From Pseudomonas silvicola (GTDB lineage: Bacteria; Pseudomonadota; Gammaproteobacteria; Pseudomonadales; Pseudomonadaceae), in contig NZ_CP093280.1 in the NCBI RefSeq assembly GCF_026651855.1, positions 2,830,001 to 2,894,000 on the forward strand: a DNA stretch of 64,000 nucleotides, in the 5' to 3' direction. A model generated the notes under the pieces. The model searched no databases. It was not told the origin of the DNA and saw only the letters and a program-made list of their open reading frames with translations. The position numbers and the translations under genes were made by a program. Positions 1 to 64,000 of this stretch are shown in pieces (positions within the stretch are counted from its first letter, which is position 1; each line of letters opens with the position of its first letter).

Positions 1-780
1 GTCGAAAGCCTCAATCAGACTGACAAGACCCAGCCTGCCATCCTGGCCGCCTCGGTGGCCCTGTGGCGCCTGTGGCTGGCCGAGGGCGGCGAAAAGCCGG
101 CCTTCGTCGCCGGTCACAGCCTGGGCGAGTACAGCGCGTTGGTGGCTGCTGGCTGCCTGTCGCTGGGCGACGCGGTCAAGCTGGTGGAGCGCCGCGGTCA
201 ACTGATGCAGGAGGCCGTTCCGGCCGGCCAGGGCGCCATGGCGGCGATCCTGGGCCTGGACGATGCCGTGGTGGTCAATGCCTGCGCCGAAGCGGCCCAG
301 GGCGAAGTGGTCAGCGCGGTGAACTTCAACTCCCCTGGCCAGGTGGTGATCGCCGGCGCGAAAGCGGCCGTGGAACGCGCCATCGAGCTGTGCAAGGCCG
401 CTGGTGCCAAGCGCGCCATGCCGTTGCCGGTCAGCGTGCCGTCGCACTGCGCGCTGATGAAGCCCGCCGCCGAGCGGTTCGCCGAATCCATCAACGCCAT
501 CGACTGGCAAGTGCCGCAGATCCCGGTGGTGCAGAACGTCAGCGCCGCCGTGCCGGCCGACCTCGACACCCTCAAGCGCGACCTGCTGGAACAGCTGTAC
601 AAGCCGGTTCGCTGGGTCGAGTCGGTGCAGTTCCTGGCCGCCCAGGGTGCGCCACGCCTGGTCGAATGCGGCCCGGGCAAGGTCCTGGCTGGCCTGAACA
701 AGCGCTGCGCCGAGGGCGTGAGCACTGAAAACCTGAATACCCCAGACGCCTTCGCCGCCGCCCGCGCGGCGCAGGCCTGA
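1..780 (+). CDS. fabD: Malonyl-CoA:ACP transacylase, 5' end missing
   Basis: FabD moves malonyl from CoA to acyl carrier protein, supplying extender units for cytosolic type II fatty acid synthesis. The reading frame is open from base 1, so the gene starts upstream of the window. The first visible residues, LNQTDKTQPAILAAS, are typical FabD sequence preceding the nucleophile. The nucleophile motif GHSLGEYSALVAAG follows at about residues 39-52 of the visible part, and the catalytic histidine sits in PSHCALMKPAAE. Roughly 50 N-terminal residues are missing. fabG begins 20 bp after the stop, as in the usual fab cluster. Confidence 0.97.
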   Translation, partial: VESLNQTDKTQPAILAASVALWRLWLAEGGEKPAFVAGHSLGEYSALVAAGCLSLGDAVKLVERRGQLMQEAVPAGQGAMAAILGLDDAVVVNACAEAAQGEVVSAVNFNSPGQVVIAGAKAAVERAIELCKAAGAKRAMPLPVSVPSHCALMKPAAERFAESINAIDWQVPQIPVVQNVSAAVPADLDTLKRDLLEQLYKPVRWVESVQFLAAQGAPRLVECGPGKVLAGLNKRCAEGVSTENLNTPDAFAAARAAQA

Positions 781-800
781 TACAGATAGGAGAAGCCTGC

Positions 801-1541
801 ATGAGCCTGCAAGGTAAAGTCGCACTGGTTACCGGCGCAAGCCGTGGCATTGGCCAGGCCATCGCCCTGGAACTGGGCCGCATGGGCGCTACCGTCATCG
901 GTACCGCCACCTCGGCTTCCGGTGCCGAGCGCATTGCCGCCACCCTCAAGGAAAATGGCGTGCAGGGCACCGGCCTCGAGCTGAATGTGACCAGCGACGA
1001 ATCCGTCGCCGCAGTCCTGGCTGCCATCACCGAACAGTTCGGCGCCCCTGCCATTCTGGTCAACAACGCCGGCATCACCCGCGACAATCTGATGCTGCGC
1101 ATGAAGGACGACGAATGGCATGATGTCATCGACACCAACCTCAACAGCCTGTACCGGCTGTCCAAGGGCGTGCTGCGCGGCATGACCAAGGCGCGCTGGG
1201 GTCGTATCATCAGCATTGGTTCGGTCGTCGGTGCCATGGGCAACGTCGGCCAGGTCAACTACGCTGCCGCCAAGGCGGGCCTGGAGGGCTTCAGCCGCGC
1301 GCTGGCCCGTGAAGTCGGCTCGCGTGCGATCACGGTCAACTCGGTGGCCCCTGGCTTCATCGACACCGACATGACCCGTGAACTGCCCGAAGCGCAGCGT
1401 GAAGCCTTGCAGACCCAGATTCCCCTGGGTCGCCTGGGCCAGGCCGAAGAAATCGCGAAAGTGGTGGCTTTCCTGGCCTCGGAAGGTGCAGCCTATGTCA
1501 CCGGTGCTACTATCCCGGTGAACGGCGGCATGTACATGTAA
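801..1541 (+). CDS. fabG: 3-oxoacyl-[ACP] reductase
   Basis: FabG is the NADPH-dependent short-chain dehydrogenase that reduces 3-ketoacyl-ACP to 3-hydroxyacyl-ACP. The cofactor loop TGASRGIGQ lies at residues 11-19. The catalytic triad appears as Ser141, Tyr154 and Lys158 in GSVVGAMGNVGQVNYAAAK. The C-terminus GATIPVNGGMYM is family-typical, and 246 residues is close to the usual length. A GGAGAAG-like ribosome site precedes the ATG. It lies 20 bp after fabD and 197 bp before acpP, which suggests acpP also has its own promoter in that gap. Confidence 0.98.
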   Translation: MSLQGKVALVTGASRGIGQAIALELGRMGATVIGTATSASGAERIAATLKENGVQGTGLELNVTSDESVAAVLAAITEQFGAPAILVNNAGITRDNLMLRMKDDEWHDVIDTNLNSLYRLSKGVLRGMTKARWGRIISIGSVVGAMGNVGQVNYAAAKAGLEGFSRALAREVGSRAITVNSVAPGFIDTDMTRELPEAQREALQTQIPLGRLGQAEEIAKVVAFLASEGAAYVTGATIPVNGGMYM

Positions 1542-1738
1542 GTGAAATGTGACGGATTGCTTCAAAAAAATGTCATACGTGCTGTCTAAAATCCGTTATA
1601 AAGCTGCAACCAAATTCTAGACAGCGGGCAGGTGTGATCGGGTGGTGACGCTTTCAGCTTGAAATGCCGAAGCCTTCCTATAAACTTACACACCGGCCAG
1701 CTGCCTGACTTATGTCCATTTAGGAGTGAAAACAAGGT

Positions 1739-1975
1739 ATGAGCACCATCGAAGAACGCGTCAAGAAAATCGTCGCCGAGCAACTGGGCGTTAAAGAAGA
1801 AGAAGTCGTGAACACTGCTTCCTTCGTTGAAGATCTGGGTGCCGATTCCCTTGACACCGTTGAGCTGGTGATGGCTCTGGAAGAGGAATTCGAGACTGAA
1901 ATCCCTGACGAAGAAGCTGAAAAAATCACTACTGTTCAAGCCGCTATCGATTACGTCACCAGCCACCAGGCTTAA
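1739..1975 (+). CDS. acpP: Acyl carrier protein
   Basis: Small acidic carrier of acyl chains in fatty acid synthesis, and acyl donor for lipid A and phospholipid synthesis. The 78 residues contain the phosphopantetheine site [10 protein letters not shown], with Ser37 as the modified residue. A TTTAGGAGTG ribosome site stands just upstream. Codon use is softer (more A/T) than in neighbours, as expected for a very highly expressed gene. The 197-bp leader holds an AT-rich stretch with TATAAA near 1597, a possible -10 element; no good -35 is seen. A strong terminator follows. Confidence 0.98.
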
Positions 1976-2003
1976 GACTGTGTAATCGCAGTTTCTTGCA
2001 TGG

Positions 2004-2039
2004 AAAAACCGCACTGCCATTGCTGGCGTGCGGTTTTTT
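2004..2039 (+). terminator. Rho-independent terminator after acpP
   Basis: An 11-bp perfect stem (2004-2014 with 2028-2038) continues with an inner GCCA/TGGC pairing and ends in a run of six T. It lies between the acpP stop and fabF, so it should attenuate read-through and let acpP be made in excess over fabF. Confidence 0.9.
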
Positions 2040-2085
2040 CTTTAGATGAGACGTAAAGAGTTGTTCCTAGAATAAGGAGAGCGCT

Positions 2086-3330
2086 GTGTCGCGTAGACGC
2101 GTCGTGGTCACCGGTATGGGTATGCTGTCGCCACTGGGCACGGACGTGCCGAGCAGTTGGCAGGGCATTCTGGCTGGCCGCAGTGGCATTGGTCTGATCG
2201 AGCATACCGACCTTTCTGCCTACTCCACCCGTTTTGGCGGCTCGGTCAAAGGCTTCAACGTCGAGGAGTACCTGTCGGTCAAGGAAGCCCGCAAGCTCGA
2301 CCTGTTCATTCAGTACGGCCTGGCGGCCGGTTTTCAAGCCGTGCGTAACGCCGGCCTGGAAGTGACCGATGCCAACCGTGAGCGCATTGGCGTGGCCATG
2401 GGCTCGGGTATCGGCGGGCTGACCAACATCGAGGAAACCTGCAAGATCCTGCACGCCTCCGGGCCCCGTCGGATTTCGCCGTTCTTCGTGCCGGGTTCGA
2501 TCATCAACATGATTTCCGGTTTCCTGTCCATCCACCTGGGTGTGCAGGGGCCTAACTATGCCATCGCCACGGCGTGCACCACCGGCACCCACTGCATTGG
2601 CATGGCTGCGCGCAACATCGCTTACGGCGAAGCCGACGTGATGATCGCCGGCGGCGCCGAGATGGCGGCCTGTGGCCTGGGCATGGGCGGCTTCGGTGCC
2701 TCGCGCGCGCTGTCCACCCGCAATGACGAGCCTACCCGGGCCAGCCGCCCGTGGGACAAGGGCCGTGATGGCTTCGTATTGTCCGACGGCGCCGGCGCGC
2801 TGGTGCTCGAAGAGCTGGAGCATGCCAAGGCCCGTGGCGCGACCATCCACGCCGAGCTGATCGGTTTTGGCATGAGCGGCGACGCCTACCACATGACCTC
2901 GCCGCCCGAAGATGGCGCCGGCGCGGCGCGCTGCATGGCCAACGCCCTGCGCGACGCCGGTGTCAATGGCAGCGACGTGCAGTACATCAATGCCCACGGC
3001 ACCTCTACTTCCGCCGGCGACCTGGCGGAAGCGTCGGCGATCAAGTCGGTGTTCGGCGACCATGCCTACCAGCTGGCGGTCAGTTCGACCAAATCGATGA
3101 CCGGTCACCTGCTGGGTGCCGCGGGCGCGGTGGAAGCGATCTTCAGTGTCCTGGCCATCAACAGCCAGGTCGCGCCGCCCACCATCAACCTGGACGAGCC
3201 CGACGAAGGCTGCGACCTGGACTTCGTTCCGCATCAGGCGCGCAACATGCCCATCGATGTGGTGCTGTCCAACTCGTTCGGCTTTGGTGGTACCAACGGC
3301 TCGCTGGTGTTCCGCCGGTTCAACGGTTGA
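2086..3330 (+). CDS. fabF: Beta-ketoacyl-ACP synthase II
   Basis: FabF condenses malonyl-ACP with acyl-ACP in chain elongation. It is a thiolase-fold protein of 414 residues. The nucleophile Cys164 is in TACTTGTH, and the active-site histidines are in [11 protein letters not shown] and [14 protein letters not shown]. The start is GTG at 2086 with AAGGAGAG about 6 bp upstream. The stop overlaps the pabC start (TGATG), indicating translational coupling. It follows the acpP terminator, so some expression probably comes from read-through. Confidence 0.98.
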
Positions 3331-4145
3331 TGTTCAGCTGGGTCGATGGCCAGCCGGCCGACACCCTCGCGGTGAAGAACCGGGGGCTGGCCTACGGCGA
3401 TGGGTTGTTCGAAACCATCGCTGTCACGTCGGGCAAGCCGGTTCTGCTGGCGCGTCACCTGCACCGCCTGGCGGAAGGTGGTGCGCGCCTTGCGATTGCC
3501 CTGGATGTCGGCCTGGTGGAGGGCGAACTGCTGGCCGCGGCCGCGCAGCTGGGTGAGGGCGTGCTCAAGCTCGTCGTCACCCGCGGCGATAGCCAGCGGG
3601 GTTACGCCGCCGATCCCCTGGCGCCACCCCGGCGCCTGGTGCTGGGCAACCCGCCCGTTGCCTACCCTGTTTCCTACGCCGAGCAGGGCGTTCGCCTGTT
3701 CGACTGCCAGACACGTCTGGCCGAGCAGCCGTTGCTCGCCGGCCTCAAGCACCTCAACCGTCTGGAGCAGGTGCTGGCTCGCGGCGAATGGAACAGCCCG
3801 GATTTTGCCGAAGGCCTGATGCGCGATACCTCCGGTCGGTTGATCGAAGGTGTTTTCAGCAACCTGTTCCTGGTGCACGACGGCCACCTGCTGACCGCCG
3901 ACCTGAGCCGCTGTGGCGTGGCGGGCGTCATGCGTGCCGAACTGCTGGCCCAGGCCGAGCGCCTGGGCATCAGCGTGCAGGTGCGCGACCTGTGGCCGGC
4001 CGACCTCGAGCGCGCCGACGAGGTCTTTGTCTGCAATAGCGTGTACGGGATCTGGCCTGTGTATGCTTTTGTTTCCCTGAACTGGTCTGCCGGGCCGCTC
4101 ACCCGTAAACTGCAGAGCCTTGCCCGCGCAGTATTGGATGTGTGA
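3330..4145 (+). CDS. pabC: Aminodeoxychorismate lyase
   Basis: PabC is a PLP-dependent fold IV enzyme that releases pyruvate from 4-amino-4-deoxychorismate to give p-aminobenzoate for folate. The N-terminus has WVDG and RGLAYGDGLFETI, and the PLP lysine lies in LKHLNRLEQVLAR. The ATG at 3330 overlaps the fabF stop; a TTG one codon earlier is possible but unnecessary. At 271 residues it has the usual length. It sits between fabF and mltG, its normal position in gamma-proteobacteria. Confidence 0.95.
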   Translation: MFSWVDGQPADTLAVKNRGLAYGDGLFETIAVTSGKPVLLARHLHRLAEGGARLAIALDVGLVEGELLAAAAQLGEGVLKLVVTRGDSQRGYAADPLAPPRRLVLGNPPVAYPVSYAEQGVRLFDCQTRLAEQPLLAGLKHLNRLEQVLARGEWNSPDFAEGLMRDTSGRLIEGVFSNLFLVHDGHLLTADLSRCGVAGVMRAELLAQAERLGISVQVRDLWPADLERADEVFVCNSVYGIWPVYAFVSLNWSAGPLTRKLQSLARAVLDV

Positions 4146-4148
4146 TTC

Positions 4149-6920
<2,772 letters not shown>

Positions 6921-6981
6921 AAAAGCGTGGCGGGGCGCGCCCAGGCGGGCCCTCGCAACCAGGCGCAATCAAGGAGTACTC

Positions 6982-7338
6982 ATGAATCAGCCAGTCAGTC
7001 CCGGCCCGCGCAACGGCATCCTGTCCCTGACCATCAAGGACAAGTCGGTGCTCTACGCAGCGTACATGCCCTTCATCAAGAACGGCGGGCTGTTCATTCC
7101 CACCACCAAGAGCTACAAGCTGGGTGATGAGTTGTTCATGCTGCTGAACCTGATGGATGAGCCGGAAAAAATCCCGGTGGCCGGCCGCGTGGCCTGGATC
7201 ACCCCCAAGGGCGCCCAGGGCAACCGTGCCGCGGGCGTCGGCGTGCAGTTCAACGATGGTGACAACACCGCGCGCAACAAGATCGAAACCTACCTGGCGG
7301 GCGCCATCAAGTCCGACCGCCCCACCCATACGATGTAA
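6982..7338 (+). CDS. pilZ: Type IV pilus PilZ protein
   Basis: PilZ supports type IV pilus assembly and twitching by acting with PilB and FimX in the cytoplasm. The protein has 118 residues, and the ATG at 6982 is preceded by CAAGGAGTAC. The PilZ beta-barrel is recognisable (GRVAWITP, AAGVGVQF). The RxxxR and D/NxSxxG residues used for c-di-GMP binding are not visible, as known for the founding PilZ of Pseudomonas. It follows holB by 61 bp and precedes the TatD-family gene by 8 bp. Confidence 0.95.
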   Translation: MNQPVSPGPRNGILSLTIKDKSVLYAAYMPFIKNGGLFIPTTKSYKLGDELFMLLNLMDEPEKIPVAGRVAWITPKGAQGNRAAGVGVQFNDGDNTARNKIETYLAGAIKSDRPTHTM

Positions 7339-7346
7339 GTTGCCCA

Positions 7347-8132
7347 ATGCCCATGCTTGTCGATTCCCACTGCCACCTCGATCGTCTGGACCTGGCCCAG
7401 CACGACGGTTCCCTTGATGCCGCCCTGCAGGCAGCCCGTGACCGCGGGGTAGGGCACTTCCTGTGCATCGGCGTCAGCGCCGACAACGCCGGCGCCGTCA
7501 AGGCCCTGGCCGAGCGCTACAGCGACGTGGACTGCTCGGTCGGTATCCACCCCCTGGACCTCAAACCCGGTGAAGCACCGGCGCTGCAGTGGCTGCTGGA
7601 CGAACTGGACCACCCCCGCGTGGTGGCCATCGGCGAAACCGGCCTGGACTACCACTACGAGCCGGAAGCGGCCGAGCTGCAGCAGGCGTCGTTCCGCCTG
7701 CATCTGCAAGCGGCCAAGGCCACCGGCAAGCCGGTGATCATCCACACCCGCGGCGCTCGCGCCGACACCCTCGAGCTGTTGCGCGAGGCGCAACTGCCCC
7801 AGGCCGGCGTGCTGCACTGTTTCACTGAAGACTGGGACATGGCCAAGGCGGCCCTGGACATGGGCTATTACATTTCCCTGTCCGGCATTGTCACCTTCCG
7901 CAACGCCGACGCCCTGCGCGACGTGGCGCGCCAAGTGCCCGCCGATCGTCTGCTGGTGGAAACCGACTCGCCCTACCTGGCGCCTATCCCGCACCGCGGC
8001 AAGCCCAACCTGCCGCAGTACGTGCGCGAAGTCGCCGAATTCCTGGCGCTGGTGCGTGGCGAGCGCTATGAGCAACTGGCCGAACAGACCACCGCCAACT
8101 TCAAGCGTCTGTTTCCCCTGGCCCACCTGTAG
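7347..8132 (+). CDS. TatD-family metal-dependent hydrolase (YcfH type)
   Basis: TatD-family proteins are TIM-barrel metal-dependent DNases or phosphoesterases. The metal ligands appear in order: VDSHCHLD at residues 4-11, GETGLDYHY, IIHTRGA, HCFTE and ETDSPYLAP. The length is 261 residues. It ends the fab-tmk-holB-pilZ transcription unit, and its 3' end faces the minus-strand sRNA terminator at 8159-8194. The exact substrate is not shown by the sequence. Confidence 0.93.
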   Translation: MPMLVDSHCHLDRLDLAQHDGSLDAALQAARDRGVGHFLCIGVSADNAGAVKALAERYSDVDCSVGIHPLDLKPGEAPALQWLLDELDHPRVVAIGETGLDYHYEPEAAELQQASFRLHLQAAKATGKPVIIHTRGARADTLELLREAQLPQAGVLHCFTEDWDMAKAALDMGYYISLSGIVTFRNADALRDVARQVPADRLLVETDSPYLAPIPHRGKPNLPQYVREVAEFLALVRGERYEQLAEQTTANFKRLFPLAHL

Positions 8133-8158
8133 GGACAGGGCTCGCCGGAATCACAGGC

Positions 8159-8194
8159 AAAAAAAACCCGGGTTCTGGGGGGTGAATCCGGGTT
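8159..8194 (-). terminator. Intrinsic terminator of the RgsA-like sRNA
   Basis: On the minus strand, AACCCGG pairs with CCGGGTT across a 16-nt loop, followed immediately by eight T. The reverse orientation lacks a T tract, so it fixes the direction of the sRNA. It may also limit convergent read-through from the TatD-family gene. Confidence 0.85.
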
Positions 8195-8255
8195 AAGACC
8201 ATTAGGAGTAAAACAAAGGCGTGCGTTCCCTTGACACCTTTATCGGCGTGTCACT
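8159..8255 (-). ncRNA. rgsA: Small RNA, RgsA-like
   Basis: Read on the minus strand, a hairpin with TGACAC/GTGTCA arms (about 8235-8254) is followed by a linker and then an intrinsic terminator with eight T. A TCATACC box at 8261-8267 could be a sigma-S-type -10, placing the start near 8255 and giving about 96 nt. From memory, P. aeruginosa carries rgsA (sRNA P16, Gac- and RpoS-regulated) downstream of pilZ-tatD at this same place, which supports the name. The 5' end is an estimate; the 3' end is firm. Confidence 0.75.
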
Positions 8256-8517
8256 TGGGGGGTATGAGCGCGCCGACACTTCAAGTATTGGCTACCTTTC
8301 ACACTATTCCACCTGTGATTGATTATTTTTTAAACAGATTTGGAATACGTCGCCGTTCATTGAGTCCGCTTGGCGAGGAGAGCCGACAATGCGTCAAAAA
8401 CTTGATGGTCCAGCCTGCCGCGCTTTGGCCAATCCTCAGTAAACGGGTTGGAACTTGCGTGCAATTTGCTGCGATTTAGGCATAATACCGGGCTTCGATT
8501 TCGATCCAGTTCATCTT

Positions 8518-9156
8518 ATGCAGAAAGAACCTCGCAAGGTCCGTGAATTTCGTCGCCGAGAGCAGGAAATCCTCGACACCGCGCTCAAGCTGTTCCTCGA
8601 CCAGGGTGAAGACAGTGTCACCGTCGAGATGATCGCGGACGCCGTGGGTATCGGCAAAGGCACGATCTACAAGCACTTCAAGTCCAAGGCGGAGATCTAT
8701 CTGCGCCTGATGCTCGACTACGAGCGTGATTTGAACGAACTGCTGCACTCGGCCGACGTTGACCGCGACAAGGAAGCGCTGTCGCGCGCGTACTTCGAAT
8801 TCCGCATGCGCGACCCCCAGCGTTACCGGCTGTTCGACCGCCTGGAAGAGAAGGTGGTCAAGGGCAACCAGGTGCCGGAAATGGTCGAGGAGTTGCACAA
8901 GATCCGCGCCTCGAACTTCGAACGCCTGACCCTGCTCATCAAGGGCCGCATCAGCGAGGGCAAGCTCGAAGACGTACCGCCGTACTTCCATTACTGCGCC
9001 TCCTGGGCTTTGGTACACGGCGCCGTGGCGCTGTACCACTCGCCGTTCTGGAGCAACGTGCTGGAAGACCAGGAAGGCTTCTTCCAATTCCTGATGGACA
9101 TCGGCGTGCGCATGGGCAACAAGCGCAAACGCGACAGCGAGCCGACCGGCGGTTGA
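8518..9156 (+). CDS. TetR/AcrR-family transcriptional regulator
   Basis: DNA-binding repressor-type protein of 212 residues. The N-terminal helix-turn-helix is clear: ILDTALKLFLDQG, VTVEMIADAVGIGKGTIYKHF at about residues 36-56, then the ligand domain. The ATG at 8518 is the first start that leaves the HTH at the normal distance; an upstream in-frame extension to 8455 is unlikely. The 5' region from 8256 to 8517 has AT-rich patches and a CATAAT at 8481 but no clear -35. The regulated genes are unknown. The homologue near pilZ in P. aeruginosa is also uncharacterised as far as I recall. Confidence 0.9.
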   Translation: MQKEPRKVREFRRREQEILDTALKLFLDQGEDSVTVEMIADAVGIGKGTIYKHFKSKAEIYLRLMLDYERDLNELLHSADVDRDKEALSRAYFEFRMRDPQRYRLFDRLEEKVVKGNQVPEMVEELHKIRASNFERLTLLIKGRISEGKLEDVPPYFHYCASWALVHGAVALYHSPFWSNVLEDQEGFFQFLMDIGVRMGNKRKRDSEPTGG

Positions 9157-9287
9157 GCCTCCGGGGTTGTCACGGGCGAGTCCCCTGCGGCTGGCCTGTG
9201 ATTCACCTTTGTGTTTCCTCATTCTGGCGCAAAAGCTGCATCACGCGCCTATTCGCCGGTTTTCCGTCACCGGCCTCTGGAGGAAAG

Positions 9288-9893
9288 ATGCGTAGCCTGG
9301 TCCTGCTGCTCGCCCTGTTGGCGCTGAGCGGCTGCATGAGTGTCAGCGACATGGGTGAAGCCACCCGCGAACAATTGAGCGACGCCGGTGTGCTGAACCA
9401 CAGCAACACCCGGCGCCTTAACAATTTCCGCCTGCAGCCCGATTCGTTCATCTACATCGGCCAGGGTGCCTTCGCCCCGCCGGGCAGCGCTTACCCGAAG
9501 CCCAATGTCGTGGCTGAAGCTGCCTTCGACGGTTTCATCCAGTACTTCCCCATGGTCCGTCGCGCCCGTGCCCCGCTGGGCCTGGAGCAAGCACTGGGTG
9601 AAGCCCGCAGCGCCGGTGCCAGCTACCTGCTGTACACCCGCTTCGCCGCTGCTGACGACCGCATCGGCAACTTCGATGAATGGTCCGACCAGGAAGCAGT
9701 CGACCGCCTGGGCGTGGACAACGGCATCATCCAGGTCATGCTGATCGAAACCAACACCCGCTACCTGATCGACAGCGCCACCATCCGGATGCGCGGCGGT
9801 CTGTTCTCCATCCACAACCAGAAGCCGGAAGATTTGCTCCAGCCACCCTTGGAGGATTACGCTCGTATCCTCCTGGGCATGAGCCGCCCCTAA
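9288..9893 (+). CDS. DUF4823 lipoprotein
   Basis: Predicted lipoprotein of 201 residues. The signal peptide ends in the lipobox LSGC with Cys16. The mature part matches the DUF4823 family as I recognise it ([23 protein letters not shown]). Residue +2 after the lipid cysteine is Met, not Asp, so outer-membrane sorting is expected. AGGAAAG precedes the ATG. It is followed 19 bp later by the DUF1285 gene. Function unknown. Confidence 0.85.
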
Positions 9894-9912
9894 CGTCGTA
9901 CAGGAGCACCCC

Positions 9913-10482
9913 ATGAGTGGCACAGGCAAGGCCAATGATCTGCTGGCCCAGATCCCCAAAAGCGAAAGGGGTCTGCCGCCCGTGCACCTGTGGAACCCCG
10001 ACTTCTGCGGCCACATCGACATGCGCATCGCTCGGGACGGTACCTGGTACTACCTGGGCACGCCCATTGGCCGCAAACCCATGGTGCGGCTGTTCTCTAC
10101 CATCCTGCGGCGTGATGGCGATGACTACGTGTTGGTGACCCCGGTGGAAAAAGTCGGCATCACCGTCGACGACGCGCCATTCGTAGCAGTGACCCTGGAT
10201 GTGCATGGGCAGGGCGAGGCTCAGGTTTTGCGCTTTGTCACCAATGTCGAAGACAGCGTGACAGCTGATGCCGACCACCCTCTGCGGGTCGAGATCGACC
10301 CCGACACCCAGGAGCCTGCCCCGTACGTATTGGTGCGCAGCAACCTGGAAGCGCTGGTGCACCGCAACGTCTTCTACCAGTTGGTTGAGCTGGCCGTGGT
10401 GCGTGAACGGCAAGGGCAGCGCTGGCTAGGTGTGTGGAGCAGCGGCCAGTTCTTCCCCATCGGCCCATGCCCCGCCGATTGA
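9913..10482 (+). CDS. DUF1285 family protein
   Basis: Cytosolic protein of 189 residues with the family's characteristic [15 protein letters not shown] and [19 protein letters not shown] motifs and the C-terminal [17 protein letters not shown]1285 proteins have a known fold but no established role. It lies 19 bp after the DUF4823 gene with AGGAGC upstream, so the two probably form an operon. Confidence 0.88.
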
Positions 10483-10599
10483 GGGTTCGCTGCCATGCAC
10501 TCAGCCACAATGGCTACCTGTTCTTCCGCTTCATTGGCTCTTTGCCCTCGGTGCAATTGGGCCTAACTTCAACCTCATTCTCCAGTCGAGGTTCCGAAG

Positions 10600-11004
10600 A
10601 TGAAAGCCATCACCGCGCTCACCCTTGCCATCCTGTGCGCCAGCCCCCTGGCCGGCGCCCATGAAGCGGGCCATGACAACGTTGAGGTTCTGCAGCAGCA
10701 GGCCCTGCCCAACGCCCCTGGCAAGCAGGCCATGATGTTGACGGTGACCTACGCCCCGGGCCAAGCCTCCGCCGCCCATAGCCACCCCGGTTCGGTCATG
10801 GCATACGTGCTCGAAGGCAGTGTGGTGTCGCAGCTGCAAGGGCAGCCGCCGGTTACCTACAAGGCCGGGCAATACTGGTACGAACCCGCTGGCACCGTGC
10901 ATCTGGTGTCGCGCAATGCCAGCGCCAGCCAGCCGGCCAAGTTGTTGGTGTGGGTGCTGAAGGATGCGGGGCAGGCGGTGCTGGAGCCTTACGCACCCAG
11001 ATGA
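10600..11004 (+). CDS. Exported cupin-domain protein
   Basis: Small protein of 134 residues with a cleavable signal peptide (cut near residue 20, before HEAGHDN). It has a single cupin barrel: the first motif HSHPGSVMAYVLEG contains the metal-binding His-x-His, and the second motif is YWYEPAGTVH. Such exported cupins often bind metal, but substrate and reaction cannot be told from sequence. A 117-bp gap with no clear terminator separates it from the DUF1285 gene; it ends before the tRNA-Asn terminator. Confidence 0.85.
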   Translation: MKAITALTLAILCASPLAGAHEAGHDNVEVLQQQALPNAPGKQAMMLTVTYAPGQASAAHSHPGSVMAYVLEGSVVSQLQGQPPVTYKAGQYWYEPAGTVHLVSRNASASQPAKLLVWVLKDAGQAVLEPYAPR

Positions 11005-11040
11005 CAGATGGGCTCAGGCCAAGGTGGGGCCATGCCCCAG

Positions 11041-11070
11041 AAACGACAAAGCCCCTCTGAAAGAGGGGCT
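11041..11070 (-). terminator. Terminator downstream of tRNA-Asn
   Basis: A 9-bp perfect stem (AGCCCCTCT at 11050-11058 with AGAGGGGCT at 11062-11070) and GAAA loop is followed on the minus strand by TTTGTCGTTT. It lies 10 bp past the CCA end of the tRNA gene. Confidence 0.85.
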
Positions 11071-11080
11071 TCGTGATGTT

Positions 11081-11156
11081 TGGCTCCGCGACCAGGACTC
11101 GAACCTGGGACCCAATGATTAACAGTCATTTGCTCTACCGACTGAGCTATCGCGGA
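11081..11156 (-). tRNA. tRNA-Asn (anticodon GTT)
   Basis: A 76-nt cloverleaf with an encoded CCA end. The acceptor arm TCCGCGA pairs with TCGCGGA, the D-arm contains AGCTCAGTCGGTAGAGC, the anticodon loop reads CTGTTAA (GTT), and the T-arm contains GGTTCGAGTCC. No integrase or attachment-like duplication is seen near its 3' end. Confidence 0.98.
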
Positions 11157-11226
11157 ATCTGCTGCCTATGTTACTGATTCAAAAGGGGAAGTCAACCTTT
11201 CAGTGACCTCCCGCAAAAAAATCGGA

Positions 11227-12423
11227 TCACAGGACAGCAACAATCGCCTTGATCACTCGGTCGATGTTGCTCTGGTTCAGTGCGGCCACGCAGATGCGGC
11301 CGGTGTCCAGGGCGTAGATGCCGAAGTCGCTGCGCAGGCGCTGGGCCTGTTCGGCGGTCAGGCCCGAGTAGGAGAACATGCCACGCTGCAGGCCCACGAA
11401 ACCGAAGTCACGGTTGGCGCCGGCGGCAGCCAGGCCTTCGACCATCTGGTTGCGCATGCCGCGAATGCGCAGGCGCATTTCGGCCAGTTCGGCTTCCCAT
11501 TGGGCGCGCAGTTCCGGGCTGTTGAGCACGGTAGCGACGATCATGGCGCCGTGGGTCGGCGGGTTGGAGTAGTTGGTGCGGATCACGCGCTTGACCTGGG
11601 AGAGGACGCGGGTGCTTTCTTCCTTCGATTCGGTGACGATCGACAGGGCGCCAACGCGCTCGCCGTACAGCGAGAACGACTTGGAGAACGAGCTGGAGAC
11701 GAAGAAGGTCAGGCCCGATTCGGCGAACAGGCGCACGGCGGCGGCGTCTTCGTCGATGCCATCACCAAAGCCCTGGTAGGCCATGTCCAGGAAGGGCACG
11801 TGGCCCTTGGCCTTGACTGTTTCCAGGACCTGTTTCCAGTCTTGCGGGGTCAGGTCCACGCCGGTCGGGTTGTGGCAGCAGGCATGCAGCACCACGATGG
11901 AACCGTTGGGCAGGGCGTTCAGGTCTTCGAACAGGCCGGTACGGTTCACGCCGTTGGTGGCGGCATCGTAGTAGCGGTAGTTCTGCACTGGGAAACCGGC
12001 CGTTTCGAACAGCGCGCGGTGGTTTTCCCAGCTCGGGTCGCTGATGGCCACGGTGGCGTCGGGCGAGAGCTGCTTGAGGAAGTCGGCACCGATTTTCAGT
12101 GCGCCAGTGCCACCAACGGCCTGCACGGTGACTACGCGGCCTTCGGCCAGCAGGGGCGACTGGGCGCCGAACAGCAGTTTCTGCACGGCCTGGTCGTACG
12201 CCGCGATGCCGTCGATCGGCAGGTAGCCACGGGCTGCGTGCTGGGCAACGCGGGCGGTCTCGGCTTCGACGACGGCGCGCAGCAGGGGAATTCGCCCCTC
12301 TTCGTTGCTGTAAACGCCTACGCCCAGGTTGATCTTGTCGGTACGGGTGTCAGCGTTGAAGGCTTCGTTGAGGCCCAGGATAGGATCGCGGGGTGCCAAT
12401 TCGACAGCGGAAAACAGGCTCAT
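11227..12423 (-). CDS. tyrB: Aromatic amino acid aminotransferase
   Basis: Class I PLP aminotransferase of the aspartate/tyrosine group, transferring amino groups between aromatic amino acids or aspartate and 2-oxo acids. The start MSLFSAVELAPRDPILGL is typical, so the ATG at 12423 is preferred over a longer frame. The PLP lysine is Lys248 in SSSFSKSFSLYGERVG. Also visible are the HACCHNPTGVDL motif and a C-terminal RICVAALN segment with the carboxylate-binding Arg. The length is 398 residues. It is divergent from uvrB, as in other pseudomonads. Sequence alone cannot separate tyrB from aspC activity. Confidence 0.9.
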   Translation of the reverse strand: MSLFSAVELAPRDPILGLNEAFNADTRTDKINLGVGVYSNEEGRIPLLRAVVEAETARVAQHAARGYLPIDGIAAYDQAVQKLLFGAQSPLLAEGRVVTVQAVGGTGALKIGADFLKQLSPDATVAISDPSWENHRALFETAGFPVQNYRYYDAATNGVNRTGLFEDLNALPNGSIVVLHACCHNPTGVDLTPQDWKQVLETVKAKGHVPFLDMAYQGFGDGIDEDAAAVRLFAESGLTFFVSSSFSKSFSLYGERVGALSIVTESKEESTRVLSQVKRVIRTNYSNPPTHGAMIVATVLNSPELRAQWEAELAEMRLRIRGMRNQMVEGLAAAGANRDFGFVGLQRGMFSYSGLTAEQAQRLRSDFGIYALDTGRICVAALNQSNIDRVIKAIVAVL

Positions 12424-12668
12424 TTTTACCGTAGCTCTGATTGGAGAGTGAGGGGGGTGCACAGCTCCAGACATGCACTAGAGCGGTGCACAAACGGGGA
12501 GTCAGTATAGAGATCCTTTCTGGGGCCTGCGACAGGTTGCTGCAGGTTTTCCCTGGCAAATGAGGTTTTTTTTCCGACCGTTAGTCATTTTCAAGTAGGC
12601 GCGGTCCAATAACCTTGTAGGCATCGTCTTGAAACCGGCGCAGCAAGGCCCTACTTCAGGTATAAGTA

Positions 12669-12684
12669 CTGTCTATAAATACAG
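12669..12684. promoter_or_regulatory. LexA (SOS) box upstream of uvrB
   Basis: The 16 bases match CTGT-N8-ACAG exactly, with an AT-rich centre that includes TATAAAT, so the site overlaps a likely -10. It lies 68 bp before the uvrB start. The rest of the 328-bp gap between the aminotransferase and uvrB shows only a T-rich patch near 12560 and no gene. Confidence 0.7.
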
Positions 12685-12751
12685 GCGTGATTTCGTCCTG
12701 TGATCGTTTACGTCCGCAGGCTTCATCTGGCGGATGACCAAGAGGTTCGTC

Positions 12752-14767
12752 ATGTCCGAGTTCCAGCTCGTCACCCGTTTCCAGCCCGCCGGCGACCAGC
12801 CGGAAGCCATTCGCCAGATGGTCGAAGGTATCGAGGCCGGCCTCGCGCACCAGACTCTGCTGGGCGTGACTGGCTCGGGCAAGACCTTCAGCATCGCCAA
12901 CGTGATCAGCCAGGTGCAGCGCCCGACGCTGGTGCTGGCACCGAACAAGACGTTGGCCGCGCAGCTGTATGGCGAGTTCAAGGCGTTCTTTCCCAATAAC
13001 GCCGTGGAATACTTCGTTTCCTACTACGACTACTACCAGCCCGAGGCTTACGTGCCGTCGTCGGACACCTTCATCGAGAAGGATGCATCCATCAACGACC
13101 ACATCGAGCAGATGCGGCTGTCGGCGACCAAGGCGTTGCTGGAGCGCAAGGACGCCATCATCGTCACCACCGTGTCGTGCATCTACGGCCTGGGCAGTCC
13201 AGAGACTTACCTGAAAATGGTCCTGCACGTCGACCGGGGCGACAAGCTTGACCAGCGCGCGCTGCTGCGCCGCCTGGCCGATCTGCAGTACACCCGCAAC
13301 GAGATGGATTTCGCCCGTGCGACGTTCCGTGTGCGCGGTGACGTGATCGATGTGTACCCGGCCGAATCGGACCTGGAAGCCATCCGCATCGAGCTGTTCG
13401 ACGATGAAGTGGAGAGCCTGTCGGCCTTCGACCCGTTGACCGGCGAAGTCATCCGCAAGCTGCCGCGTTTTACCTTTTACCCCAAGAGCCACTACGTGAC
13501 GCCCCGGGAAACCCTGCTGGACGCCATCGAGGGCATCAAGGTGGAGTTGCAGGAGCGCCTGGAGTACCTGCGTGGCAAGGACAAGCTGGTAGAGGCCCAG
13601 CGCCTGGAGCAGCGCACCCGCTTCGACCTGGAGATGATCCTGGAGCTGGGTTACTGCAACGGTATCGAAAACTACTCCCGCTACCTGTCGGGCCGCCCAG
13701 CGGGTGCACCGCCGCCGACGCTGTACGATTACCTGCCGCCCGACGCGCTGCTGGTGATCGATGAATCCCACGTCAGCGTTCCCCAGGTCGGCGCCATGTA
13801 CAAAGGCGACCGCTCGCGCAAGGAGACCCTGGTGGAATACGGCTTCCGGCTGCCTTCGGCGCTGGATAACCGGCCCATGCGCTTCGACGAATGGGAAAGT
13901 GTCAGCCCGCAGACCATCTTCGTGTCGGCCACGCCCGGCCCGTACGAAGAAGAGCACGCGGGCCGGGTGATCGAGCAGGTCGTGCGACCTACCGGCCTGG
14001 TGGACCCACAGGTGGAAGTGCGCCCGGCCCTGACCCAGGTGGACGACCTGCTGTCGGAGATCCGCAAGCAGGTGGCCAAGGAGGAGCGGGTACTGGTCAC
14101 GGTGCTGACCAAGCGCATGGCCGAAGACTTGACCGACTACCTGGCCGACCACGACGTCAAGGTACGCTACCTGCATTCGGACATCGATACCGTGGAGCGC
14201 GTGGAGATCATCCGCGACCTGCGCCTGGGCACCTTCGACGTACTCGTAGGTATCAACCTGCTGCGTGAGGGCCTGGACATGCCCGAAGTGTCGCTGGTGA
14301 CCATTCTGGATGCCGATAAGGAAGGCTTCCTGCGTTCCGAGCGCTCGCTGATCCAGACCATTGGCCGGGCTGCGCGCAACCTGAATGGCCGGGCGATTCT
14401 GTATGCCGACCGCATGACCGGTTCCATGGAGCGGGCCATCGGTGAGACCGAGCGGCGCCGCGAGAAACAGGTGGCGTTCAACGAGGCCAACGGCATTACC
14501 CCGCAGGGGGTGTTCAAGGACGTCGCCGACATCATGGAAGGCGCCACCGTGCCGGGTTCGCGCAGCAAGAAGCGCAAGGGCATGGCCAAGGCCGCCGAGG
14601 AAAACGCCAAGTACGAAAACGAACTGCGGTCGCCGAGCGAGATCACCAAGCGTATTCGCCAGTTGGAAGAGAAGATGTACCAGTTGGCCCGCGACCTGGA
14701 GTTCGAGGCAGCGGCGCAGATGCGCGACGAAATCGCCAAGTTGCGTGAGCGGTTGCTGAGCGTCTGA
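12752..14767 (+). CDS. uvrB: Excinuclease ABC subunit B
   Basis: UvrB is the damage-verifying helicase-like subunit of nucleotide excision repair, loaded by UvrA and cut with UvrC. Walker A GVTGSGKT is at residues 38-45. The beta-hairpin region [20 protein letters not shown] follows, then DESHV, helicase motif [11 protein letters not shown], and a C-terminal UVR domain ([20 protein letters not shown]). The ATG at 12752 gives 671 residues, the usual length; an in-frame ATG at 12734 would add six residues. A LexA box upstream suggests SOS control. Confidence 0.96.
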
Positions 14768-14777
14768 CGAACCGCAG

Positions 14778-15714
14778 CGCCCGGTCCCACACGGTTGATG
14801 CCGCGTGCGGGTTTCGCGGTAGGACCGGGCGAAGCCCGGGAAGGCCACGCCGCGTTCTCCCTGACGCACCGCGGCGCCCGTTTCCCGAGCTGTCGCCCGG
14901 TCCCACAGGGTGGCGGCGGTTGGAATTACCTTGTGGGACCGGGCGAAGCTCGGGAAGGCCACGCCGCGTTCTCCCTGACGCACCGCGGCGCCCGCTTCCC
15001 GAGCTGTCGCCCGGTCCCACAGAGGATGGCGGCGGTGGTGGGAATTACCTTGTGGGACCGGGCGAAGCTCGGGAAGGCCACGCCGCGTTCCGCCTGACGC
15101 ACCGCGGCGCCCGGTTCCCGAGCTGTCGCCCGGTCCTACCGAGGATGGCGGCGGTGGTGGAAATTATCTTGTGGGACCGGGCGAAGCTCGGGAAGGCCGC
15201 GCCGCGTTCTCCCTGACGCACCGCGGCGCCCGCTTCCCGAGCTGTCGCCCGGTCCTACCGAGGATGGCGGCGGTGGTGGGAATTATCTTGTGGGACCGGG
15301 CGAAGCTCGGGAAGGCCACGCCGCGTTCTCCCTGACGCACCGCGGCGCCCGCTTCCCGAGCTGTCGCCCGGTCCTACCGAGGATGGCGGCGGCGGTTGGA
15401 ATTACCTTGTGGGACCGGGCGAAGCTCGGGAAGGCCGCGCCGCGTTCTCCCTGACGCACCGCGGCGCCCGCTTCCCGAGCTGTCGCCCGGTCCTACCGAG
15501 GATGGCGGCGGTGGTGGGAATTACCTTGTGGGACCGGGCGAAGCTCGGGAAGGCCGCGCCGCGTTCTCCCTGACGCACCGCGGCGCCCGCTTCCCGAGCT
15601 GTCGCCCGGTCCTACCGAGGATGGCGGCGGCGGTTGGAATTACCTTGTGGGACCGGGCGAAGCCCGGGAAGGCCGCGCCGCGTTCCACCTGACGCACCAC
15701 AGCGCCCGGTCCTC
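14778..15714. repeat. Tandem array of REP-like palindromes, 119-bp period
   Basis: This 0.94-kb gene-free stretch holds eight copies of a palindromic unit. The TGGGACCGGGCGAAG core (TAGGACCGGGCGAAG in the first copy) starts at 14820, 14934, 15053, 15172, 15291, 15410, 15529 and 15648. The first step is 114 bp and the other six are exactly 119 bp. Each unit has two inverted REP-like arms (GGACCGGGCGAAGCTCGGGA and, reversed, GGACCGGGCGACAGCTCGGG) around an inner CGCCGCG/CGCGGCG stem, then a GGCGGCGG-rich linker. The end copies carry GAAGCCCGGG instead of GAAGCTCGGG, and the last is cut short. The frames open through it are a by-product of the period. Confidence 0.95.
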
Positions 15715-15727
15715 ACGGTACAGCGAC

Positions 15728-16045
15728 TCAGCCGCCAGGCGTGATATCGCGCTCCAGCGGCGCCGGGCTGGGGTCGAAGCCTTGCGGGTACTTTCCCTTC
15801 AGGTTCCACGCAAACGCGATGATCTCGGCAATGGTGCGGTACAGCGCCTCCGGAATGCTGTCGCCCAGCTCCAGCCGAGCCAGCAGTTTCACCAGCTCGG
15901 CATTTTCATAGATAGGCACTTCGTGTTCACGGGCCATGGCCAGGATGGCTTCGGCCAGTTCGTCATCGCCCTTGGCGCTCAACGTCGGGGCCTGCTGGCC
16001 GTCGTAGGTCAGGGCGATGGCTTGGCGGGGGGCTTTGTCGGTCAT
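15728..16045 (-). CDS. FlhB C-terminal-domain-like protein
   Basis: Protein of 105 residues resembling only the cytoplasmic C-terminal domain of the flagellar/type III export switch FlhB/YscU: AIALTYDGQQAPTLSAKG, AREHEVPIYENAELVKLL and IPEALYRTIAEIIAF. It has no membrane helices, and the self-cleaving NPTH motif is not present; the domain starts just after where it would be. Its ATG overlaps the stop of the FliK-like gene by 4 bp, so the two are co-translated. In flagella, FliK and FlhB-C act together to switch substrate class. What this stand-alone pair does is unknown. Confidence 0.85.
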   Translation of the reverse strand: MTDKAPRQAIALTYDGQQAPTLSAKGDDELAEAILAMAREHEVPIYENAELVKLLARLELGDSIPEALYRTIAEIIAFAWNLKGKYPQGFDPSPAPLERDITPGG

Positions 16046-17598
16046 GCGGTTTCATCCACCCAGCGTTGCTCCAACTGCGTGCGTGGCCCCTGGGGCGGCG
16101 TGCCTTGCTTGCATTGCAGGTCGGTGACCTCCAGGCCCTGGGCCAGCAGGCGCTGGCGCAGGCTGTCGAGCTGGCTGTCGATCAGCCGCGCGGTGTGCGG
16201 CCATTCGGCCCACAACTGGCCGCTGAGGCTGCCGCGCAGCAGTTGTGCCTGAATTTGCAGCGGCCCCAGCGGGTCGAGGTCGAATGCCAGTTCCACCCGC
16301 CAGAGTGGGTCCCGTTGCTCCGGGGTTGGCGGATTCTGTTCCTTGGGTTCGTCTTCGCGCTGCACCCTTACCTGCAAGGGCACGATGTCCTGCTGGTTGC
16401 GCATGGGAATTTCCAGCTGCCAGGTGGTGAGGAGCTTGCCGTCCTCACTCATGCCGCTCTGTTCCAGGCTCGACAATTGGTGGCTCTGCAGGCGCGATAC
16501 CGCCGCCGACGCCAGGCGCAGCAGTTGCTGCAAGTCGTTGTCGCCGTCCAGGCCGCCCAGCAGCCGCGAGGGCAGCGGAAAGTTGCTGGGGGCCGGCTTC
16601 TCACCCACCTGGCCCAAGGTGCCCAGGGCGCTGCGCACGTAACCTGGCAGGGCGCTGGCCAGGGCCTTGGCGGCCTCGGCAGGGTTGAAGGGGGCGCTGC
16701 CAGGCAGGTTTGGCAGAATTTGCGCCACCAGGCGCAACAGGCTGCTTTTCAAATCATCGGGCAGCGCGCCGGCCTGGGGCGTCAACAGTTGGGCCTCCAT
16801 GAACAGGCCGCTGGCATTCAGCGCCTGGGCCACGCCGCGCGCGTCGGTCAGTTGGCGTATGTCCGGCAGGCTGGCCAGCAGGCGGTTGGCACTGGCGCGC
16901 AAGTCATCACCCACGTCGCTGCTGTCTCCCAGGTTCTGCAGGGCCGCCAGCAAGCCTTCCAGGGAACCCTGGCGGCTTTGCTGGCTCTGCAACTGCTGGT
17001 TCACGGCCAACTGTTCCAGGCGGCCACTCAAGGGTACGAAGTTCAGGCTCTGGGCGCCCTGGACCTGGGCGCTGAGCAGGCTGCCGACCCTTAACGGGCC
17101 CGGGCTGTCGATTTCCAGGGTGCTGCCAGCCATGGCGGTGTTCAGCAGGGTCACCAGCGAACGGTAGCTGGCGCCCTGGTTCACCAGCTCACTGCTCAGC
17201 ACCTTGCCTTGTACCAACGTGCCCACGGGCAATTGGCGCGTATCCAGTTGAGTGAGGGTGGCCACGGCGTTGGCTTTGGCCTGTTGCACCGCGACACCGA
17301 CGGTGCCCGAAGGCAGTTGCGTGAGCGTCACCTGGGTGCCCTGGGGCAGGGCCAGTTTGCTGCTGGCCACCACCGTGGCCTGTTCGCCGCTGGCGGTGGT
17401 CAGGGCCAGCACCACCTGGAAGGGCTGCCCTGGCCCGCCGGCCTTGCTCGACAGCACGTGCCCCGAGGCGCTGTCCCCCACGTTCAGCAGACCTTCCAGC
17501 GAGGTCAGCAGCTTGAGCGTATCCGCGCCGCTGGCCGCGGGGCGCAGCGCGGCCGGCGTGGGCTGCAGGGTAGAGACGCTGGTGATGTCAGGGGTCAT
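16042..17598 (-). CDS. FliK-like hook-length-control domain protein
   Basis: About 518 residues. The C-terminal 130 residues match the Flg_hook/FliK_C domain: DPLWRVELAFDLDPLGPLQI, GQLWAEWPHTARLIDSQLDS and LRQRLLAQGLEV. The long N-terminal part is Leu/Gln/Ala-rich and of low conservation, as in FliK. The start is uncertain: ATG 17598 is used here, and ATG 17622 would add eight residues; neither has a strong ribosome site. It is paired with the FlhB-C-like gene and divergent from ccmA, with no other flagellar genes nearby. It is probably a second FliK-type protein rather than the flagellar-operon copy. Confidence 0.8.
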   Translation of the reverse strand: MTPDITSVSTLQPTPAALRPAASGADTLKLLTSLEGLLNVGDSASGHVLSSKAGGPGQPFQVVLALTTASGEQATVVASSKLALPQGTQVTLTQLPSGTVGVAVQQAKANAVATLTQLDTRQLPVGTLVQGKVLSSELVNQGASYRSLVTLLNTAMAGSTLEIDSPGPLRVGSLLSAQVQGAQSLNFVPLSGRLEQLAVNQQLQSQQSRQGSLEGLLAALQNLGDSSDVGDDLRASANRLLASLPDIRQLTDARGVAQALNASGLFMEAQLLTPQAGALPDDLKSSLLRLVAQILPNLPGSAPFNPAEAAKALASALPGYVRSALGTLGQVGEKPAPSNFPLPSRLLGGLDGDNDLQQLLRLASAAVSRLQSHQLSSLEQSGMSEDGKLLTTWQLEIPMRNQQDIVPLQVRVQREDEPKEQNPPTPEQRDPLWRVELAFDLDPLGPLQIQAQLLRGSLSGQLWAEWPHTARLIDSQLDSLRQRLLAQGLEVTDLQCKQGTPPQGPRTQLEQRWVDETA

Positions 17599-17644
17599 GA
17601 ACGGGCCTGTGGAAATTGCCATGATGGCAACGGGAGTCGGTATG

Positions 17645-17650
17645 TATAAT
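17645..17650 (+). promoter_or_regulatory. Possible -10 element for the ccm operon
   Basis: A perfect TATAAT stands 147 bp before the ccmA start in the divergent gap between the FliK-like gene and ccmA. No convincing -35 lies 16-18 bp upstream (TTGCCA is 23 bp away), so this is only a candidate. Confidence 0.3.
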
Positions 17651-17796
17651 GCCGCACCAACTTTATCAAAACTCGTATACAGAGTGGGCAGGCCTGCAAC
17701 CGCTGCAAGACGTACGCCATTGCCAGCATAACGGCAAACCGCGCGTCGACTTGAGCCGTCGTCGCTACCCTTCATCCGAATGATTAAGGCCTTCGA

Positions 17797-18429
17797 TTGA
17801 CTCCTCATCTCCAAGCCCAGGCGCTGGCGTGCGAGCGTGACTGGCGGATGCTGTTCGAGCAGCTCGACGTGAGTGTGCGCCCTGGCGACATGCTGCAGGT
17901 CAGTGGCCCCAATGGCAGTGGCAAGACCAGCCTGCTGCGCTTGCTGGCCGGGCTGATGCAGCCTACCGTCGGCCAGGTGCTGCTGGGCGGCCAGCCGCTG
18001 GCGGGGCAGGGCACGGCGCTGGCGCGCATGCTCCTGTGGATCGGCCACGCGGCGGGTATCAAGGATGTGCTCACCGCCGAGGAAAATCTCACCTGGCTGT
18101 GCGCCTTGCACCAGCCGGCTTCGCGGGAGGCGATCTGGCAGGCACTGGCGGCAGTCGGCCTGCACGGTTTCGAAGACGTCCCTTGCCATACCTTGTCGGC
18201 CGGCCAGCAGCGTCGGGTGGCCCTGGCGCGGCTGTACCTGCCGGCGCCCCCCTTGTGGGTTCTCGACGAACCGTTCACCGCGCTGGACAAGCATGGCGTG
18301 GCGCAACTGGAAAGCCACCTGGCGGCCCATTGCGAAAACGGCGGCATGGTAGTGCTCACGACCCACCATGCACTGACCACGATGCCTTCCGGCTACCGTG
18401 AACTGGACCTGGCGCGGTGGGCGGCATGA
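17797..18429 (+). CDS. ccmA: Heme exporter ATP-binding protein CcmA
   Basis: ATPase of the CcmABCD complex, which releases holo-CcmE from CcmC in cytochrome c maturation. Walker [10 protein letters not shown], the ABC signature LSAGQQRR and Walker B LWVLDEPF are all present. The length is 210 residues. The start appears to be TTG at 17797, with TTAAGGC upstream; no ATG fits before the conserved [14 protein letters not shown]. The stop overlaps ccmB by 4 bp. Confidence 0.95.
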
Positions 18430-19097
18430 GCGGCGTTTTCACCACCCTGATCAAGCGCGAAGCGCGATTGCTGGTACGCCGCCCCGCCGAGCTGGCCAAT
18501 CCACTGGTATTCTTTGCCATCGTCATCGCCCTTTTCCCCCTGGCGGTCGGCCCCGAGGCGCAATTGCTGCGGACCTTGTCGCCGGGGCTGGTGTGGGTGG
18601 CGGCGCTGTTGTCGGTGCTGCTGTCCCTGGACGGCCTGTTTCGCAGCGATTTCGAAGACGGCTCCCTGGAACAGTGGGTGCTGTCCCCGCACCCGTTGCC
18701 CTTGCTGGTGCTGGCCAAGGTACTGGCGCACTGGTCGTTTTCCGGCCTGTCGCTGGTGCTGCTATCGCCCTTGCTGGCGCTGATGCTGGGCTTGCCCGTG
18801 GGGTGCCTGCCGGTGCTGCTGGCGTCGCTGTTGCTGGGCACGCCGGTGCTCAGCCTGTTGGGCGCGGTGGGCGCGGCCCTGACCGTGGGGCTCAAGCGCG
18901 GCGGCCTGTTGCTGGCGCTGGTGATACTGCCGTTGTACATACCGGTGTTGATTCTCGGCAGCGGCGCCCTGCAGGCCGCCCTGCAAGGCATGCCGACCGC
19001 CGGCTACCTGTTGTGGCTGGGTAGCCTGACCGCGCTTGCGGTCACCCTGACACCCTTTGCGATAGCCGCTGGCCTGAAGATCAGTGTCGGCGAATAA
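18426..19097 (+). CDS. ccmB: Heme exporter membrane protein CcmB
   Basis: Inner-membrane subunit of CcmABCD, 223 residues with about six membrane helices and the N-terminal segment [20 protein letters not shown] that is typical of CcmB. The ATG overlaps ccmA by 4 bp. It works with CcmA in ATP-driven release of heme-loaded CcmE to the periplasm; transport of free heme itself is not established for the family. Confidence 0.95.
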
Positions 19098-19144
19098 TGA
19101 GGCCAGCCCCCATGAGGGCTGGCGATGATTCAGGATGTACCGTG

Positions 19145-19921
19145 ATGAATAGCAACGTGATCAGTTGGACGTGGTTTCACAAGCTCGGCTCACCGAAGTG
19201 GTTCTATGGCATCAGCGGCCGCCTGCTGCCCTGGCTTGGCATCGCCGCTGCGCTGTTGCTGACCGTGGGCGTGGTCTGGGGCCTGGCGTTCGCACCGCCG
19301 GACTACCAGCAGGGCAATAGCTTCCGCATCATCTATATCCATGTACCGGCGGCCATGCTGGCCCAGTCATGCTACGTGATGATCGCCGTCGCCGGCCTGG
19401 TAGGCCTGGTGTGGAAAATGAAGATCGCCGACATCGCCTTGCAGTGCGGCGCGCGCATCGGGGCGTGGATGACCGCCCTGGCGCTGCTCACCGGCTCCAT
19501 CTGGGGCAAACCGACCTGGGGCACGTTCTGGGTGTGGGACGCTCGCCTGACCTCGATGCTGATTCTGCTGTTCCTCTACGTAGGCCTGATTGCCCTGGGC
19601 CATGCCATCACCAACCGTGACAGCGCCGCCAAGGCCTGCGCAGTGCTGGCGCTGGTGGGCGTGGTGAACATCCCGATCATCAAGTACTCGGTGCAGTGGT
19701 GGAGCACCCTGCACCAGGGCGCTACCTTCAGCCTCACGGAAAAACCGGCCATGCCGGCCGAAATGTGGCTGCCGCTGGTGTTCACCGCTTTGGGTTTCTA
19801 CTGTTTCTTCGGCACCGTGCTGCTGATGCGCATGCGCCTGGAAGTGCTCAAGCGTGAAGCCCGCAGCAGTTGGGCCAAGGCCGAAGTGGCCCAGGCGCTG
19901 GGCCGGGAGGCTGGCGCATGA
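19145..19921 (+). CDS. ccmC: Heme-handling protein CcmC
   Basis: Inner-membrane protein of 258 residues that binds heme at the periplasmic face and passes it to CcmE. The tryptophan-rich WWD-type motif is visible as [17 protein letters not shown], between helices with conserved His ([10 protein letters not shown] and later WWSTLHQGA). The ATG at 19145 is preferred; an adjacent GTG is one codon upstream. It lies 47 bp after ccmB and overlaps ccmD by 4 bp. Confidence 0.96.
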
Positions 19922-20094
19922 ATTTCGCTTCATTCGGTGATTTCATCGCCATGGGCCATCATGGCGCTTACGTCTGGTCGGCCTACGGCATCTGCCTGGT
20001 GGTGCTGGTGAACAATATCGCCGCGCCGCTGCTGGCCCGTCGACGCTATCTGCAGGAAGAGGCGCGCCGTCTGCGCCGGGAGAAAGGCAAGTGA
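19918..20094 (+). CDS. ccmD: Heme exporter protein CcmD
   Basis: A small one-helix membrane protein of 58 residues that stabilises the CcmC-CcmE interaction. [13 protein letters not shown] near the N-terminus is the conserved CcmD signature, and a basic tail ([18 protein letters not shown]) follows the helix. It overlaps both ccmC and ccmE by 4 bp. Confidence 0.94.
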
Positions 20095-20558
20095 ATCCGC
20101 TGCGCAAGAAACGTCTGTTGATCATCGTCGGCCTGCTGGCCGGCCTGGGCGTGGCCGTCGGCCTGGCGCTGAGCGCGCTTCAGGAAAACATCAACCTGTT
20201 CTACACCCCCACCCAGATCGCCAACGGCGAAGCCCCGCCCGGCACCCGCATCCGCGCTGGCGGCATGGTGGAGAAGGGCTCGCTGGTGCGCTCGGCCGAC
20301 TCGCTGGACGTACGCTTCGTGGTCACCGACTTCAACAAGAACGTGACCATCACTTACCGCGGCATTCTTCCGGACCTGTTCCGCGAGGGCCAGGGCATCG
20401 TCGCCCTCGGCAAGCTCAATGCCGATGGCGTGGTGGTGGCTGACCAGATCCTGGCCAAGCACGACGAGAAATACATGCCGCCCGAGGTCACCAAGGCCCT
20501 CAAGGACAGCGGCCAGTCCGCGTCCGGTACCGGGCCCGCGCCCCTCAAGGAAGGTTGA
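20091..20558 (+). CDS. ccmE: Heme chaperone CcmE
   Basis: Periplasmic heme chaperone anchored by an N-terminal helix (about residues 8-29). The beta-barrel motifs [14 protein letters not shown] and VTYRG-like [18 protein letters not shown] are clear. The covalent heme-binding His124 lies in [12 protein letters not shown]. The length is 155 residues with a GTG start overlapping ccmD. It carries heme from CcmC to the CcmF/H ligation complex. Confidence 0.96.
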
Positions 20559-20562
20559 AGCA

Positions 20563-22536
20563 ATGATTCCCGAACTCGGCCACCTGGCCATGATCCTGGC
20601 CCTGTGCTTTGCCCTGGTACAGGCCACCGTCCCGCTGTTTGGCGCCTGGCGCGGCGACCGGCAGTGGATGGGCCTGGCCCAGCCCGCGGCCTGGGGGCAA
20701 TTCGCCTTCCTGCTGTTCGCGTTTGGCAGCCTGACCTACAGCTTCATGACTGACGACTTTTCCGTCGGCTACGTGGCGAACAACTCCAACAGCGCCTTGC
20801 CCTGGTACTACAAATTCAGCGCGGTATGGGGCGCCCACGAAGGTTCACTGCTGTTGTGGGCACTGATCCTGGGGGGCTGGACCTTCGCGGTGTCGGTGTT
20901 TTCCCGGCAACTGCCGCAAGTGATGCTGGCCCGCGTGCTGGCGGTGATGGGCATGATCAGCACCGGCTTTTTGCTGTTCCTGATCCTGACGTCCAACCCC
21001 TTCGCACGCATACTGCCGCAAGTGCCGGCCAACGGCGCTGACCTCAACCCATTGCTGCAGGACCCGGGCCTGATCATTCACCCGCCCATGCTGTACATGG
21101 GCTACGTGGGTTTCTCGGTGGCCTTTGCCTTCGCCATCGCTGCCTTGCTGGGTGGCCGGCTGGACGCGGCCTGGGCGCGCTGGTCGCGGCCCTGGACCAT
21201 CGTTGCCTGGAGCTTCCTGGGTTTCGGTATCACCCTGGGGTCGTGGTGGGCTTACTACGAACTGGGCTGGGGTGGCTGGTGGTTCTGGGACCCGGTGGAG
21301 AACGCGTCGTTCATGCCGTGGCTGGTGGGCACCGCGCTGATTCATTCCCTGGCCGTCACCGAAAAACGTGGCGTGTTCAAGAGCTGGACCGTGTTGCTGG
21401 CCATCGCTGCTTTCTCCCTGAGCCTGCTGGGTACCTTCCTGGTGCGCTCCGGGGTGCTGACCTCGGTACACGCCTTCGCCTCCGACCCGGCGCGCGGGGT
21501 GTTCATCCTGATCTTCCTGCTGTGCGTGGTGGGCGGCTCGCTGACCCTGTTCGCCGTGCGCGCCCCCGTGGTCAAGAGCCACGTGGGCTTCGGGCTGTGG
21601 TCGCGCGAAACCCTGCTGCTGGGCAATAACCTGGTGCTGGTGGTGGCCGCCTCGATGATTCTGCTGGGTACCCTGTACCCACTGGTGCTGGACGCCATCA
21701 GCGGCGCCAAGCTATCGGTGGGCCCGCCGTACTTCAATGCGCTGTTCGTGCCCCTGATGGGCATCCTCATGGTGGTCATGGCGGTAGGCGTGCTGGTGCG
21801 CTGGAAAGACACGCCGCTGCAGTGGTTGCGCGGCATGCTCACTCCGGTGCTGATCGGTGCCGTGGTGCTGGCGCCCATTGGCGGGCTGCTGGTGGCCAAT
21901 TTCGACTGGGCCATTCTCACGGTGTTCGCCCTCGCGGCCTGGGTGCTGCTGGCCGGCGTGCGCGACCTGTTCGACAAGACCCGCCACAAAGGCCTGGTCA
22001 AGGGGGCACGAGGCCTCACCCGCAGCTACTGGGGCATGCACGTGGCCCACCTGGGCATCGCGGTGTGCGCCCTGGGCGTGGTGCTATCCAGCAGCCACAG
22101 TGCCCAGCGCGACCTGCGCATGGCGCCGGGCGAGTCCATGGACCTGGCCGGTTACCACTTCATTTTCGACGGTGCGCAGCACTACCGCGGCCCGAACTTC
22201 ACCTCCGACCGCGGCACCATTCGTGTCAGCAAGGACGGCCGTGACGTGACCGTGCTGTACCCGGAAAAACGCCTGTATACCGTGCAGCAGTCGATGATGA
22301 CGGAAGCGGGCATCGACGCCGGTTTCACCCGCGACCTGTATGTCGCGCTGGGTGAGCCGCTGGAAAACGGTGCCTGGGCGGTTCGCGTGCACGTCAAACC
22401 GTTCGTGCGCTGGATCTGGTTCGGCGGCCTGTTGACCGCCTTGGGCGGCGCATTGGCGGCGACCGACCGGCGCTATCGGGTCAAGGTGCGCGCCAAGGTG
22501 CGTGATGTGTTGGGTCTGGATGGAGCAGCGGCATGA
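20563..22536 (+). CDS. ccmF: Cytochrome c heme lyase subunit CcmF
   Basis: Large polytopic membrane protein of 657 residues that takes heme from CcmE and attaches it to apocytochrome c with CcmH/CcmI. The WWD motif appears as GWGGWWFWDPVENASFMPW, preceded by the early segment YYKFSAVWGAHEGS. The ATG at 20563 follows the ccmE stop by 4 bp, with AAGGTTGAAG upstream. The stop overlaps ccmG by 4 bp. Confidence 0.97.
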   Translation: MIPELGHLAMILALCFALVQATVPLFGAWRGDRQWMGLAQPAAWGQFAFLLFAFGSLTYSFMTDDFSVGYVANNSNSALPWYYKFSAVWGAHEGSLLLWALILGGWTFAVSVFSRQLPQVMLARVLAVMGMISTGFLLFLILTSNPFARILPQVPANGADLNPLLQDPGLIIHPPMLYMGYVGFSVAFAFAIAALLGGRLDAAWARWSRPWTIVAWSFLGFGITLGSWWAYYELGWGGWWFWDPVENASFMPWLVGTALIHSLAVTEKRGVFKSWTVLLAIAAFSLSLLGTFLVRSGVLTSVHAFASDPARGVFILIFLLCVVGGSLTLFAVRAPVVKSHVGFGLWSRETLLLGNNLVLVVAASMILLGTLYPLVLDAISGAKLSVGPPYFNALFVPLMGILMVVMAVGVLVRWKDTPLQWLRGMLTPVLIGAVVLAPIGGLLVANFDWAILTVFALAAWVLLAGVRDLFDKTRHKGLVKGARGLTRSYWGMHVAHLGIAVCALGVVLSSSHSAQRDLRMAPGESMDLAGYHFIFDGAQHYRGPNFTSDRGTIRVSKDGRDVTVLYPEKRLYTVQQSMMTEAGIDAGFTRDLYVALGEPLENGAWAVRVHVKPFVRWIWFGGLLTALGGALAATDRRYRVKVRAKVRDVLGLDGAAA

Positions 22537-23069
22537 AGCGCTGGATGTTGTTGGTGCCCCTGGCACTGTTTCTGGTAGTGGCGGTGTTCCTCTACCGTGG
22601 CTTGTACCTGGACCCGTCCGAGCTGCCCTCGGCGATGATCGGCAAGCCCTTCCCGGCGTTCTCGCTGCCCTCGGTCCAGGATGGCAAGCCCCTGACCGAG
22701 GCCGACCTCAAGGGCAAGCCGGCGTTGGTCAACGTATGGGGCACATGGTGCATTTCCTGCCGCGTCGAGCACCCGGTGCTGACCCGTCTGGCCCAGCAAG
22801 GCGTGGTGATCTACGGGGTCAACTACAAGGATGACAACGGTGCCGCGCTGAAGTGGCTGCAGGACTTCCACAACCCCTACCAGATCAACATCAATGACGA
22901 GCAGGGTGGCCTGGGCCTGAACCTGGGCGTGTACGGCGCGCCGGAAACCTTCCTGATCGATGCCAAGGGTGTGATCCGCTACAAGCATGTGGGCGTGATC
23001 GACGACACGGTGTGGCGCGAGCAGCTGGCCAGCGAGTACCAGGGCCTGGTCGACGAGGCCCGGCCATGA
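22533..23069 (+). CDS. ccmG: Thiol:disulfide interchange protein CcmG/DsbE
   Basis: Membrane-anchored periplasmic thioredoxin that reduces the CXXCH cysteines of apocytochromes (directly or through CcmH) before heme attachment. There is an N-terminal helix (about residues 4-22) and the active site WCISC with Cys73 and Cys76. The acidic/Gly loop YGAPETFLID holds the cis-proline. The length is 178 residues. It overlaps ccmF and ccmH by 4 bp each. Confidence 0.96.
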   Translation: MKRWMLLVPLALFLVVAVFLYRGLYLDPSELPSAMIGKPFPAFSLPSVQDGKPLTEADLKGKPALVNVWGTWCISCRVEHPVLTRLAQQGVVIYGVNYKDDNGAALKWLQDFHNPYQININDEQGGLGLNLGVYGAPETFLIDAKGVIRYKHVGVIDDTVWREQLASEYQGLVDEARP

Positions 23070-23536
23070 AGCGCTGGCTGGCAGCCGCCGGCTTGGTCCT
23101 GGGCCTGGCCGGCGTGGCCCAGGCGGCCATCGACACCTACCAGTTCGCCAACGACGCTGAGCGTGACCGTTACCGCGAACTGACCCAGGAACTGCGGTGC
23201 CCCAAGTGCCAGAACCAGGACATCGCCGATTCCAATGCGCCGATTGCCGCCGACCTGCGCCGGGAAATTTTCCGCATGCTGGGTGAAGGCAAGACCAACC
23301 CGCAGATCGTCGAGTTCATGGTCGACCGTTATGGGGAGTTCGTGCGCTACAAGCCCGCGCTGACCGCCCGTACCTGGTTGCTGTGGTTCGGCCCCGGCGT
23401 ATTGCTGGTGGGCGGTGTGGGCGTGATCTTGCTGATCGTGCGCCGCCGCAAGCACACCGGCCTTGCCGCTGAACCTGACCTGTCCCCCGACGAGCGCGCG
23501 CGCCTCGCTACCCTGCTGGATAAAGACCACCCATGA
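23066..23536 (+). CDS. ccmH: Cytochrome c maturation protein CcmH
   Basis: Periplasmic thiol oxidoreductase of the heme ligation complex. The signal peptide is cut near AQA (residues 18-20). The LRCPKCQNQ active site has Cys45 and Cys48, followed by the conserved [18 protein letters not shown]-terminal membrane helix lies at about residues 104-124. The length is 156 residues. This is the short N-terminal type of CcmH, with the TPR part encoded separately as CcmI next to it. Confidence 0.96.
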
Positions 23537-24735
23537 TTGATTTCTGGCTCGCCGTAGGGCTTCTTTTGCTCGTTGCCCTGGGCTTTTTGCTGATACCCGT
23601 GGTGCGCGGCCGTCGTGCTCAACAGGAAGAAGACCGTACCGCCCTGAACGTGGCCCTGTACCAGGAACGCATCGCCGAACTGGCGGCGCAACGGGAAGAG
23701 GGCGTGCTCAGCGCCGAACAACTGGAGGCGGGCCGCGCCGAGGCCGGCCGGGAATTGCTGGCCGATACCGAAGGTGCCGACCAGGGCCGGGTGTCACGCC
23801 TGGGCCGGCCACTGCCGTTGCTGGCGGCCGTGCTGGTGCCCGTGGCGGCCCTGGGCCTGTACCTGCATTTCGGTGACAGCGACAAGGTCGAGCTGACCCG
23901 CGAATTCGCCACGCCGCCCGCTTCCATGGCCGAGATGACCAGCCGCCTGGAGCGCGCCGTGGCTGCCCAGCCAGACTCCGCCGAAGGCCTGTTCTTCCTC
24001 GGCCGTACCTACATGTCGCAGAACCGCCCGGCCGACGCCGCGCGCATTTTCCAGCGTACCCTGGCCGTGGCCGGGCGCCAGCCGGAACTGCTGGGGCAAC
24101 TGGCCCAGGCCGAGTATTTCGCCAGCGACAGGCAGTGGTCGCCCGAGATCCAGGCCCTCACCGATGAAGCCCTCAAGGCCGACCCCAAGGAAGTGACCAG
24201 CCTGGGCTTGCGCGGCATTGCCGCGTTCGAGGGCCAACGCTACCAGGAAGCGGTGGACTACTGGCAACGCCTGCTGGCCTTGCTGCCGGCCGACGACCCG
24301 TCCCGCGCGGCCCTGCAAGGTGGCATCCAGCGCGCGGCCGAGCGCATCACCGCCAGCGGTGGCAGTCTTGCCGCTGCCCCTGCGGTGAAAGGCGCGGCGC
24401 TGCTCAAGGTCAACGTCGAGCTGGGTGCTGGCCTCAAGGCCAAGGTGCAGCCGGGTGACAGCGTGTTCGTGTTTGCCCGCGCGTCGTCCGGGCCGCCCAT
24501 GCCCCTGGCGGTCAAGCGCCTGACCGTGGCTGACCTGCCCGCCAGTGTCGAGCTCAGTGACAGCGATGCGATGATGCCGCAGCTGAAACTGTCCAACTTC
24601 CCCGAGGTCCAACTGGTGGCGCGCGTGTCCCGTGCCGGCCAGCCGACCAAGGGCGAATGGGTCGGCCGCAGCCAGCCCCTGGCCAGCAGCACCCGCGCGC
24701 CGCAAAACCTGACCATCGACAGCCCGGATCTCTGA
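23533..24735 (+). CDS. ccmI: Cytochrome c maturation protein CcmI (TPR)
   Basis: Apocytochrome c chaperone of 400 residues. It has two N-terminal membrane helices (about residues 3-23 and 93-112) around a cytoplasmic loop rich in Glu/Arg (coiled-coil-like). The periplasmic part has TPR-like repeats ([37 protein letters not shown]) and a C-terminal beta domain ([20 protein letters not shown]). It overlaps ccmH by 4 bp and ends the core ccm operon. Confidence 0.94.
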
Positions 24736-24737
24736 TC

Positions 24738-25142
24738 ATGCACGCCATTGCCCGTGTTTCCCTGTTAAGCCTGGTGCTGGGCCTCAGTGCCTGCGCGGTG
24801 CACCACCCGCAGCCGCAGCCCACGGCGCCGACCATCCCGTCGCTGCCCCAGACCGCACCGCCAAGCCCCGGCAAGCCGTTACCGGTGAACCCGGGTGCTC
24901 CGGCGAGCAAACCCATGCCGCGCACCTCGGCCAGCTTCGCCCCGCCGCCGGGCGGTGCCAGCCACTGGGACCCGAAACTGGGGGTGTATGTGCTGGAAGG
25001 GCAGGCGGACACCTACTACCGTCAGCGCACCTACTATCGCTGGGACGGCAACTGGACCTGGGCCACCAGCCTGAGCGGGCCGTGGCAGAGCACCGACACC
25101 GGTGGCGTGCCGCCGGGGTTGGGGCGCTTGCATAGCCAGTGA
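24738..25142 (+). CDS. Proline-rich lipoprotein of unknown function
   Basis: Predicted lipoprotein of 134 residues with lipobox LSAC (Cys19), a Pro-rich linker (residues 24-75) and a C-terminal domain rich in Tyr and Trp (YVLEGQADTYYRQRTYYRWD, GNWTWATSLSGPW). It starts 2 bp after the ccmI stop, so it is probably co-transcribed with ccm. I do not recognise a characterised family. A cell-envelope role is likely only in the general sense that it is exported and lipidated. Confidence 0.75.
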   Translation: MHAIARVSLLSLVLGLSACAVHHPQPQPTAPTIPSLPQTAPPSPGKPLPVNPGAPASKPMPRTSASFAPPPGGASHWDPKLGVYVLEGQADTYYRQRTYYRWDGNWTWATSLSGPWQSTDTGGVPPGLGRLHSQ

Positions 25143-25148
25143 TTGTGC

Positions 25149-25217
25149 GGCGCCCTAGGCGCGGCCAGGTCCGCTGCTACAGCCTTTGGCAGCGGGCCTG
25201 GCCGGGTTTCAGGCGCC
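25149..25217. repeat. REP-type hairpin after the ccm operon
   Basis: CGGCCAGGTCCGCTGC (25162-25177) and GCAGCGGGCCTGGCCG (25189-25204) form a 16-bp stem with one mismatch. An outer GGCGCC/GGCGCC pairing extends it. One arm is shared with the element at 30691-30754, so this is a repeated family, different from the 14.8-kb array. It sits just past the last gene of the operon and could act as a transcript end or stabiliser. Confidence 0.8.
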
Positions 25218-25310
25218 CCGGTCTTTCACCCGCGAACGCCAATTTTCCATAAAGAATCAAACACTTCAGCCGATACGCCAGCACGCCCCTGGACATTTCG
25301 GCTGGTACCC

Positions 25311-26105
25311 ATGAAGCAATTCTTCAACAAACCCTACCTGTTACCCACGCTGATTTCCCTGGTGCTGCTGGGGGTGGTCAGCGCTTGGCTGAGCCCTGCG
25401 TTCGACCTTTTCGCCCTGGCCCATGACCTGCGCTGGTTGGCCGTGGCAGCGCTGTTCCTGTATTGCCTGTTCTGCTGGCTGTGCATTTCCCTGGGCCGCT
25501 GGGGCGAGGTGGCGTGGAAGCGCGCCGACTACCTGTGGCTGGGCTGCGTGGCACTGGCGCTGGTGGTGCAGGCGGCGGGGGAGAGTAGCCTGCGCTGGGT
25601 GGCCACTGCCTTGTTGCTGGTGTTGGCCTTGTCGCTGCGGGCGGCCAAGGTCAAGGCCGAGATCCTGCTCAAGACCCCGCGCCGCCAAGCCCTGTGGCTG
25701 ATCTTCAACCAGCGCCTGGAAGTGCCCAGCGAGGGCCGCCTGGACATGAAGGCCCAACGCGCCAAAGTGCGGCTCACCCAACTGCTGCGCGACTGGCGCG
25801 TAGGGCAGTTGCCTTTGGCCCATGTGCGAGTCGGTAGCGGCCAATCCAGTGCGCAGCCGAGCGCGGTCATCGAGGTGAAGCCTCGCTTCAGCGAGCCGGA
25901 ATTCACCCACGACTTCCAGGACTCGCTGGAAGCCACCGCCTTGGGCCGCTGGGTGCTGGAGCAGCCGGTGGACACCCTGTACCTGTTCGGCGAGATCAAC
26001 TCGCTGTTGCTGGCGCAACTGCTGCGCTGGGGTACGGACCACGGCCTGGAAGTGATCGTTGACGGCGGTGTCACCCTGTTGAATGAAGAACGCGAGGCCG
26101 CCTGA
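25311..26105 (+). CDS. Membrane protein of unknown function
   Basis: Protein of 264 residues with about four hydrophobic segments in the first half (around residues 9-27, 40-62, 74-90 and 94-110), then a soluble half with KTPRRQALWLIFNQRLEVPS and a patterned ending (VDTLYLFGEINSLLLAQLLRWGTDHGLEVIVDGG). I do not recognise the family. The ATG at 25311 is the first that starts before the first helix; the upstream sequence in frame is REP/intergenic. It lies alone between the REP and the DUF5666-like gene. Confidence 0.7.
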   Translation: MKQFFNKPYLLPTLISLVLLGVVSAWLSPAFDLFALAHDLRWLAVAALFLYCLFCWLCISLGRWGEVAWKRADYLWLGCVALALVVQAAGESSLRWVATALLLVLALSLRAAKVKAEILLKTPRRQALWLIFNQRLEVPSEGRLDMKAQRAKVRLTQLLRDWRVGQLPLAHVRVGSGQSSAQPSAVIEVKPRFSEPEFTHDFQDSLEATALGRWVLEQPVDTLYLFGEINSLLLAQLLRWGTDHGLEVIVDGGVTLLNEEREAA

Positions 26106-26192
26106 CCCTTCTCGATGAATGAGTGGTACAGTCGGGATAGATCGCTAGCTAACTATCCGCACGCTGGCCCGCTCATCAAAGGAGTGTTCGTG

Positions 26193-26804
26193 ATGCCAAT
26201 GAAACGCCTGTTCTGCGCTTCCACCCTTGCCCTGGCGGTGTTTGCCAGTGCCGGGCTGCAGGCCGCCGATGCCCCGCCCTCGGGCGTGCGCGGCGCCATC
26301 ACCGCGGTCAACGGTGACGACCTGCAGGTCAAGACCAACCGTGGCGAAGACGTGGTGGTACACCTCACCGCTGACACCCAGGTGCGTGGTGTGACGTTGG
26401 CCAATATCGCTGACATCAAGCCCGGCAGTTACGTAGGTTCCGCGGCCGTGCCCCAGGCCGACGGCACCCTCAAGGCCCTGGAAGTGCATGTGTTCCCGCC
26501 GTCCATGGCCGGCACTGGTGATGGCCACCGCGCCTTCGACCTGGCGAGCAACAGCAGCATGACCAACGGCAGCGTCGGCGACCTGGTGGTGGCGAACGGG
26601 CGAACCATCACGGTGAAGTACAAGGGCGGCGAGCAGAAGATCCTGGTGCCGGATGACGTACCGGTGGTGAACCTGGTGCCGGCTGATCGCAGCTTGCTGA
26701 AGCCTGGGGTGAAGGTCGTGCTGTTTGCGCAGAAAGCGGCGGATGGCAGCTACACGGCCAAGGCTATTTCGGCGGGCGAGAATGGCTTGAAGCCGCCGAT
26801 GTAG
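26193..26804 (+). CDS. Exported DUF5666-like protein (intact copy)
   Basis: Protein of 203 residues with a signal peptide cleaved near LQAADA (residues 22-27). The mature part has two similar beta-rich halves beginning GVRGAITAVNGDDLQVKTNRG and GSVGDLVVANGRTITVKYKGG, typical of DUF5666/OB-like repeat proteins. Function is unknown; automated databases sometimes mislabel such proteins as metal-transport components. The ATG at 26193 follows AAAGGAG by 8 bp. The last 118 codons are duplicated at 27401-27755. Confidence 0.8.
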   Translation: MPMKRLFCASTLALAVFASAGLQAADAPPSGVRGAITAVNGDDLQVKTNRGEDVVVHLTADTQVRGVTLANIADIKPGSYVGSAAVPQADGTLKALEVHVFPPSMAGTGDGHRAFDLASNSSMTNGSVGDLVVANGRTITVKYKGGEQKILVPDDVPVVNLVPADRSLLKPGVKVVLFAQKAADGSYTAKAISAGENGLKPPM

Positions 26805-26811
26805 GCCTCGC

Positions 26812-26876
26812 GTCGCGCCGTTCCCCCAGGGTTCGTTTACCCTGTGGGACCGGGCGAAGCGCGGGAAAAGCGCGAC
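26812..26876. repeat. Intergenic palindrome, copy 1
   Basis: Nested pairings GTCGCGC (26812-26818) with GCGCGAC (26870-26876) and an inner CAGGGT/ACCCTG stem. It includes TGTGGGACCGGGCGAAG, the same arm as in the 14.8-kb array. It lies between the convergent DUF5666-like gene and the sbp fragment and resembles a two-way terminator or REP remnant. Confidence 0.65.
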
Positions 26877-26893
26877 ACGACTCTCACGTCAGG

Positions 26894-27413
26894 TTATTGC
26901 TGGCTATAGATCTGATCAAACACCCCACCATCGGCAAAGTGGGTTTTCTGCACGGTGCGCCAGTCGCCAAAGGTCTTTTCCACCGACAGGAAGTCGACCT
27001 TGGGGAAGCGGTCCTGGTATTTGGCCAGCACCGCCGGGTCACGCGGGCGCAGGTAGTTCTGTGCGGCAATGTCCTGGCCTTCCGGCGACCACAGGTAGTT
27101 CAGGTATGCCTCGGCCAGGGCCCGGCTGCCTTTCTTGTCCACCACCTTGTCGACCACCGCCACGGGCGGTTCGGCTTCGGCGGAGACGCTGGGGTAGATC
27201 ACCTCGAACTTGTCACGGCCAAATTCGCGGGCAATCATTTCCGCTTCGTTCTCGAAGGTCACCAGCACGTCGCCGATCTGGTTGGTCATGAAGGTGGTGG
27301 TGGCGCCACGGCCACCGGTGTCCAGCACCGGCACGTGCTTGAACAGCTGGCCGACGAACGCCTTGGCCTTGTTCTCGTCACCGCCGTTCTTCAGCGCGTA
27401 GCCCCAGGCCGAC
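26894..27413 (-). pseudogene. Truncated sbp copy (C-terminal half only)
   Basis: Encodes the last roughly 172 residues of a sulfate-binding protein and then runs at 27413 into antisense DUF5666 sequence. Signal peptide and N-terminal lobe are missing. The frame itself is intact. Compared with the full gene at 27845-28846 it differs at 12 bases, of which 8 are silent; four change residues (Asp/Glu, Arg/Gln, Asn/Lys, Gln/Pro). No start or ribosome site is evident, so it is unlikely to make a functional protein. Confidence 0.88.
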
Positions 27414-27755
27414 GGCACCCTCAAGGCCCTGGAAGTGCATGTGTTCCCGCCGTCCATGGCCGGCACTGGTGATGGCCACCGCGCCTTCGACCTGGCGAGC
27501 AACAGCAGCATGACCAACGGCAGCGTCGGCGACCTGGTGGTGGCGAACGGGCGAACCATCACGGTGAAGTACAAGGGCGGCGAGCAGAAGATCCTGGTGC
27601 CGGATGACGTACCGGTGGTGAACCTGGTGCCGGCTGATCGCAGCTTGCTGAAGCCTGGGGTGAAGGTCGTGCTGTTTGCGCAGAAAGCGGCGGATGGCAG
27701 CTACACGGCCAAGGCTATTTCGGCGGGCGAGAATGGCCTGAAGCCGCCGATGTAG
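27401..27755 (+). pseudogene. Truncated DUF5666-like copy (C-terminal part)
   Basis: The last 118 codons of the gene at 26193-26804, created by the tandem duplication. Signal peptide and first half are absent. It differs from the parent by a single base (C for T in a Leu codon, silent). An internal ATG at 27435 is in frame, but no ribosome site precedes it, so it is treated as a remnant. Confidence 0.88.
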
Positions 27756-27762
27756 CAGCCGT

Positions 27763-27827
27763 GTCGCGCCGTTCCCGCAGGGTTCGTTTACCCTGTGGGA
27801 CCCCGCGAAGCGCGGGAAAAGCGCGAC
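27763..27827. repeat. Intergenic palindrome, copy 2
   Basis: The duplicate of the element at 26812-26876, with GTCGCGC and GCGCGAC ends kept. Here the arm reads GGGACCCCGCGAAGCGCGGG, which pairs better (CCCGCG/CGCGGG) than copy 1. It lies between the DUF5666 remnant and the functional sbp. Confidence 0.65.
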
Positions 27828-27844
27828 ACGAATCTCAAGCCAGG

Positions 27845-28846
27845 TTATTGCGGGCTGTAGATCTGATCAAACACCCCGCCATCGGCAAAGTGGGTTTTCT
27901 GCACGGTGCGCCAGTCGCCAAAGGTCTTTTCCACCGACAGGAAGTCGACCTTGGGGAAGCGGTCCTGGTATTTGGCCAACACCGCCGGGTCACGCGGGCG
28001 CAAGTAGTTCTGCGCGGCAATGTCCTGGCCTTCCGGCGACCACAGGTACTTCAGGTAAGCCTCGGCCAGGGCCTGGCTGCCTTTCTTCTCCACCACCTTG
28101 TCGACCACGGCCACGGGCGGTTCGGCTTCGGCGGAGACGCTAGGGTAGATCACCTCGAACTTGTCACGGCCAAATTCGCGGGCAATCATTTCCGCTTCGT
28201 TCTCGAAGGTCACCAGCACGTCGCCGATCTGGTTGGTCATGAAGGTGGTGGTGGCGCCACGGCCACCGGTGTCCAGCACCGGCACGTGCTTGAACAGCTG
28301 GCCGACGAACGCCTTGGCCTTGTTCTCGTCACCGCCGTTCTTCAGCGCGTAGCCCCAGGCCGACAGGTAGGTGTAGCGGCCGTTGCCGCTGGTCTTGGGG
28401 TTGGGCACGATCACCTGCACGCCGTCCTTGACCAGGTCGTTCCAGTCCTTCAGACCCTTGGGGTTGCCCTTGCGCACGATGAATACCGTGGCAGAGGTAA
28501 AGGGCGCGCTGTTATTGGGCAGGCGTGTCACCCAGTTGTCGGGTACCAGCTTGCCATTATCGGCCAGGGCATTGATGTCGGTGGCCATGTTCATGGTGAT
28601 GACGTCAGCAGGCAGGCCATCGATCACCGCGCGCGCCTGTTTGCTGGAACCACCGAAGGACATCTGCACGGTGACCTTGTCGTCGGCGTGCTCGGCCTGC
28701 CAGTGTTTCTGGAACGCAGCGTTGTAGTCCTTGTAGAAGTCGCGCATCACGTCGTAGGAAACGTTCAGCAGCGGCGGCGCCGCCTGGGCCAGGCCGGCCA
28801 GCCCCAGGCCGGCGGCGAGCAACGAAGCGCTCAAGAGTTTATGCAT
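27845..28846 (-). CDS. sbp: Sulfate ABC transporter substrate-binding protein
   Basis: Periplasmic sulfate/thiosulfate-binding protein of 333 residues, delivering anion to a CysTWA permease encoded elsewhere. The signal peptide ends near AQAAPP (residues 20-25). The family signatures are YDVMRDFYKDYN, SFGGSSKQARAV and PKTSGNGRYTYLSAWG. The start is ATG at 28846, with a weak CAGGA site. The permease genes are not adjacent, so it is a solitary binding-protein gene like Sbp of other pseudomonads. Its 3' half was copied by the 951-bp duplication. Confidence 0.93.
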   Translation of the reverse strand: MHKLLSASLLAAGLGLAGLAQAAPPLLNVSYDVMRDFYKDYNAAFQKHWQAEHADDKVTVQMSFGGSSKQARAVIDGLPADVITMNMATDINALADNGKLVPDNWVTRLPNNSAPFTSATVFIVRKGNPKGLKDWNDLVKDGVQVIVPNPKTSGNGRYTYLSAWGYALKNGGDENKAKAFVGQLFKHVPVLDTGGRGATTTFMTNQIGDVLVTFENEAEMIAREFGRDKFEVIYPSVSAEAEPPVAVVDKVVEKKGSQALAEAYLKYLWSPEGQDIAAQNYLRPRDPAVLAKYQDRFPKVDFLSVEKTFGDWRTVQKTHFADGGVFDQIYSPQ

Positions 28847-28936
28847 GGCAGATGTCCTGTTGTTGTCGTTGAAAGCATTTGGCCAGCAACTATAGCCGGG
28901 CCACCAAGCGCCCCGAAAGATCTAAAAGTGGGGTGC

Positions 28937-29761
28937 TTATTCTCTTTTCCGGAACAAGGCGTTACCGCAGCGCGAGCAGAATGCTGCCTCGCTGTCATGG
29001 TCGGCCTTGGCGCACACCGGGCAGGGGCGCTGCTGGCGCTCGCCCCGCATGGCATTGGCCAGTTCAGCGGTGAAGATGCCGGTGGGCACGGCGATGATCG
29101 AGTAACCGGTGATCATCACCAGCGCGGAAATGATCTGCCCCACCGGGGTCTTGGGCACGATGTCGCCGAAGCCCACGGTGGTCAGGGTAACGATGGCCCA
29201 GTAGATGCCCATGGGAATGCTGGTGAACCCGTTTTCCGGGCCTTCGATCACGTACATCAGCGTGCCGAACACCGTCACCAGGGTGGACACGGTGAGCAGG
29301 AACACGATGATTTTCTGCCGGCTGCCGCGCAGCGCCGACAACAGGTAATTGGCCTGGCTCAGGTAGGGCCGCAGCTTGAGCACCCGGAAGATGCGCAGCA
29401 TGCGGATCACCCGCACGATCATCAGGTACTGGGCGTCGCTGTAGTAGATGGCGAGGATGCCCGGCACGATGGCCAGCAGGTCCACCAGGCCATAGAAGCT
29501 GAACGCGTAGCGCACCGGCTTGGGGGAGCAGTACAGGCGCAGCAGGTACTCCACGGCGAATATCGTGGTCAGACCCCATTCGATGTAGGCGAACAGGTCG
29601 GCGTATTGGCGGTGGACGCTCTCGATGCTGTCGACCACCACCAGCACCAGGCTGGCGAGGATGATCAGCAGAACGGTGGTGTCGAAGCGTCGGCCGGCGC
29701 GGGTGTCGCTTTCGAAGATGACGGTGTAGAGCTTTTCGCGCAGGGTACGTGGGTTTTCCAT
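28937..29761 (-). CDS. Voltage-gated potassium channel with C-terminal zinc ribbon
   Basis: Six-helix cation channel of 274 residues. The S4-like segment IVRVIRMLRIFRVLKLRPYL has regularly spaced arginines, and the selectivity filter TTVGFGD is near residues 193-199. The pore is followed by a short cytoplasmic tail that ends with CPVCAK and CSRCGN, two Cys pairs forming a zinc-ribbon-like module. It should conduct K+ across the inner membrane; gating by metal or redox is only a guess. It lies downstream of the urea transporter gene on the same strand, 30 bp away. Confidence 0.9.
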   Translation of the reverse strand: MENPRTLREKLYTVIFESDTRAGRRFDTTVLLIILASLVLVVVDSIESVHRQYADLFAYIEWGLTTIFAVEYLLRLYCSPKPVRYAFSFYGLVDLLAIVPGILAIYYSDAQYLMIVRVIRMLRIFRVLKLRPYLSQANYLLSALRGSRQKIIVFLLTVSTLVTVFGTLMYVIEGPENGFTSIPMGIYWAIVTLTTVGFGDIVPKTPVGQIISALVMITGYSIIAVPTGIFTAELANAMRGERQQRPCPVCAKADHDSEAAFCSRCGNALFRKRE

Positions 29762-29791
29762 AAGGGCTCGGGTCCAGAAGATGGACAGAGC

Positions 29792-30652
29792 CTAGGGGGT
29801 TTGCCTTTGCCTGTGCAAGGCCGGTTCGCCGTGCAGCAAGCGCGCGCTGGCCTTTACCAGCCAGCAGGCGAGGATGAAGGGGGCGGTCAGGGCGGGTAAC
29901 GGCAGGCTGGCGAAGCCCGGTTGCAGCAGTAATGCCAGCACCAGGGCGGTGGCGGCGCGCAAGGGCTGGGCGCTGAAAGCCAGGGCAGCGAGGGCGACGT
30001 TGAAGCCGTAAAGACCCGGCAGGGGTGGTTCGCCTTGCAGCCAGGCAAACGCCAGCCCCGTGGCGGAACCCGCCAGGGCCCACAGGGCCGCGCGGCGGTT
30101 CGCCAGCCACAGGCCCAGCAGCACCAGAGCGCCCGCCATGGGGCTGGCGAGTAAAAAAACCTGGCCTAGCCCTGTGAGTGCATCGCTGAGTGCGAAGGAC
30201 TGTGGCGTACTCCCACCCGGTGTCACGGCCCACCCCAGTGCCCAGCCAGCCCAGCCAGTGAGCACGAACGGTGCGGTATAGGCGGGCAGGCAGGTAGGCC
30301 GCGCGCAGACCGCCAGCCAGCGTGCTACCAGCAGGCTGCTCAGGCCGCTGGCGGCCATGATCAGCAAAGGCAGGGTCAGGTTCAATGGCAGCCAGTGGCT
30401 GAACAGCAGGCCAATGAGCACACCGTTGTAGCTGAACAAGCCTGCCTCGCGGTGTTCGCGCGGGTAGCCGCAGCGTTGGGCCGTGAGCAGGCCGATGGCG
30501 GCGCCCAGCAGCGCGCCACCGAGTGATTGGGGGGCGCACAGCAGGATGGCCAGCAGGCAACACAGGCCGCAGAGCGGGTGCCGTTGCAGCAGCACCTGGC
30601 TGAAGCCGTTGAGCAGGGCGGTGGCCCAGTCGGGGCAGAAGGGCTTGGGCAC
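29792..30652 (-). CDS. Urea transporter (UT family)
   Basis: Polytopic inner-membrane protein of about 286 residues with the internal inverted duplication of UT proteins: LFSYNGVLIGLLFSHWLPL in the first half and LYGFNVALAALAFS in the second. These channels pass urea down its gradient. The start is uncertain: GTG at 30652 is given, while GTG at 30700 lies inside the REP and would add 16 residues; neither has a clear ribosome site. From memory, a UT gene also sits between the glyoxylate cluster and the K+ channel in other pseudomonads. Confidence 0.82.
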   Translation of the reverse strand: MPKPFCPDWATALLNGFSQVLLQRHPLCGLCCLLAILLCAPQSLGGALLGAAIGLLTAQRCGYPREHREAGLFSYNGVLIGLLFSHWLPLNLTLPLLIMAASGLSSLLVARWLAVCARPTCLPAYTAPFVLTGWAGWALGWAVTPGGSTPQSFALSDALTGLGQVFLLASPMAGALVLLGLWLANRRAALWALAGSATGLAFAWLQGEPPLPGLYGFNVALAALAFSAQPLRAATALVLALLLQPGFASLPLPALTAPFILACWLVKASARLLHGEPALHRQRQTP

Positions 30653-30690
30653 GGTCGTTGTTATCGTTGTTGTGTTATACGTGCCGCCGG

Positions 30691-30754
30691 CTTGTAGCAC
30701 GCGGCCCGGGCACGCCGCGTGTACCGAGGACGCGGCCAGGTCCGCTGCTACAAG
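30691..30754. repeat. REP-type palindrome upstream of the urea transporter
   Basis: CTTGTAGCA (30691-30699) pairs with TGCTACAAG (30746-30754), and internal GCGGCC-rich arms extend the palindrome. GCGGCCAGGTCCGCTGCTACA is shared with the element near 25162. It occupies the gap between glxR and the urea transporter gene, where ttuD and pykF are found in several other pseudomonads. Confidence 0.8.
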
Positions 30755-30773
30755 GACGGTGGTGAAGGGGTAA

Positions 30774-31664
30774 TCAGTTATCGCGAATGCTGAAGTTGGC
30801 CATGTGTTCCAGGCCCTTGATCAGCGCCGAATGGTCCCAGCCGCTGCCGCCCAGGGCCGCGCAGGTGCTGAATACCTGTTGGGCGTTGGCGGTGTTGGGC
30901 AGGTTCACGCCCAGTTCGCGGGCGCCCTGCATGGCCAGGTTGAGGTCCTTCTGGTGCAGGCTGATGCGGAAGCCCGGGTCGAAGGTGCCCTTGATCATAC
31001 GCTCGCCGTGCACTTCCAGAATCTTCGACGAAGCAAACCCTCCCATCAGCGCTTCGCGCACCTTGGCCGGGTCGGCGCCGTTTTTCGCCGCGAACAGCAA
31101 CGCTTCGGCCACTGCCTGAATGTTCAGGGCGACGATGATCTGGTTGGCGACCTTGGCGGTCTGGCCGTCGCCGTTGCCGCCTACCCGGGTGATGTTCTTG
31201 CCCATGCTCTGGAACAGCGGCAGGGCGCGGTCGAAGGCGTCCTGGTCACCGCCGACCATGATGCTCAGCGTCGCCGCCCTGGCGCCCACCTCACCCCCCG
31301 ATACCGGTGCGTCCAGGTACTGGGCGCCACGCTCGTTCACTTTGGCGGCGAAGGCCTTGGTGGCCGACGGCGAGATGGAGCTCATGTCGATGACCACCTT
31401 GCCCTTGCTCAGCCCTTTGGCGATGCCCTGGTCACGGAACAGCACGTCCTCGACCTGGGGGGTGTCGGGCACCATGATGATGATGAACTCGGCTTCCTGC
31501 GCCACTTCGCGCGGGTTGGCCAGGGCCAGCGCGCCGGCAGCCACGAGGTCGGCAGGGGGAGCGTCGTGGTGGGCGGACAGGAACAACTGGTGGCCGGCTT
31601 TCTGCAGGTTCTGCGCCATGGGATGGCCCATGATGCCAGTGCCGATGAATCCGATTTTTGCCAT
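30774..31664 (-). CDS. glxR: 2-hydroxy-3-oxopropionate (tartronate semialdehyde) reductase
   Basis: NAD(P)H-dependent reductase turning tartronate semialdehyde into D-glycerate, the last step of the glyoxylate carboligase route. It is a beta-hydroxyacid dehydrogenase of 296 residues. The Rossmann motif GFIGTGIMGHPMAQNL is at the N-terminus, the substrate motif DAPVSGGEVGA follows, and the catalytic Lys is in GDGQTAKVANQ. It lies 126 bp downstream of hyi, with a REP in the gap. Confidence 0.94.
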   Translation of the reverse strand: MAKIGFIGTGIMGHPMAQNLQKAGHQLFLSAHHDAPPADLVAAGALALANPREVAQEAEFIIIMVPDTPQVEDVLFRDQGIAKGLSKGKVVIDMSSISPSATKAFAAKVNERGAQYLDAPVSGGEVGARAATLSIMVGGDQDAFDRALPLFQSMGKNITRVGGNGDGQTAKVANQIIVALNIQAVAEALLFAAKNGADPAKVREALMGGFASSKILEVHGERMIKGTFDPGFRISLHQKDLNLAMQGARELGVNLPNTANAQQVFSTCAALGGSGWDHSALIKGLEHMANFSIRDN

Positions 31665-31695
31665 GGTGGTGGTCCCTTATTGTTGGATGATGAAT

Positions 31696-31786
31696 GTCCG
31701 CGGGGCCGGGGAAGCGCGGGGACAGCCGCTGCCTGGTGTCCAGGCATGCGCGGCATGGTCTTCCCGAGCGTCGCCCGGTCCTGCGG
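31696..31786. repeat. REP-like pair between hyi and glxR
   Basis: Two facing arms, GGCCGGGGAAGCGCGGGGAC (ending 31723) and TTCCCGAGCGTCGCCCGGTC (31761-31780), resemble the two arms of the 14.8-kb array unit. They lie inside the gcl-hyi-glxR operon and so would be transcribed as mRNA hairpins. Confidence 0.7.
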
Positions 31787-31790
31787 TGGG

Positions 31791-32573
31791 TTAGATGGCG
31801 TTGTGGGTCTTTAGCCAGCCCAGGCCGGCCTCGGTGGTGGTCAGCGGTTTGTATTCACAGCCCACCCAGCCCTGGTAGCCAAGGGTGTCCAGGTGCTCGA
31901 ACAGGAACCGGTAATTGATCTCGCCCGTGCCCGGCTCGTGGCGCCCGGGGTTGTCGGCCAGTTGCACGTGGTTGATCTTGCCCAGGTGCGCCGACAGCGT
32001 GGGGGCCAGGTCACCCTCCATGATCTGCATGTGGTAGATGTCGTACTGCAACGCCAGGTTGTCGCTGCCTACCTTGGCCTGAATGTCCAGTGCCTGGTCG
32101 GTGGTGGTCAGGTAGAAACCAGGGATGTCGCGGGTGTTGATCATCTCCATCACCAGGCGGATGCCGGCCGCTTGCAGTCTGTCGGCGGCGTAGCGCAGGT
32201 TGCTGACGAAGGTGGTTTCCACCGTGGCGCAGGCCACGCCCTGGGGGCGAATGCCGGCCAGGCAGTTGACCTGGGTGTTGCCCAGCACCTGGGCGTAGGC
32301 GATGGCCAGGTCGACCCCGGCGCGGAATTCTTCGACCCGGTCGGGGTGGCAGGCGATACCGCGCTCGCCCTTGGCCCAGTCACCGGCCGGCAGGTTGAAC
32401 AGCACCTGGGTCAGCCCATGGGCCTGCAACTGTGCTTTGAGCTCGGCAGAGGTGAATTCGTACGGGAACAGGTACTCGACCCCCTCGAAGCCGGCGTCGG
32501 CAGCGGCCTTGAAGCGGGCGAGGAAGTCCTGCTCGGTGAACAGCATCGACAGGTTGGCGGCGAAACGTGGCAT
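31791..32573 (-). CDS. hyi: Hydroxypyruvate isomerase
   Basis: TIM-barrel sugar-isomerase-type enzyme of 260 residues, interconverting hydroxypyruvate and tartronate semialdehyde. It starts MPRFAANLSMLFTEQDFLAR. Metal-binding acids and histidines are expected in LVMEMINTRDIPGFYL, QYDIYHMQIMEGDL and VGCEYKPL. It follows gcl by 18 bp, forming the gcl-hyi-glxR operon. Confidence 0.94.
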   Translation of the reverse strand: MPRFAANLSMLFTEQDFLARFKAAADAGFEGVEYLFPYEFTSAELKAQLQAHGLTQVLFNLPAGDWAKGERGIACHPDRVEEFRAGVDLAIAYAQVLGNTQVNCLAGIRPQGVACATVETTFVSNLRYAADRLQAAGIRLVMEMINTRDIPGFYLTTTDQALDIQAKVGSDNLALQYDIYHMQIMEGDLAPTLSAHLGKINHVQLADNPGRHEPGTGEINYRFLFEHLDTLGYQGWVGCEYKPLTTTEAGLGWLKTHNAI

Positions 32574-32591
32574 ACAAGCCTCCTTGAAGGG

Positions 32592-34367
<1,776 letters not shown>

Positions 34368-34394
34368 GGTTTTGTGCCTCTTTGTGTTTTGTAA

Positions 34395-34404
34395 TTGTAT
34401 ACAA
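34395..34404. promoter_or_regulatory. TTGTATACAA palindrome, gcl-proximal
   Basis: A perfect 10-bp palindrome 28 bp before the gcl ATG. The GTATAC core is like operators bound by FCD-type GntR regulators. Its twin is 105 bp away at 34500-34511. Confidence 0.6.
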
Positions 34405-34499
34405 GTGGCTTTTCGTTCGAGTGTATTCACGGCAGTGGCGTTAGGTCAAACCCTTTTCGCGTTTGCCGAAGAACGGCGTTTACAGGTTTAATTTTATAG

Positions 34500-34511
34500 A
34501 TTGTATACAAT
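34500..34511. promoter_or_regulatory. ATTGTATACAAT palindrome, glcG-proximal
   Basis: A perfect 12-bp palindrome in a very AT-rich stretch 58 bp before the GlcG-like start. It shares TTGTATACAA with the site at 34395-34404. The pair, 105 bp apart centre to centre (about ten helical turns), brackets the divergent promoter region. Confidence 0.65.
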
Positions 34512-34569
34512 TATATTTTTATTTGTGTTCTATTTGTCGAGTCGATTTTTCACTGAAGAGGATCTGCCG

Positions 34570-35004
34570 ATGTCTACCCTTACCTTGGCCGCTGCCAACC
34601 GCCTCGCCGAACACGCCCTGGCCACGGGCCATGAACTCGATGCTGCACCGCTCACCGTGGCGGTGCTGGACAGTGGTGGTCATTTGATCAGCCTGCAACG
34701 CCAGGACGGTGCCAGCCTGCTGCGGCCACACGTGGCCATCGGCAAGGCCTGGGGCGCCATTGCCCTGGGCAAGGGCTCGCGATTGCTGGCCACGGACGCG
34801 CAGCAGCGCCCGGCGTTTTTCGCTGCGTTGAACGGATTGGGGCAGGGTGGGGTAGTGCCGGCGCCGGGGGGCGTGCTGATTCGTGATCAGCAGGGCGTGG
34901 TGGTGGGAGCGGTGGGCATCAGCGGCGATGCATCGGATGTGGATGAGCGGTGTGCGGTGAGCGCCATCGAAGCGTCGGGGTGGGTGGCGGACCCGGGGGT
35001 TTGA
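34570..35004 (+). CDS. GlcG/HbpS family heme-binding-type protein
   Basis: Protein of 144 residues with the family motifs VAVLDSGGHLISLQRQDGA, SLLRPHVAIGKAWGAIALGKGS and APGGVLIRDQQGVVVGAVGISG. GlcG-like proteins are often encoded near glycolate/glyoxylate genes; HbpS relatives bind heme or metal, but the role here is not proven. The ATG at 34570 follows GAAGAGGA. Divergent from gcl with shared palindromes, it is likely co-regulated with glyoxylate use. Confidence 0.88.
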   Translation: MSTLTLAAANRLAEHALATGHELDAAPLTVAVLDSGGHLISLQRQDGASLLRPHVAIGKAWGAIALGKGSRLLATDAQQRPAFFAALNGLGQGGVVPAPGGVLIRDQQGVVVGAVGISGDASDVDERCAVSAIEASGWVADPGV

Positions 35005-35006
35005 GC

Positions 35007-35038
35007 GAGCTTCGTTCGTGTAAGGTCGGACGAAGCTC
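35007..35038. terminator. Inverted repeat between convergent genes
   Basis: A 9-bp perfect stem (GAGCTTCGT at 35007-35015 with ACGAAGCTC at 35030-35038) lies between the GlcG-like gene and the convergent TetR gene. There is no T tract, so termination is possible but unproven. Confidence 0.45.
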
Positions 35039-35059
35039 TGGAAGCAGGCGGCACGGTCT

Positions 35060-35665
35060 TCAGCCTGGCGCGCACCCTTTGAGCACCATGCGAATGATCG
35101 TCTGTGCGGCCGCTTCGTAGTCGCTTTCGTCCAACCGCGCCTTGCCGGTGACCCCGGCGATCTGCCAGTCGAAGTCGGCGTAGGTCTGGGTCGCGGCCCA
35201 GATGCTGAACATCAGGTGGTGGGCATCGACATGGGCGATCTGGCCGCGGTCGATCCAGGTCTGGATGCACTCGATGTTGTGCTTGGCCTGGGCATTGAGC
35301 TGCTGCACCTGGTCGGGGCTCAGGTGCGGGGCGCCATGCATGATTTCGCTGGCGAAGACTTTCGACGCCGCTGGCACGTCCCGGGAAATGCGGATCTTGG
35401 AACGGATGTAACCGCTGAGCACCTCACTGGGGTCGCCGTCCGGGTTGAACGGCGTGGAGGCCGCCAGAATCGGCTCGATGATGCTTTCCAGCACCTCGCG
35501 GTAGAGGTTTTCCTTGGACTTGAAGTAGTAGTACACATTGGGCTTGGGCAGCCCGGCCTTGGCCGCGATATCGCTGGTCTTGGTGGCGGCGAAGCCCTTG
35601 TCGGCGAACTCTTCGCTGGCCGCGCGCAGGATCAGTTCTTTGTTGCGCTCGCGAATGGTGCTCAT
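35060..35665 (-). CDS. TetR-family regulator (RutR-like)
   Basis: Regulator of 201 residues. The HTH is in TSDIAAKAGLPKPNVYYYFKS (about residues 31-51). The C-terminal domain resembles RutR/YcdC-type ligand domains (SRDVPAASKVFASEIMHGAP). The ATG at 35665 is preferred over a 13-residue longer frame. It is divergent from the mdtABC-type pump genes with 201 bp between, and convergent with the GlcG-like gene, so it may control the pump, itself, or a pyrimidine/nitrogen function. Confidence 0.88.
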   Translation of the reverse strand: MSTIRERNKELILRAASEEFADKGFAATKTSDIAAKAGLPKPNVYYYFKSKENLYREVLESIIEPILAASTPFNPDGDPSEVLSGYIRSKIRISRDVPAASKVFASEIMHGAPHLSPDQVQQLNAQAKHNIECIQTWIDRGQIAHVDAHHLMFSIWAATQTYADFDWQIAGVTGKARLDESDYEAAAQTIIRMVLKGCAPG

Positions 35666-35866
35666 AAACCCGATGGTTCCTTGCCTGCTGGGGCGGTGGG
35701 GCATGGTAGCACCGTGCTTGCGCGCCGCTCAATGCAAGGCGAGCTGTCCGCTGCCTGAATGAAATCGGGGTTGGCCGGGTGTGTGCAAGGGGCACTGCTA
35801 GAATTTTTTGAGCGGAACAGGCTAGTGGCCATTACTCGCGGCCTGTGTTCAACGAGGTGTACTCCG

Positions 35867-36988
35867 GTGCCCAAGCGCAGACGTGGTCTGGTGATAGCCG
35901 TGGTCATTGCCCTGGTGTGGGTGGCCGGTGCCGTGGCCTGGCACCTGCTGGGCCATCGCGCCCCGCCCAAGCCGCCGCCTACGGGTGAGCCGGTGGCGGT
36001 GGTGGCGGTGAAACAGCAGGACGTGCCGGTGTACATCGATGCCCTGGGCACCGTGATCCCCACCCGCAGCGTCACGGTAGTGACCCAGGTGGCGGGGCTG
36101 CTGACCGACGTACCCTTCAAGGAAGGCCAGCACGTCAGCAAAGGCCAAGTGGTGGCGCGCATCGATGACCGCGCGCTGAAGGCACAACTGGCCCAGGCCC
36201 GCGGCGTGCTGTTGCATGACCAGGCGTTGCTGGCCAACGACCAGCGCGACCTGGTGCGTTTCGGCCAGTTGATCAAGGTCGGCTCGGTGAGCCAACAGAC
36301 CCTCGACACCCAGCGTTCGCTGGTCCAGCAACAGCAGGGTACCGTGGCGGCTGACCAGGGCAGCGTGCAGAACCTGGAAGTGCAGGTCAGTTACTGCACC
36401 CTCTTCTCGCCGGTGGATGGCGTGGTTGGCCTGCGCCTGGTGGACCCCGGCAACTACGTGAACCCCCAGACCAGTACCGGCATTGCCGTGATCACCCAAT
36501 TGCAGCCAGCCACCGTGGTGTTCGCCGTGCCCGAGGACGACCTGGGTGCCATCGACCGGGCCATGGCGAAAGGGCCGGTGGCGGTACTGGCCTATGACCG
36601 CAACAAGCATGACTTGCTGGCCACCGGGGCGTTGCTCGCGTTGGACAACCAGGTGGACACCAGCACCGGCACCGTCAAGGTCAAGGCGCAGTTCACGGCC
36701 CCCGGCACCCATCTGTTCCCCAACCAGTTCGTCAACGCCCGCCTGCAGGCCGACCTGCTCAGGCAGGTCGCGGTGGTGCCCACCCAGGCCATCCAGCACG
36801 GCAGCCAGGGCGACTTCGTCTTCGTGGTCAACGGCACCAAGGTGGCGTTGCGGGTGATCAGGCTAGGCCCCGCCATGGGCGATGTCACCGCAGTGCTCGA
36901 CCAGGGCGTCAAGCCCGGCGAGCAGGTGGTCACCGAGGGCGCCGACAAACTCGACAATGGCTCGACGGTGAAGGTCGCCACGCCATGA
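35867..36988 (+). CDS. mdtA: RND efflux periplasmic adaptor (MdtA type)
   Basis: Membrane fusion protein of 373 residues linking the inner-membrane RND pumps to the outer-membrane channel. It has an N-terminal membrane anchor, barrel-sandwich/lipoyl halves (TVVTQVAGLLTDVPFKEGQH and SYCTLFSPVDGVVGLRLVDP), a coiled-coil hairpin rich in Gln/Leu between them, and a beta-barrel domain. The start is GTG at 35867 with GAGGTG about 8 bp upstream. It overlaps mdtB by 4 bp. Confidence 0.92.
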   Translation: MPKRRRGLVIAVVIALVWVAGAVAWHLLGHRAPPKPPPTGEPVAVVAVKQQDVPVYIDALGTVIPTRSVTVVTQVAGLLTDVPFKEGQHVSKGQVVARIDDRALKAQLAQARGVLLHDQALLANDQRDLVRFGQLIKVGSVSQQTLDTQRSLVQQQQGTVAADQGSVQNLEVQVSYCTLFSPVDGVVGLRLVDPGNYVNPQTSTGIAVITQLQPATVVFAVPEDDLGAIDRAMAKGPVAVLAYDRNKHDLLATGALLALDNQVDTSTGTVKVKAQFTAPGTHLFPNQFVNARLQADLLRQVAVVPTQAIQHGSQGDFVFVVNGTKVALRVIRLGPAMGDVTAVLDQGVKPGEQVVTEGADKLDNGSTVKVATP

Positions 36989-39900
36989 ACATTTCGCGGC
37001 CGTTCATCGAGCGGCCGGTAGCCACCGCACTGATCATGGTCGCGGTGCTGCTGGTGGGGCTGCTGGGCTACCACCTGTTGTCCGTATCGGCCTTGCCCGA
37101 GGTCGACTACCCCACCATCCAGGCCTTCACCCAGTACCCCGGCGCCAGCCCCGAGGTCATCAGCTCGTCCATCACCGCGCCCCTGGAACGCCAGTTCGGC
37201 GAGATGCCGGGGCTCAAGTCGATGAACTCCACCAGTTCCGACGGGGCTTCGGTGATCACCCTGCAATTCGACCTGGCGCTGTCACTGGACGTGGCCGAGC
37301 AGGAAGTGCAGGCCGCCATCAATGCCGCCGGTACCTTCCTGCCGGCCAACCTGCCGTACCCACCGGTGTACAGCAAGGTCAACCCGGCCGATGCGCCGGT
37401 GCTGACCCTGTCACTGACCTCCGACGTACTGCCCCTGACCCGCATCCAGGACCTGGCCGACACCCGGCTGGCGCAGAAAATCTCCCAGATCACCGGTGTC
37501 GGCCTGGTCACCCTCAGCGGCGGCCAGCGCCCCGCCGTGCGGGTACAGGCCAATACCTCGGCGCTGAATGCGCTGGGCCTGTCCCTGGACGACCTGCGCA
37601 CCGCCCTGGGCAATGCCAACGTCAACCAGGCCAAGGGCAACATCGACGGCACTTTTCAGGCGTACTCGATCGGTGCCAACGACCAGTTGCAATCGGCCGA
37701 CCAGTACCGCGACCTGGTGATTGCCTACAAGAACGGCGCGCCCATTCGCCTGGCGCAGATCGCCGCATCCATCCAGGGCCCGGAGAACCCGCGCCAGGCC
37801 GCGTGGACCAACAGCACCCCGTCCATCGTGGTGAACATCCAGCGCCAGCCCGGTGCCAACGTGATCCAGGTGGTGGACCGCGTGCAGCGTTTGTTGCCTT
37901 CCTTGCGTGCCAGCCTGCCGGCGACCCTCAAGGTGGACGTGCTCACCGACCGCACCCAGACCATCCGGGCCTCGGTCACGGATGTGCAGTTGGAACTGGG
38001 CGTGGCCATTGTGCTGGTGGTGATCGTCATCTACGTGTTCCTGCGGGACCTGGCCGCCACCCTGATCCCGGCGCTCACTGTACCGCTGTCCCTGATCGGC
38101 ACCCTGGCGGTGGCCTATGCCCTGGGCTTTTCCCTGAATAACCTGACCCTCATGGCCTTGACCATCGCCATCGGGTTCGTGGTGGACGACGCCATCGTCA
38201 TGATCGAGAACATCACTCGCTACATCGAGGACGGCGAGGCGCCCTTGCAGGCGGCGTTGAAGGGGGCGGCGCAAATCGGTTTCACCATCATCTCGCTGTC
38301 GGTGGCGCTGATCGCGGTAATGATCCCGTTGCTGTTCATGGGCGACGTGGTGGGGCGGCTGTTCCGCGAATTTGCCACCACGGTGGCGGTGACCATCGTC
38401 ATCTCGGCGCTGATTACCCTGACCCTCACCCCCATGCTCTGCGCGCGTTTGCTGAAGAGCCGGCACCAGGCCCGTCGCGAGGACTTTTTCGATCGCATCA
38501 ATCACTGGTACGTGCGCGGCCTGGACTGGGTGCTGCTGCATCAGGCGCTGACGCTGATCTCGGTGGTCATCACCGCGCTGCTGACGCTGTGGCTGATCCT
38601 GGGCATCCCCAAGGGGTTTTTCCCCGACCAGGACACCGGGTTGATCCAGGGTATTTCCCAGGCAGCGCCCAGCGTTTCCTTTGACCGCATGCAGGCCGAG
38701 CAGCAACGCCTGGCCGCGCGCATTCTCAAGGATCCGGCGGTGGCCAGCCTGTCGTCCTTCGTGGGGATAGACCAGACCAACCCCACTCTCAACCAGGGCA
38801 ACCTGCTGATCAACCTCAAACCCCGTGGCGAGCGCGATAGCAGCATGGCGGTGATCCGCCGCCTGGCCGACGCCAACGACGACGACGCCGGCATGCGCCT
38901 GTACCTGCATGGTGTGCAGGACCTGACCCTGGATTCCACCGTGTCCACCACCCGCTACCGCCTGGGTCTGCAGGCCATCGACACCGGCGTGCTGGAGCAG
39001 TGGACCACTACCTTGATCGCCGCCATGCGCAAGGACCCGCTGTTTGCCGACGTGCAAAGCCAGGCCTTGCAGTTCGGCAACCAGGTACAGCTGACCTTCG
39101 ACCGCGCCACGGCTTCGCGCCTAGGTGTCACGCCCCAGGCCATCGATGATGTGCTGTACGATGCCTTCGGCCAGCGCCAGGTGTCGACCATCTATACCCA
39201 GCTCAACCAGTACCACGTGGTGCTGGCCAGTGACCGCCAGCCCGGCAACCTCGCCGACCTGCTCACGGGCCTGTACGTGAACACCGCCAGCGGCGGGGTG
39301 GCGCCGTTGTCGAGCATGGCCACGCAACAGGTGGTGCGCGTGCCCGTCACCCTCAACCGCCAGGGCCAGTTCCCCTACGCGGATGTGTCATTCAACCTGG
39401 CGCCAGGGCAGACCCTGGGCGCGGCGGTCACGCGCTTGGCGCAGATCGAACGGCAGGTCGGCCTGCCCGCCACGGTGCAGGCACAACTGGAAGGCGCGGC
39501 GGCGACCTTTCAGTCGTCCCTGGGCAACCAGCTGTTCCTGGTGCTGGCCGCCATCGTCGTGGTGTACCTGATGCTGGGTATCCTGTACGAAAGCTTCGTG
39601 CACCCGGTGACCATTCTATCCACCCTGCTGTCGGCGGCGCTGGGGGCCTTGCTGGCGCTGTGGCTGACCGGCACTCAGTTTGACATCATCGGTTTGATCG
39701 GCATCGTGCTGCTGATCGGTATCGTCATGAAGAACGGCATCATGATGGTCGACTTCGCGCTGGAACTGCAGCGCAATGAAGGGCTGGACGCCACCGCCGC
39801 CATTCGCCAGGCGGCGCAGTTGCGCTTCCGGCCTATTCTGATGACCAGCATGGCCTCGCTGTTTGGCGCGGTGCCACTGGCCCTGGGTACGGGCATTGGT

Positions 39901-40059
39901 TCGGAGCTGCGCCACCCGCTGGGCATCGCCATCATCGGCGGGCTGCTGCTGAGCCAATTACTGACGCTGTTTTCCACCCCGGTGATCTTCCTGGCCATGA
40001 ACAGCCTGGAGCGGCGTCTGGGCGGTGGTCGGGCGAGCCCTGAAGCGCCAGTGCCATGA
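36985..40059 (+). CDS. mdtB: RND multidrug transporter, MdtB type
   Basis: Inner-membrane proton-driven pump subunit of 1024 residues with 12 helices and two large periplasmic loops. It begins MNISRPFIERPVATALIMV, and the proton-relay aspartates in TM4 are in GFVVDDAIVMIENI. A second inner-membrane RND gene follows directly, so the pump probably assembles as an MdtB2-MdtC type heterotrimer, as known in E. coli. Substrates cannot be read from sequence. Confidence 0.93.
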   Translation: MNISRPFIERPVATALIMVAVLLVGLLGYHLLSVSALPEVDYPTIQAFTQYPGASPEVISSSITAPLERQFGEMPGLKSMNSTSSDGASVITLQFDLALSLDVAEQEVQAAINAAGTFLPANLPYPPVYSKVNPADAPVLTLSLTSDVLPLTRIQDLADTRLAQKISQITGVGLVTLSGGQRPAVRVQANTSALNALGLSLDDLRTALGNANVNQAKGNIDGTFQAYSIGANDQLQSADQYRDLVIAYKNGAPIRLAQIAASIQGPENPRQAAWTNSTPSIVVNIQRQPGANVIQVVDRVQRLLPSLRASLPATLKVDVLTDRTQTIRASVTDVQLELGVAIVLVVIVIYVFLRDLAATLIPALTVPLSLIGTLAVAYALGFSLNNLTLMALTIAIGFVVDDAIVMIENITRYIEDGEAPLQAALKGAAQIGFTIISLSVALIAVMIPLLFMGDVVGRLFREFATTVAVTIVISALITLTLTPMLCARLLKSRHQARREDFFDRINHWYVRGLDWVLLHQALTLISVVITALLTLWLILGIPKGFFPDQDTGLIQGISQAAPSVSFDRMQAEQQRLAARILKDPAVASLSSFVGIDQTNPTLNQGNLLINLKPRGERDSSMAVIRRLADANDDDAGMRLYLHGVQDLTLDSTVSTTRYRLGLQAIDTGVLEQWTTTLIAAMRKDPLFADVQSQALQFGNQVQLTFDRATASRLGVTPQAIDDVLYDAFGQRQVSTIYTQLNQYHVVLASDRQPGNLADLLTGLYVNTASGGVAPLSSMATQQVVRVPVTLNRQGQFPYADVSFNLAPGQTLGAAVTRLAQIERQVGLPATVQAQLEGAAATFQSSLGNQLFLVLAAIVVVYLMLGILYESFVHPVTILSTLLSAALGALLALWLTGTQFDIIGLIGIVLLIGIVMKNGIMMVDFALELQRNEGLDATAAIRQAAQLRFRPILMTSMASLFGAVPLALGTGIGSELRHPLGIAIIGGLLLSQLLTLFSTPVIFLAMNSLERRLGGGRASPEAPVP

Positions 40060-43000
40060 ATCTCTCGGCGCCGTTCATCCAGCGCCCCATCGCCACCGTC
40101 CTGTTGGCCATGGGCCTGGCGCTGTTCGGCCTGCTGGCGTTCAACCTGCTGCCGGTGGCGCCGTTGCCCGAGGTGGATTTTCCCACCATCAGCGTGCGCG
40201 CCAGCCTGCCGGGCGCCGACCCCAGCACCGTCGCCACTTCGGTGGCTACGCCGTTGGAACGCCAGTTCGGGCAGATTTCCGGCATCACCCAGATGACCTC
40301 GTCCAGCACCTTGGGCGCCACCCGCATCAACCTGCAGTTCGACCTGAACCGTGACATCGATGGCGCCGCCCGCGACGTGCAGGCGGCCATCAATGCGGCG
40401 CGGACCAACCTGCCCAGCGATCTGTCCGGCAACCCCACCTACCGCAAGGTCAACCCGGCCGATTCGCCCATTCTGATCATCAGCATGACCTCGGCCACCG
40501 CCACGCCCGGGCAAATGTACGACGTGGCCTCCACCGTGCTGCAACAGCGCCTGTTGCAGACCGCTGGCGTGGGCGACGTGATCGTCGGTGGCGGTGCCTT
40601 GCCCGCAGTGCGTGTTGAGCTCAATCCCGACCGCCTCAGCCATTACGGGGTGGGCCTGGAGCAAGTGCGCGGGGTGATCGCCGACGCCAACACCAACCTG
40701 CCGAAGGGCACCGTCGCCAGTGGCGGCAACCACTACACCCTGGGTGCCAATGACATGCTCTACCAGGCGGCGGACTACGCCACCCTGGTGGTCAAGCAGA
40801 GCAACGGCGACGTGGTGCACGTGGCGGACCTTGGCTATGTGCGTGAGGACGTCGAGGACCTGCGCAATTTCGGCCTGTCCAACGGCAAGCCGGCGGTGTT
40901 GCTGGTGGTGTTCAAGCAACCGGGTGCCAACGTGCTCGACACGGTGGACGGGGTGAAGGCTTCGCTGCCGTTTCTGCAAGGCTCGTTGACCAACGGCATC
41001 AAGCTCAACCTGTTCATGGACCGCACTACCACCATCCGCTCCTCGCTGCACGATGTGGAAGTGAGCCTGGTGATCTCGGTGCTGCTGGTCACCCTGGTGA
41101 CCTTCTGCTTTTTCCGCGACTGGCGCAGCACCCTGGTGCCAGCCATCGCCGTGCCGCTGTCACTGCTGGGCACCTTTGGTGCCATGTACTTTCTGGGCTA
41201 CAGCCTGAACAACCTGTCGCTGATGGCGCTGACCATTTCCACCGGTTTCGTGGTGGACGACGCCATCGTGGTGGTGGAAAACATCATGCGCCACCTGGAA
41301 CAGGGCGCCAGCCGCCTGCAAGCGGCGCTGGAGGGCGCCAGTGAAGTGGGCTTCACCGTGCTGACCATCAGCGTGTCGCTGGTGGCGGTGTTCATTCCGT
41401 TGCTGTTGATGGGCGGCATCGTCGGCCGGCTGTTTCGCGAGTTCTCCATCACCCTGTCGGTGGCCATCGTCATTTCCATGGTGGTGTCGCTCACCGTCAC
41501 TCCCAGCCTGTGCGCGGTGCTGCTGCGTGCGCCCAAGGAGCCGGGGCAGGCAGGCGACCACCCGGACTCGCGTTTCCACCGCTTCTATGGGCGCACACTG
41601 GGGTGGGTCATCGACCATTCGCTGCTGGCCGGGCTGGTGACCTTGCTGGTGGTAGCGCTGGCAGCCGTGCTCTATGTGCTGATTCCCAAGGGCTTCTTTC
41701 CCCAGGAAGACACCGGGCGCCTGCAAGGCTCGATCCTCGCCGCCCAGAGCGTGTCCTACAGTGCCATGAAGCAGAGTTTCGACCGTATCAACAGCACGGT
41801 GATGCGCAACCCCAACATCGAGAACGTCGGCGGTTTCGTGGGTGGCAGCGGCGGGGGCAGTGGGGCGATCAACAGCGCGCAATTGTTCATCACCCTCAAG
41901 CCGCTGAACCAGCGCACCGCGGGCGCCGACGAGGTGATCGGGCAGATCCGCCGAGCCCTGGGCACCATGCCCGGCACGCGCCTGTACTTGCAGTCGGCCC
42001 AGGACATCACCGTGGGCGGCCGCCAGAGCGGTGCCCAGTACCAGTACACCCTGACCGCCGATGACCAGGCCGACCTGGACACCTGGGTGCCAAAGGTCAT
42101 GGCGGTATTGAAACCTTTGGGGCAGTTGACGGACCTCAACACCGACCAGCAGGACAATAGCCTGCTCGCCAACCTCCACGTGGACCGCGACAGCGCCGCG
42201 CGGCTGGGGGTGAGCGTGGCGGCTGTGGACCAGACGTTGTACGACGCTTTCGGCCAACGCCAGGTCTCCACCATTTACCGCGCGGCCAACCAGTACCATG
42301 TGGTGATGGAGTTGGCCCCGCCCTATTGGCGCGACCCGCTGGCGCTGAAATCCATCTACGTGCCCGTCGGCGCGGTGAGCGCCACCGCGCGTGGAACGGC
42401 GCCGAGCATCGCCAGTTCGGCACTGGTGCCCTTGTCGGCGATGGCCAACTACAGCATCGAGCGCACGGCCATCTCCATCAGCCACCAGGGTACTTTTCCG
42501 GCGGTGACGCTGTCGTTCAACCTGGCGCCCGGGGTGTCCATCGGCCAGGCCACGGTGCTGGTGGACAACGCCGTGGCGCAATTGCGCATGCCGGCCAGCG
42601 TCACCGGCCAGTTCGCCGGTACTGCCCAGGTGTTCCAGGCCTCGGTGGCCAGCGAGCCGCTGCTGATCGTCGCCGCACTGGTGTCGGTGTACATCGTGCT
42701 GGGTATTCTGTACGAGAACCTGGTACACCCGCTGACCATCCTGTCGACCCTGCCGTCAGCCGGGGTAGGGGCATTGATCGCACTGCTGGTGACCGGCACC
42801 GAGCTGTCGATCATCGCCCTGGTAGGGGTGATTCTGCTGATCGGCATCGTCAAGAAGAACGCCATCATCATGATCGACTTCGCCATCACCGAGCGCCGTG
42901 ACCAGGGGCTGGCGGTCGACGAGGCCATTCGCCGCGCGTGCCTGATCCGCTTCCGGCCGATCATGATGACCACCCTGGCGGCCATTCTCGGCGCCTTGCC

Positions 43001-43169
43001 GCTGGTGCTTGGCCATGGCTATGGCTCGGAACTGCGCCGGCCGCTGGGCATTTCGATCATCGGCGGCCTGGTGTTCAGCCAGGTGCTGACGCTGTACACC
43101 ACGCCGGTCATCTACCTGTGGCTCGACCGGGCCTCGGCGCGCCTGCGCCGGCCCGGCAAGGAGGCTTGA
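40056..43169 (+). CDS. mdtC: RND multidrug transporter, MdtC type
   Basis: Second pump subunit of 1037 residues, similar in plan to MdtB: MNLSAPFIQRPIATVLLAMG at the N-terminus and TM4 aspartates in GFVVDDAIVVVENI. The stretch AAQSVSYSAMKQSFDRIN is in the second periplasmic loop. It overlaps mdtB by 4 bp, and its stop abuts the start of the outer-membrane gene. Confidence 0.93.
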   Translation: MNLSAPFIQRPIATVLLAMGLALFGLLAFNLLPVAPLPEVDFPTISVRASLPGADPSTVATSVATPLERQFGQISGITQMTSSSTLGATRINLQFDLNRDIDGAARDVQAAINAARTNLPSDLSGNPTYRKVNPADSPILIISMTSATATPGQMYDVASTVLQQRLLQTAGVGDVIVGGGALPAVRVELNPDRLSHYGVGLEQVRGVIADANTNLPKGTVASGGNHYTLGANDMLYQAADYATLVVKQSNGDVVHVADLGYVREDVEDLRNFGLSNGKPAVLLVVFKQPGANVLDTVDGVKASLPFLQGSLTNGIKLNLFMDRTTTIRSSLHDVEVSLVISVLLVTLVTFCFFRDWRSTLVPAIAVPLSLLGTFGAMYFLGYSLNNLSLMALTISTGFVVDDAIVVVENIMRHLEQGASRLQAALEGASEVGFTVLTISVSLVAVFIPLLLMGGIVGRLFREFSITLSVAIVISMVVSLTVTPSLCAVLLRAPKEPGQAGDHPDSRFHRFYGRTLGWVIDHSLLAGLVTLLVVALAAVLYVLIPKGFFPQEDTGRLQGSILAAQSVSYSAMKQSFDRINSTVMRNPNIENVGGFVGGSGGGSGAINSAQLFITLKPLNQRTAGADEVIGQIRRALGTMPGTRLYLQSAQDITVGGRQSGAQYQYTLTADDQADLDTWVPKVMAVLKPLGQLTDLNTDQQDNSLLANLHVDRDSAARLGVSVAAVDQTLYDAFGQRQVSTIYRAANQYHVVMELAPPYWRDPLALKSIYVPVGAVSATARGTAPSIASSALVPLSAMANYSIERTAISISHQGTFPAVTLSFNLAPGVSIGQATVLVDNAVAQLRMPASVTGQFAGTAQVFQASVASEPLLIVAALVSVYIVLGILYENLVHPLTILSTLPSAGVGALIALLVTGTELSIIALVGVILLIGIVKKNAIIMIDFAITERRDQGLAVDEAIRRACLIRFRPIMMTTLAAILGALPLVLGHGYGSELRRPLGISIIGGLVFSQVLTLYTTPVIYLWLDRASARLRRPGKEA

Positions 43170-44585
43170 ATGCGTACCCTGACCGCCATGGCGTTGCTGC
43201 TGGTACTGGCCGGCTGCACGGTGGGGCCCGATTACCACCGGCCCGAACAGCCCTTGCCTCAGGGCTTCAAGGAGGGCGCGGCGTTCGAGCGGGCCGCGGC
43301 CAACCCCCAGGGGGCCCTGGGCAGCCAGTGGTGGCGCGATTACCATGACGCCACCCTCGACCGCTTGATTGCGCAGGCGACCACGGCCAACCAATCGATC
43401 ATCGCCGCCGAGGCGGCCTATCGTCTGGCCACGGCGCAGGTGGCCGCCAGCCGCGCCAGCCTGTGGCCGACCCTTGGTGTCGGCGTGTCCGGCACGCGCG
43501 GGGAGGGCGATACCGGTTCTTCCGGCGGCCAGGCGGCGGTGGCGGGCGGCGTCAACCAATCGGTCAGCGCCACCCTCACGGCCAGTTGGGAGCCGGACCT
43601 GTGGGGCCAGGTGCGCCGCGGCATCGAGTCCAGCAATGCCCTGGCGCAATCGTCCGATGCCTTGCTGGCCGGGGTCCGGCTGTCCATCGCCGCCAACGTG
43701 GCCACCGACTATTTCGCGGTGCGCCAACTGGACCTGGATATTCGCCTGTTGCAGCAACAGCAGGCCATCGACCAGCAGTTGCAGACCATGACCCAGGCCG
43801 AGTTCACCCAGGGCACCGCCACCAATGACCAATTGCTGGTGGCGCAGGACCAGTTGACCACGGTGGTCGCCGACCTGCAGGGCTCCCAGCGTTCGCGTGA
43901 ACAATACGAGCACGCCCTGGCGGTATTGGTGGGGCAAGCGCCGGCACAGTTCACCCTGGCACCTCAGGCCGACTATACCTTCGCCGTGTTGCGCCCACCG
44001 CTGACGCTGCCGTCGGGCCTGCTGCAACGGCGCCCCGATGTGGTGTCCGCCGAACGGACCGCGGCGGCGGCCAACGCGCGTATCGGCGTGGCCGAGGCGG
44101 CGTTTTACCCCAACCTGACCTTGACCGCCGAGGGCGGCTACCGGGGCAGCGCACTGGGTGGCCTGTTTTCGCTGCCCAACCGTGTGTGGCTGCTGGGCCC
44201 GGCGTTGGCCGAGACCATTTTCGATGGTGGCGCCCGGCGCGCGGCGGTCACTGAAGCCCAGGCCACGTACGATCAGGATGCGGCCAATTATCGCGGCGCG
44301 GTGCTCACGGCGCTGCAGAACGTGGAGGACAACCTTTCGGCCCTCAACCACCTGCGAAGCCAGGCCCAGGCCTATGAGCAGATCTTTCTGCGCAACCAGC
44401 AACTGTTCGGCAGCCAGCAGGCCCAGCAGCAGGCAGGTACGGTGAGCACTCAGAACGTACTGACCCAGCAATTGGTGCTGTTGCAGGCCGAGCAGAACCT
44501 GCGCGATACCCAGGGCCAGCTCAGCCAGGGCAGCGTGGCCTTGATCCAGAGCCTGGGCGGTGGCTGGCAGAGCGGTGGGCAGTAA
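43170..44585 (+). CDS. Outer-membrane efflux lipoprotein (OprM/NodT family)
   Basis: TolC-like channel subunit of 471 residues with lipobox LAGC (Cys16) and the family start TVGPDYHRPEQ. Two OEP repeats are visible, each with Gln/Ala-rich helices (WWRDYHDATLDRLIAQA, LLQRRPDVVSAERTAAAANA, GVAEAAFYPNLTL). The ATG is immediately at the mdtC stop (TGAATG), with GGAGGC upstream. It completes a self-contained tripartite pump, unlike E. coli mdtABC, which borrows TolC. Confidence 0.92.
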   Translation: MRTLTAMALLLVLAGCTVGPDYHRPEQPLPQGFKEGAAFERAAANPQGALGSQWWRDYHDATLDRLIAQATTANQSIIAAEAAYRLATAQVAASRASLWPTLGVGVSGTRGEGDTGSSGGQAAVAGGVNQSVSATLTASWEPDLWGQVRRGIESSNALAQSSDALLAGVRLSIAANVATDYFAVRQLDLDIRLLQQQQAIDQQLQTMTQAEFTQGTATNDQLLVAQDQLTTVVADLQGSQRSREQYEHALAVLVGQAPAQFTLAPQADYTFAVLRPPLTLPSGLLQRRPDVVSAERTAAAANARIGVAEAAFYPNLTLTAEGGYRGSALGGLFSLPNRVWLLGPALAETIFDGGARRAAVTEAQATYDQDAANYRGAVLTALQNVEDNLSALNHLRSQAQAYEQIFLRNQQLFGSQQAQQQAGTVSTQNVLTQQLVLLQAEQNLRDTQGQLSQGSVALIQSLGGGWQSGGQ

Positions 44586-44640
44586 CACGCTGACACGGTA
44601 TGCTCGCACCCATTGAACATGAACGATGGGAACGATTCTT

Positions 44641-45537
44641 ATGGCAGGAAGCAGTCTGCTGGTGTTGCTGGACGACATCGCCGCGGTGCTCGACGACGTC
44701 TCGGTAATGACCAAGGTCGCCGCCAAACAGACCACCGGGGTGCTGGGCGACGACCTGGCGCTCAACGCCCAGCAGGTTTCCGGTGTGCGCGCCGAGCGGG
44801 AACTGCCGGTGGTATGGGCGGTGGCCAAGGGCTCGTTGCGCAACAAGGTGATCCTGGTGCCAGCCGCCCTCGCCATCAGCGCCTTCGCCCCGTGGGCGGT
44901 GACCCCCTTGCTGATGGTAGGCGGTGCGTACCTGTGCTTTGAAGGCTTCGAGAAGCTGGCGCATTCCTTTTTGCACCGCAAGCAGGAAGGTGATGCCGAG
45001 CACGCGGCCCTGAGCGCGGCGGCGGCTGACCCCGCCGTGGACCTGGTGGCCTACGAGAAGGACAAGATCAAGGGCGCGGTGCGCACTGACTTCATCCTCT
45101 CGGCGGAAATCATTGCCATCACCCTGGGTATCGTCGCTGATTCGCCGCTGATTCAGCAGGTGGTGGTGATGAGCATCATTGCCTTGGTGATGACCGTGGG
45201 TGTTTACGGGCTGGTGGGCGGCATCGTCAAGCTCGATGACCTGGGCCTGTGGATGACCCAGCGCAAAGGTGGCCTGACCCGCGCCGTGGGTGGCGGCATC
45301 CTGCGGGCGGCGCCCTACATGATGAAGACCCTGTCGGTGGTTGGCACGGCGGCGATGTTCCTGGTGGGCGGCGGCATCCTGGTGCACGGCATCGCACCGC
45401 TTCATCACTGGGTAGAAAGCGTCGGCGGCAGTGTGGTCATGGCCCTGCTCAACGGCGTGCTGGGCGTCGCGGCGGGTGCCGTGGTGCTGGCGGTGGTGTC
45501 GGTGGCCGGCAAACTCTGGAGCCGCTTGCGCGGCTGA
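44641..45537 (+). CDS. DUF808 (YedI-like) membrane protein
   Basis: Inner-membrane protein of 298 residues with several hydrophobic helices and the DUF808 signature segments [34 protein letters not shown] and [12 protein letters not shown]. The function of the family is unknown. The ATG at 44641 is preferred to one five codons earlier because it gives the conserved MAGSSLL start. It lies 55 bp after the efflux operon and may be separate from it. Confidence 0.9.
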
Positions 45538-45647
45538 TCAGTGCCGCCAAGGCCTTGTGGTCGCAACTGACCTGTGTGGGCGCTCATCCTGCGGTGCGCG
45601 CCTTACTGCGCGGCGGCTGTGACGCGCGCGATCAGGCACACCTGCGT

Positions 45648-46370
45648 TCAGAGGGTCAATTCCGACCCCAGTACCATCCCCAATGCATTGCGTGCATCAT
45701 CCAGCTGCACCAGGGTGGCCTGGCGCGCCGCCAGGGCGTCGCGGTTTTCGATGGCCGTGAGGATCGCCTTGTGCCGGGGCATCGCCAGCTCATGGAGGTT
45801 CGGCCGCTGGTTGGAATGTTTCAGTGCCTCGCGCAGGGCCAGCGCCAGCATGTTGCACAGGTGGGCCAGCAGGTCGTTGTGGGTGGCCTCGGCAATGCGG
45901 CTGTGGAAGTCCAGGTCAGGCTGCAGCAGTGCTTCGGGTGTCGGCGCGGCCTCCATGCGCTCATAGGCTTCACCGATGGCCTGGAGGTCCTCGACCGTCG
46001 CATGCTGCGCCGCCAGCGCCGCGGCTGCGGGCTCGATGATCGCCCTGACACTGGTCAGCAGCGCGAAAAACTCGTTCTGCGGGCTGCTCTGCATCAGCCA
46101 GTGCAACACGTCCGGGTCCAGCAGGTGCCAGTCGCGGCGGCCCTTGACCACCGTGCCTACCCGCGGCTTGGAATACACCAGCCCCTTGGCCACCAGCACC
46201 CGTGTCGCCTCGCGCAGCACTGGCCGGCTCACCGCGTACTCCTCGCACAGCAGTGCCTCGGCGGGCAGCTTGTCATCGGGCTTCAGACGCCCGGAAACGA
46301 TCTGCATGCCGATTTCCTGGACGATGCGCGCATGCATGCTTTTGCGGTCGGAGGGTTTGCGATAGTCCAT
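45648..46370 (-). CDS. GntR-family (FCD/FadR-type) transcription regulator
   Basis: Regulator of 240 residues. The winged helix is in ILPAEALLCEEYAVSRPVLREATR-like sequence at about residues 35-58 (visible: LPAEALLCEEYAVSRPVLRE). The all-helical FCD domain with metal/acid-binding residues is in PDLDFHSRIAEATHN and LHELAMPRHKAILTAIENRD. FCD regulators sense small organic acids and bind GTATAC-like palindromes. Its target is unknown; the sites at 34395 and 34500 are plausible. The 110-bp gap after the DUF808 gene holds nothing recognisable. Confidence 0.88.
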   Translation of the reverse strand: MDYRKPSDRKSMHARIVQEIGMQIVSGRLKPDDKLPAEALLCEEYAVSRPVLREATRVLVAKGLVYSKPRVGTVVKGRRDWHLLDPDVLHWLMQSSPQNEFFALLTSVRAIIEPAAAALAAQHATVEDLQAIGEAYERMEAAPTPEALLQPDLDFHSRIAEATHNDLLAHLCNMLALALREALKHSNQRPNLHELAMPRHKAILTAIENRDALAARQATLVQLDDARNALGMVLGSELTL

Positions 46371-46487
46371 GGGGCGGGAGCGAGTCCTGAACGATAATGA
46401 CGGCGATCATAGCATTGCTTGGCAATGTCTCCCCACACGGGTGTGGCTTGCTTCAACCCGCAAGGCCCGGGCCGATGGCAACGGCCA

Positions 46488-47231
46488 TCAGGGCGTGGCG
46501 GCCTGGGTGTACCGGCGCACCAGGTCATCGATCTCGCCGGACATCTTCATGCGCAGCAGGGTGCGCAAGATGCGTTGTACCGGTACCGCCGGGTCGTTGC
46601 GCACATAGCACCCCAACCCTTGTTCTTCGACAAAGGCCACCGGGCGCAGTCGCTGGTCCGCGGGCAGCAGGTGGTTGAACCAGTCCAGTGACAGTTTGTT
46701 GGCCACGGCATAGCGATAGCGCCCCGCTTGCAGTTTATGCAGTACCTGGTCCTGGCCGCGGGCATCGTCGCGGCTCAGTTGGCCGCTGGCGAACCGCGCC
46801 TGCAGGGCGTCATAGGTGTAGCCCAGCACGGTGCCTATGGGTTGCGGGGCCAGGCCGGCAAGGTCCACGCTGGCATCGTCCCCAGGCCGGGCCACCAGGT
46901 AGTCGCGCTGGGTGATCAGCGGCAGGCTCCAGATATAGTCACCGCTGAGGCCTGGCAGCCACGACTGGGCGGCGTAGCAGCGCACGTCGACGTCGCCGTG
47001 TTCCATGGCGGCCTGCAGACGCAGGCGGGCGATGACATGAAATTCGGCAGGTGAGCCCACCTGGCGGGCAAGGCTGCGCATCAGGTCGTAGAGAATGCCC
47101 TGGACCGGCTGGTTATCCTCCACCTTGACCAGTGGCATGGTCCAGCTCTCGGCGATGGAAAAACGCAAGGGGGCTTGGGCCCCCAGGCATTGGCCGGCCA
47201 CCAGGACCAGCGCGGTCAGGGTCAGGCGCAT
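46488..47231 (-). CDS. Periplasmic amino-acid-type substrate-binding protein
   Basis: Exported protein of 247 residues with a signal peptide (cut near CLGAQA) and the SBP_bac_3-like layout: LRFSIAESWTMPLVKVEDNQ, GILYDLMRSLARQVGSP and a C-terminal LLRMKMSGEIDDLVRRYTQ. No permease or ATPase gene is next to it. Such solitary proteins in pseudomonads can be sensors or partners of distant systems. The ATG at 47231 is chosen because the signal peptide begins there. Confidence 0.82.
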   Translation of the reverse strand: MRLTLTALVLVAGQCLGAQAPLRFSIAESWTMPLVKVEDNQPVQGILYDLMRSLARQVGSPAEFHVIARLRLQAAMEHGDVDVRCYAAQSWLPGLSGDYIWSLPLITQRDYLVARPGDDASVDLAGLAPQPIGTVLGYTYDALQARFASGQLSRDDARGQDQVLHKLQAGRYRYAVANKLSLDWFNHLLPADQRLRPVAFVEEQGLGCYVRNDPAVPVQRILRTLLRMKMSGEIDDLVRRYTQAATP

Positions 47232-47411
47232 CGGCTGCTCCGTGCCATGAATGGACATGCACGCCAAAGCGTAGCCACTATCTGCCGGCCCAAGATGAAA
47301 ATGCCAGGATTACCGGACACTTCCTGCCCTCTGGTGGGAATAGTCTGATGGTTTGGGTTGCCTGTGCTCTTTATAGTCGTTGGTCTCACTGCCTGGACGC
47401 GGACGGTTCCC

Positions 47412-48026
47412 ATGTTTGACTTGAGCGAATACCTGCATGATTTCACCCTGCCAGCCTGGCGACCCTGGGCGGGCATGAGCCCCTGGGCGCTGGTGGCCGA
47501 CGCCCCTGGCGTGGTGGCCGCATGGCTGGCCAGGGTTTCACCCGACCAATACCGCATCGCCGATGGCCAGGCCATTCACCGCTCGGCCACGGTCGAGGCC
47601 GGCGCGTTGCTGAAGGGGCCGCTGGTGGTCGGGCCGGGATGTTTCATTGCCGCGGGCGCCTTGTTGCGCGGTGGCTGCTGGCTGGGCGAGGGTTGCATCA
47701 TCGGGCCCGGGGCGGAACTGAAGACGTCCTTCCTCTTCGCCGGCAGCAAGCTGGCGCATTTCAATTTCGTCGGTGACTCGGTGCTGGGCCGCGACGTGAA
47801 CCTGGAGGCGGGCAGTATCGTCTGCAACTACCGCAACGAGCGGGCCGACAAGCAGGTGCGGGTGAGGTTGGGCGGGGTGCTGACCGCCACCGGCAGTGAC
47901 AAGTTCGGCGCGCTGATCGGCGACGGTTCACGCCTGGGCGCCAACGCGGTATTGGCCCCGGGGGCCCTGCTGGCGCCTGGAACCGTGATCGGCCGGGCAG
48001 CGCTGTATGATACCGAGGCGCTGTAA
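47412..48026 (+). CDS. Left-handed beta-helix (LpxA-like) protein
   Basis: Protein of 204 residues whose C-terminal two thirds show hexapeptide repeats (IHRSATVEAGALLKGPLVVG, GCFIAAGALLRGG, CIIGPGAELKTS, VNLEAGSIVCNY, IGDGSRLGANAVLAPGALL). This fold is used by acyl-, acetyl- and nucleotidyl-transferases. The N-terminal 60 residues (FDLSEYLHDFTLPAWRPW) are not typical of LpxA. The substrate is unknown. It is divergent from the binding-protein gene and 87 bp upstream of dnaX. Confidence 0.82.
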   Translation: MFDLSEYLHDFTLPAWRPWAGMSPWALVADAPGVVAAWLARVSPDQYRIADGQAIHRSATVEAGALLKGPLVVGPGCFIAAGALLRGGCWLGEGCIIGPGAELKTSFLFAGSKLAHFNFVGDSVLGRDVNLEAGSIVCNYRNERADKQVRVRLGGVLTATGSDKFGALIGDGSRLGANAVLAPGALLAPGTVIGRAALYDTEAL

Positions 48027-48113
48027 CACAAGTTAGGCAAGCCATTGGATGCTTTTTTGCCCCTGCTCCGCTACGATTAGCGGTCTTTGGCATTCTAGTT
48101 GCGACGGTTTTCG

Positions 48114-50186
48114 ATGAGTTATCAGGTTCTTGCACGTAAATGGCGTCCGCGCTCCTTCCGCGAAATGGTTGGCCAGACCCATGTGCTCAAGGCTCTGATC
48201 AACGCGCTGGATAACCAGCGGTTGCACCATGCCTACCTGTTTACCGGTACCCGCGGGGTAGGCAAGACCACCATCGCCCGTATCATCGCCAAGTGCGTGA
48301 ACTGCGAGACCGGCATTACCTCCACCCCGTGCGGCGAGTGCTCGGTGTGCCGGGAGATCGACGAGGGGCGCTTCGTCGACCTGATCGAGATCGACGCCGC
48401 CAGCCGCACCAAGGTCGAGGACACCCGCGAACTGCTCGACAACGTGCAGTACGCACCGAGCCGCGGACGCTTCAAGGTCTACCTGATCGACGAAGTGCAC
48501 ATGCTCTCCAGCCACTCGTTCAACGCCCTGCTCAAGACGCTGGAAGAGCCGCCGCCCTACGTCAAGTTCATCCTGGCGACCACCGACCCGCAGAAGCTGC
48601 CGGCCACCATTCTGTCGCGTTGCCTGCAGTTCTCGTTGAAGAACATGACCCCCGAGCGCGTGGTGGAGCACCTGAGCCATGTGCTGGGTGCAGAGAACGT
48701 GCCGTACGAAGACGACGCCCTGTGGTTGCTGGGGCGCGCCGCCGATGGCTCCATGCGCGATGCCATGAGCCTCACCGACCAGGCCATCGCTTTCGGTGAA
48801 GGCAAGGTCCTGGCCGCTGACGTGCGTGCCATGCTTGGCACCCTGGACCACGGCCAGGTGTACGGCGTGCTGCAGGCGTTGCTCGAAGGTGACGCCCGTG
48901 CCCTCCTGGAAGCCGTGCGCCACTTGGCCGAACAGGGCCCGGACTGGAACGGCGTGCTGTCGGAAATGCTCAATGTGCTGCACCGCGTGGCGGTGGCCCA
49001 GGCCCTGCCGGACGCCGTCGACAACGGCCATGGCGACCGCGACCGCGTGCTGGCGGTCGCCCAGGCGCTACCCGCCGAAGACGTGCAGTTCTATTACCAG
49101 ATGGGCCTGATCGGCCGCCGCGACCTGCCACTGGCACCGGACCCGCGCAGCGGTTTCGAGATGGTGCTGCTGCGCATGCTGGCGTTCCGCCCAGCGGATA
49201 CCGGCGATGCACCAAGGCCGGTGTTAAAGCCGGTGGGGACCAGCCAAGCCACGGCTGAGTCCCCGCAAGCCCCGGCTACCGCTACTGCCCCGGTGGCCAT
49301 TGCCGCACCTGCGCCGGTACCGGTCGTTGCGCCAGCACCTGCACCTGCACCTGCGCCGAAGCCGCCCGAGGCGGTGCCTGCGCCAGCCCCTGAGCCAACG
49401 CCGGTGGTCGAAGAGGTCGACCTGCCCTGGAACGAGCCCAAGGCGATCGAGCCGTCGCCGGCGCCGGCCGTCGAGCCCGATCCGCTGCCCGTGCCGACGG
49501 AAGAACCGGTGCTGGACGTGGTGGCTGAACAGCCGGCCCTGACGCCGATGCCGACACCGGTGCCGGCCAGCGTGGTACCGGCGGCGCCGGAGGTCGATTT
49601 GCCGCCTGTGGAGTATGTGCCTGCCGGCATGGACCGCGACGACGAGCCGCCGCTGGATGAAGATTATTACGAGCCGGACATCGACAGCGCCTCCTACAGC
49701 TACCTGGACGACCTGGCCAGCGAAAGCGTGCCGGAGCCGACGCCGGAACCCGAGCCGCTGCCGGCCTCGATGCCGGCCACGGGCCTGGCCCTGCAATGGC
49801 TGGAACTGTTCTCGAAACTGCCGATTTCCGGCATGACCGGCAGCATTGCCGCCAACTGCAGCCTGATCGCCGTGGACGGCGACCACTGGTTGCTGCACCT
49901 GGACCCGGCGCACAGCGCGCTGTTCAACAGCACCCAGCAGCGGCGCCTGAATGACGCGCTGAACCAGTACCACGGGCGCACCCTGACGCTGACCATCGAG
50001 CTGATCCGCCCGGAACAGGAAACCCCGGCCCAGGCCGCCGCCCGTCGGCGTGCCGAGCGCCAGGGTGAGGCGGAGGCGTCGATCCACGGCGATCCGTTCA
50101 TCCAGCAGATGATTCGGCAGTTCGGCGCGGTGGTGCGTGAGGATACTATTGAACCTGTCGAGGCGTTGGTCAGCCAAAGCCAGTAA
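48114..50186 (+). CDS. dnaX: DNA polymerase III subunits tau/gamma
   Basis: Clamp-loader ATPase and replisome organiser of 690 residues. Walker A GTRGVGKTT is at about residues 45-53, and the zinc module has Cys64, 73, 76 and 79. The DEVHMLS Walker B and SRCLQF motifs follow. From about residue 365 to 560 there is a Pro/Ala/Glu-rich linker (APAPAPAPKPPEA-like repeats), then a conserved C-terminal domain that binds the polymerase alpha subunit. I see no A-AAA-AAG slippery site in the linker, so a short gamma form by the E. coli frameshift is not supported. The ATG at 48114 gives the family start MSYQVLARKWRP. Confidence 0.96.
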   Translation: MSYQVLARKWRPRSFREMVGQTHVLKALINALDNQRLHHAYLFTGTRGVGKTTIARIIAKCVNCETGITSTPCGECSVCREIDEGRFVDLIEIDAASRTKVEDTRELLDNVQYAPSRGRFKVYLIDEVHMLSSHSFNALLKTLEEPPPYVKFILATTDPQKLPATILSRCLQFSLKNMTPERVVEHLSHVLGAENVPYEDDALWLLGRAADGSMRDAMSLTDQAIAFGEGKVLAADVRAMLGTLDHGQVYGVLQALLEGDARALLEAVRHLAEQGPDWNGVLSEMLNVLHRVAVAQALPDAVDNGHGDRDRVLAVAQALPAEDVQFYYQMGLIGRRDLPLAPDPRSGFEMVLLRMLAFRPADTGDAPRPVLKPVGTSQATAESPQAPATATAPVAIAAPAPVPVVAPAPAPAPAPKPPEAVPAPAPEPTPVVEEVDLPWNEPKAIEPSPAPAVEPDPLPVPTEEPVLDVVAEQPALTPMPTPVPASVVPAAPEVDLPPVEYVPAGMDRDDEPPLDEDYYEPDIDSASYSYLDDLASESVPEPTPEPEPLPASMPATGLALQWLELFSKLPISGMTGSIAANCSLIAVDGDHWLLHLDPAHSALFNSTQQRRLNDALNQYHGRTLTLTIELIRPEQETPAQAAARRRAERQGEAEASIHGDPFIQQMIRQFGAVVREDTIEPVEALVSQSQ

Positions 50187-50260
50187 CCCGTTAACCACGT
50201 GCGGTACGTTGCCTCGGCGCGTACGGCACGGCAAACCAAACAACCGATGAGGTGATCCCC

Positions 50261-50587
50261 ATGATGAAAGGTGGCATGGCCGGCCTGATGAAGCAGGCCC
50301 AGCAGATGCAGGAAAAAATGGCCAAGATGCAGGAAGAACTGGCCAACGCCGAAGTGACCGGCCAATCCGGTGCTGGCCTGGTGAGCGTGGTGATGACCGG
50401 TCGCCACGACGTCAAGCGCATCAGCCTGGATGACAGCCTGATGCAGGAAGACAAGGAAGTGCTGGAAGACCTGATCGCCGCCGCCGTCAACGACGCCGTG
50501 CGCAAGATCGAAGCTGCCAGCCAGGACAAGATGGGCGGCATGACCGCCGGCATGCAACTGCCGCCGGGCTTCAAGATGCCGTTCTAA
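50261..50587 (+). CDS. ybaB: YbaB/EbfC nucleoid-associated protein
   Basis: Small DNA-binding dimer of 108 residues, encoded after dnaX in most bacteria. The family plan is visible: [40 protein letters not shown] and a C-terminal [12 protein letters not shown]. The ATG at 50261 with GAGGTG upstream is chosen over an in-frame GTG three codons earlier. A terminator-like hairpin follows. Confidence 0.96.
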
Positions 50588-50607
50588 GGCACGTTGCGCT
50601 GCACCCC

Positions 50608-50631
50608 GATGCCAGGCTCATGCCTGGCATC
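50608..50631 (+). terminator. Hairpin terminator after ybaB
   Basis: A 10-bp perfect stem (GATGCCAGGC at 50608-50617 with GCCTGGCATC at 50622-50631) with loop TCAT, followed by GTCGTTTCT. The T tract is short. It separates dnaX-ybaB from the oxidoreductase gene. Confidence 0.7.
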
Positions 50632-50748
50632 GTCGTTTCTGCCCTTGCTCTTGACCAGGCATGCCCATGTGGCTCGGCCGCAAAAGGTTGAACGCCTTCA
50701 ACCCTGCCGCGGTCTGGTCTAGAGTGTTGTCCTTACCAAGGAGCCCCC

Positions 50749-51783
50749 ATGTCCCAGGACCTGATCCTCAACCAGCGCTTCGTGCTGGCCTCGCGCCCCA
50801 AGGGCGCGCCTACCCCCGAGAACTTCCGCCTGGAGCGCCAGGCCCTGCCTGAGCTGGAAGACGGCCAGGTGCTGCTGCGCACGCTGTACCTGTCCCTGGA
50901 CCCCTACATGCGTGGGCGCATGAGCGATGCAGCGTCCTACGCCGCCCCCGTGCAGATTGGCGAAGTGATGACCGGCGGCGCGGTCAGTGTGGTCGAGCAG
51001 TCGCGCCATCCCAGATTCCAACCCGGCGACCAGGTGGTCGGCAGCACTGGCTGGCAGACCCACAGCATCGCCAAGGGCGATGACCTGGTGGTACTGCCTG
51101 CCGGCATTCCTTCGCCGTCACTGGCGTTGGGCGTGTTGGGCATGCCCGGCATGACCGCCTACATGGGCCTGATGCACATTGGCCAACCACAGGCTGGCGA
51201 AACCTTGGTGGTGGCGGCGGCGTCCGGCGCCGTGGGCTCGGTGGTCGGCCAGGTGGCCAAGCTCAAGGGCCTGAAAGTGGTGGGCGTGGCCGGCGGTGCC
51301 GACAAGTGCCGCTATGTAGTGGAAGAGTTGGGCTTCGATGCCTGCGTTGACCACAAGTCGCCGACCTTTGCCCAGGACCTGGCCGCGGCCTGTGACCAGG
51401 GTATCGACGTGTATTTCGAAAACGTCGGCGGTGCGGTGTTCGAAGCGGTGATGCCACTGCTCAACCCCCGCGCGCGCATTCCGGTGTGTGGCCTGATCGC
51501 TGCCTACAACGCCACCGAATTGCCCGATGGGCCGGACCGCCTGTCGCTGTTGCCACGCTTGTTGCTGACCAAGCGTATCCGCATGCAAGGCTTCATCGTG
51601 TTCGACGATTTCGGCGACCGGCATGCCGAATTCCTCGCCGCCATGGTGCCATGGGTACGCGACGGCAAGGTGCGCTACCGCGAGCACGTGGTGGATGGGC
51701 TGGAGGCGGCGCCCGAAGCGTTCATCGGCCTGCTGCAGGGGCACAATTTCGGCAAGCTGGTGGTCAAGGTTTCAGACGCGTGA
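50749..51783 (+). CDS. NADP-dependent oxidoreductase (CurA/prostaglandin-reductase type MDR)
   Basis: Zinc-free medium-chain dehydrogenase/reductase of 344 residues, likely reducing alpha,beta-unsaturated carbonyl compounds with NADPH. It begins SQDLILNQRFVLASRPKG. The substrate region LYLSLDPYMRGRMSD and the NADP-binding motif AASGAVGSVVGQVAKLKG (about residues 153-170) match the CurA/PTGR group. AAGGAG stands before the ATG. It sits between ybaB and recR, which are adjacent in many bacteria. Confidence 0.9.
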   Translation: MSQDLILNQRFVLASRPKGAPTPENFRLERQALPELEDGQVLLRTLYLSLDPYMRGRMSDAASYAAPVQIGEVMTGGAVSVVEQSRHPRFQPGDQVVGSTGWQTHSIAKGDDLVVLPAGIPSPSLALGVLGMPGMTAYMGLMHIGQPQAGETLVVAAASGAVGSVVGQVAKLKGLKVVGVAGGADKCRYVVEELGFDACVDHKSPTFAQDLAAACDQGIDVYFENVGGAVFEAVMPLLNPRARIPVCGLIAAYNATELPDGPDRLSLLPRLLLTKRIRMQGFIVFDDFGDRHAEFLAAMVPWVRDGKVRYREHVVDGLEAAPEAFIGLLQGHNFGKLVVKVSDA

Positions 51784-51851
51784 GCATTTGACGCCACCTT
51801 GGGGCGCGGGTATAAACCGCGTCTCGTTGTTTTTTGCCAGGCATTGACCCC

Positions 51852-52454
51852 ATGAGTTTCAGCCCTTTGATCCGCCAACTGATCGACGCCCTGCGCATTT
51901 TGCCAGGCGTGGGTCAGAAAACCGCCCAGCGCATGGCGCTGCAATTGCTGGAGCGCGATCGCAGTGGCGGCACCCGGCTGGCCCAGGCCCTGAGCCAGGC
52001 CATGGAGGGTGTGGGCCACTGTCGCCAGTGCCGCACCTTGACCGAAGAAGAGCTGTGCCCGCAATGTGCCGACCATCGCCGTGACGACAGCCTGCTGTGC
52101 GTGGTGGAAGGGCCGATGGACGTTTACGCGGTGGAGCAGACCGGTTATCGCGGCCGTTACTTCGTGCTCAAGGGCCACCTGTCGCCTTTGGACGGGCTGG
52201 GGCCAGAGGCCATCGGCATTCCGCAATTGATGGCGCGTATCGAAGAGCAGGGCAGCTTCACTGAAGTGATCCTGGCCACCAACCCCACCGTGGAAGGCGA
52301 GGCAACGGCCCATTACATCGCGCAGTTGCTGACCAGCAAGGGCTTGACCGCCTCGCGTATTGCCCACGGCGTGCCGTTGGGCGGCGAACTGGAAATGGTC
52401 GATGGCGGCACCCTGGCGCATTCCTTCGCAGGCCGCAAGCCCATCTCCCTTTAA
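51852..52454 (+). CDS. recR: Recombination mediator RecR
   Basis: Loads RecA at gaps together with RecO and RecF. A helix-hairpin-helix at [17 protein letters not shown], a four-Cys zinc finger (CRQC...CPQC, about residues 57-72) and the Toprim motif [13 protein letters not shown] are all present. The length is 200 residues. The ATG at 51852 gives the usual start; a longer frame from 51834 is unlikely. It converges with apt. Confidence 0.96.
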
Positions 52455-52472
52455 TCGCGCAAACGTGACCTT

Positions 52473-52500
52473 GCAGCCGCGGCCTTGCGGCCGCCGCTGC
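52473..52500. terminator. Hairpin between convergent recR and apt
   Basis: GCAGCCGCGGCC (52473-52484) and GGCCGCCGCTGC (52489-52500) form a 12-bp stem with one mismatch and a TTGC loop. No T run follows on either strand. It is a likely two-way transcript end. Confidence 0.55.
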
Positions 52501-52520
52501 GGGCGCATCGCCCTTCAGGG

Positions 52521-53069
52521 CTACATGTCGGTCAGGGCGAAGTTGGTCAGGCAGAAGGTCGCGATGCCCATGTCTTCCAGGCGCTGGGAACCCAGTAGCT
52601 CCGGCAGGTCGATGATGGCGCTGGCTTCGTGCACCCGCGCACCCATGCGGCGCACCAGGTTGGCGGCGGCGATCAGGGTGCCGCCGGTGGCGATCAGGTC
52701 ATCGAAAAGAATCACCGAGTCGCCTTCGCACAGGCTGTCGGCGTGCACTTCCAGGAACGCCTCGCCGTATTCGGTCTTGTAACCTTCGGCCAACACGTCG
52801 GCCGGCAGCTTGCCTTGCTTGCGGAACAGAATGAGCGGCTTGTTCAGTTCATGGGCCACGATGGAGCCGATCAGGAAGCCGCGCGCGTCCATGGCGCCGA
52901 TGTGGCTGAAGTCGGCGTCGATGTAACGGTGCACGAAGCTGTCGATCACCATGCGCAGGGCCTTGGGCGACTGGAACAGCGGGGTGATGTCACGGAAGAT
53001 GACACCCGGTTTGGGGAAGTCCACGACGGGGCGGATCAGGGATTTGAAGCTGAAGGTGTCGATAACCAT
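52521..53069 (-). CDS. apt: Adenine phosphoribosyltransferase
   Basis: Salvages adenine to AMP using PRPP. The protein is 182 residues with [17 protein letters not shown] at the N-terminus, the [11 protein letters not shown] loop, and the PRPP-binding motif [13 protein letters not shown]. It is encoded next to recR but in the opposite direction, and 65 bp downstream of the anr stop on the same strand. Confidence 0.96.
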
Positions 53070-53134
53070 CGTGGCGAGGTCCTGGCAGGCAAAATATGCC
53101 CGCCAGTATACCTGTTCGATCGGTCAGGTCGTAG

Positions 53135-53869
53135 TCAGGCTTCCAGCGTGCCACCGGCCAGGGCGCACAGTTGGATAGGGTCCAGGATATGGATCTCCTT
53201 GCCTTCGGCGGCCAGCAGTTCGCTTTGCTGGAACCGGGTGAACACCCGCGACACCGTCTCCACCGCCAGCCCCAGGTAGTTGCCGATCTCGTTGCGCGAC
53301 ATGCTCAGGCGGAACTGGTTGGCCGAGAAACCCCGGGCACGGAAACGCGCCGACAGGTTGACCAGGAAGGTGGCGATCCGTTCGTCGGCTGACTTCTTCG
53401 ACAGCAACAGCATCATCTGCTGGTCATCACGAATTTCCCGGCTCATCACCCGCATGAGCTGGCGGCGCAGCTGCGGCAATTGCACACTCAACTCGTCCAG
53501 GCGCTCGAACGGAATCTCGCACACCGAGGTGGTTTCCTGGGCCTGGGCCGAGACCGGGTAGGCCTCGGCGTCCATGCCCGACAGGCCCACCAGCTCGCTG
53601 GGCAGGTGGAAGCCGGTGATCTGTTCTTCGCCACCGTCGCTGAGGCTGAAGGTTTTCAGCGCGCCAGAGCGCACGGCGTAGACGGAGCCGAAGCGGTCCC
53701 CCTGGCGGAACAGGAACTCGCCTTTTTTCAGCGGGCGGCCGCGCTTGACGATTTCGTCCAGCGCGTCCATGTCTTCGAGGTTCAACGACAGGGGCAGGCA
53801 CAGGGGTGCCAGGCTGCAATCCTTGCAGTGGGCCTGAGTGACAGTGCGCAGTTTGACTGGCTCGGACAT
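53135..53869 (-). CDS. anr: Anaerobic regulator ANR (FNR family)
   Basis: Oxygen-sensing CRP/FNR-type activator of 244 residues that switches on low-oxygen genes, including cbb3 oxidase, hemN and denitrification genes. The iron-sulfur cluster cysteines are Cys15, 18 and 24 in [11 protein letters not shown] plus the Cys in [10 protein letters not shown]. The [25 protein letters not shown] has the E-xx-SR pattern that reads TTGAT. AAAGGA precedes the ATG at 53869. A perfect ANR box upstream suggests self-regulation. Confidence 0.97.
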
Positions 53870-53917
53870 CGGTACAAATCCTTTGGTGAAACACACAATG
53901 ACTGTAAGGGTACCCCT

Positions 53918-53931
53918 TTGATACGGATCAA
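53918..53931. promoter_or_regulatory. ANR/FNR box between anr and the 54023 gene
   Basis: TTGAT-ACGG-ATCAA is a perfect match to TTGAT-N4-ATCAA. Its centre is 55 bp from the anr ATG and 98 bp from the ATG of the divergent coiled-coil gene, so it can serve either side. Confidence 0.85.
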
Positions 53932-54022
53932 ACCAGCCGCGCTTTAGTCGCACCCAAAGGCTCAAGTAATTTATTTCAATGTCGATACAAATTGCACCAG
54001 GCCCTCTGCACGGAGCACCGCG

Positions 54023-54481
54023 ATGCTGACTTTCGACCCCCTTGGCACCCGTACGAGTGCTCAATGGCAGATTCATGACAATACGACGGAGCCCGCGTCC
54101 AGCAATGATGGCACGGAGCCTGTAGCCAGTGCAGCCGTTCACGTGACCCTGTCTGGGGCCGGGCTGACCAGGGCGGCGGCGGAAAGTAACAATCAGGACA
54201 TAGAAGACAGCGGCCTGCCGGACGGTGTTCAGCAGGCGCTGAAGATGATCCGCGCGCTGAAGAAGCAACTGGAAGAGAAGCGCGCCGAGTTGCAGGCGGT
54301 GATGAACGACCAGCACCTGGACCCCCAGCAACGCCAGGCCCGCGTGGCTGCGTTGCAGAACGCCATTGCCGGCTTGAATGCCGCGCTGGTCAGTGCCAAC
54401 GTCAGCCTGGCCAAGGCCATGAAAGACCTCGACCTGTCACCTGAACAGGTGCTCAAGGCCGGTACCCTGGCGGCCAGGTAA
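54023..54481 (+). CDS. Coiled-coil protein of unknown function
   Basis: Protein of 152 residues with no signal peptide or membrane helix. The first 70 residues are polar and disordered-looking. Residues about 73-145 form long heptad-rich helices ([40 protein letters not shown]). I do not recognise a characterised family. It is divergent from anr, across a perfect ANR box, and its stop is 3 bp from the hemN stop, so it may be part of the low-oxygen regulon. CGGAG-like sequence precedes the ATG. Confidence 0.72.
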
Positions 54482-54484
54482 TAC

Positions 54485-55867
54485 TCAGATCACGCGGGAG
54501 AAGCGCTGGCGGTTCTGCTCGCCCAGGTGCACATCAAACAGCATGCAAACCCCGCGTACCAGTAGCCTGCCCACCGGCAGCACGCGCAGGCCGTGGGCGT
54601 CCAGGCTGATCAGGCCGTCATCGGCCATGGCCTGCAACGGCGGCCAGACCTGCGCGAAGTAACCGGCAAAATCGATATTGAAGCGCTGCTCGATAGTGGC
54701 GAAGTCCAACTCGAAATGGCAGATCAGCTGCTGGATCACTGCCCGCCGCACGCGGTCATCGGCGTCGCACACCAGGCCTCGCGCCGTGGCCAGTTGCGCG
54801 TCCGCCAAGGCGTTCTGATACTCGTTGAGGTCACTGCTGTTCTGGCAGTACAGGTCGCCTACCTGGCTGATCGCGGACACCCCCAGGCCAATCAGGTCGC
54901 AATGCCCGTGGGTGGTATACCCCTGAAAGTTGCGCTGCAGTTCACCCTCTTCCTGGGCGATGGCCAGTTCGTCATCGGGCAGGGCGAAGTGGTCCATGCC
55001 GATGTAGCGGTAACCGGCGCGGGTCAGTTGCTCGATCGTGGTCTTGAGCATCTGCAGCTTCACCCCTGGCGGCGGCAGTTGCACGTGGTCGATGCGCCGC
55101 TGGGGCAAGAAACGTTCGGGCAGGTGGGCGTAGTTGAACACGGACAGGCGATCGGGCTGCAACTGGATAACCTCGTCCACCGTGCGCGCGAAGCTGTCGA
55201 CGCTCTGGCGAGGCAGCCCGTAGATCAGGTCCAGGTTCACCGAGCGAAATTGCAGGGTGCGTGCGGCCTCGATGATGGCACGGGTTTCTTCCAGGCTTTG
55301 CAGGCGGTTGATGGCCCGCTGCACCTGGGGGTCGAAATCCTGCACGCCGATGCTCACCCGGTTGAAGCCCAGCTCGCGCAACAGCCCCATGGTCGACCAG
55401 TCGGCCTCGCGTGGGTCGATCTCGATACCGTAGTCACCACTGTCGTCCAGGCGCAGGTTGAAATGGCTGCGCAGGCTGGCCATCAATTGGCGCAGTTCGA
55501 CATGGCTGAGGAAGGTGGGCGTGCCGCCCCCCAGGTGCAGTTGCTCGACGCTCTGGCGTGGGTCCAGATGGCAGGCGAGCAACTGGATTTCCTGCTCCAG
55601 GCGCTGCAGGTACACCTGGCTGCGGCCGCGGTCCTTGGTGATGACCTTGTTGCAGGCGCAGTAGTAACAGATGTTGGCGCAGAACGGCACGTGCACGTAC
55701 AGCGACAGGGGGCGCATGGCTTTGCGGCTGTCACGCAGAGCGTGCAGCAGGTCGAAGGAACCTACCTGGTTGTTGAACTGCATAGCGGTTGGGTAGGACG
55801 TATAGCGCGGGCCGGACTGATCGTGGCGGCGGATCAGGTCATCGTCCCAGGCAAGGGTATCGAGCAT
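54485..55867 (-). CDS. hemN: Oxygen-independent coproporphyrinogen III oxidase
   Basis: Radical-SAM enzyme of 460 residues that makes protoporphyrinogen IX without oxygen, for heme synthesis at low oxygen. The SAM cluster cysteines are Cys63, Cys67 and Cys70 in PFCANICYYC, followed by HLGGGTPTFLS and YGLPRQSVDSF. An ANR box and a TAGACT -10 lie upstream in the positions expected for class II activation. It is convergent with the coiled-coil gene. Confidence 0.97.
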   Translation of the reverse strand: MLDTLAWDDDLIRRHDQSGPRYTSYPTAMQFNNQVGSFDLLHALRDSRKAMRPLSLYVHVPFCANICYYCACNKVITKDRGRSQVYLQRLEQEIQLLACHLDPRQSVEQLHLGGGTPTFLSHVELRQLMASLRSHFNLRLDDSGDYGIEIDPREADWSTMGLLRELGFNRVSIGVQDFDPQVQRAINRLQSLEETRAIIEAARTLQFRSVNLDLIYGLPRQSVDSFARTVDEVIQLQPDRLSVFNYAHLPERFLPQRRIDHVQLPPPGVKLQMLKTTIEQLTRAGYRYIGMDHFALPDDELAIAQEEGELQRNFQGYTTHGHCDLIGLGVSAISQVGDLYCQNSSDLNEYQNALADAQLATARGLVCDADDRVRRAVIQQLICHFELDFATIEQRFNIDFAGYFAQVWPPLQAMADDGLISLDAHGLRVLPVGRLLVRGVCMLFDVHLGEQNRQRFSRVI

Positions 55868-55928
55868 GCGGGTTTCCCCCGGTTGGCGTGCGTGTTTGCC
55901 AGTCTAGGGACGCGCGTGCCAAGGGGTA

Positions 55929-55942
55929 TTGATGTGCATCAA
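55929..55942. promoter_or_regulatory. ANR/FNR box of hemN
   Basis: TTGAT-GTGC-ATCAA is a perfect FNR/ANR consensus. On the minus strand TAGACT (55901-55906) is a likely -10, giving a start near 55895; the box centre then sits at about -41, the classical activating position. Confidence 0.9.
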
Positions 55943-55950
55943 CGGTGCTT

Positions 55951-56634
55951 TCAGTGGCCCATCAGCCAGTGCTGGTGGGGGCCGGGCAGGGTCCACAGGC
56001 CGAACAGCACAACCAGCATGCCGCCCGCCGCGCGCACGCCGCGGCGCCGTAACAGCTGCCGCATGCGCTCCGCCGCCAGGCCCGTGGCCAGCAGTACCGG
56101 CCAAGTGCCCAGGCCGAAGGCCAGCATCAGCAGTGCGCTATGGGCTGCGTTGCCCTGGCTGGCCGCCCACAGCAAGGTACTGTAGACCAGGCCGCAGGGC
56201 AGCCAGCCCCAGAGCGCGCCCAGCAGTATCGCGCGAGGCACGCTGCGCACCGGCAACAGGCGGTTGGCCAGCGGTTGCACCCGGCGCCACAGGCCGCGGC
56301 CGGCGCGTTCAATGTAGGTGAGGCCGCTCCACCAGCCGCCCAGGTAAAGGCCCATGGCGATCAGCAGCAACGCCGCCACCACGCGCAAGGCGGTGACCGC
56401 CGGGCTGTTGGCCAGTGCCCAGCCAGCCACGCCCAGCAGCAGGCCGGCGACGGCGTAGCTGAGGATGCGGCCCAGGTTGTAACCGAGCAGCAGGCGCAGG
56501 CGGCGGCCGCGCTGCTCGGCGGGAATGGCCAGGGTCAAGGCCCCCATCAGCCCGCCGCACATGCCCAGGCAGTGGCCGCCACCCAGCAGGCCCAGCACCA
56601 GCGCCGACGCCAGTTGCGGGAGCAGTTCAAGCAT
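55951..56634 (-). CDS. Sulfite exporter TauE/SafE-family membrane protein
   Basis: Polytopic inner-membrane protein of 227 residues with about six helices. Conserved segments are LLGGGHCLGMCGGLMGAL (with two Cys and His near residues 20-26) and LLGALWGWLPCGLVYSTLLW. The family resembles the DsbD membrane domain, and members next to cco genes have been linked to copper or thiol handling for cbb3 oxidase; that link is inference here. The start overlaps the ccoS stop by 8 bp. Confidence 0.88.
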   Translation of the reverse strand: MLELLPQLASALVLGLLGGGHCLGMCGGLMGALTLAIPAEQRGRRLRLLLGYNLGRILSYAVAGLLLGVAGWALANSPAVTALRVVAALLLIAMGLYLGGWWSGLTYIERAGRGLWRRVQPLANRLLPVRSVPRAILLGALWGWLPCGLVYSTLLWAASQGNAAHSALLMLAFGLGTWPVLLATGLAAERMRQLLRRRGVRAAGGMLVVLFGLWTLPGPHQHWLMGH

Positions 56635-56830
56635 CGGGCGGGGCCTTGTTCGCGGTGGGGGGCGGTTTCACGGCGGCCTGGTGCATAGGGTCCTGATCAT
56701 CGAACAGGATGCTGTGGGCCGGGCTGTCGAGGTCATCGTACTGGCCACTGTCCACGGCCCAGAAGAACACGTAGACGGCGATGGCGACGATGACCAGGGC
56801 GGCGGGGATCATGATATAGAGCGCGGGCAT
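56627..56830 (-). CDS. ccoS: cbb3 oxidase maturation protein CcoS
   Basis: Small membrane protein of 67 residues with one N-terminal helix (IMIPAALVIVAIAVYVFFWAV) and the CcoS motif SGQYDDLDSPAHSILFDD. It is required for heme/copper cofactor insertion into CcoN. It overlaps the ccoI 3' end by 22 bp and the TauE-like gene by 8 bp, an unusually tight arrangement. Confidence 0.94.
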   Translation of the reverse strand: MPALYIMIPAALVIVAIAVYVFFWAVDSGQYDDLDSPAHSILFDDQDPMHQAAVKPPPTANKAPPDA

Positions 56831-59283
56831 GCTGGCTCCGGTTCGACGGCGGCAAGGGAGAGGGGCGCCAGGCGCTGCCTGGGGGTTGCCCGGGCCAGGC
56901 GCAGGGCATTGAGCACCACGGTCAGGGAGCTGACCGACATGCCCACCGCAGCCCACACCGGGGTCACCCAGCCAGCGGCGGCAAAGGGCAGCATCAGGCC
57001 ATTGTACAACGCCGCCCAGGCCAGGTTCTGCACGATCACGCGGCGAGTGCGGCGAGCCAGCGCCATGGCCTGAACCAGGGTGCCCAGGTGGTTGTTCAAC
57101 AGCACCGCGTCGGCGCTGGTCTTGGCAAGGTCGGTGGCGCTGCCCATGGCCACGCTGATGTCGGCGGCGGCGAGCAAAGGCACGTCGTTGACGCCATCGC
57201 CCACAACAAGCACCGTGCGGCCTTCATGACGCAGGCGTTGCAGTTCAGCCAGCTTGGCCTCGGGTGCCAGGCTGCCGCGGGCGTGGTCGATGCCCAACTC
57301 GTCAGCCACTTGCTGAACCATGGGCGAGCTGTCTCCGGACAGCAGCAAGGTCTGCCAGCCCTGCACCCGGCAGGCCTCCAGCAAAGCCCAGGCGTCGTCG
57401 CGCAGGCGGTCGTCCAAGCCGAACCAGGCCAGCGCCTGGTGTGGATCGGCGAGCAGCAGCCATTGGCCGCGCGGGTCGGGTACCGGTGGCAGCGATATAC
57501 CTGCCAGCGCGCACGCCCACGCCGGGTTGCCGATGCGCAGGCGCTGGCCGTCGACCATGCCTTCCAGGCCTTGGCCTGGATGGCTGATGACCTGTTCGGC
57601 CGTGTACTGGGCAATACCGAAGGCGCATGCGATAGGGTGTTCAGAGTGGCTTTCCAGCGCGGTCGCCAGGGCCAGGCAGTGATCACCGTCGCGATGGGCC
57701 AAGGGGTGAACGCTGTGCAGCTGCAGGCGACCTTCGGTCAGCGTGCCGGTCTTGTCGAAGATCACCGTGTCGACCTGGTTCAGTCCTTCCAGCACATGGC
57801 CGCGGGTCAGCAGCAGGCCCAGGCGGTGCAGGCTCCCGGTGGCCGTGGCCAGTGCGGTGGGCGTGGCCAGCGACAGGGCGCAGGGGCAGTTGGCGACCAG
57901 CATGGCCAGCACCACCCAAAAGGCTCGGTCCGGGGCCAAGTGCCACCACCACAGGCCGACCAGCACCGCGCAGGCCAGGGAAAACAGCAGGAACCACTGG
58001 GCGGCACGGTCGGCCAATTGCGCCAAGCGCGGCTTTTCGGCCTGGGCCCGTTCCAGCAGGCGCACGATGGTGGACAGGCGCGTGTCCTGGCCCAGGGCGC
58101 TGACCCGCACGGTCAGGCTGCTGTCGACGTTGAGGGTGCCGGCGGTGACGTGCTGGCCCGCCTGGCGTGGCTGAGGCAAGTATTCGCCTGTCAGCAGTGA
58201 CTCGTCGACACTGGATTGCCCCTGCACGATCAGGCCGTCGGCAGGCACCACGGCGCCGGGCAATACCTGTACCTGGTCGCCCAATGCCAGCTCGCTGAGC
58301 AGGATGCGCTCGCCGATACCCCGGGCGTTCAGCCGCAGGCAGGAGGGGGGCAACAGGTTGACCAATTGCGCGGTGGCGGCGGCGGTGCGTTCACGGGCGC
58401 GGCGCTCCAGGTAGCGGCCGGCCAGCAGGAACAGGGCGAACATGCCCACGGCGTCGAAATACAGGTCGCCGTTGCCGCTGATGGCGGTCCAGATACCGGC
58501 GGCGTAGGCGCCACCGATCGCCAGTGAGACCGAGACGTCCATGGTCAGGTGGCGGGTACGCAGGTCGCGGGCGGCGCCACGAAAGAACGGCGCGCAGCTG
58601 TAGAAGACGATGGGTGTGGTCAGGAACATCGCCACCCAGCGCAGAATGATGTGCAGTTCCGGGCTGAGGTCGAGGTTGAAGGTAGGCCAGGTGGCCATGG
58701 TCGCCATCATTGCCTGGAACCATAGCAGCCCGGCCACGCCCAGCTGGCGTAGTGCCCGGCGGTTGTCGGCGGCCAGCTGTTCGGCAGCGCGGTCGGTCTG
58801 CCAGGGGTGCGCGGCATACCCGATATGGCGCAGTTCGCCGAGCAGCGCGCTGAGGGCACACTGGCCGGGGTGCCATTGCACGAACAGGCGGTGGTTGGAC
58901 AGGTTCAGGCGAGCCTCGACTACCCCGGGCAGGGCGCGCAGGTGCTTTTCGATCAACCAGCCGCAGGCGGCACAGGTGATGCCTTCGACCATCAGGGTCG
59001 CGTCGCGCAGTTCGCCCTGGCCACGCACGAAGCGTTGCTGGACATCGTCGCGGTCGTACAGCGCCAGTTCGTCGGGCAGTTGCCGGGGCAAGGCCTGGGG
59101 GTTGGCCGACGCCTGGTCACGGTGCTGGTAATAACCTTGCAGGCCGCCAGCGACAATGGCTTCGGCCACGGCCTGGCAGCCCGGGCAGCAGAACGCGCGG
59201 GGCTGGCCGAGCACCGTGGCGGTAAAGCGCTGGCTCGCGGGAACGGGCAGGGCGCAGTGGTAACAGGTGGCAGGTGGGTTCAT
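56809..59283 (-). CDS. ccoI: Copper-transporting P1B-ATPase CcoI (FixI)
   Basis: Copper ATPase of 824 residues for cbb3 oxidase assembly. The N-terminus has an extra Cys-rich metal module (CYHC at 7-10, CCPGC at 32-36), then an HMA domain with Cys104 and Cys107 (GITCAACGW). The membrane CPC motif is in NCPCALSLATPTALATA, the phosphorylation site is DKTGTLTEG, and the hinge is GDGVNDVPLLA. The ATG at 59283 is chosen because it precedes the Cys-rich start; a longer frame would run into ccoH. Confidence 0.96.
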   Translation of the reverse strand: MNPPATCYHCALPVPASQRFTATVLGQPRAFCCPGCQAVAEAIVAGGLQGYYQHRDQASANPQALPRQLPDELALYDRDDVQQRFVRGQGELRDATLMVEGITCAACGWLIEKHLRALPGVVEARLNLSNHRLFVQWHPGQCALSALLGELRHIGYAAHPWQTDRAAEQLAADNRRALRQLGVAGLLWFQAMMATMATWPTFNLDLSPELHIILRWVAMFLTTPIVFYSCAPFFRGAARDLRTRHLTMDVSVSLAIGGAYAAGIWTAISGNGDLYFDAVGMFALFLLAGRYLERRARERTAAATAQLVNLLPPSCLRLNARGIGERILLSELALGDQVQVLPGAVVPADGLIVQGQSSVDESLLTGEYLPQPRQAGQHVTAGTLNVDSSLTVRVSALGQDTRLSTIVRLLERAQAEKPRLAQLADRAAQWFLLFSLACAVLVGLWWWHLAPDRAFWVVLAMLVANCPCALSLATPTALATATGSLHRLGLLLTRGHVLEGLNQVDTVIFDKTGTLTEGRLQLHSVHPLAHRDGDHCLALATALESHSEHPIACAFGIAQYTAEQVISHPGQGLEGMVDGQRLRIGNPAWACALAGISLPPVPDPRGQWLLLADPHQALAWFGLDDRLRDDAWALLEACRVQGWQTLLLSGDSSPMVQQVADELGIDHARGSLAPEAKLAELQRLRHEGRTVLVVGDGVNDVPLLAAADISVAMGSATDLAKTSADAVLLNNHLGTLVQAMALARRTRRVIVQNLAWAALYNGLMLPFAAAGWVTPVWAAVGMSVSSLTVVLNALRLARATPRQRLAPLSLAAVEPEPACPRSIS

Positions 59284-59317
59284 AGGGTTCACAGGGGGAC
59301 GCCGCTTGGCTTGCATC

Positions 59318-59857
59318 TCAGCGACGCAGGTCTTCGGCGCCTTGCAGCGGTTCATCGCCGAGCACCAGGGGTTTGTCGGGCGCCACCTGCTCTTCCTCGA
59401 ACAAGCGCCAGGTCTGGCCATCCTGCACGCCCAGCAGTTCCACGAAACGTCGGCCCTGGACGTTGTCTACCACATGGCCTACATAACGGCCGCCACCGGC
59501 GGTGTTGAGGTCGATGCGCCGGTCTTTCTCGGGCTGGGTGGGGGAGATCAGGTTCAGGGTCAGTTGCGCCGGCTGGCTGCGCCCGCTCAGGCGCACGTCG
59601 ACCTCGCCGGTGAGGCTGTCCAGGCTGACTTCAGCGCGCTGCTGCAGGTCCTGGGCCAGGCGTTCGCGGTCAAGGGAACGGTTGATGCCCTTGCCGGCCT
59701 CGTAGTAGTTGTCATTCACCAGGTTGTCGGGGTGGCGCACGGCGATGGTCACCATCGACAGGGTCAGGGCCACCGAGCACAGCAGCATGCCGATCAGAAT
59801 CCAGGGCCAGAGGTGTTTGTACCAAGGGGTAGCGGCGTTGGCCGTGGCGTTGAACAT
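59318..59857 (-). CDS. ccoH: cbb3 oxidase maturation protein CcoH (FixH family)
   Basis: Protein of 179 residues with one N-terminal membrane helix (LWPWILIGMLLCSVALTLSMV, about residues 18-38), the FixH motif VNDNYYEAGKGINRSLDRER, and a periplasmic beta domain. It is needed for stable cbb3 assembly. It starts 9 bp after the ccoG stop, within ccoGHIS. Confidence 0.93.
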   Translation of the reverse strand: MFNATANAATPWYKHLWPWILIGMLLCSVALTLSMVTIAVRHPDNLVNDNYYEAGKGINRSLDRERLAQDLQQRAEVSLDSLTGEVDVRLSGRSQPAQLTLNLISPTQPEKDRRIDLNTAGGGRYVGHVVDNVQGRRFVELLGVQDGQTWRLFEEEQVAPDKPLVLGDEPLQGAEDLRR

Positions 59858-59866
59858 GGGGGTTCC

Positions 59867-61279
59867 TTAGCGTACTTGGGGGCCGATGAAACGGCTTTTG
59901 GCTTGCACGTGCACATCCCCATCGTCGGCATCCCTGAGGCTGAACTGCACCTCGTTGGTGCTCGAGGGCAGGTGTTCCGGCGCCACTGACAACTCGGCCG
60001 GCACGCTGACGATATCGCCAGCCGCCACCTGCACCTCGTTCCTGCCTTGCAGGCGCAGATCAGGCAGGCCGCTGGCCTCGATCAGGTAGGTGTGCGCGCG
60101 CTGGTCCTTGTTCATGATCTTCAGGCTATAGACGTTCTCGACGCGGCCCTCGGCATTCTCCCGGTACAGCACGCGGTCCTTGCTGACGTCGAAACCCACC
60201 AGGGTGCGGGTCATGAACGCTGCGGCCAGCACGCCGATCATCACCAGCAGCACCACGGCGTAGGCGATCAGGCGTGGGCGCAGGGGGTGAGTCTGCTGGC
60301 CGTTGAGGTTGTGCTCGGTGGTGTAGCTGATCAGCCCGCGGGGGTAATCCATCTTGTCCATGATGCTGTCGCAGGCATCGATGCACGCCGCACAGCCGAT
60401 GCACTCGATCTGCAGGCCGTCGCGGATGTCGATGCCCGTAGGGCACACTTGCACGCACATCGTGCAATCGATGCAGTCGCCCAGGCCCATCGCCTGGTAG
60501 TCAGCGTCTTTCTTGCGTGGCCCGCGTTTTTCGCCCCGGCGCGGGTCGTAGGACACGATGAGGGTGTCCTTGTCGAACATCACGCTCTGGAAGCGTGCGT
60601 AAGGGCACATGTAGATGCATACCTGCTCGCGCAGCCAGCCGGCGTTGCCGTAGGTGGCCAGGGTGAAAAAACCGACCCAGAAATACGCCCAGCCGTCGGC
60701 ATGGCCGGTGAAGAACTGGGTCGCCAGTTCGCGAATGGGCGAGAAGTAGCCGACGAACGTCATGCCCGTGACGAAGCCGATCAGCAGCCACAAGCTGTGC
60801 TTGGCCAGCTTGCGCAGGCATTTGCTGGCGCCCATGGGCGCCTTGTCCAGCTTGATGCGCTGGTTGCGGTCGCCTTCGGTGACCTTTTCACACCACATGA
60901 AAATCCATGTCCATACGCTTTGCGGGCAGGTGTAGCCGCACCACACCCTGCCTGCGAACACGGTGATGAAGAACAGCCCGAAGGCGCTGACGATGAGAAT
61001 ACCCGACAGCAGGATGAAATCCTGGGGCCAGAACGTGGCCCCGAAAATGTAGAACTTGCGCTCCGGCAGGTTCCACCACACCGCCTGGTGGCCACCCCAG
61101 TCCAGCCACACCACGCCGAAGTACAACGCAAACAGAAACGCCCCGCCCACCCGTCGCAGGTTGCGGAATACCCCGGTGAAGGCCCGGGTGTAGATCTTCT
61201 CCCGCGAAGCGTACAGGTCGACGCCCTCGCCCTTGGGGGGCGGTGGGGTGACGTCGTGCAGCGGAATCTGCTTGCTCAT
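59867..61279 (-). CDS. ccoG: cbb3 accessory iron-sulfur protein CcoG
   Basis: Membrane protein of 470 residues with several helices and two [4Fe-4S] ferredoxin motifs: CIDCTMCVQVCPTGIDIRDG and CIGCAACIDACDSIMDK (about residues 265-310). An extra CGYTCPQSVW motif lies near residue 113. CcoG acts as a cupric reductase in copper delivery to cbb3 oxidase. A C-terminal Ig-like periplasmic domain follows the last helix. It is 84 bp after ccoP, with a hairpin in between. Confidence 0.95.
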   Translation of the reverse strand: MSKQIPLHDVTPPPPKGEGVDLYASREKIYTRAFTGVFRNLRRVGGAFLFALYFGVVWLDWGGHQAVWWNLPERKFYIFGATFWPQDFILLSGILIVSAFGLFFITVFAGRVWCGYTCPQSVWTWIFMWCEKVTEGDRNQRIKLDKAPMGASKCLRKLAKHSLWLLIGFVTGMTFVGYFSPIRELATQFFTGHADGWAYFWVGFFTLATYGNAGWLREQVCIYMCPYARFQSVMFDKDTLIVSYDPRRGEKRGPRKKDADYQAMGLGDCIDCTMCVQVCPTGIDIRDGLQIECIGCAACIDACDSIMDKMDYPRGLISYTTEHNLNGQQTHPLRPRLIAYAVVLLVMIGVLAAAFMTRTLVGFDVSKDRVLYRENAEGRVENVYSLKIMNKDQRAHTYLIEASGLPDLRLQGRNEVQVAAGDIVSVPAELSVAPEHLPSSTNEVQFSLRDADDGDVHVQAKSRFIGPQVR

Positions 61280-61306
61280 CAGTGAGCCTCACGGTGGGAC
61301 GGTGTG

Positions 61307-61330
61307 CCGCTTCGGTACCTGCCGAAGCGG
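61307..61330. terminator. Stem-loop between ccoP and ccoG
   Basis: A perfect 9-bp stem (CCGCTTCGG at 61307-61315 with CCGAAGCGG at 61322-61330) and 6-nt loop, without a T tract. It could partly end or protect the ccoNOQP mRNA and so lower expression of ccoGHIS. Confidence 0.6.
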
Positions 61331-61363
61331 TCATTGTCGATCGGGTGCTGCGACTCGGTTGTG

Positions 61364-62338
61364 CTAGTCCGCTGTTTTATCTTCTCCATGCGACAGGCTA
61401 TACACATACGCCGCCAGCAAGTGCACCTTGTCCTTGCCCTGCAACAGTTCCTGCGCCGGCATCTGGCCCTGACGGCCGTAGCGGATGGTCTGTTGCAACT
61501 GGGCGAAGCTTGAGCCGTAGATGAACGCCTGCGGGTGGGTGAGGTTGGGCGCGCCCATGGCCGGGGTGCCTTTGCCTTCGGGGCCGTGGCACGCCACGCA
61601 ATTGGCGGCGAAGATTTTCTGGCCGTTGGCGGCGTCGGCCTTGGCGCCTTCGGGCAGGGGGCGGCCGTCCAGTTGGGCAATGATGAAGGCCGCCACGTCG
61701 GCCACACCCTGTTCACCGATCACCTCGGCCCAGGCCGGCATCACCGCATGGCGACCGCCCAGGATGGTGGTCTCGATGGTCTGCGGGTCGCCGCCCCAGC
61801 GCCAGTCCTGGTCGGTGAGGTTGGGGAAGCCGTAGGCGCCCTTGGCATCAGAGCCGTGGCACACCGAGCAGTTGCTGGCAAACAACCGGCCCCCCATTTT
61901 CAGGGCCTGGGGATCCTTGGCCACGTCTTCGATGGGCATGGCCGCGAACTTGGCGTAGATGGGGCCGAAGCGCGCATCGGCACGGGCCATTTCCTTTTCC
62001 CATTCGTGCACGCCGGTCCACCCGGCCTTGCCGTCGGAAAACTGCTTCCGGGTGTCGTTGTCCAGGTACTGGTAGCCCGGCAGCAGCCCGGTCCAGCTGC
62101 CCAGGCCGGGGTACAGGCTCAGGTAGCCGAGGGCGAAGACGATGGTGCCCACGAACAGCAGGAACCACCATTTGGGCAGCGGGTTGTCGTATTCCTCGAT
62201 GCCATCGAAGGAGTGGCCCACCGTTTCCTCGGTGGCCTCGCTGCGCTGGCCGCGGCGGGTCGAGAACAGCAGCCAGGTCAGGGCCACGATAGTGCCCAGG
62301 GTCAGGACGGTTACGTACAGGCTCCAAAACGTTGTCAT
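61364..62338 (-). CDS. ccoP: cbb3 cytochrome oxidase subunit CcoP (diheme)
   Basis: Membrane-anchored diheme cytochrome c of 324 residues. It has two N-terminal helices (about residues 5-25 and 57-77) and heme motifs CSVCH (157-161) and CVACH (247-251), with axial-Met regions nearby. It passes electrons to CcoO and CcoN. It depends on the Ccm system encoded earlier in this window. It overlaps ccoQ by 4 bp. Confidence 0.97.
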
Positions 62339-62538
62339 TGCTTGTCACTCCTGGACGCGCGCGCTTGCGCCTGGGCTTGTTCTACCTTGGCGATGGCGTC
62401 GGGGTCGTCGGCGAACGGCAGCAAGGTGGCTTCGTCGAAGTCCTTCTTGCGCCGGCTGCTGAACACCCACAACGCCAGGCCGATGAAGGCCACCATCACC
62501 ACGACGGTGCCCAGGCCTCGGATGGTTCCGATATCCAT
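62335..62538 (-). CDS. ccoQ: cbb3 oxidase subunit CcoQ
   Basis: Small membrane protein of 67 residues with one helix ([20 protein letters not shown]) and the typical [17 protein letters not shown] tail. It stabilises the cbb3 complex. The ATG at 62538 is used; an ATG three codons earlier is possible. It lies between ccoO and ccoP, as is usual. Confidence 0.95.
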
Positions 62539-62543
62539 GTGCG

Positions 62544-63152
62544 TCACCGTTTGCTTTTGATGAGGGTGCCAAGGCCTTGCAGGTAGGCCACCAGTGCGTC
62601 CATTTCGGTCTTGCCCTTGACGGCCGCTTCGGCGCCGGCGATATCGGCGTCGGTATAGGGCACGCCCAGCTCGCGCATCACTTGCATCTTGCGCGCTGTC
62701 AGCTTGCCGTCCAGGCGGTTTTCCACCAGGAACGGGTAGGCCGGCATCACCGACTCGGGCACCACGTTGCGCGGGTTGTACAGGTGCGCGCGGTGCCAGT
62801 CATCGGAGTAGCGGCCACCCACCCGGGCCAGGTCCGGGCCTGTGCGTTTGGAACCCCACAGGAAGGGGTGGTCCCATACGCTTTCACCGGCCACCGAGTA
62901 GTGGCCGTAGCGCTCGGTCTCGGCGCGGAACGGGCGGATCATCTGCGAATGGCAGCCTACGCAGCCGTTGGCGATGAACACGTCGCGGCCTTCCAGCTCC
63001 AGGGCCGGGCGTGGCTTCATGCCTTCGATGGGCTTGTTGGTCACGTCCTGGAAAAACAGCGGGACGATCTGGGTCAGGCCGCCGATGCTCACGGCAATGA
63101 CCATGAAGAAGGCCAGCAGGCCGATGTTCTTCTCCAGCGTTTCATGTTTCAT
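62544..63152 (-). CDS. ccoO: cbb3 cytochrome oxidase subunit CcoO (monoheme)
   Basis: Membrane-bound cytochrome c of 202 residues with one N-terminal helix and the heme motif CVGCH (Cys64, Cys67, His68) in [14 protein letters not shown]. The MPAYPFL segment supplies the axial Met. Its start overlaps the ccoN stop by one base. Confidence 0.97.
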
Positions 63153-64000
63153 CAGTGCGCCCCCACGACAGCGATGCGGGTGGCCGCCTCGGCTTCTTCA
63201 GGGGTGGCGGCACGCACGGTGCGCCACACGTTCCAGGCCATCAGCAACATGCCGCTGGCGAAGAACGAACCGCCCAGCGCGCGTACGATGTAGCCCGGTT
63301 TGCTGGCCTGCAGGGCCTCGACGAAGGAATAGGTGAGGGTGCCGTCATCATTGATGGCACGCCACATCAGGCCCTGGGTGATGCCGTTCACCCACATGGA
63401 GGCGATGTAGAGCACGGTGCCGATGGTGGCCAGCCAGAAATGCGCGTTGATCAGGCCGATGCTGTGCATCTGCGGGCGGCCGAACAGTTTCGGGATCATG
63501 TGGTACACGGCGCCGATGGAAATCATCGCCACCCAGCCCAGTGCCCCGGCGTGCACGTGGCCGATGGTCCAGTCGGTGTAGTGGGACAGCGAGTTCACCG
63601 TCTTGATGGCCATCATCGGGCCTTCGAACGTGGACATGCCATAGAAGGCCAGTGACACCACCAGGAAACGCAGGATCGGGTCGGTGCGCAATTTATGCCA
63701 GGCCCCCGACAGGGTCATCATGCCGTTGATCATGCCGCCCCAGCTGGGCGCCAGCAGGATGATCGACATCACCATGCCCAGCGATTGTGCCCAGTCGGGC
63801 AGGGCGGTGTAGTGCAGGTGGTGCGGGCCGGCCCAGATGTACAGGGTGATCAATGCCCAGAAGTGCACGATGGACAGTCGGTAGGAGTAGATCGGCCGCT
63901 CCGCCTGCTTGGGCACGAAGTAATACATCATGCCCAGGAAACCGGTGGTGAGGAAAAAGCCCACGGCGTTGTGGCCGTACCACCACTGGATCATCGCGTC
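63152..64000 (-). CDS. ccoN: cbb3 cytochrome oxidase catalytic subunit CcoN, 5' end missing
   Basis: The C-terminal 282 residues of the heme-copper catalytic subunit, which reduces oxygen to water. The gene continues past the end of the window. Visible landmarks are [32 protein letters not shown] (with the copper-ligand His pair), the H-rich [18 protein letters not shown], and [12 protein letters not shown]. High-affinity oxidases of this type work at low oxygen and are normally ANR-controlled; the promoter lies outside the window. Confidence 0.97.

What the first reader, a model, noticed from the sequence alone, without database searches (positions are those of the whole stretch)
26450..28364. 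951-bp tandem duplication with a mosaic divergence pattern
Two direct copies of exactly 951 bp join at GCCCCAGGCCGAC, a 13-bp sequence already present in both parent genes, so the event looks like illegitimate recombination at a short homology. The differences are not spread evenly: 338 bp at one end and about 210 bp at the other are identical, while about 24 substitutions fall in the roughly 405 bp between. In the sbp part 8 of 12 changes are silent, as if that block diverged while coding. This fits a recent duplication followed by replacement of the middle block in one copy by DNA from a related strain. Gene conversion at the ends only, or an assembly chimera, are alternatives.
Basis: partly seen in the sequence, partly recalled or inferred. 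Interest (0 to 1): 0.75.

Follow-up and report, generated by a model that had tools for sequence, protein, structure and literature searches.

The report
Short-homology tandem duplication, mosaic middle
A Pseudomonas chromosome carries a 951-base stretch twice in a row, joined at a 13-base repeat; only the middle differs between the two copies, as if exchanged with a related strain, and it is one of an unusually dense set of such duplications in the part of this genome that was examined.

Summary
In detail: 26450-27400 and 27401-28351 are head-to-tail 951-bp copies joined at a 13-bp repeat present in both parent genes. All 24 substitutions lie in positions 338-742; there are no indels. The nearest relative found (G307, about 94%) has one copy, so the duplication arose in this lineage. 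Uneven constraint does not explain the clustering (P about 5e-7 given G307's local rates). No donor was found: the genome holds no second template, and each block is as far from G307 (27 and 26 of 405) as from its twin (24 of 405). Exchange of the middle block by homologous recombination, before or after duplication, fits best but is not proved. Unexpectedly, the pair is one of 14 local direct duplications in 1.464 Mb of this chromosome; the same criterion finds none in 1.70 Mb of control sequence, mostly Pseudomonas. The 11 joints that could be scored carry 10-18 bp of exact homology. Either this lineage gains or keeps such duplications unusually often, or the assembly is at fault; reads are needed. 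The pair alone is an ordinary kind of event.

The parts
26450..27400 (.). Left copy of the 951-bp unit: 3' part of the full upstream gene, intergenic stretch, 3' 507 bp of sbp as a truncated fragment
27401..28351 (.). Right copy of the unit: 3' fragment of the upstream gene, intergenic stretch, 3' 507 bp of the intact sbp
26450..26462 (.). 13-bp parent repeat in the upstream gene (GCCCCAGGCCGAC)
27401..27413 (.). Novel joint: 13-bp repeat linking the truncated sbp to the upstream-gene fragment
28352..28364 (.). 13-bp parent repeat in sbp
26787..27191 (.). Divergent block, left copy (copy positions 338-742); 24 differences to its twin in 405 bp
27738..28142 (.). Divergent block, right copy
26115..26804 (+). 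Intact upstream gene, listed as a 229-aa ORF; by my reading of the sequence the start is probably the ATG at 26193 (203 aa). Not named by any search
27845..28846 (-). Intact sbp, 333 aa, sulfate ABC transporter substrate-binding protein (name from annotated plasmid relatives)

Best explanation
A recent head-to-tail duplication formed in this lineage when replication or repair joined two copies of a 13-bp sequence, one in the upstream gene and one in sbp. Both flanking genes stayed intact, because each keeps one full copy across the unit's boundary, so the event was probably close to neutral and left two gene fragments in the middle. The two copies came to differ only in a block of about 405 bp, by homologous recombination with an allele from another strain of the same species complex. 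Either one copy took in the block after the duplication, or the duplication itself joined two chromosomes that already differed there. Shown: the duplication, the joint, single copy in G307, the clustering. Inferred: the order of events, the exchange, the donor and its identity.
For: Single copy and collinear order in G307. Exact 13-bp joint. 24 of 24 differences in one block, P 5e-7 against uneven rates. No template elsewhere in the genome; the next long match is a 70% sbp paralogue. In the sbp half of the block, left, right and G307 form one supported clade (96/95), unresolved inside, which places both versions in the same species complex. In that half the right version is the longer branch (0.031 against 0.012), the opposite of what free decay of the left fragment would give. 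Ten other joints in the same chromosome have the same short-homology form.
Against: No donor found: over the whole block neither version is closer to any sequence seen than to its twin. In the intergenic part alone (positions 338-444) both copies are closer to G307 (right 5/107, left 8/107) than to each other (12/107). The polarity is mixed: in 338-478 the right copy matches G307 at 10 of 14 informative sites, in 579-742 the left does at 6 of 7 (Fisher P 0.024), so one clean import into one copy may be too simple. The assembly itself is untested.
Confidence: 0.6

Rival explanations
1. Assembly fault: two alleles from a mixed culture, or a mis-join at the 13-bp repeat, laid head to tail. The form (identical end, allele 1, identical end, identical end, allele 2, identical end) is what a graph bubble written out twice would look like.
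For: The genome's contamination estimate is 8.04% against 2% for G307. Local direct duplications are dense in this assembly (14 loci against 0 in controls).
Against: The genome stands in three contigs. Exact homology at the 11 scored joints varies from 10 to 18 bp, not one fixed word length. Several pairs carry differences inside the copies (24, 7, 7, 1 and 1 among them), which a loop walked twice would not give. The three intragenic duplications keep the reading frame, 3 of 3. The high contamination value could also follow from many real partial gene copies (inference).
Confidence: 0.22
2. Old duplication: the copies diverged by about 6% over their whole length, and gene conversion later made both ends identical.
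For: Gene conversion between tandem copies is well known; divergence between the twins is close to that from G307.
Against: Needs two separate conversions, at both outer ends, and none in between. G307 has a single copy. recA is present and open, so from general knowledge a 951-bp direct repeat should be lost long before 6% divergence. In the sbp half the left fragment shows fewer unique changes than the intact right copy; in the intergenic part the left differs slightly more from G307 (8 against 5 of 107).
Confidence: 0.1
3. One step: incoming DNA from a relative recombined by homology on one side and by the 13-bp repeat on the other (homology-facilitated illegitimate recombination, or a transformation merodiploid).
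For: The mechanism is described for transformable bacteria; a Pseudomonas case (Pseudomonas stutzeri) is in the reference list of PMC3784515, of which I saw passages.
Against: Foreign DNA should lie next to the joint; here 209 and 337 identical bp separate the block from it, so an extra event is needed.
Confidence: 0.08

Closest known systems
Spontaneous tandem duplications at short direct repeats in Salmonella (PMC3411829, abstract and passages seen)
   Same: Direct orientation and short homology at the joint; in that study 5 of 8 tested duplication joints were confirmed and the deduced cut-off was at least 11 bp; here 13 bp
   Different: There they are rare variants in a growing culture; here they stand in an assembled genome, many of them, and one pair has a divergent block
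Merodiploids made by transformation in Streptococcus pneumoniae (PMC3784515, passages seen)
   Same: Tandem duplications that can hold two alleles
   Different: There the repeats are partial IS copies and the unit described is 107.4 kb; here 13 bp and 951 bp, and no divergent DNA beside the joint
165-kb direct tandem duplication in Pseudomonas syringae DC3000 (PMC3916326, search listing and start of abstract only)
   Same: Direct tandem duplication in the genus
   Different: Far larger; its joint was not read here

Membership tests
Short-homology tandem duplication | Two head-to-tail copies in direct orientation without spacer | tested here: met
   period 951, copies abut
Short-homology tandem duplication | Short repeat shared by both parent sites at the joint | tested here: met
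   13 bp exact
Short-homology tandem duplication | Single-copy ancestral state in a close relative | tested here: met
   G307 collinear, one copy
Import by homologous recombination from another strain | Block sharply bounded by identical sequence | tested here: met
Import by homologous recombination from another strain | Block closer to a donor lineage than to its twin | tested here: inconclusive
   over the whole block not closer to the one close relative; no other strain of the species was found
Ectopic gene conversion within the genome | A template elsewhere in the same genome | tested here: not met
   next long match is 70%
Homology-facilitated illegitimate recombination | Donor DNA adjoining the illegitimate joint | tested here: not met
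   209 and 337 bp identical on either side of the joint
Assembly artefact | No single read spans both copies | not testable with these tools
   No reads available

The most novel reading that the evidence does not exclude
This Pseudomonas lineage gains or keeps kilobase-scale tandem duplications at 10-18-bp homologies far more than its relatives, perhaps dozens per chromosome, and these serve as temporary two-allele loci: extra copies that take in blocks from other strains while the working gene stays safe. The given pair, with a 6% block between identical ends, would be a snapshot of that process.
Probability: 0.15. Interest if true: 0.8.

Novelty: new member of a known kind. Interest (0 to 1): 0.42.

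Why it matters
One tandem duplication at a short repeat is ordinary. What matters is the set: if 14 of them in 1.46 Mb are real, this strain is a natural setting for asking what makes such duplications form or persist, a question the papers seen here approach through rare variants in cultures. If they are assembly faults, a public species-representative genome contains many false partial genes, which might also account for its 8% contamination value. Either answer is useful and could come from one long-read data set.

Tried and rejected
Template elsewhere in the genome: rejected. Template on plasmids: the best plasmid matches are 83.9% and 83.8%, to sbp, in Pseudomonas aeruginosa. Donor among genome collections: searches of 57, 398, 397, 309 and 392 genomes (overlapping draws, the last reaching into 90 genera and apparently without G307, which it does not list) gave nothing closer than G307. 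One search matched sbp in 341 of 398 genomes; after G307 the next by identity were G407 and G106, at 90 and 89% over sbp. A scan of another genome collection with the upstream gene (80 best loci kept) gave at best 93% at protein level, in the record of gamma proteobacterium L18.

A repair defect as cause of the set: mutS, recA and the family PF08411 (exonuclease I by recall) are present and open in both G000 and G307; recBCD, recJ, sbcCD and mutL were not checked. A common genus feature: not seen in the sample (0 in 1.70 Mb). That sample is 400 kb each of G307 and G005 plus 136 short loci, some from the same species, many from this same locus, about a dozen of them not named as Pseudomonas, so it is not independent, and short loci can miss long periods.

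Rows dropped from the count of 14: one search lists 17 rows for G000; one (3379713) is a 124-bp array, and two loci give two rows each. In C1:5.0-5.2 Mb one array of period 380 passes the criterion and no two-copy duplication does (1.9 expected, chance of none 0.15), so the density may be regional. Repeats below the criterion: an 87% pair at C1:5069249, tandem tRNA-like repeats at 2805835 and 2806432 (tRNA by my reading), repeats of mixed kind in 20 kb at 7.30 Mb, and none of 200 bp or more at 90% in the first 20 kb of C2 and C3. In one search three further duplications (2750441, 3322752, 3404595) found no counterpart in the 400-kb G307 block beyond short repeats, so their ancestral state was not tested.

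Literature: six searches (one search showed 15 of 50 papers, one search found none). By titles and starts of abstracts none describes a bacterial genome rich in short-homology tandem duplications; the library holds open-licence papers only.

Full report
What is there. The window is C1:2830001-2894000 of a genome of 8,650,947 bases in three contigs (7,613,303, 952,764 and 84,880). At 26450-28351 two copies of 951 bp lie head to tail without a spacer. They differ at 24 positions and by no indel. The first difference is at copy position 338 and the last at 742, so 337 bp at one end and 209 bp at the other are identical. The joint is GCCCCAGGCCGAC, which also stands at the start of the left copy inside the upstream gene and just after the right copy inside sbp. 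The upstream gene (a 229-aa ORF on the + strand, probably 203 aa from an ATG at 26193) is intact at the left, sbp (333 aa, - strand) is intact at the right, and between them lie a 507-bp piece of sbp and a piece of the upstream gene. Twelve codons differ in the sbp part, 8 silently and 4 not.

The ancestral state. The nearest relative found, G307, has one copy in the same gene order; identity is 94.5% over 1760 bp of a single-copy query and 96% to the right copy with its flank. In G307 the two parent sites read GCCTCAGGCTGAC and GCCCCAGGCTGAC, 12 of 13 alike. The duplication therefore most likely arose in the lineage of the window.

Why the clustering matters. Against G307 the three segments differ at 18 of 337, 27 (left) or 26 (right) of 405, and 4 of 209 positions. 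So the ends are not frozen; the chance that all 24 twin differences fall in the middle is about 5e-7 with these rates. The twins differ at 24 of 405 positions in the block, nearly as much as each differs from G307. In the sbp half they are closer to each other (12 of 298) than to G307 (19 and 21); in the intergenic part they are further from each other (12 of 107) than from G307 (8 and 5). The genome has no other copy that could have served as template; the next long match is a 70% sbp paralogue. In the sbp half a tree puts left, right and G307 in one supported clade (96/95), unresolved within; the right branch is the longer one (0.031 against 0.012). Both versions thus appear to come from the same species complex and not from a distant donor.

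Direction. With G307 as reference, in positions 338-478 the right copy keeps the G307 base at 10 of 14 informative sites, in 579-742 the left copy does at 6 of 7 (Fisher P 0.024). The three sites where neither copy matches G307 (359, 649, 658) are left out of these counts. I cannot say which copy holds the foreign block; it may itself be of two parts.

The wider set. Self-comparison of 1,464,000 contiguous bases of the same chromosome (C1:2350001-3814000) by one criterion (direct, at least 500 bp aligned, at least 97%, start to start 300-10,000 bp) gives 17 rows. After removal of one 124-bp array and merging of two double rows these are 14 loci, the given one included. The same criterion gives none in 400 kb of G307, 400 kb of G005 and 136 loci (900 kb), most of them Pseudomonas. 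A plain rate comparison gives P 2e-5, or 4e-5 without the given locus. In 200 kb elsewhere on the chromosome (C1:5.0-5.2 Mb) only a short-period array passes.

Eleven of the 14 have a joint that I could score. From its printed lines I read exact homology between the parent sites of 10 bp in two (2463455, 2997627), 11 in one, 13 in three, 14 in three and 18 in two. Four of four that could be tested are single-copy in G307: this one and 2997627, 2499000, 2617467. Three lie within one predicted gene, and all three keep it open: 2678504 with period 768, 3745537 with period 696, and 2997627, whose period of 596 is offset by a one-base difference at the joint. For 3619193 and 3631681 no gene was predicted inside the unit. 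Two loci (2750441, 3322752) have the form A-B-C-A-C, a duplication whose second copy lacks the middle. Copies are otherwise nearly identical. Two more pairs show clustered differences: 7 in 2413 bp at 2499000, all A/G transitions, and 7 in 2127 bp at 2617467, six of them within 177 bp (largest-gap tests P 0.004 and 0.001 on circular positions, 0.002 and 0.15 on linear positions). Of the 14, the given pair alone has a block of several per cent.

Real or artefact. For an artefact speak the high contamination value and the restriction, in this sample, to one assembly. Against it speak the varied homology lengths at the joints, the differences between copies, and the kept reading frames. No reads were available. 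I put the artefact at about one in five.

How it works. Joints of 11 bp or more at direct repeats are what confirmed spontaneous duplications in Salmonella show (PMC3411829, passages); two of the joints here, at 10 bp, fall just under that. Transformation can make duplications that hold two alleles (PMC3784515, passages), but there the donor fragment bridges the joint, whereas here the block lies 209 and 337 bp away from it. The most economical account is therefore two events: a duplication at the 13-bp repeat, and an exchange of the middle block by ordinary homologous recombination with another strain, in either order. recA, mutS and the family PF08411 (exonuclease I by recall) are present and open, so none of these three explains the set.

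Verdict. The pair is a new member of a known kind. The dense set around it is the unexpected part and deserves reads.

Noticed in passing
G000:C1:2350001-3814000 (window is C1:2830001-2894000): Thirteen further local direct duplications at C1 starts 2463455, 2499000, 2576912, 2617467, 2678504, 2750441, 2997627, 3322752, 3404595, 3565346, 3619193, 3631681, 3745537; periods 596 to 8158.
   Followed up: partly
G000:C1:2750441-2754087 and 3322752-3325781: Two duplications of the form A-B-C-A-C, the second copy lacking the middle; at 2750441 this leaves what looks like an in-frame fusion ORF of 162 aa.
   Followed up: partly
G000:C1:2678504-2680059 and 3745537-3746968: In-frame internal duplications (768 and 696 bp) inside genes that look like a phosphotransferase with repeated domains and a two-domain ABC ATPase (names are my reading of the sequence, no family search), giving ORFs of 751 and 715 aa.
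   Followed up: partly
G000:C1:2576912-2581432: A 1972-bp duplication repeating a 352-aa ORF that looks like ruvB next to ruvC and ruvA (names recalled from sequence, not searched); 577-bp spacer.
   Followed up: no
window 14822-15708: Tandem array of 119-bp units, 7.5 copies, 95% matches, with weaker relatives (about 80%) near C1:2971667.
   Followed up: no
window about 26804-26888: The intergenic part of the block contains a short repeat family: 51 of the 54 matches listed for the region in the genome fall there. It looks like a REP-type element; that label is recalled, not tested.
   Followed up: no
G000:C1:2384528, 2784253, 3444188: Three copies of a 1235-bp sequence, 100% identical, one inverted; probably an insertion sequence, not identified.
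   Followed up: no
G000:C1:3074132-3080623 and 3730744-3737220: A 6.5-kb stretch in two places 657 kb apart at 92%.
   Followed up: no
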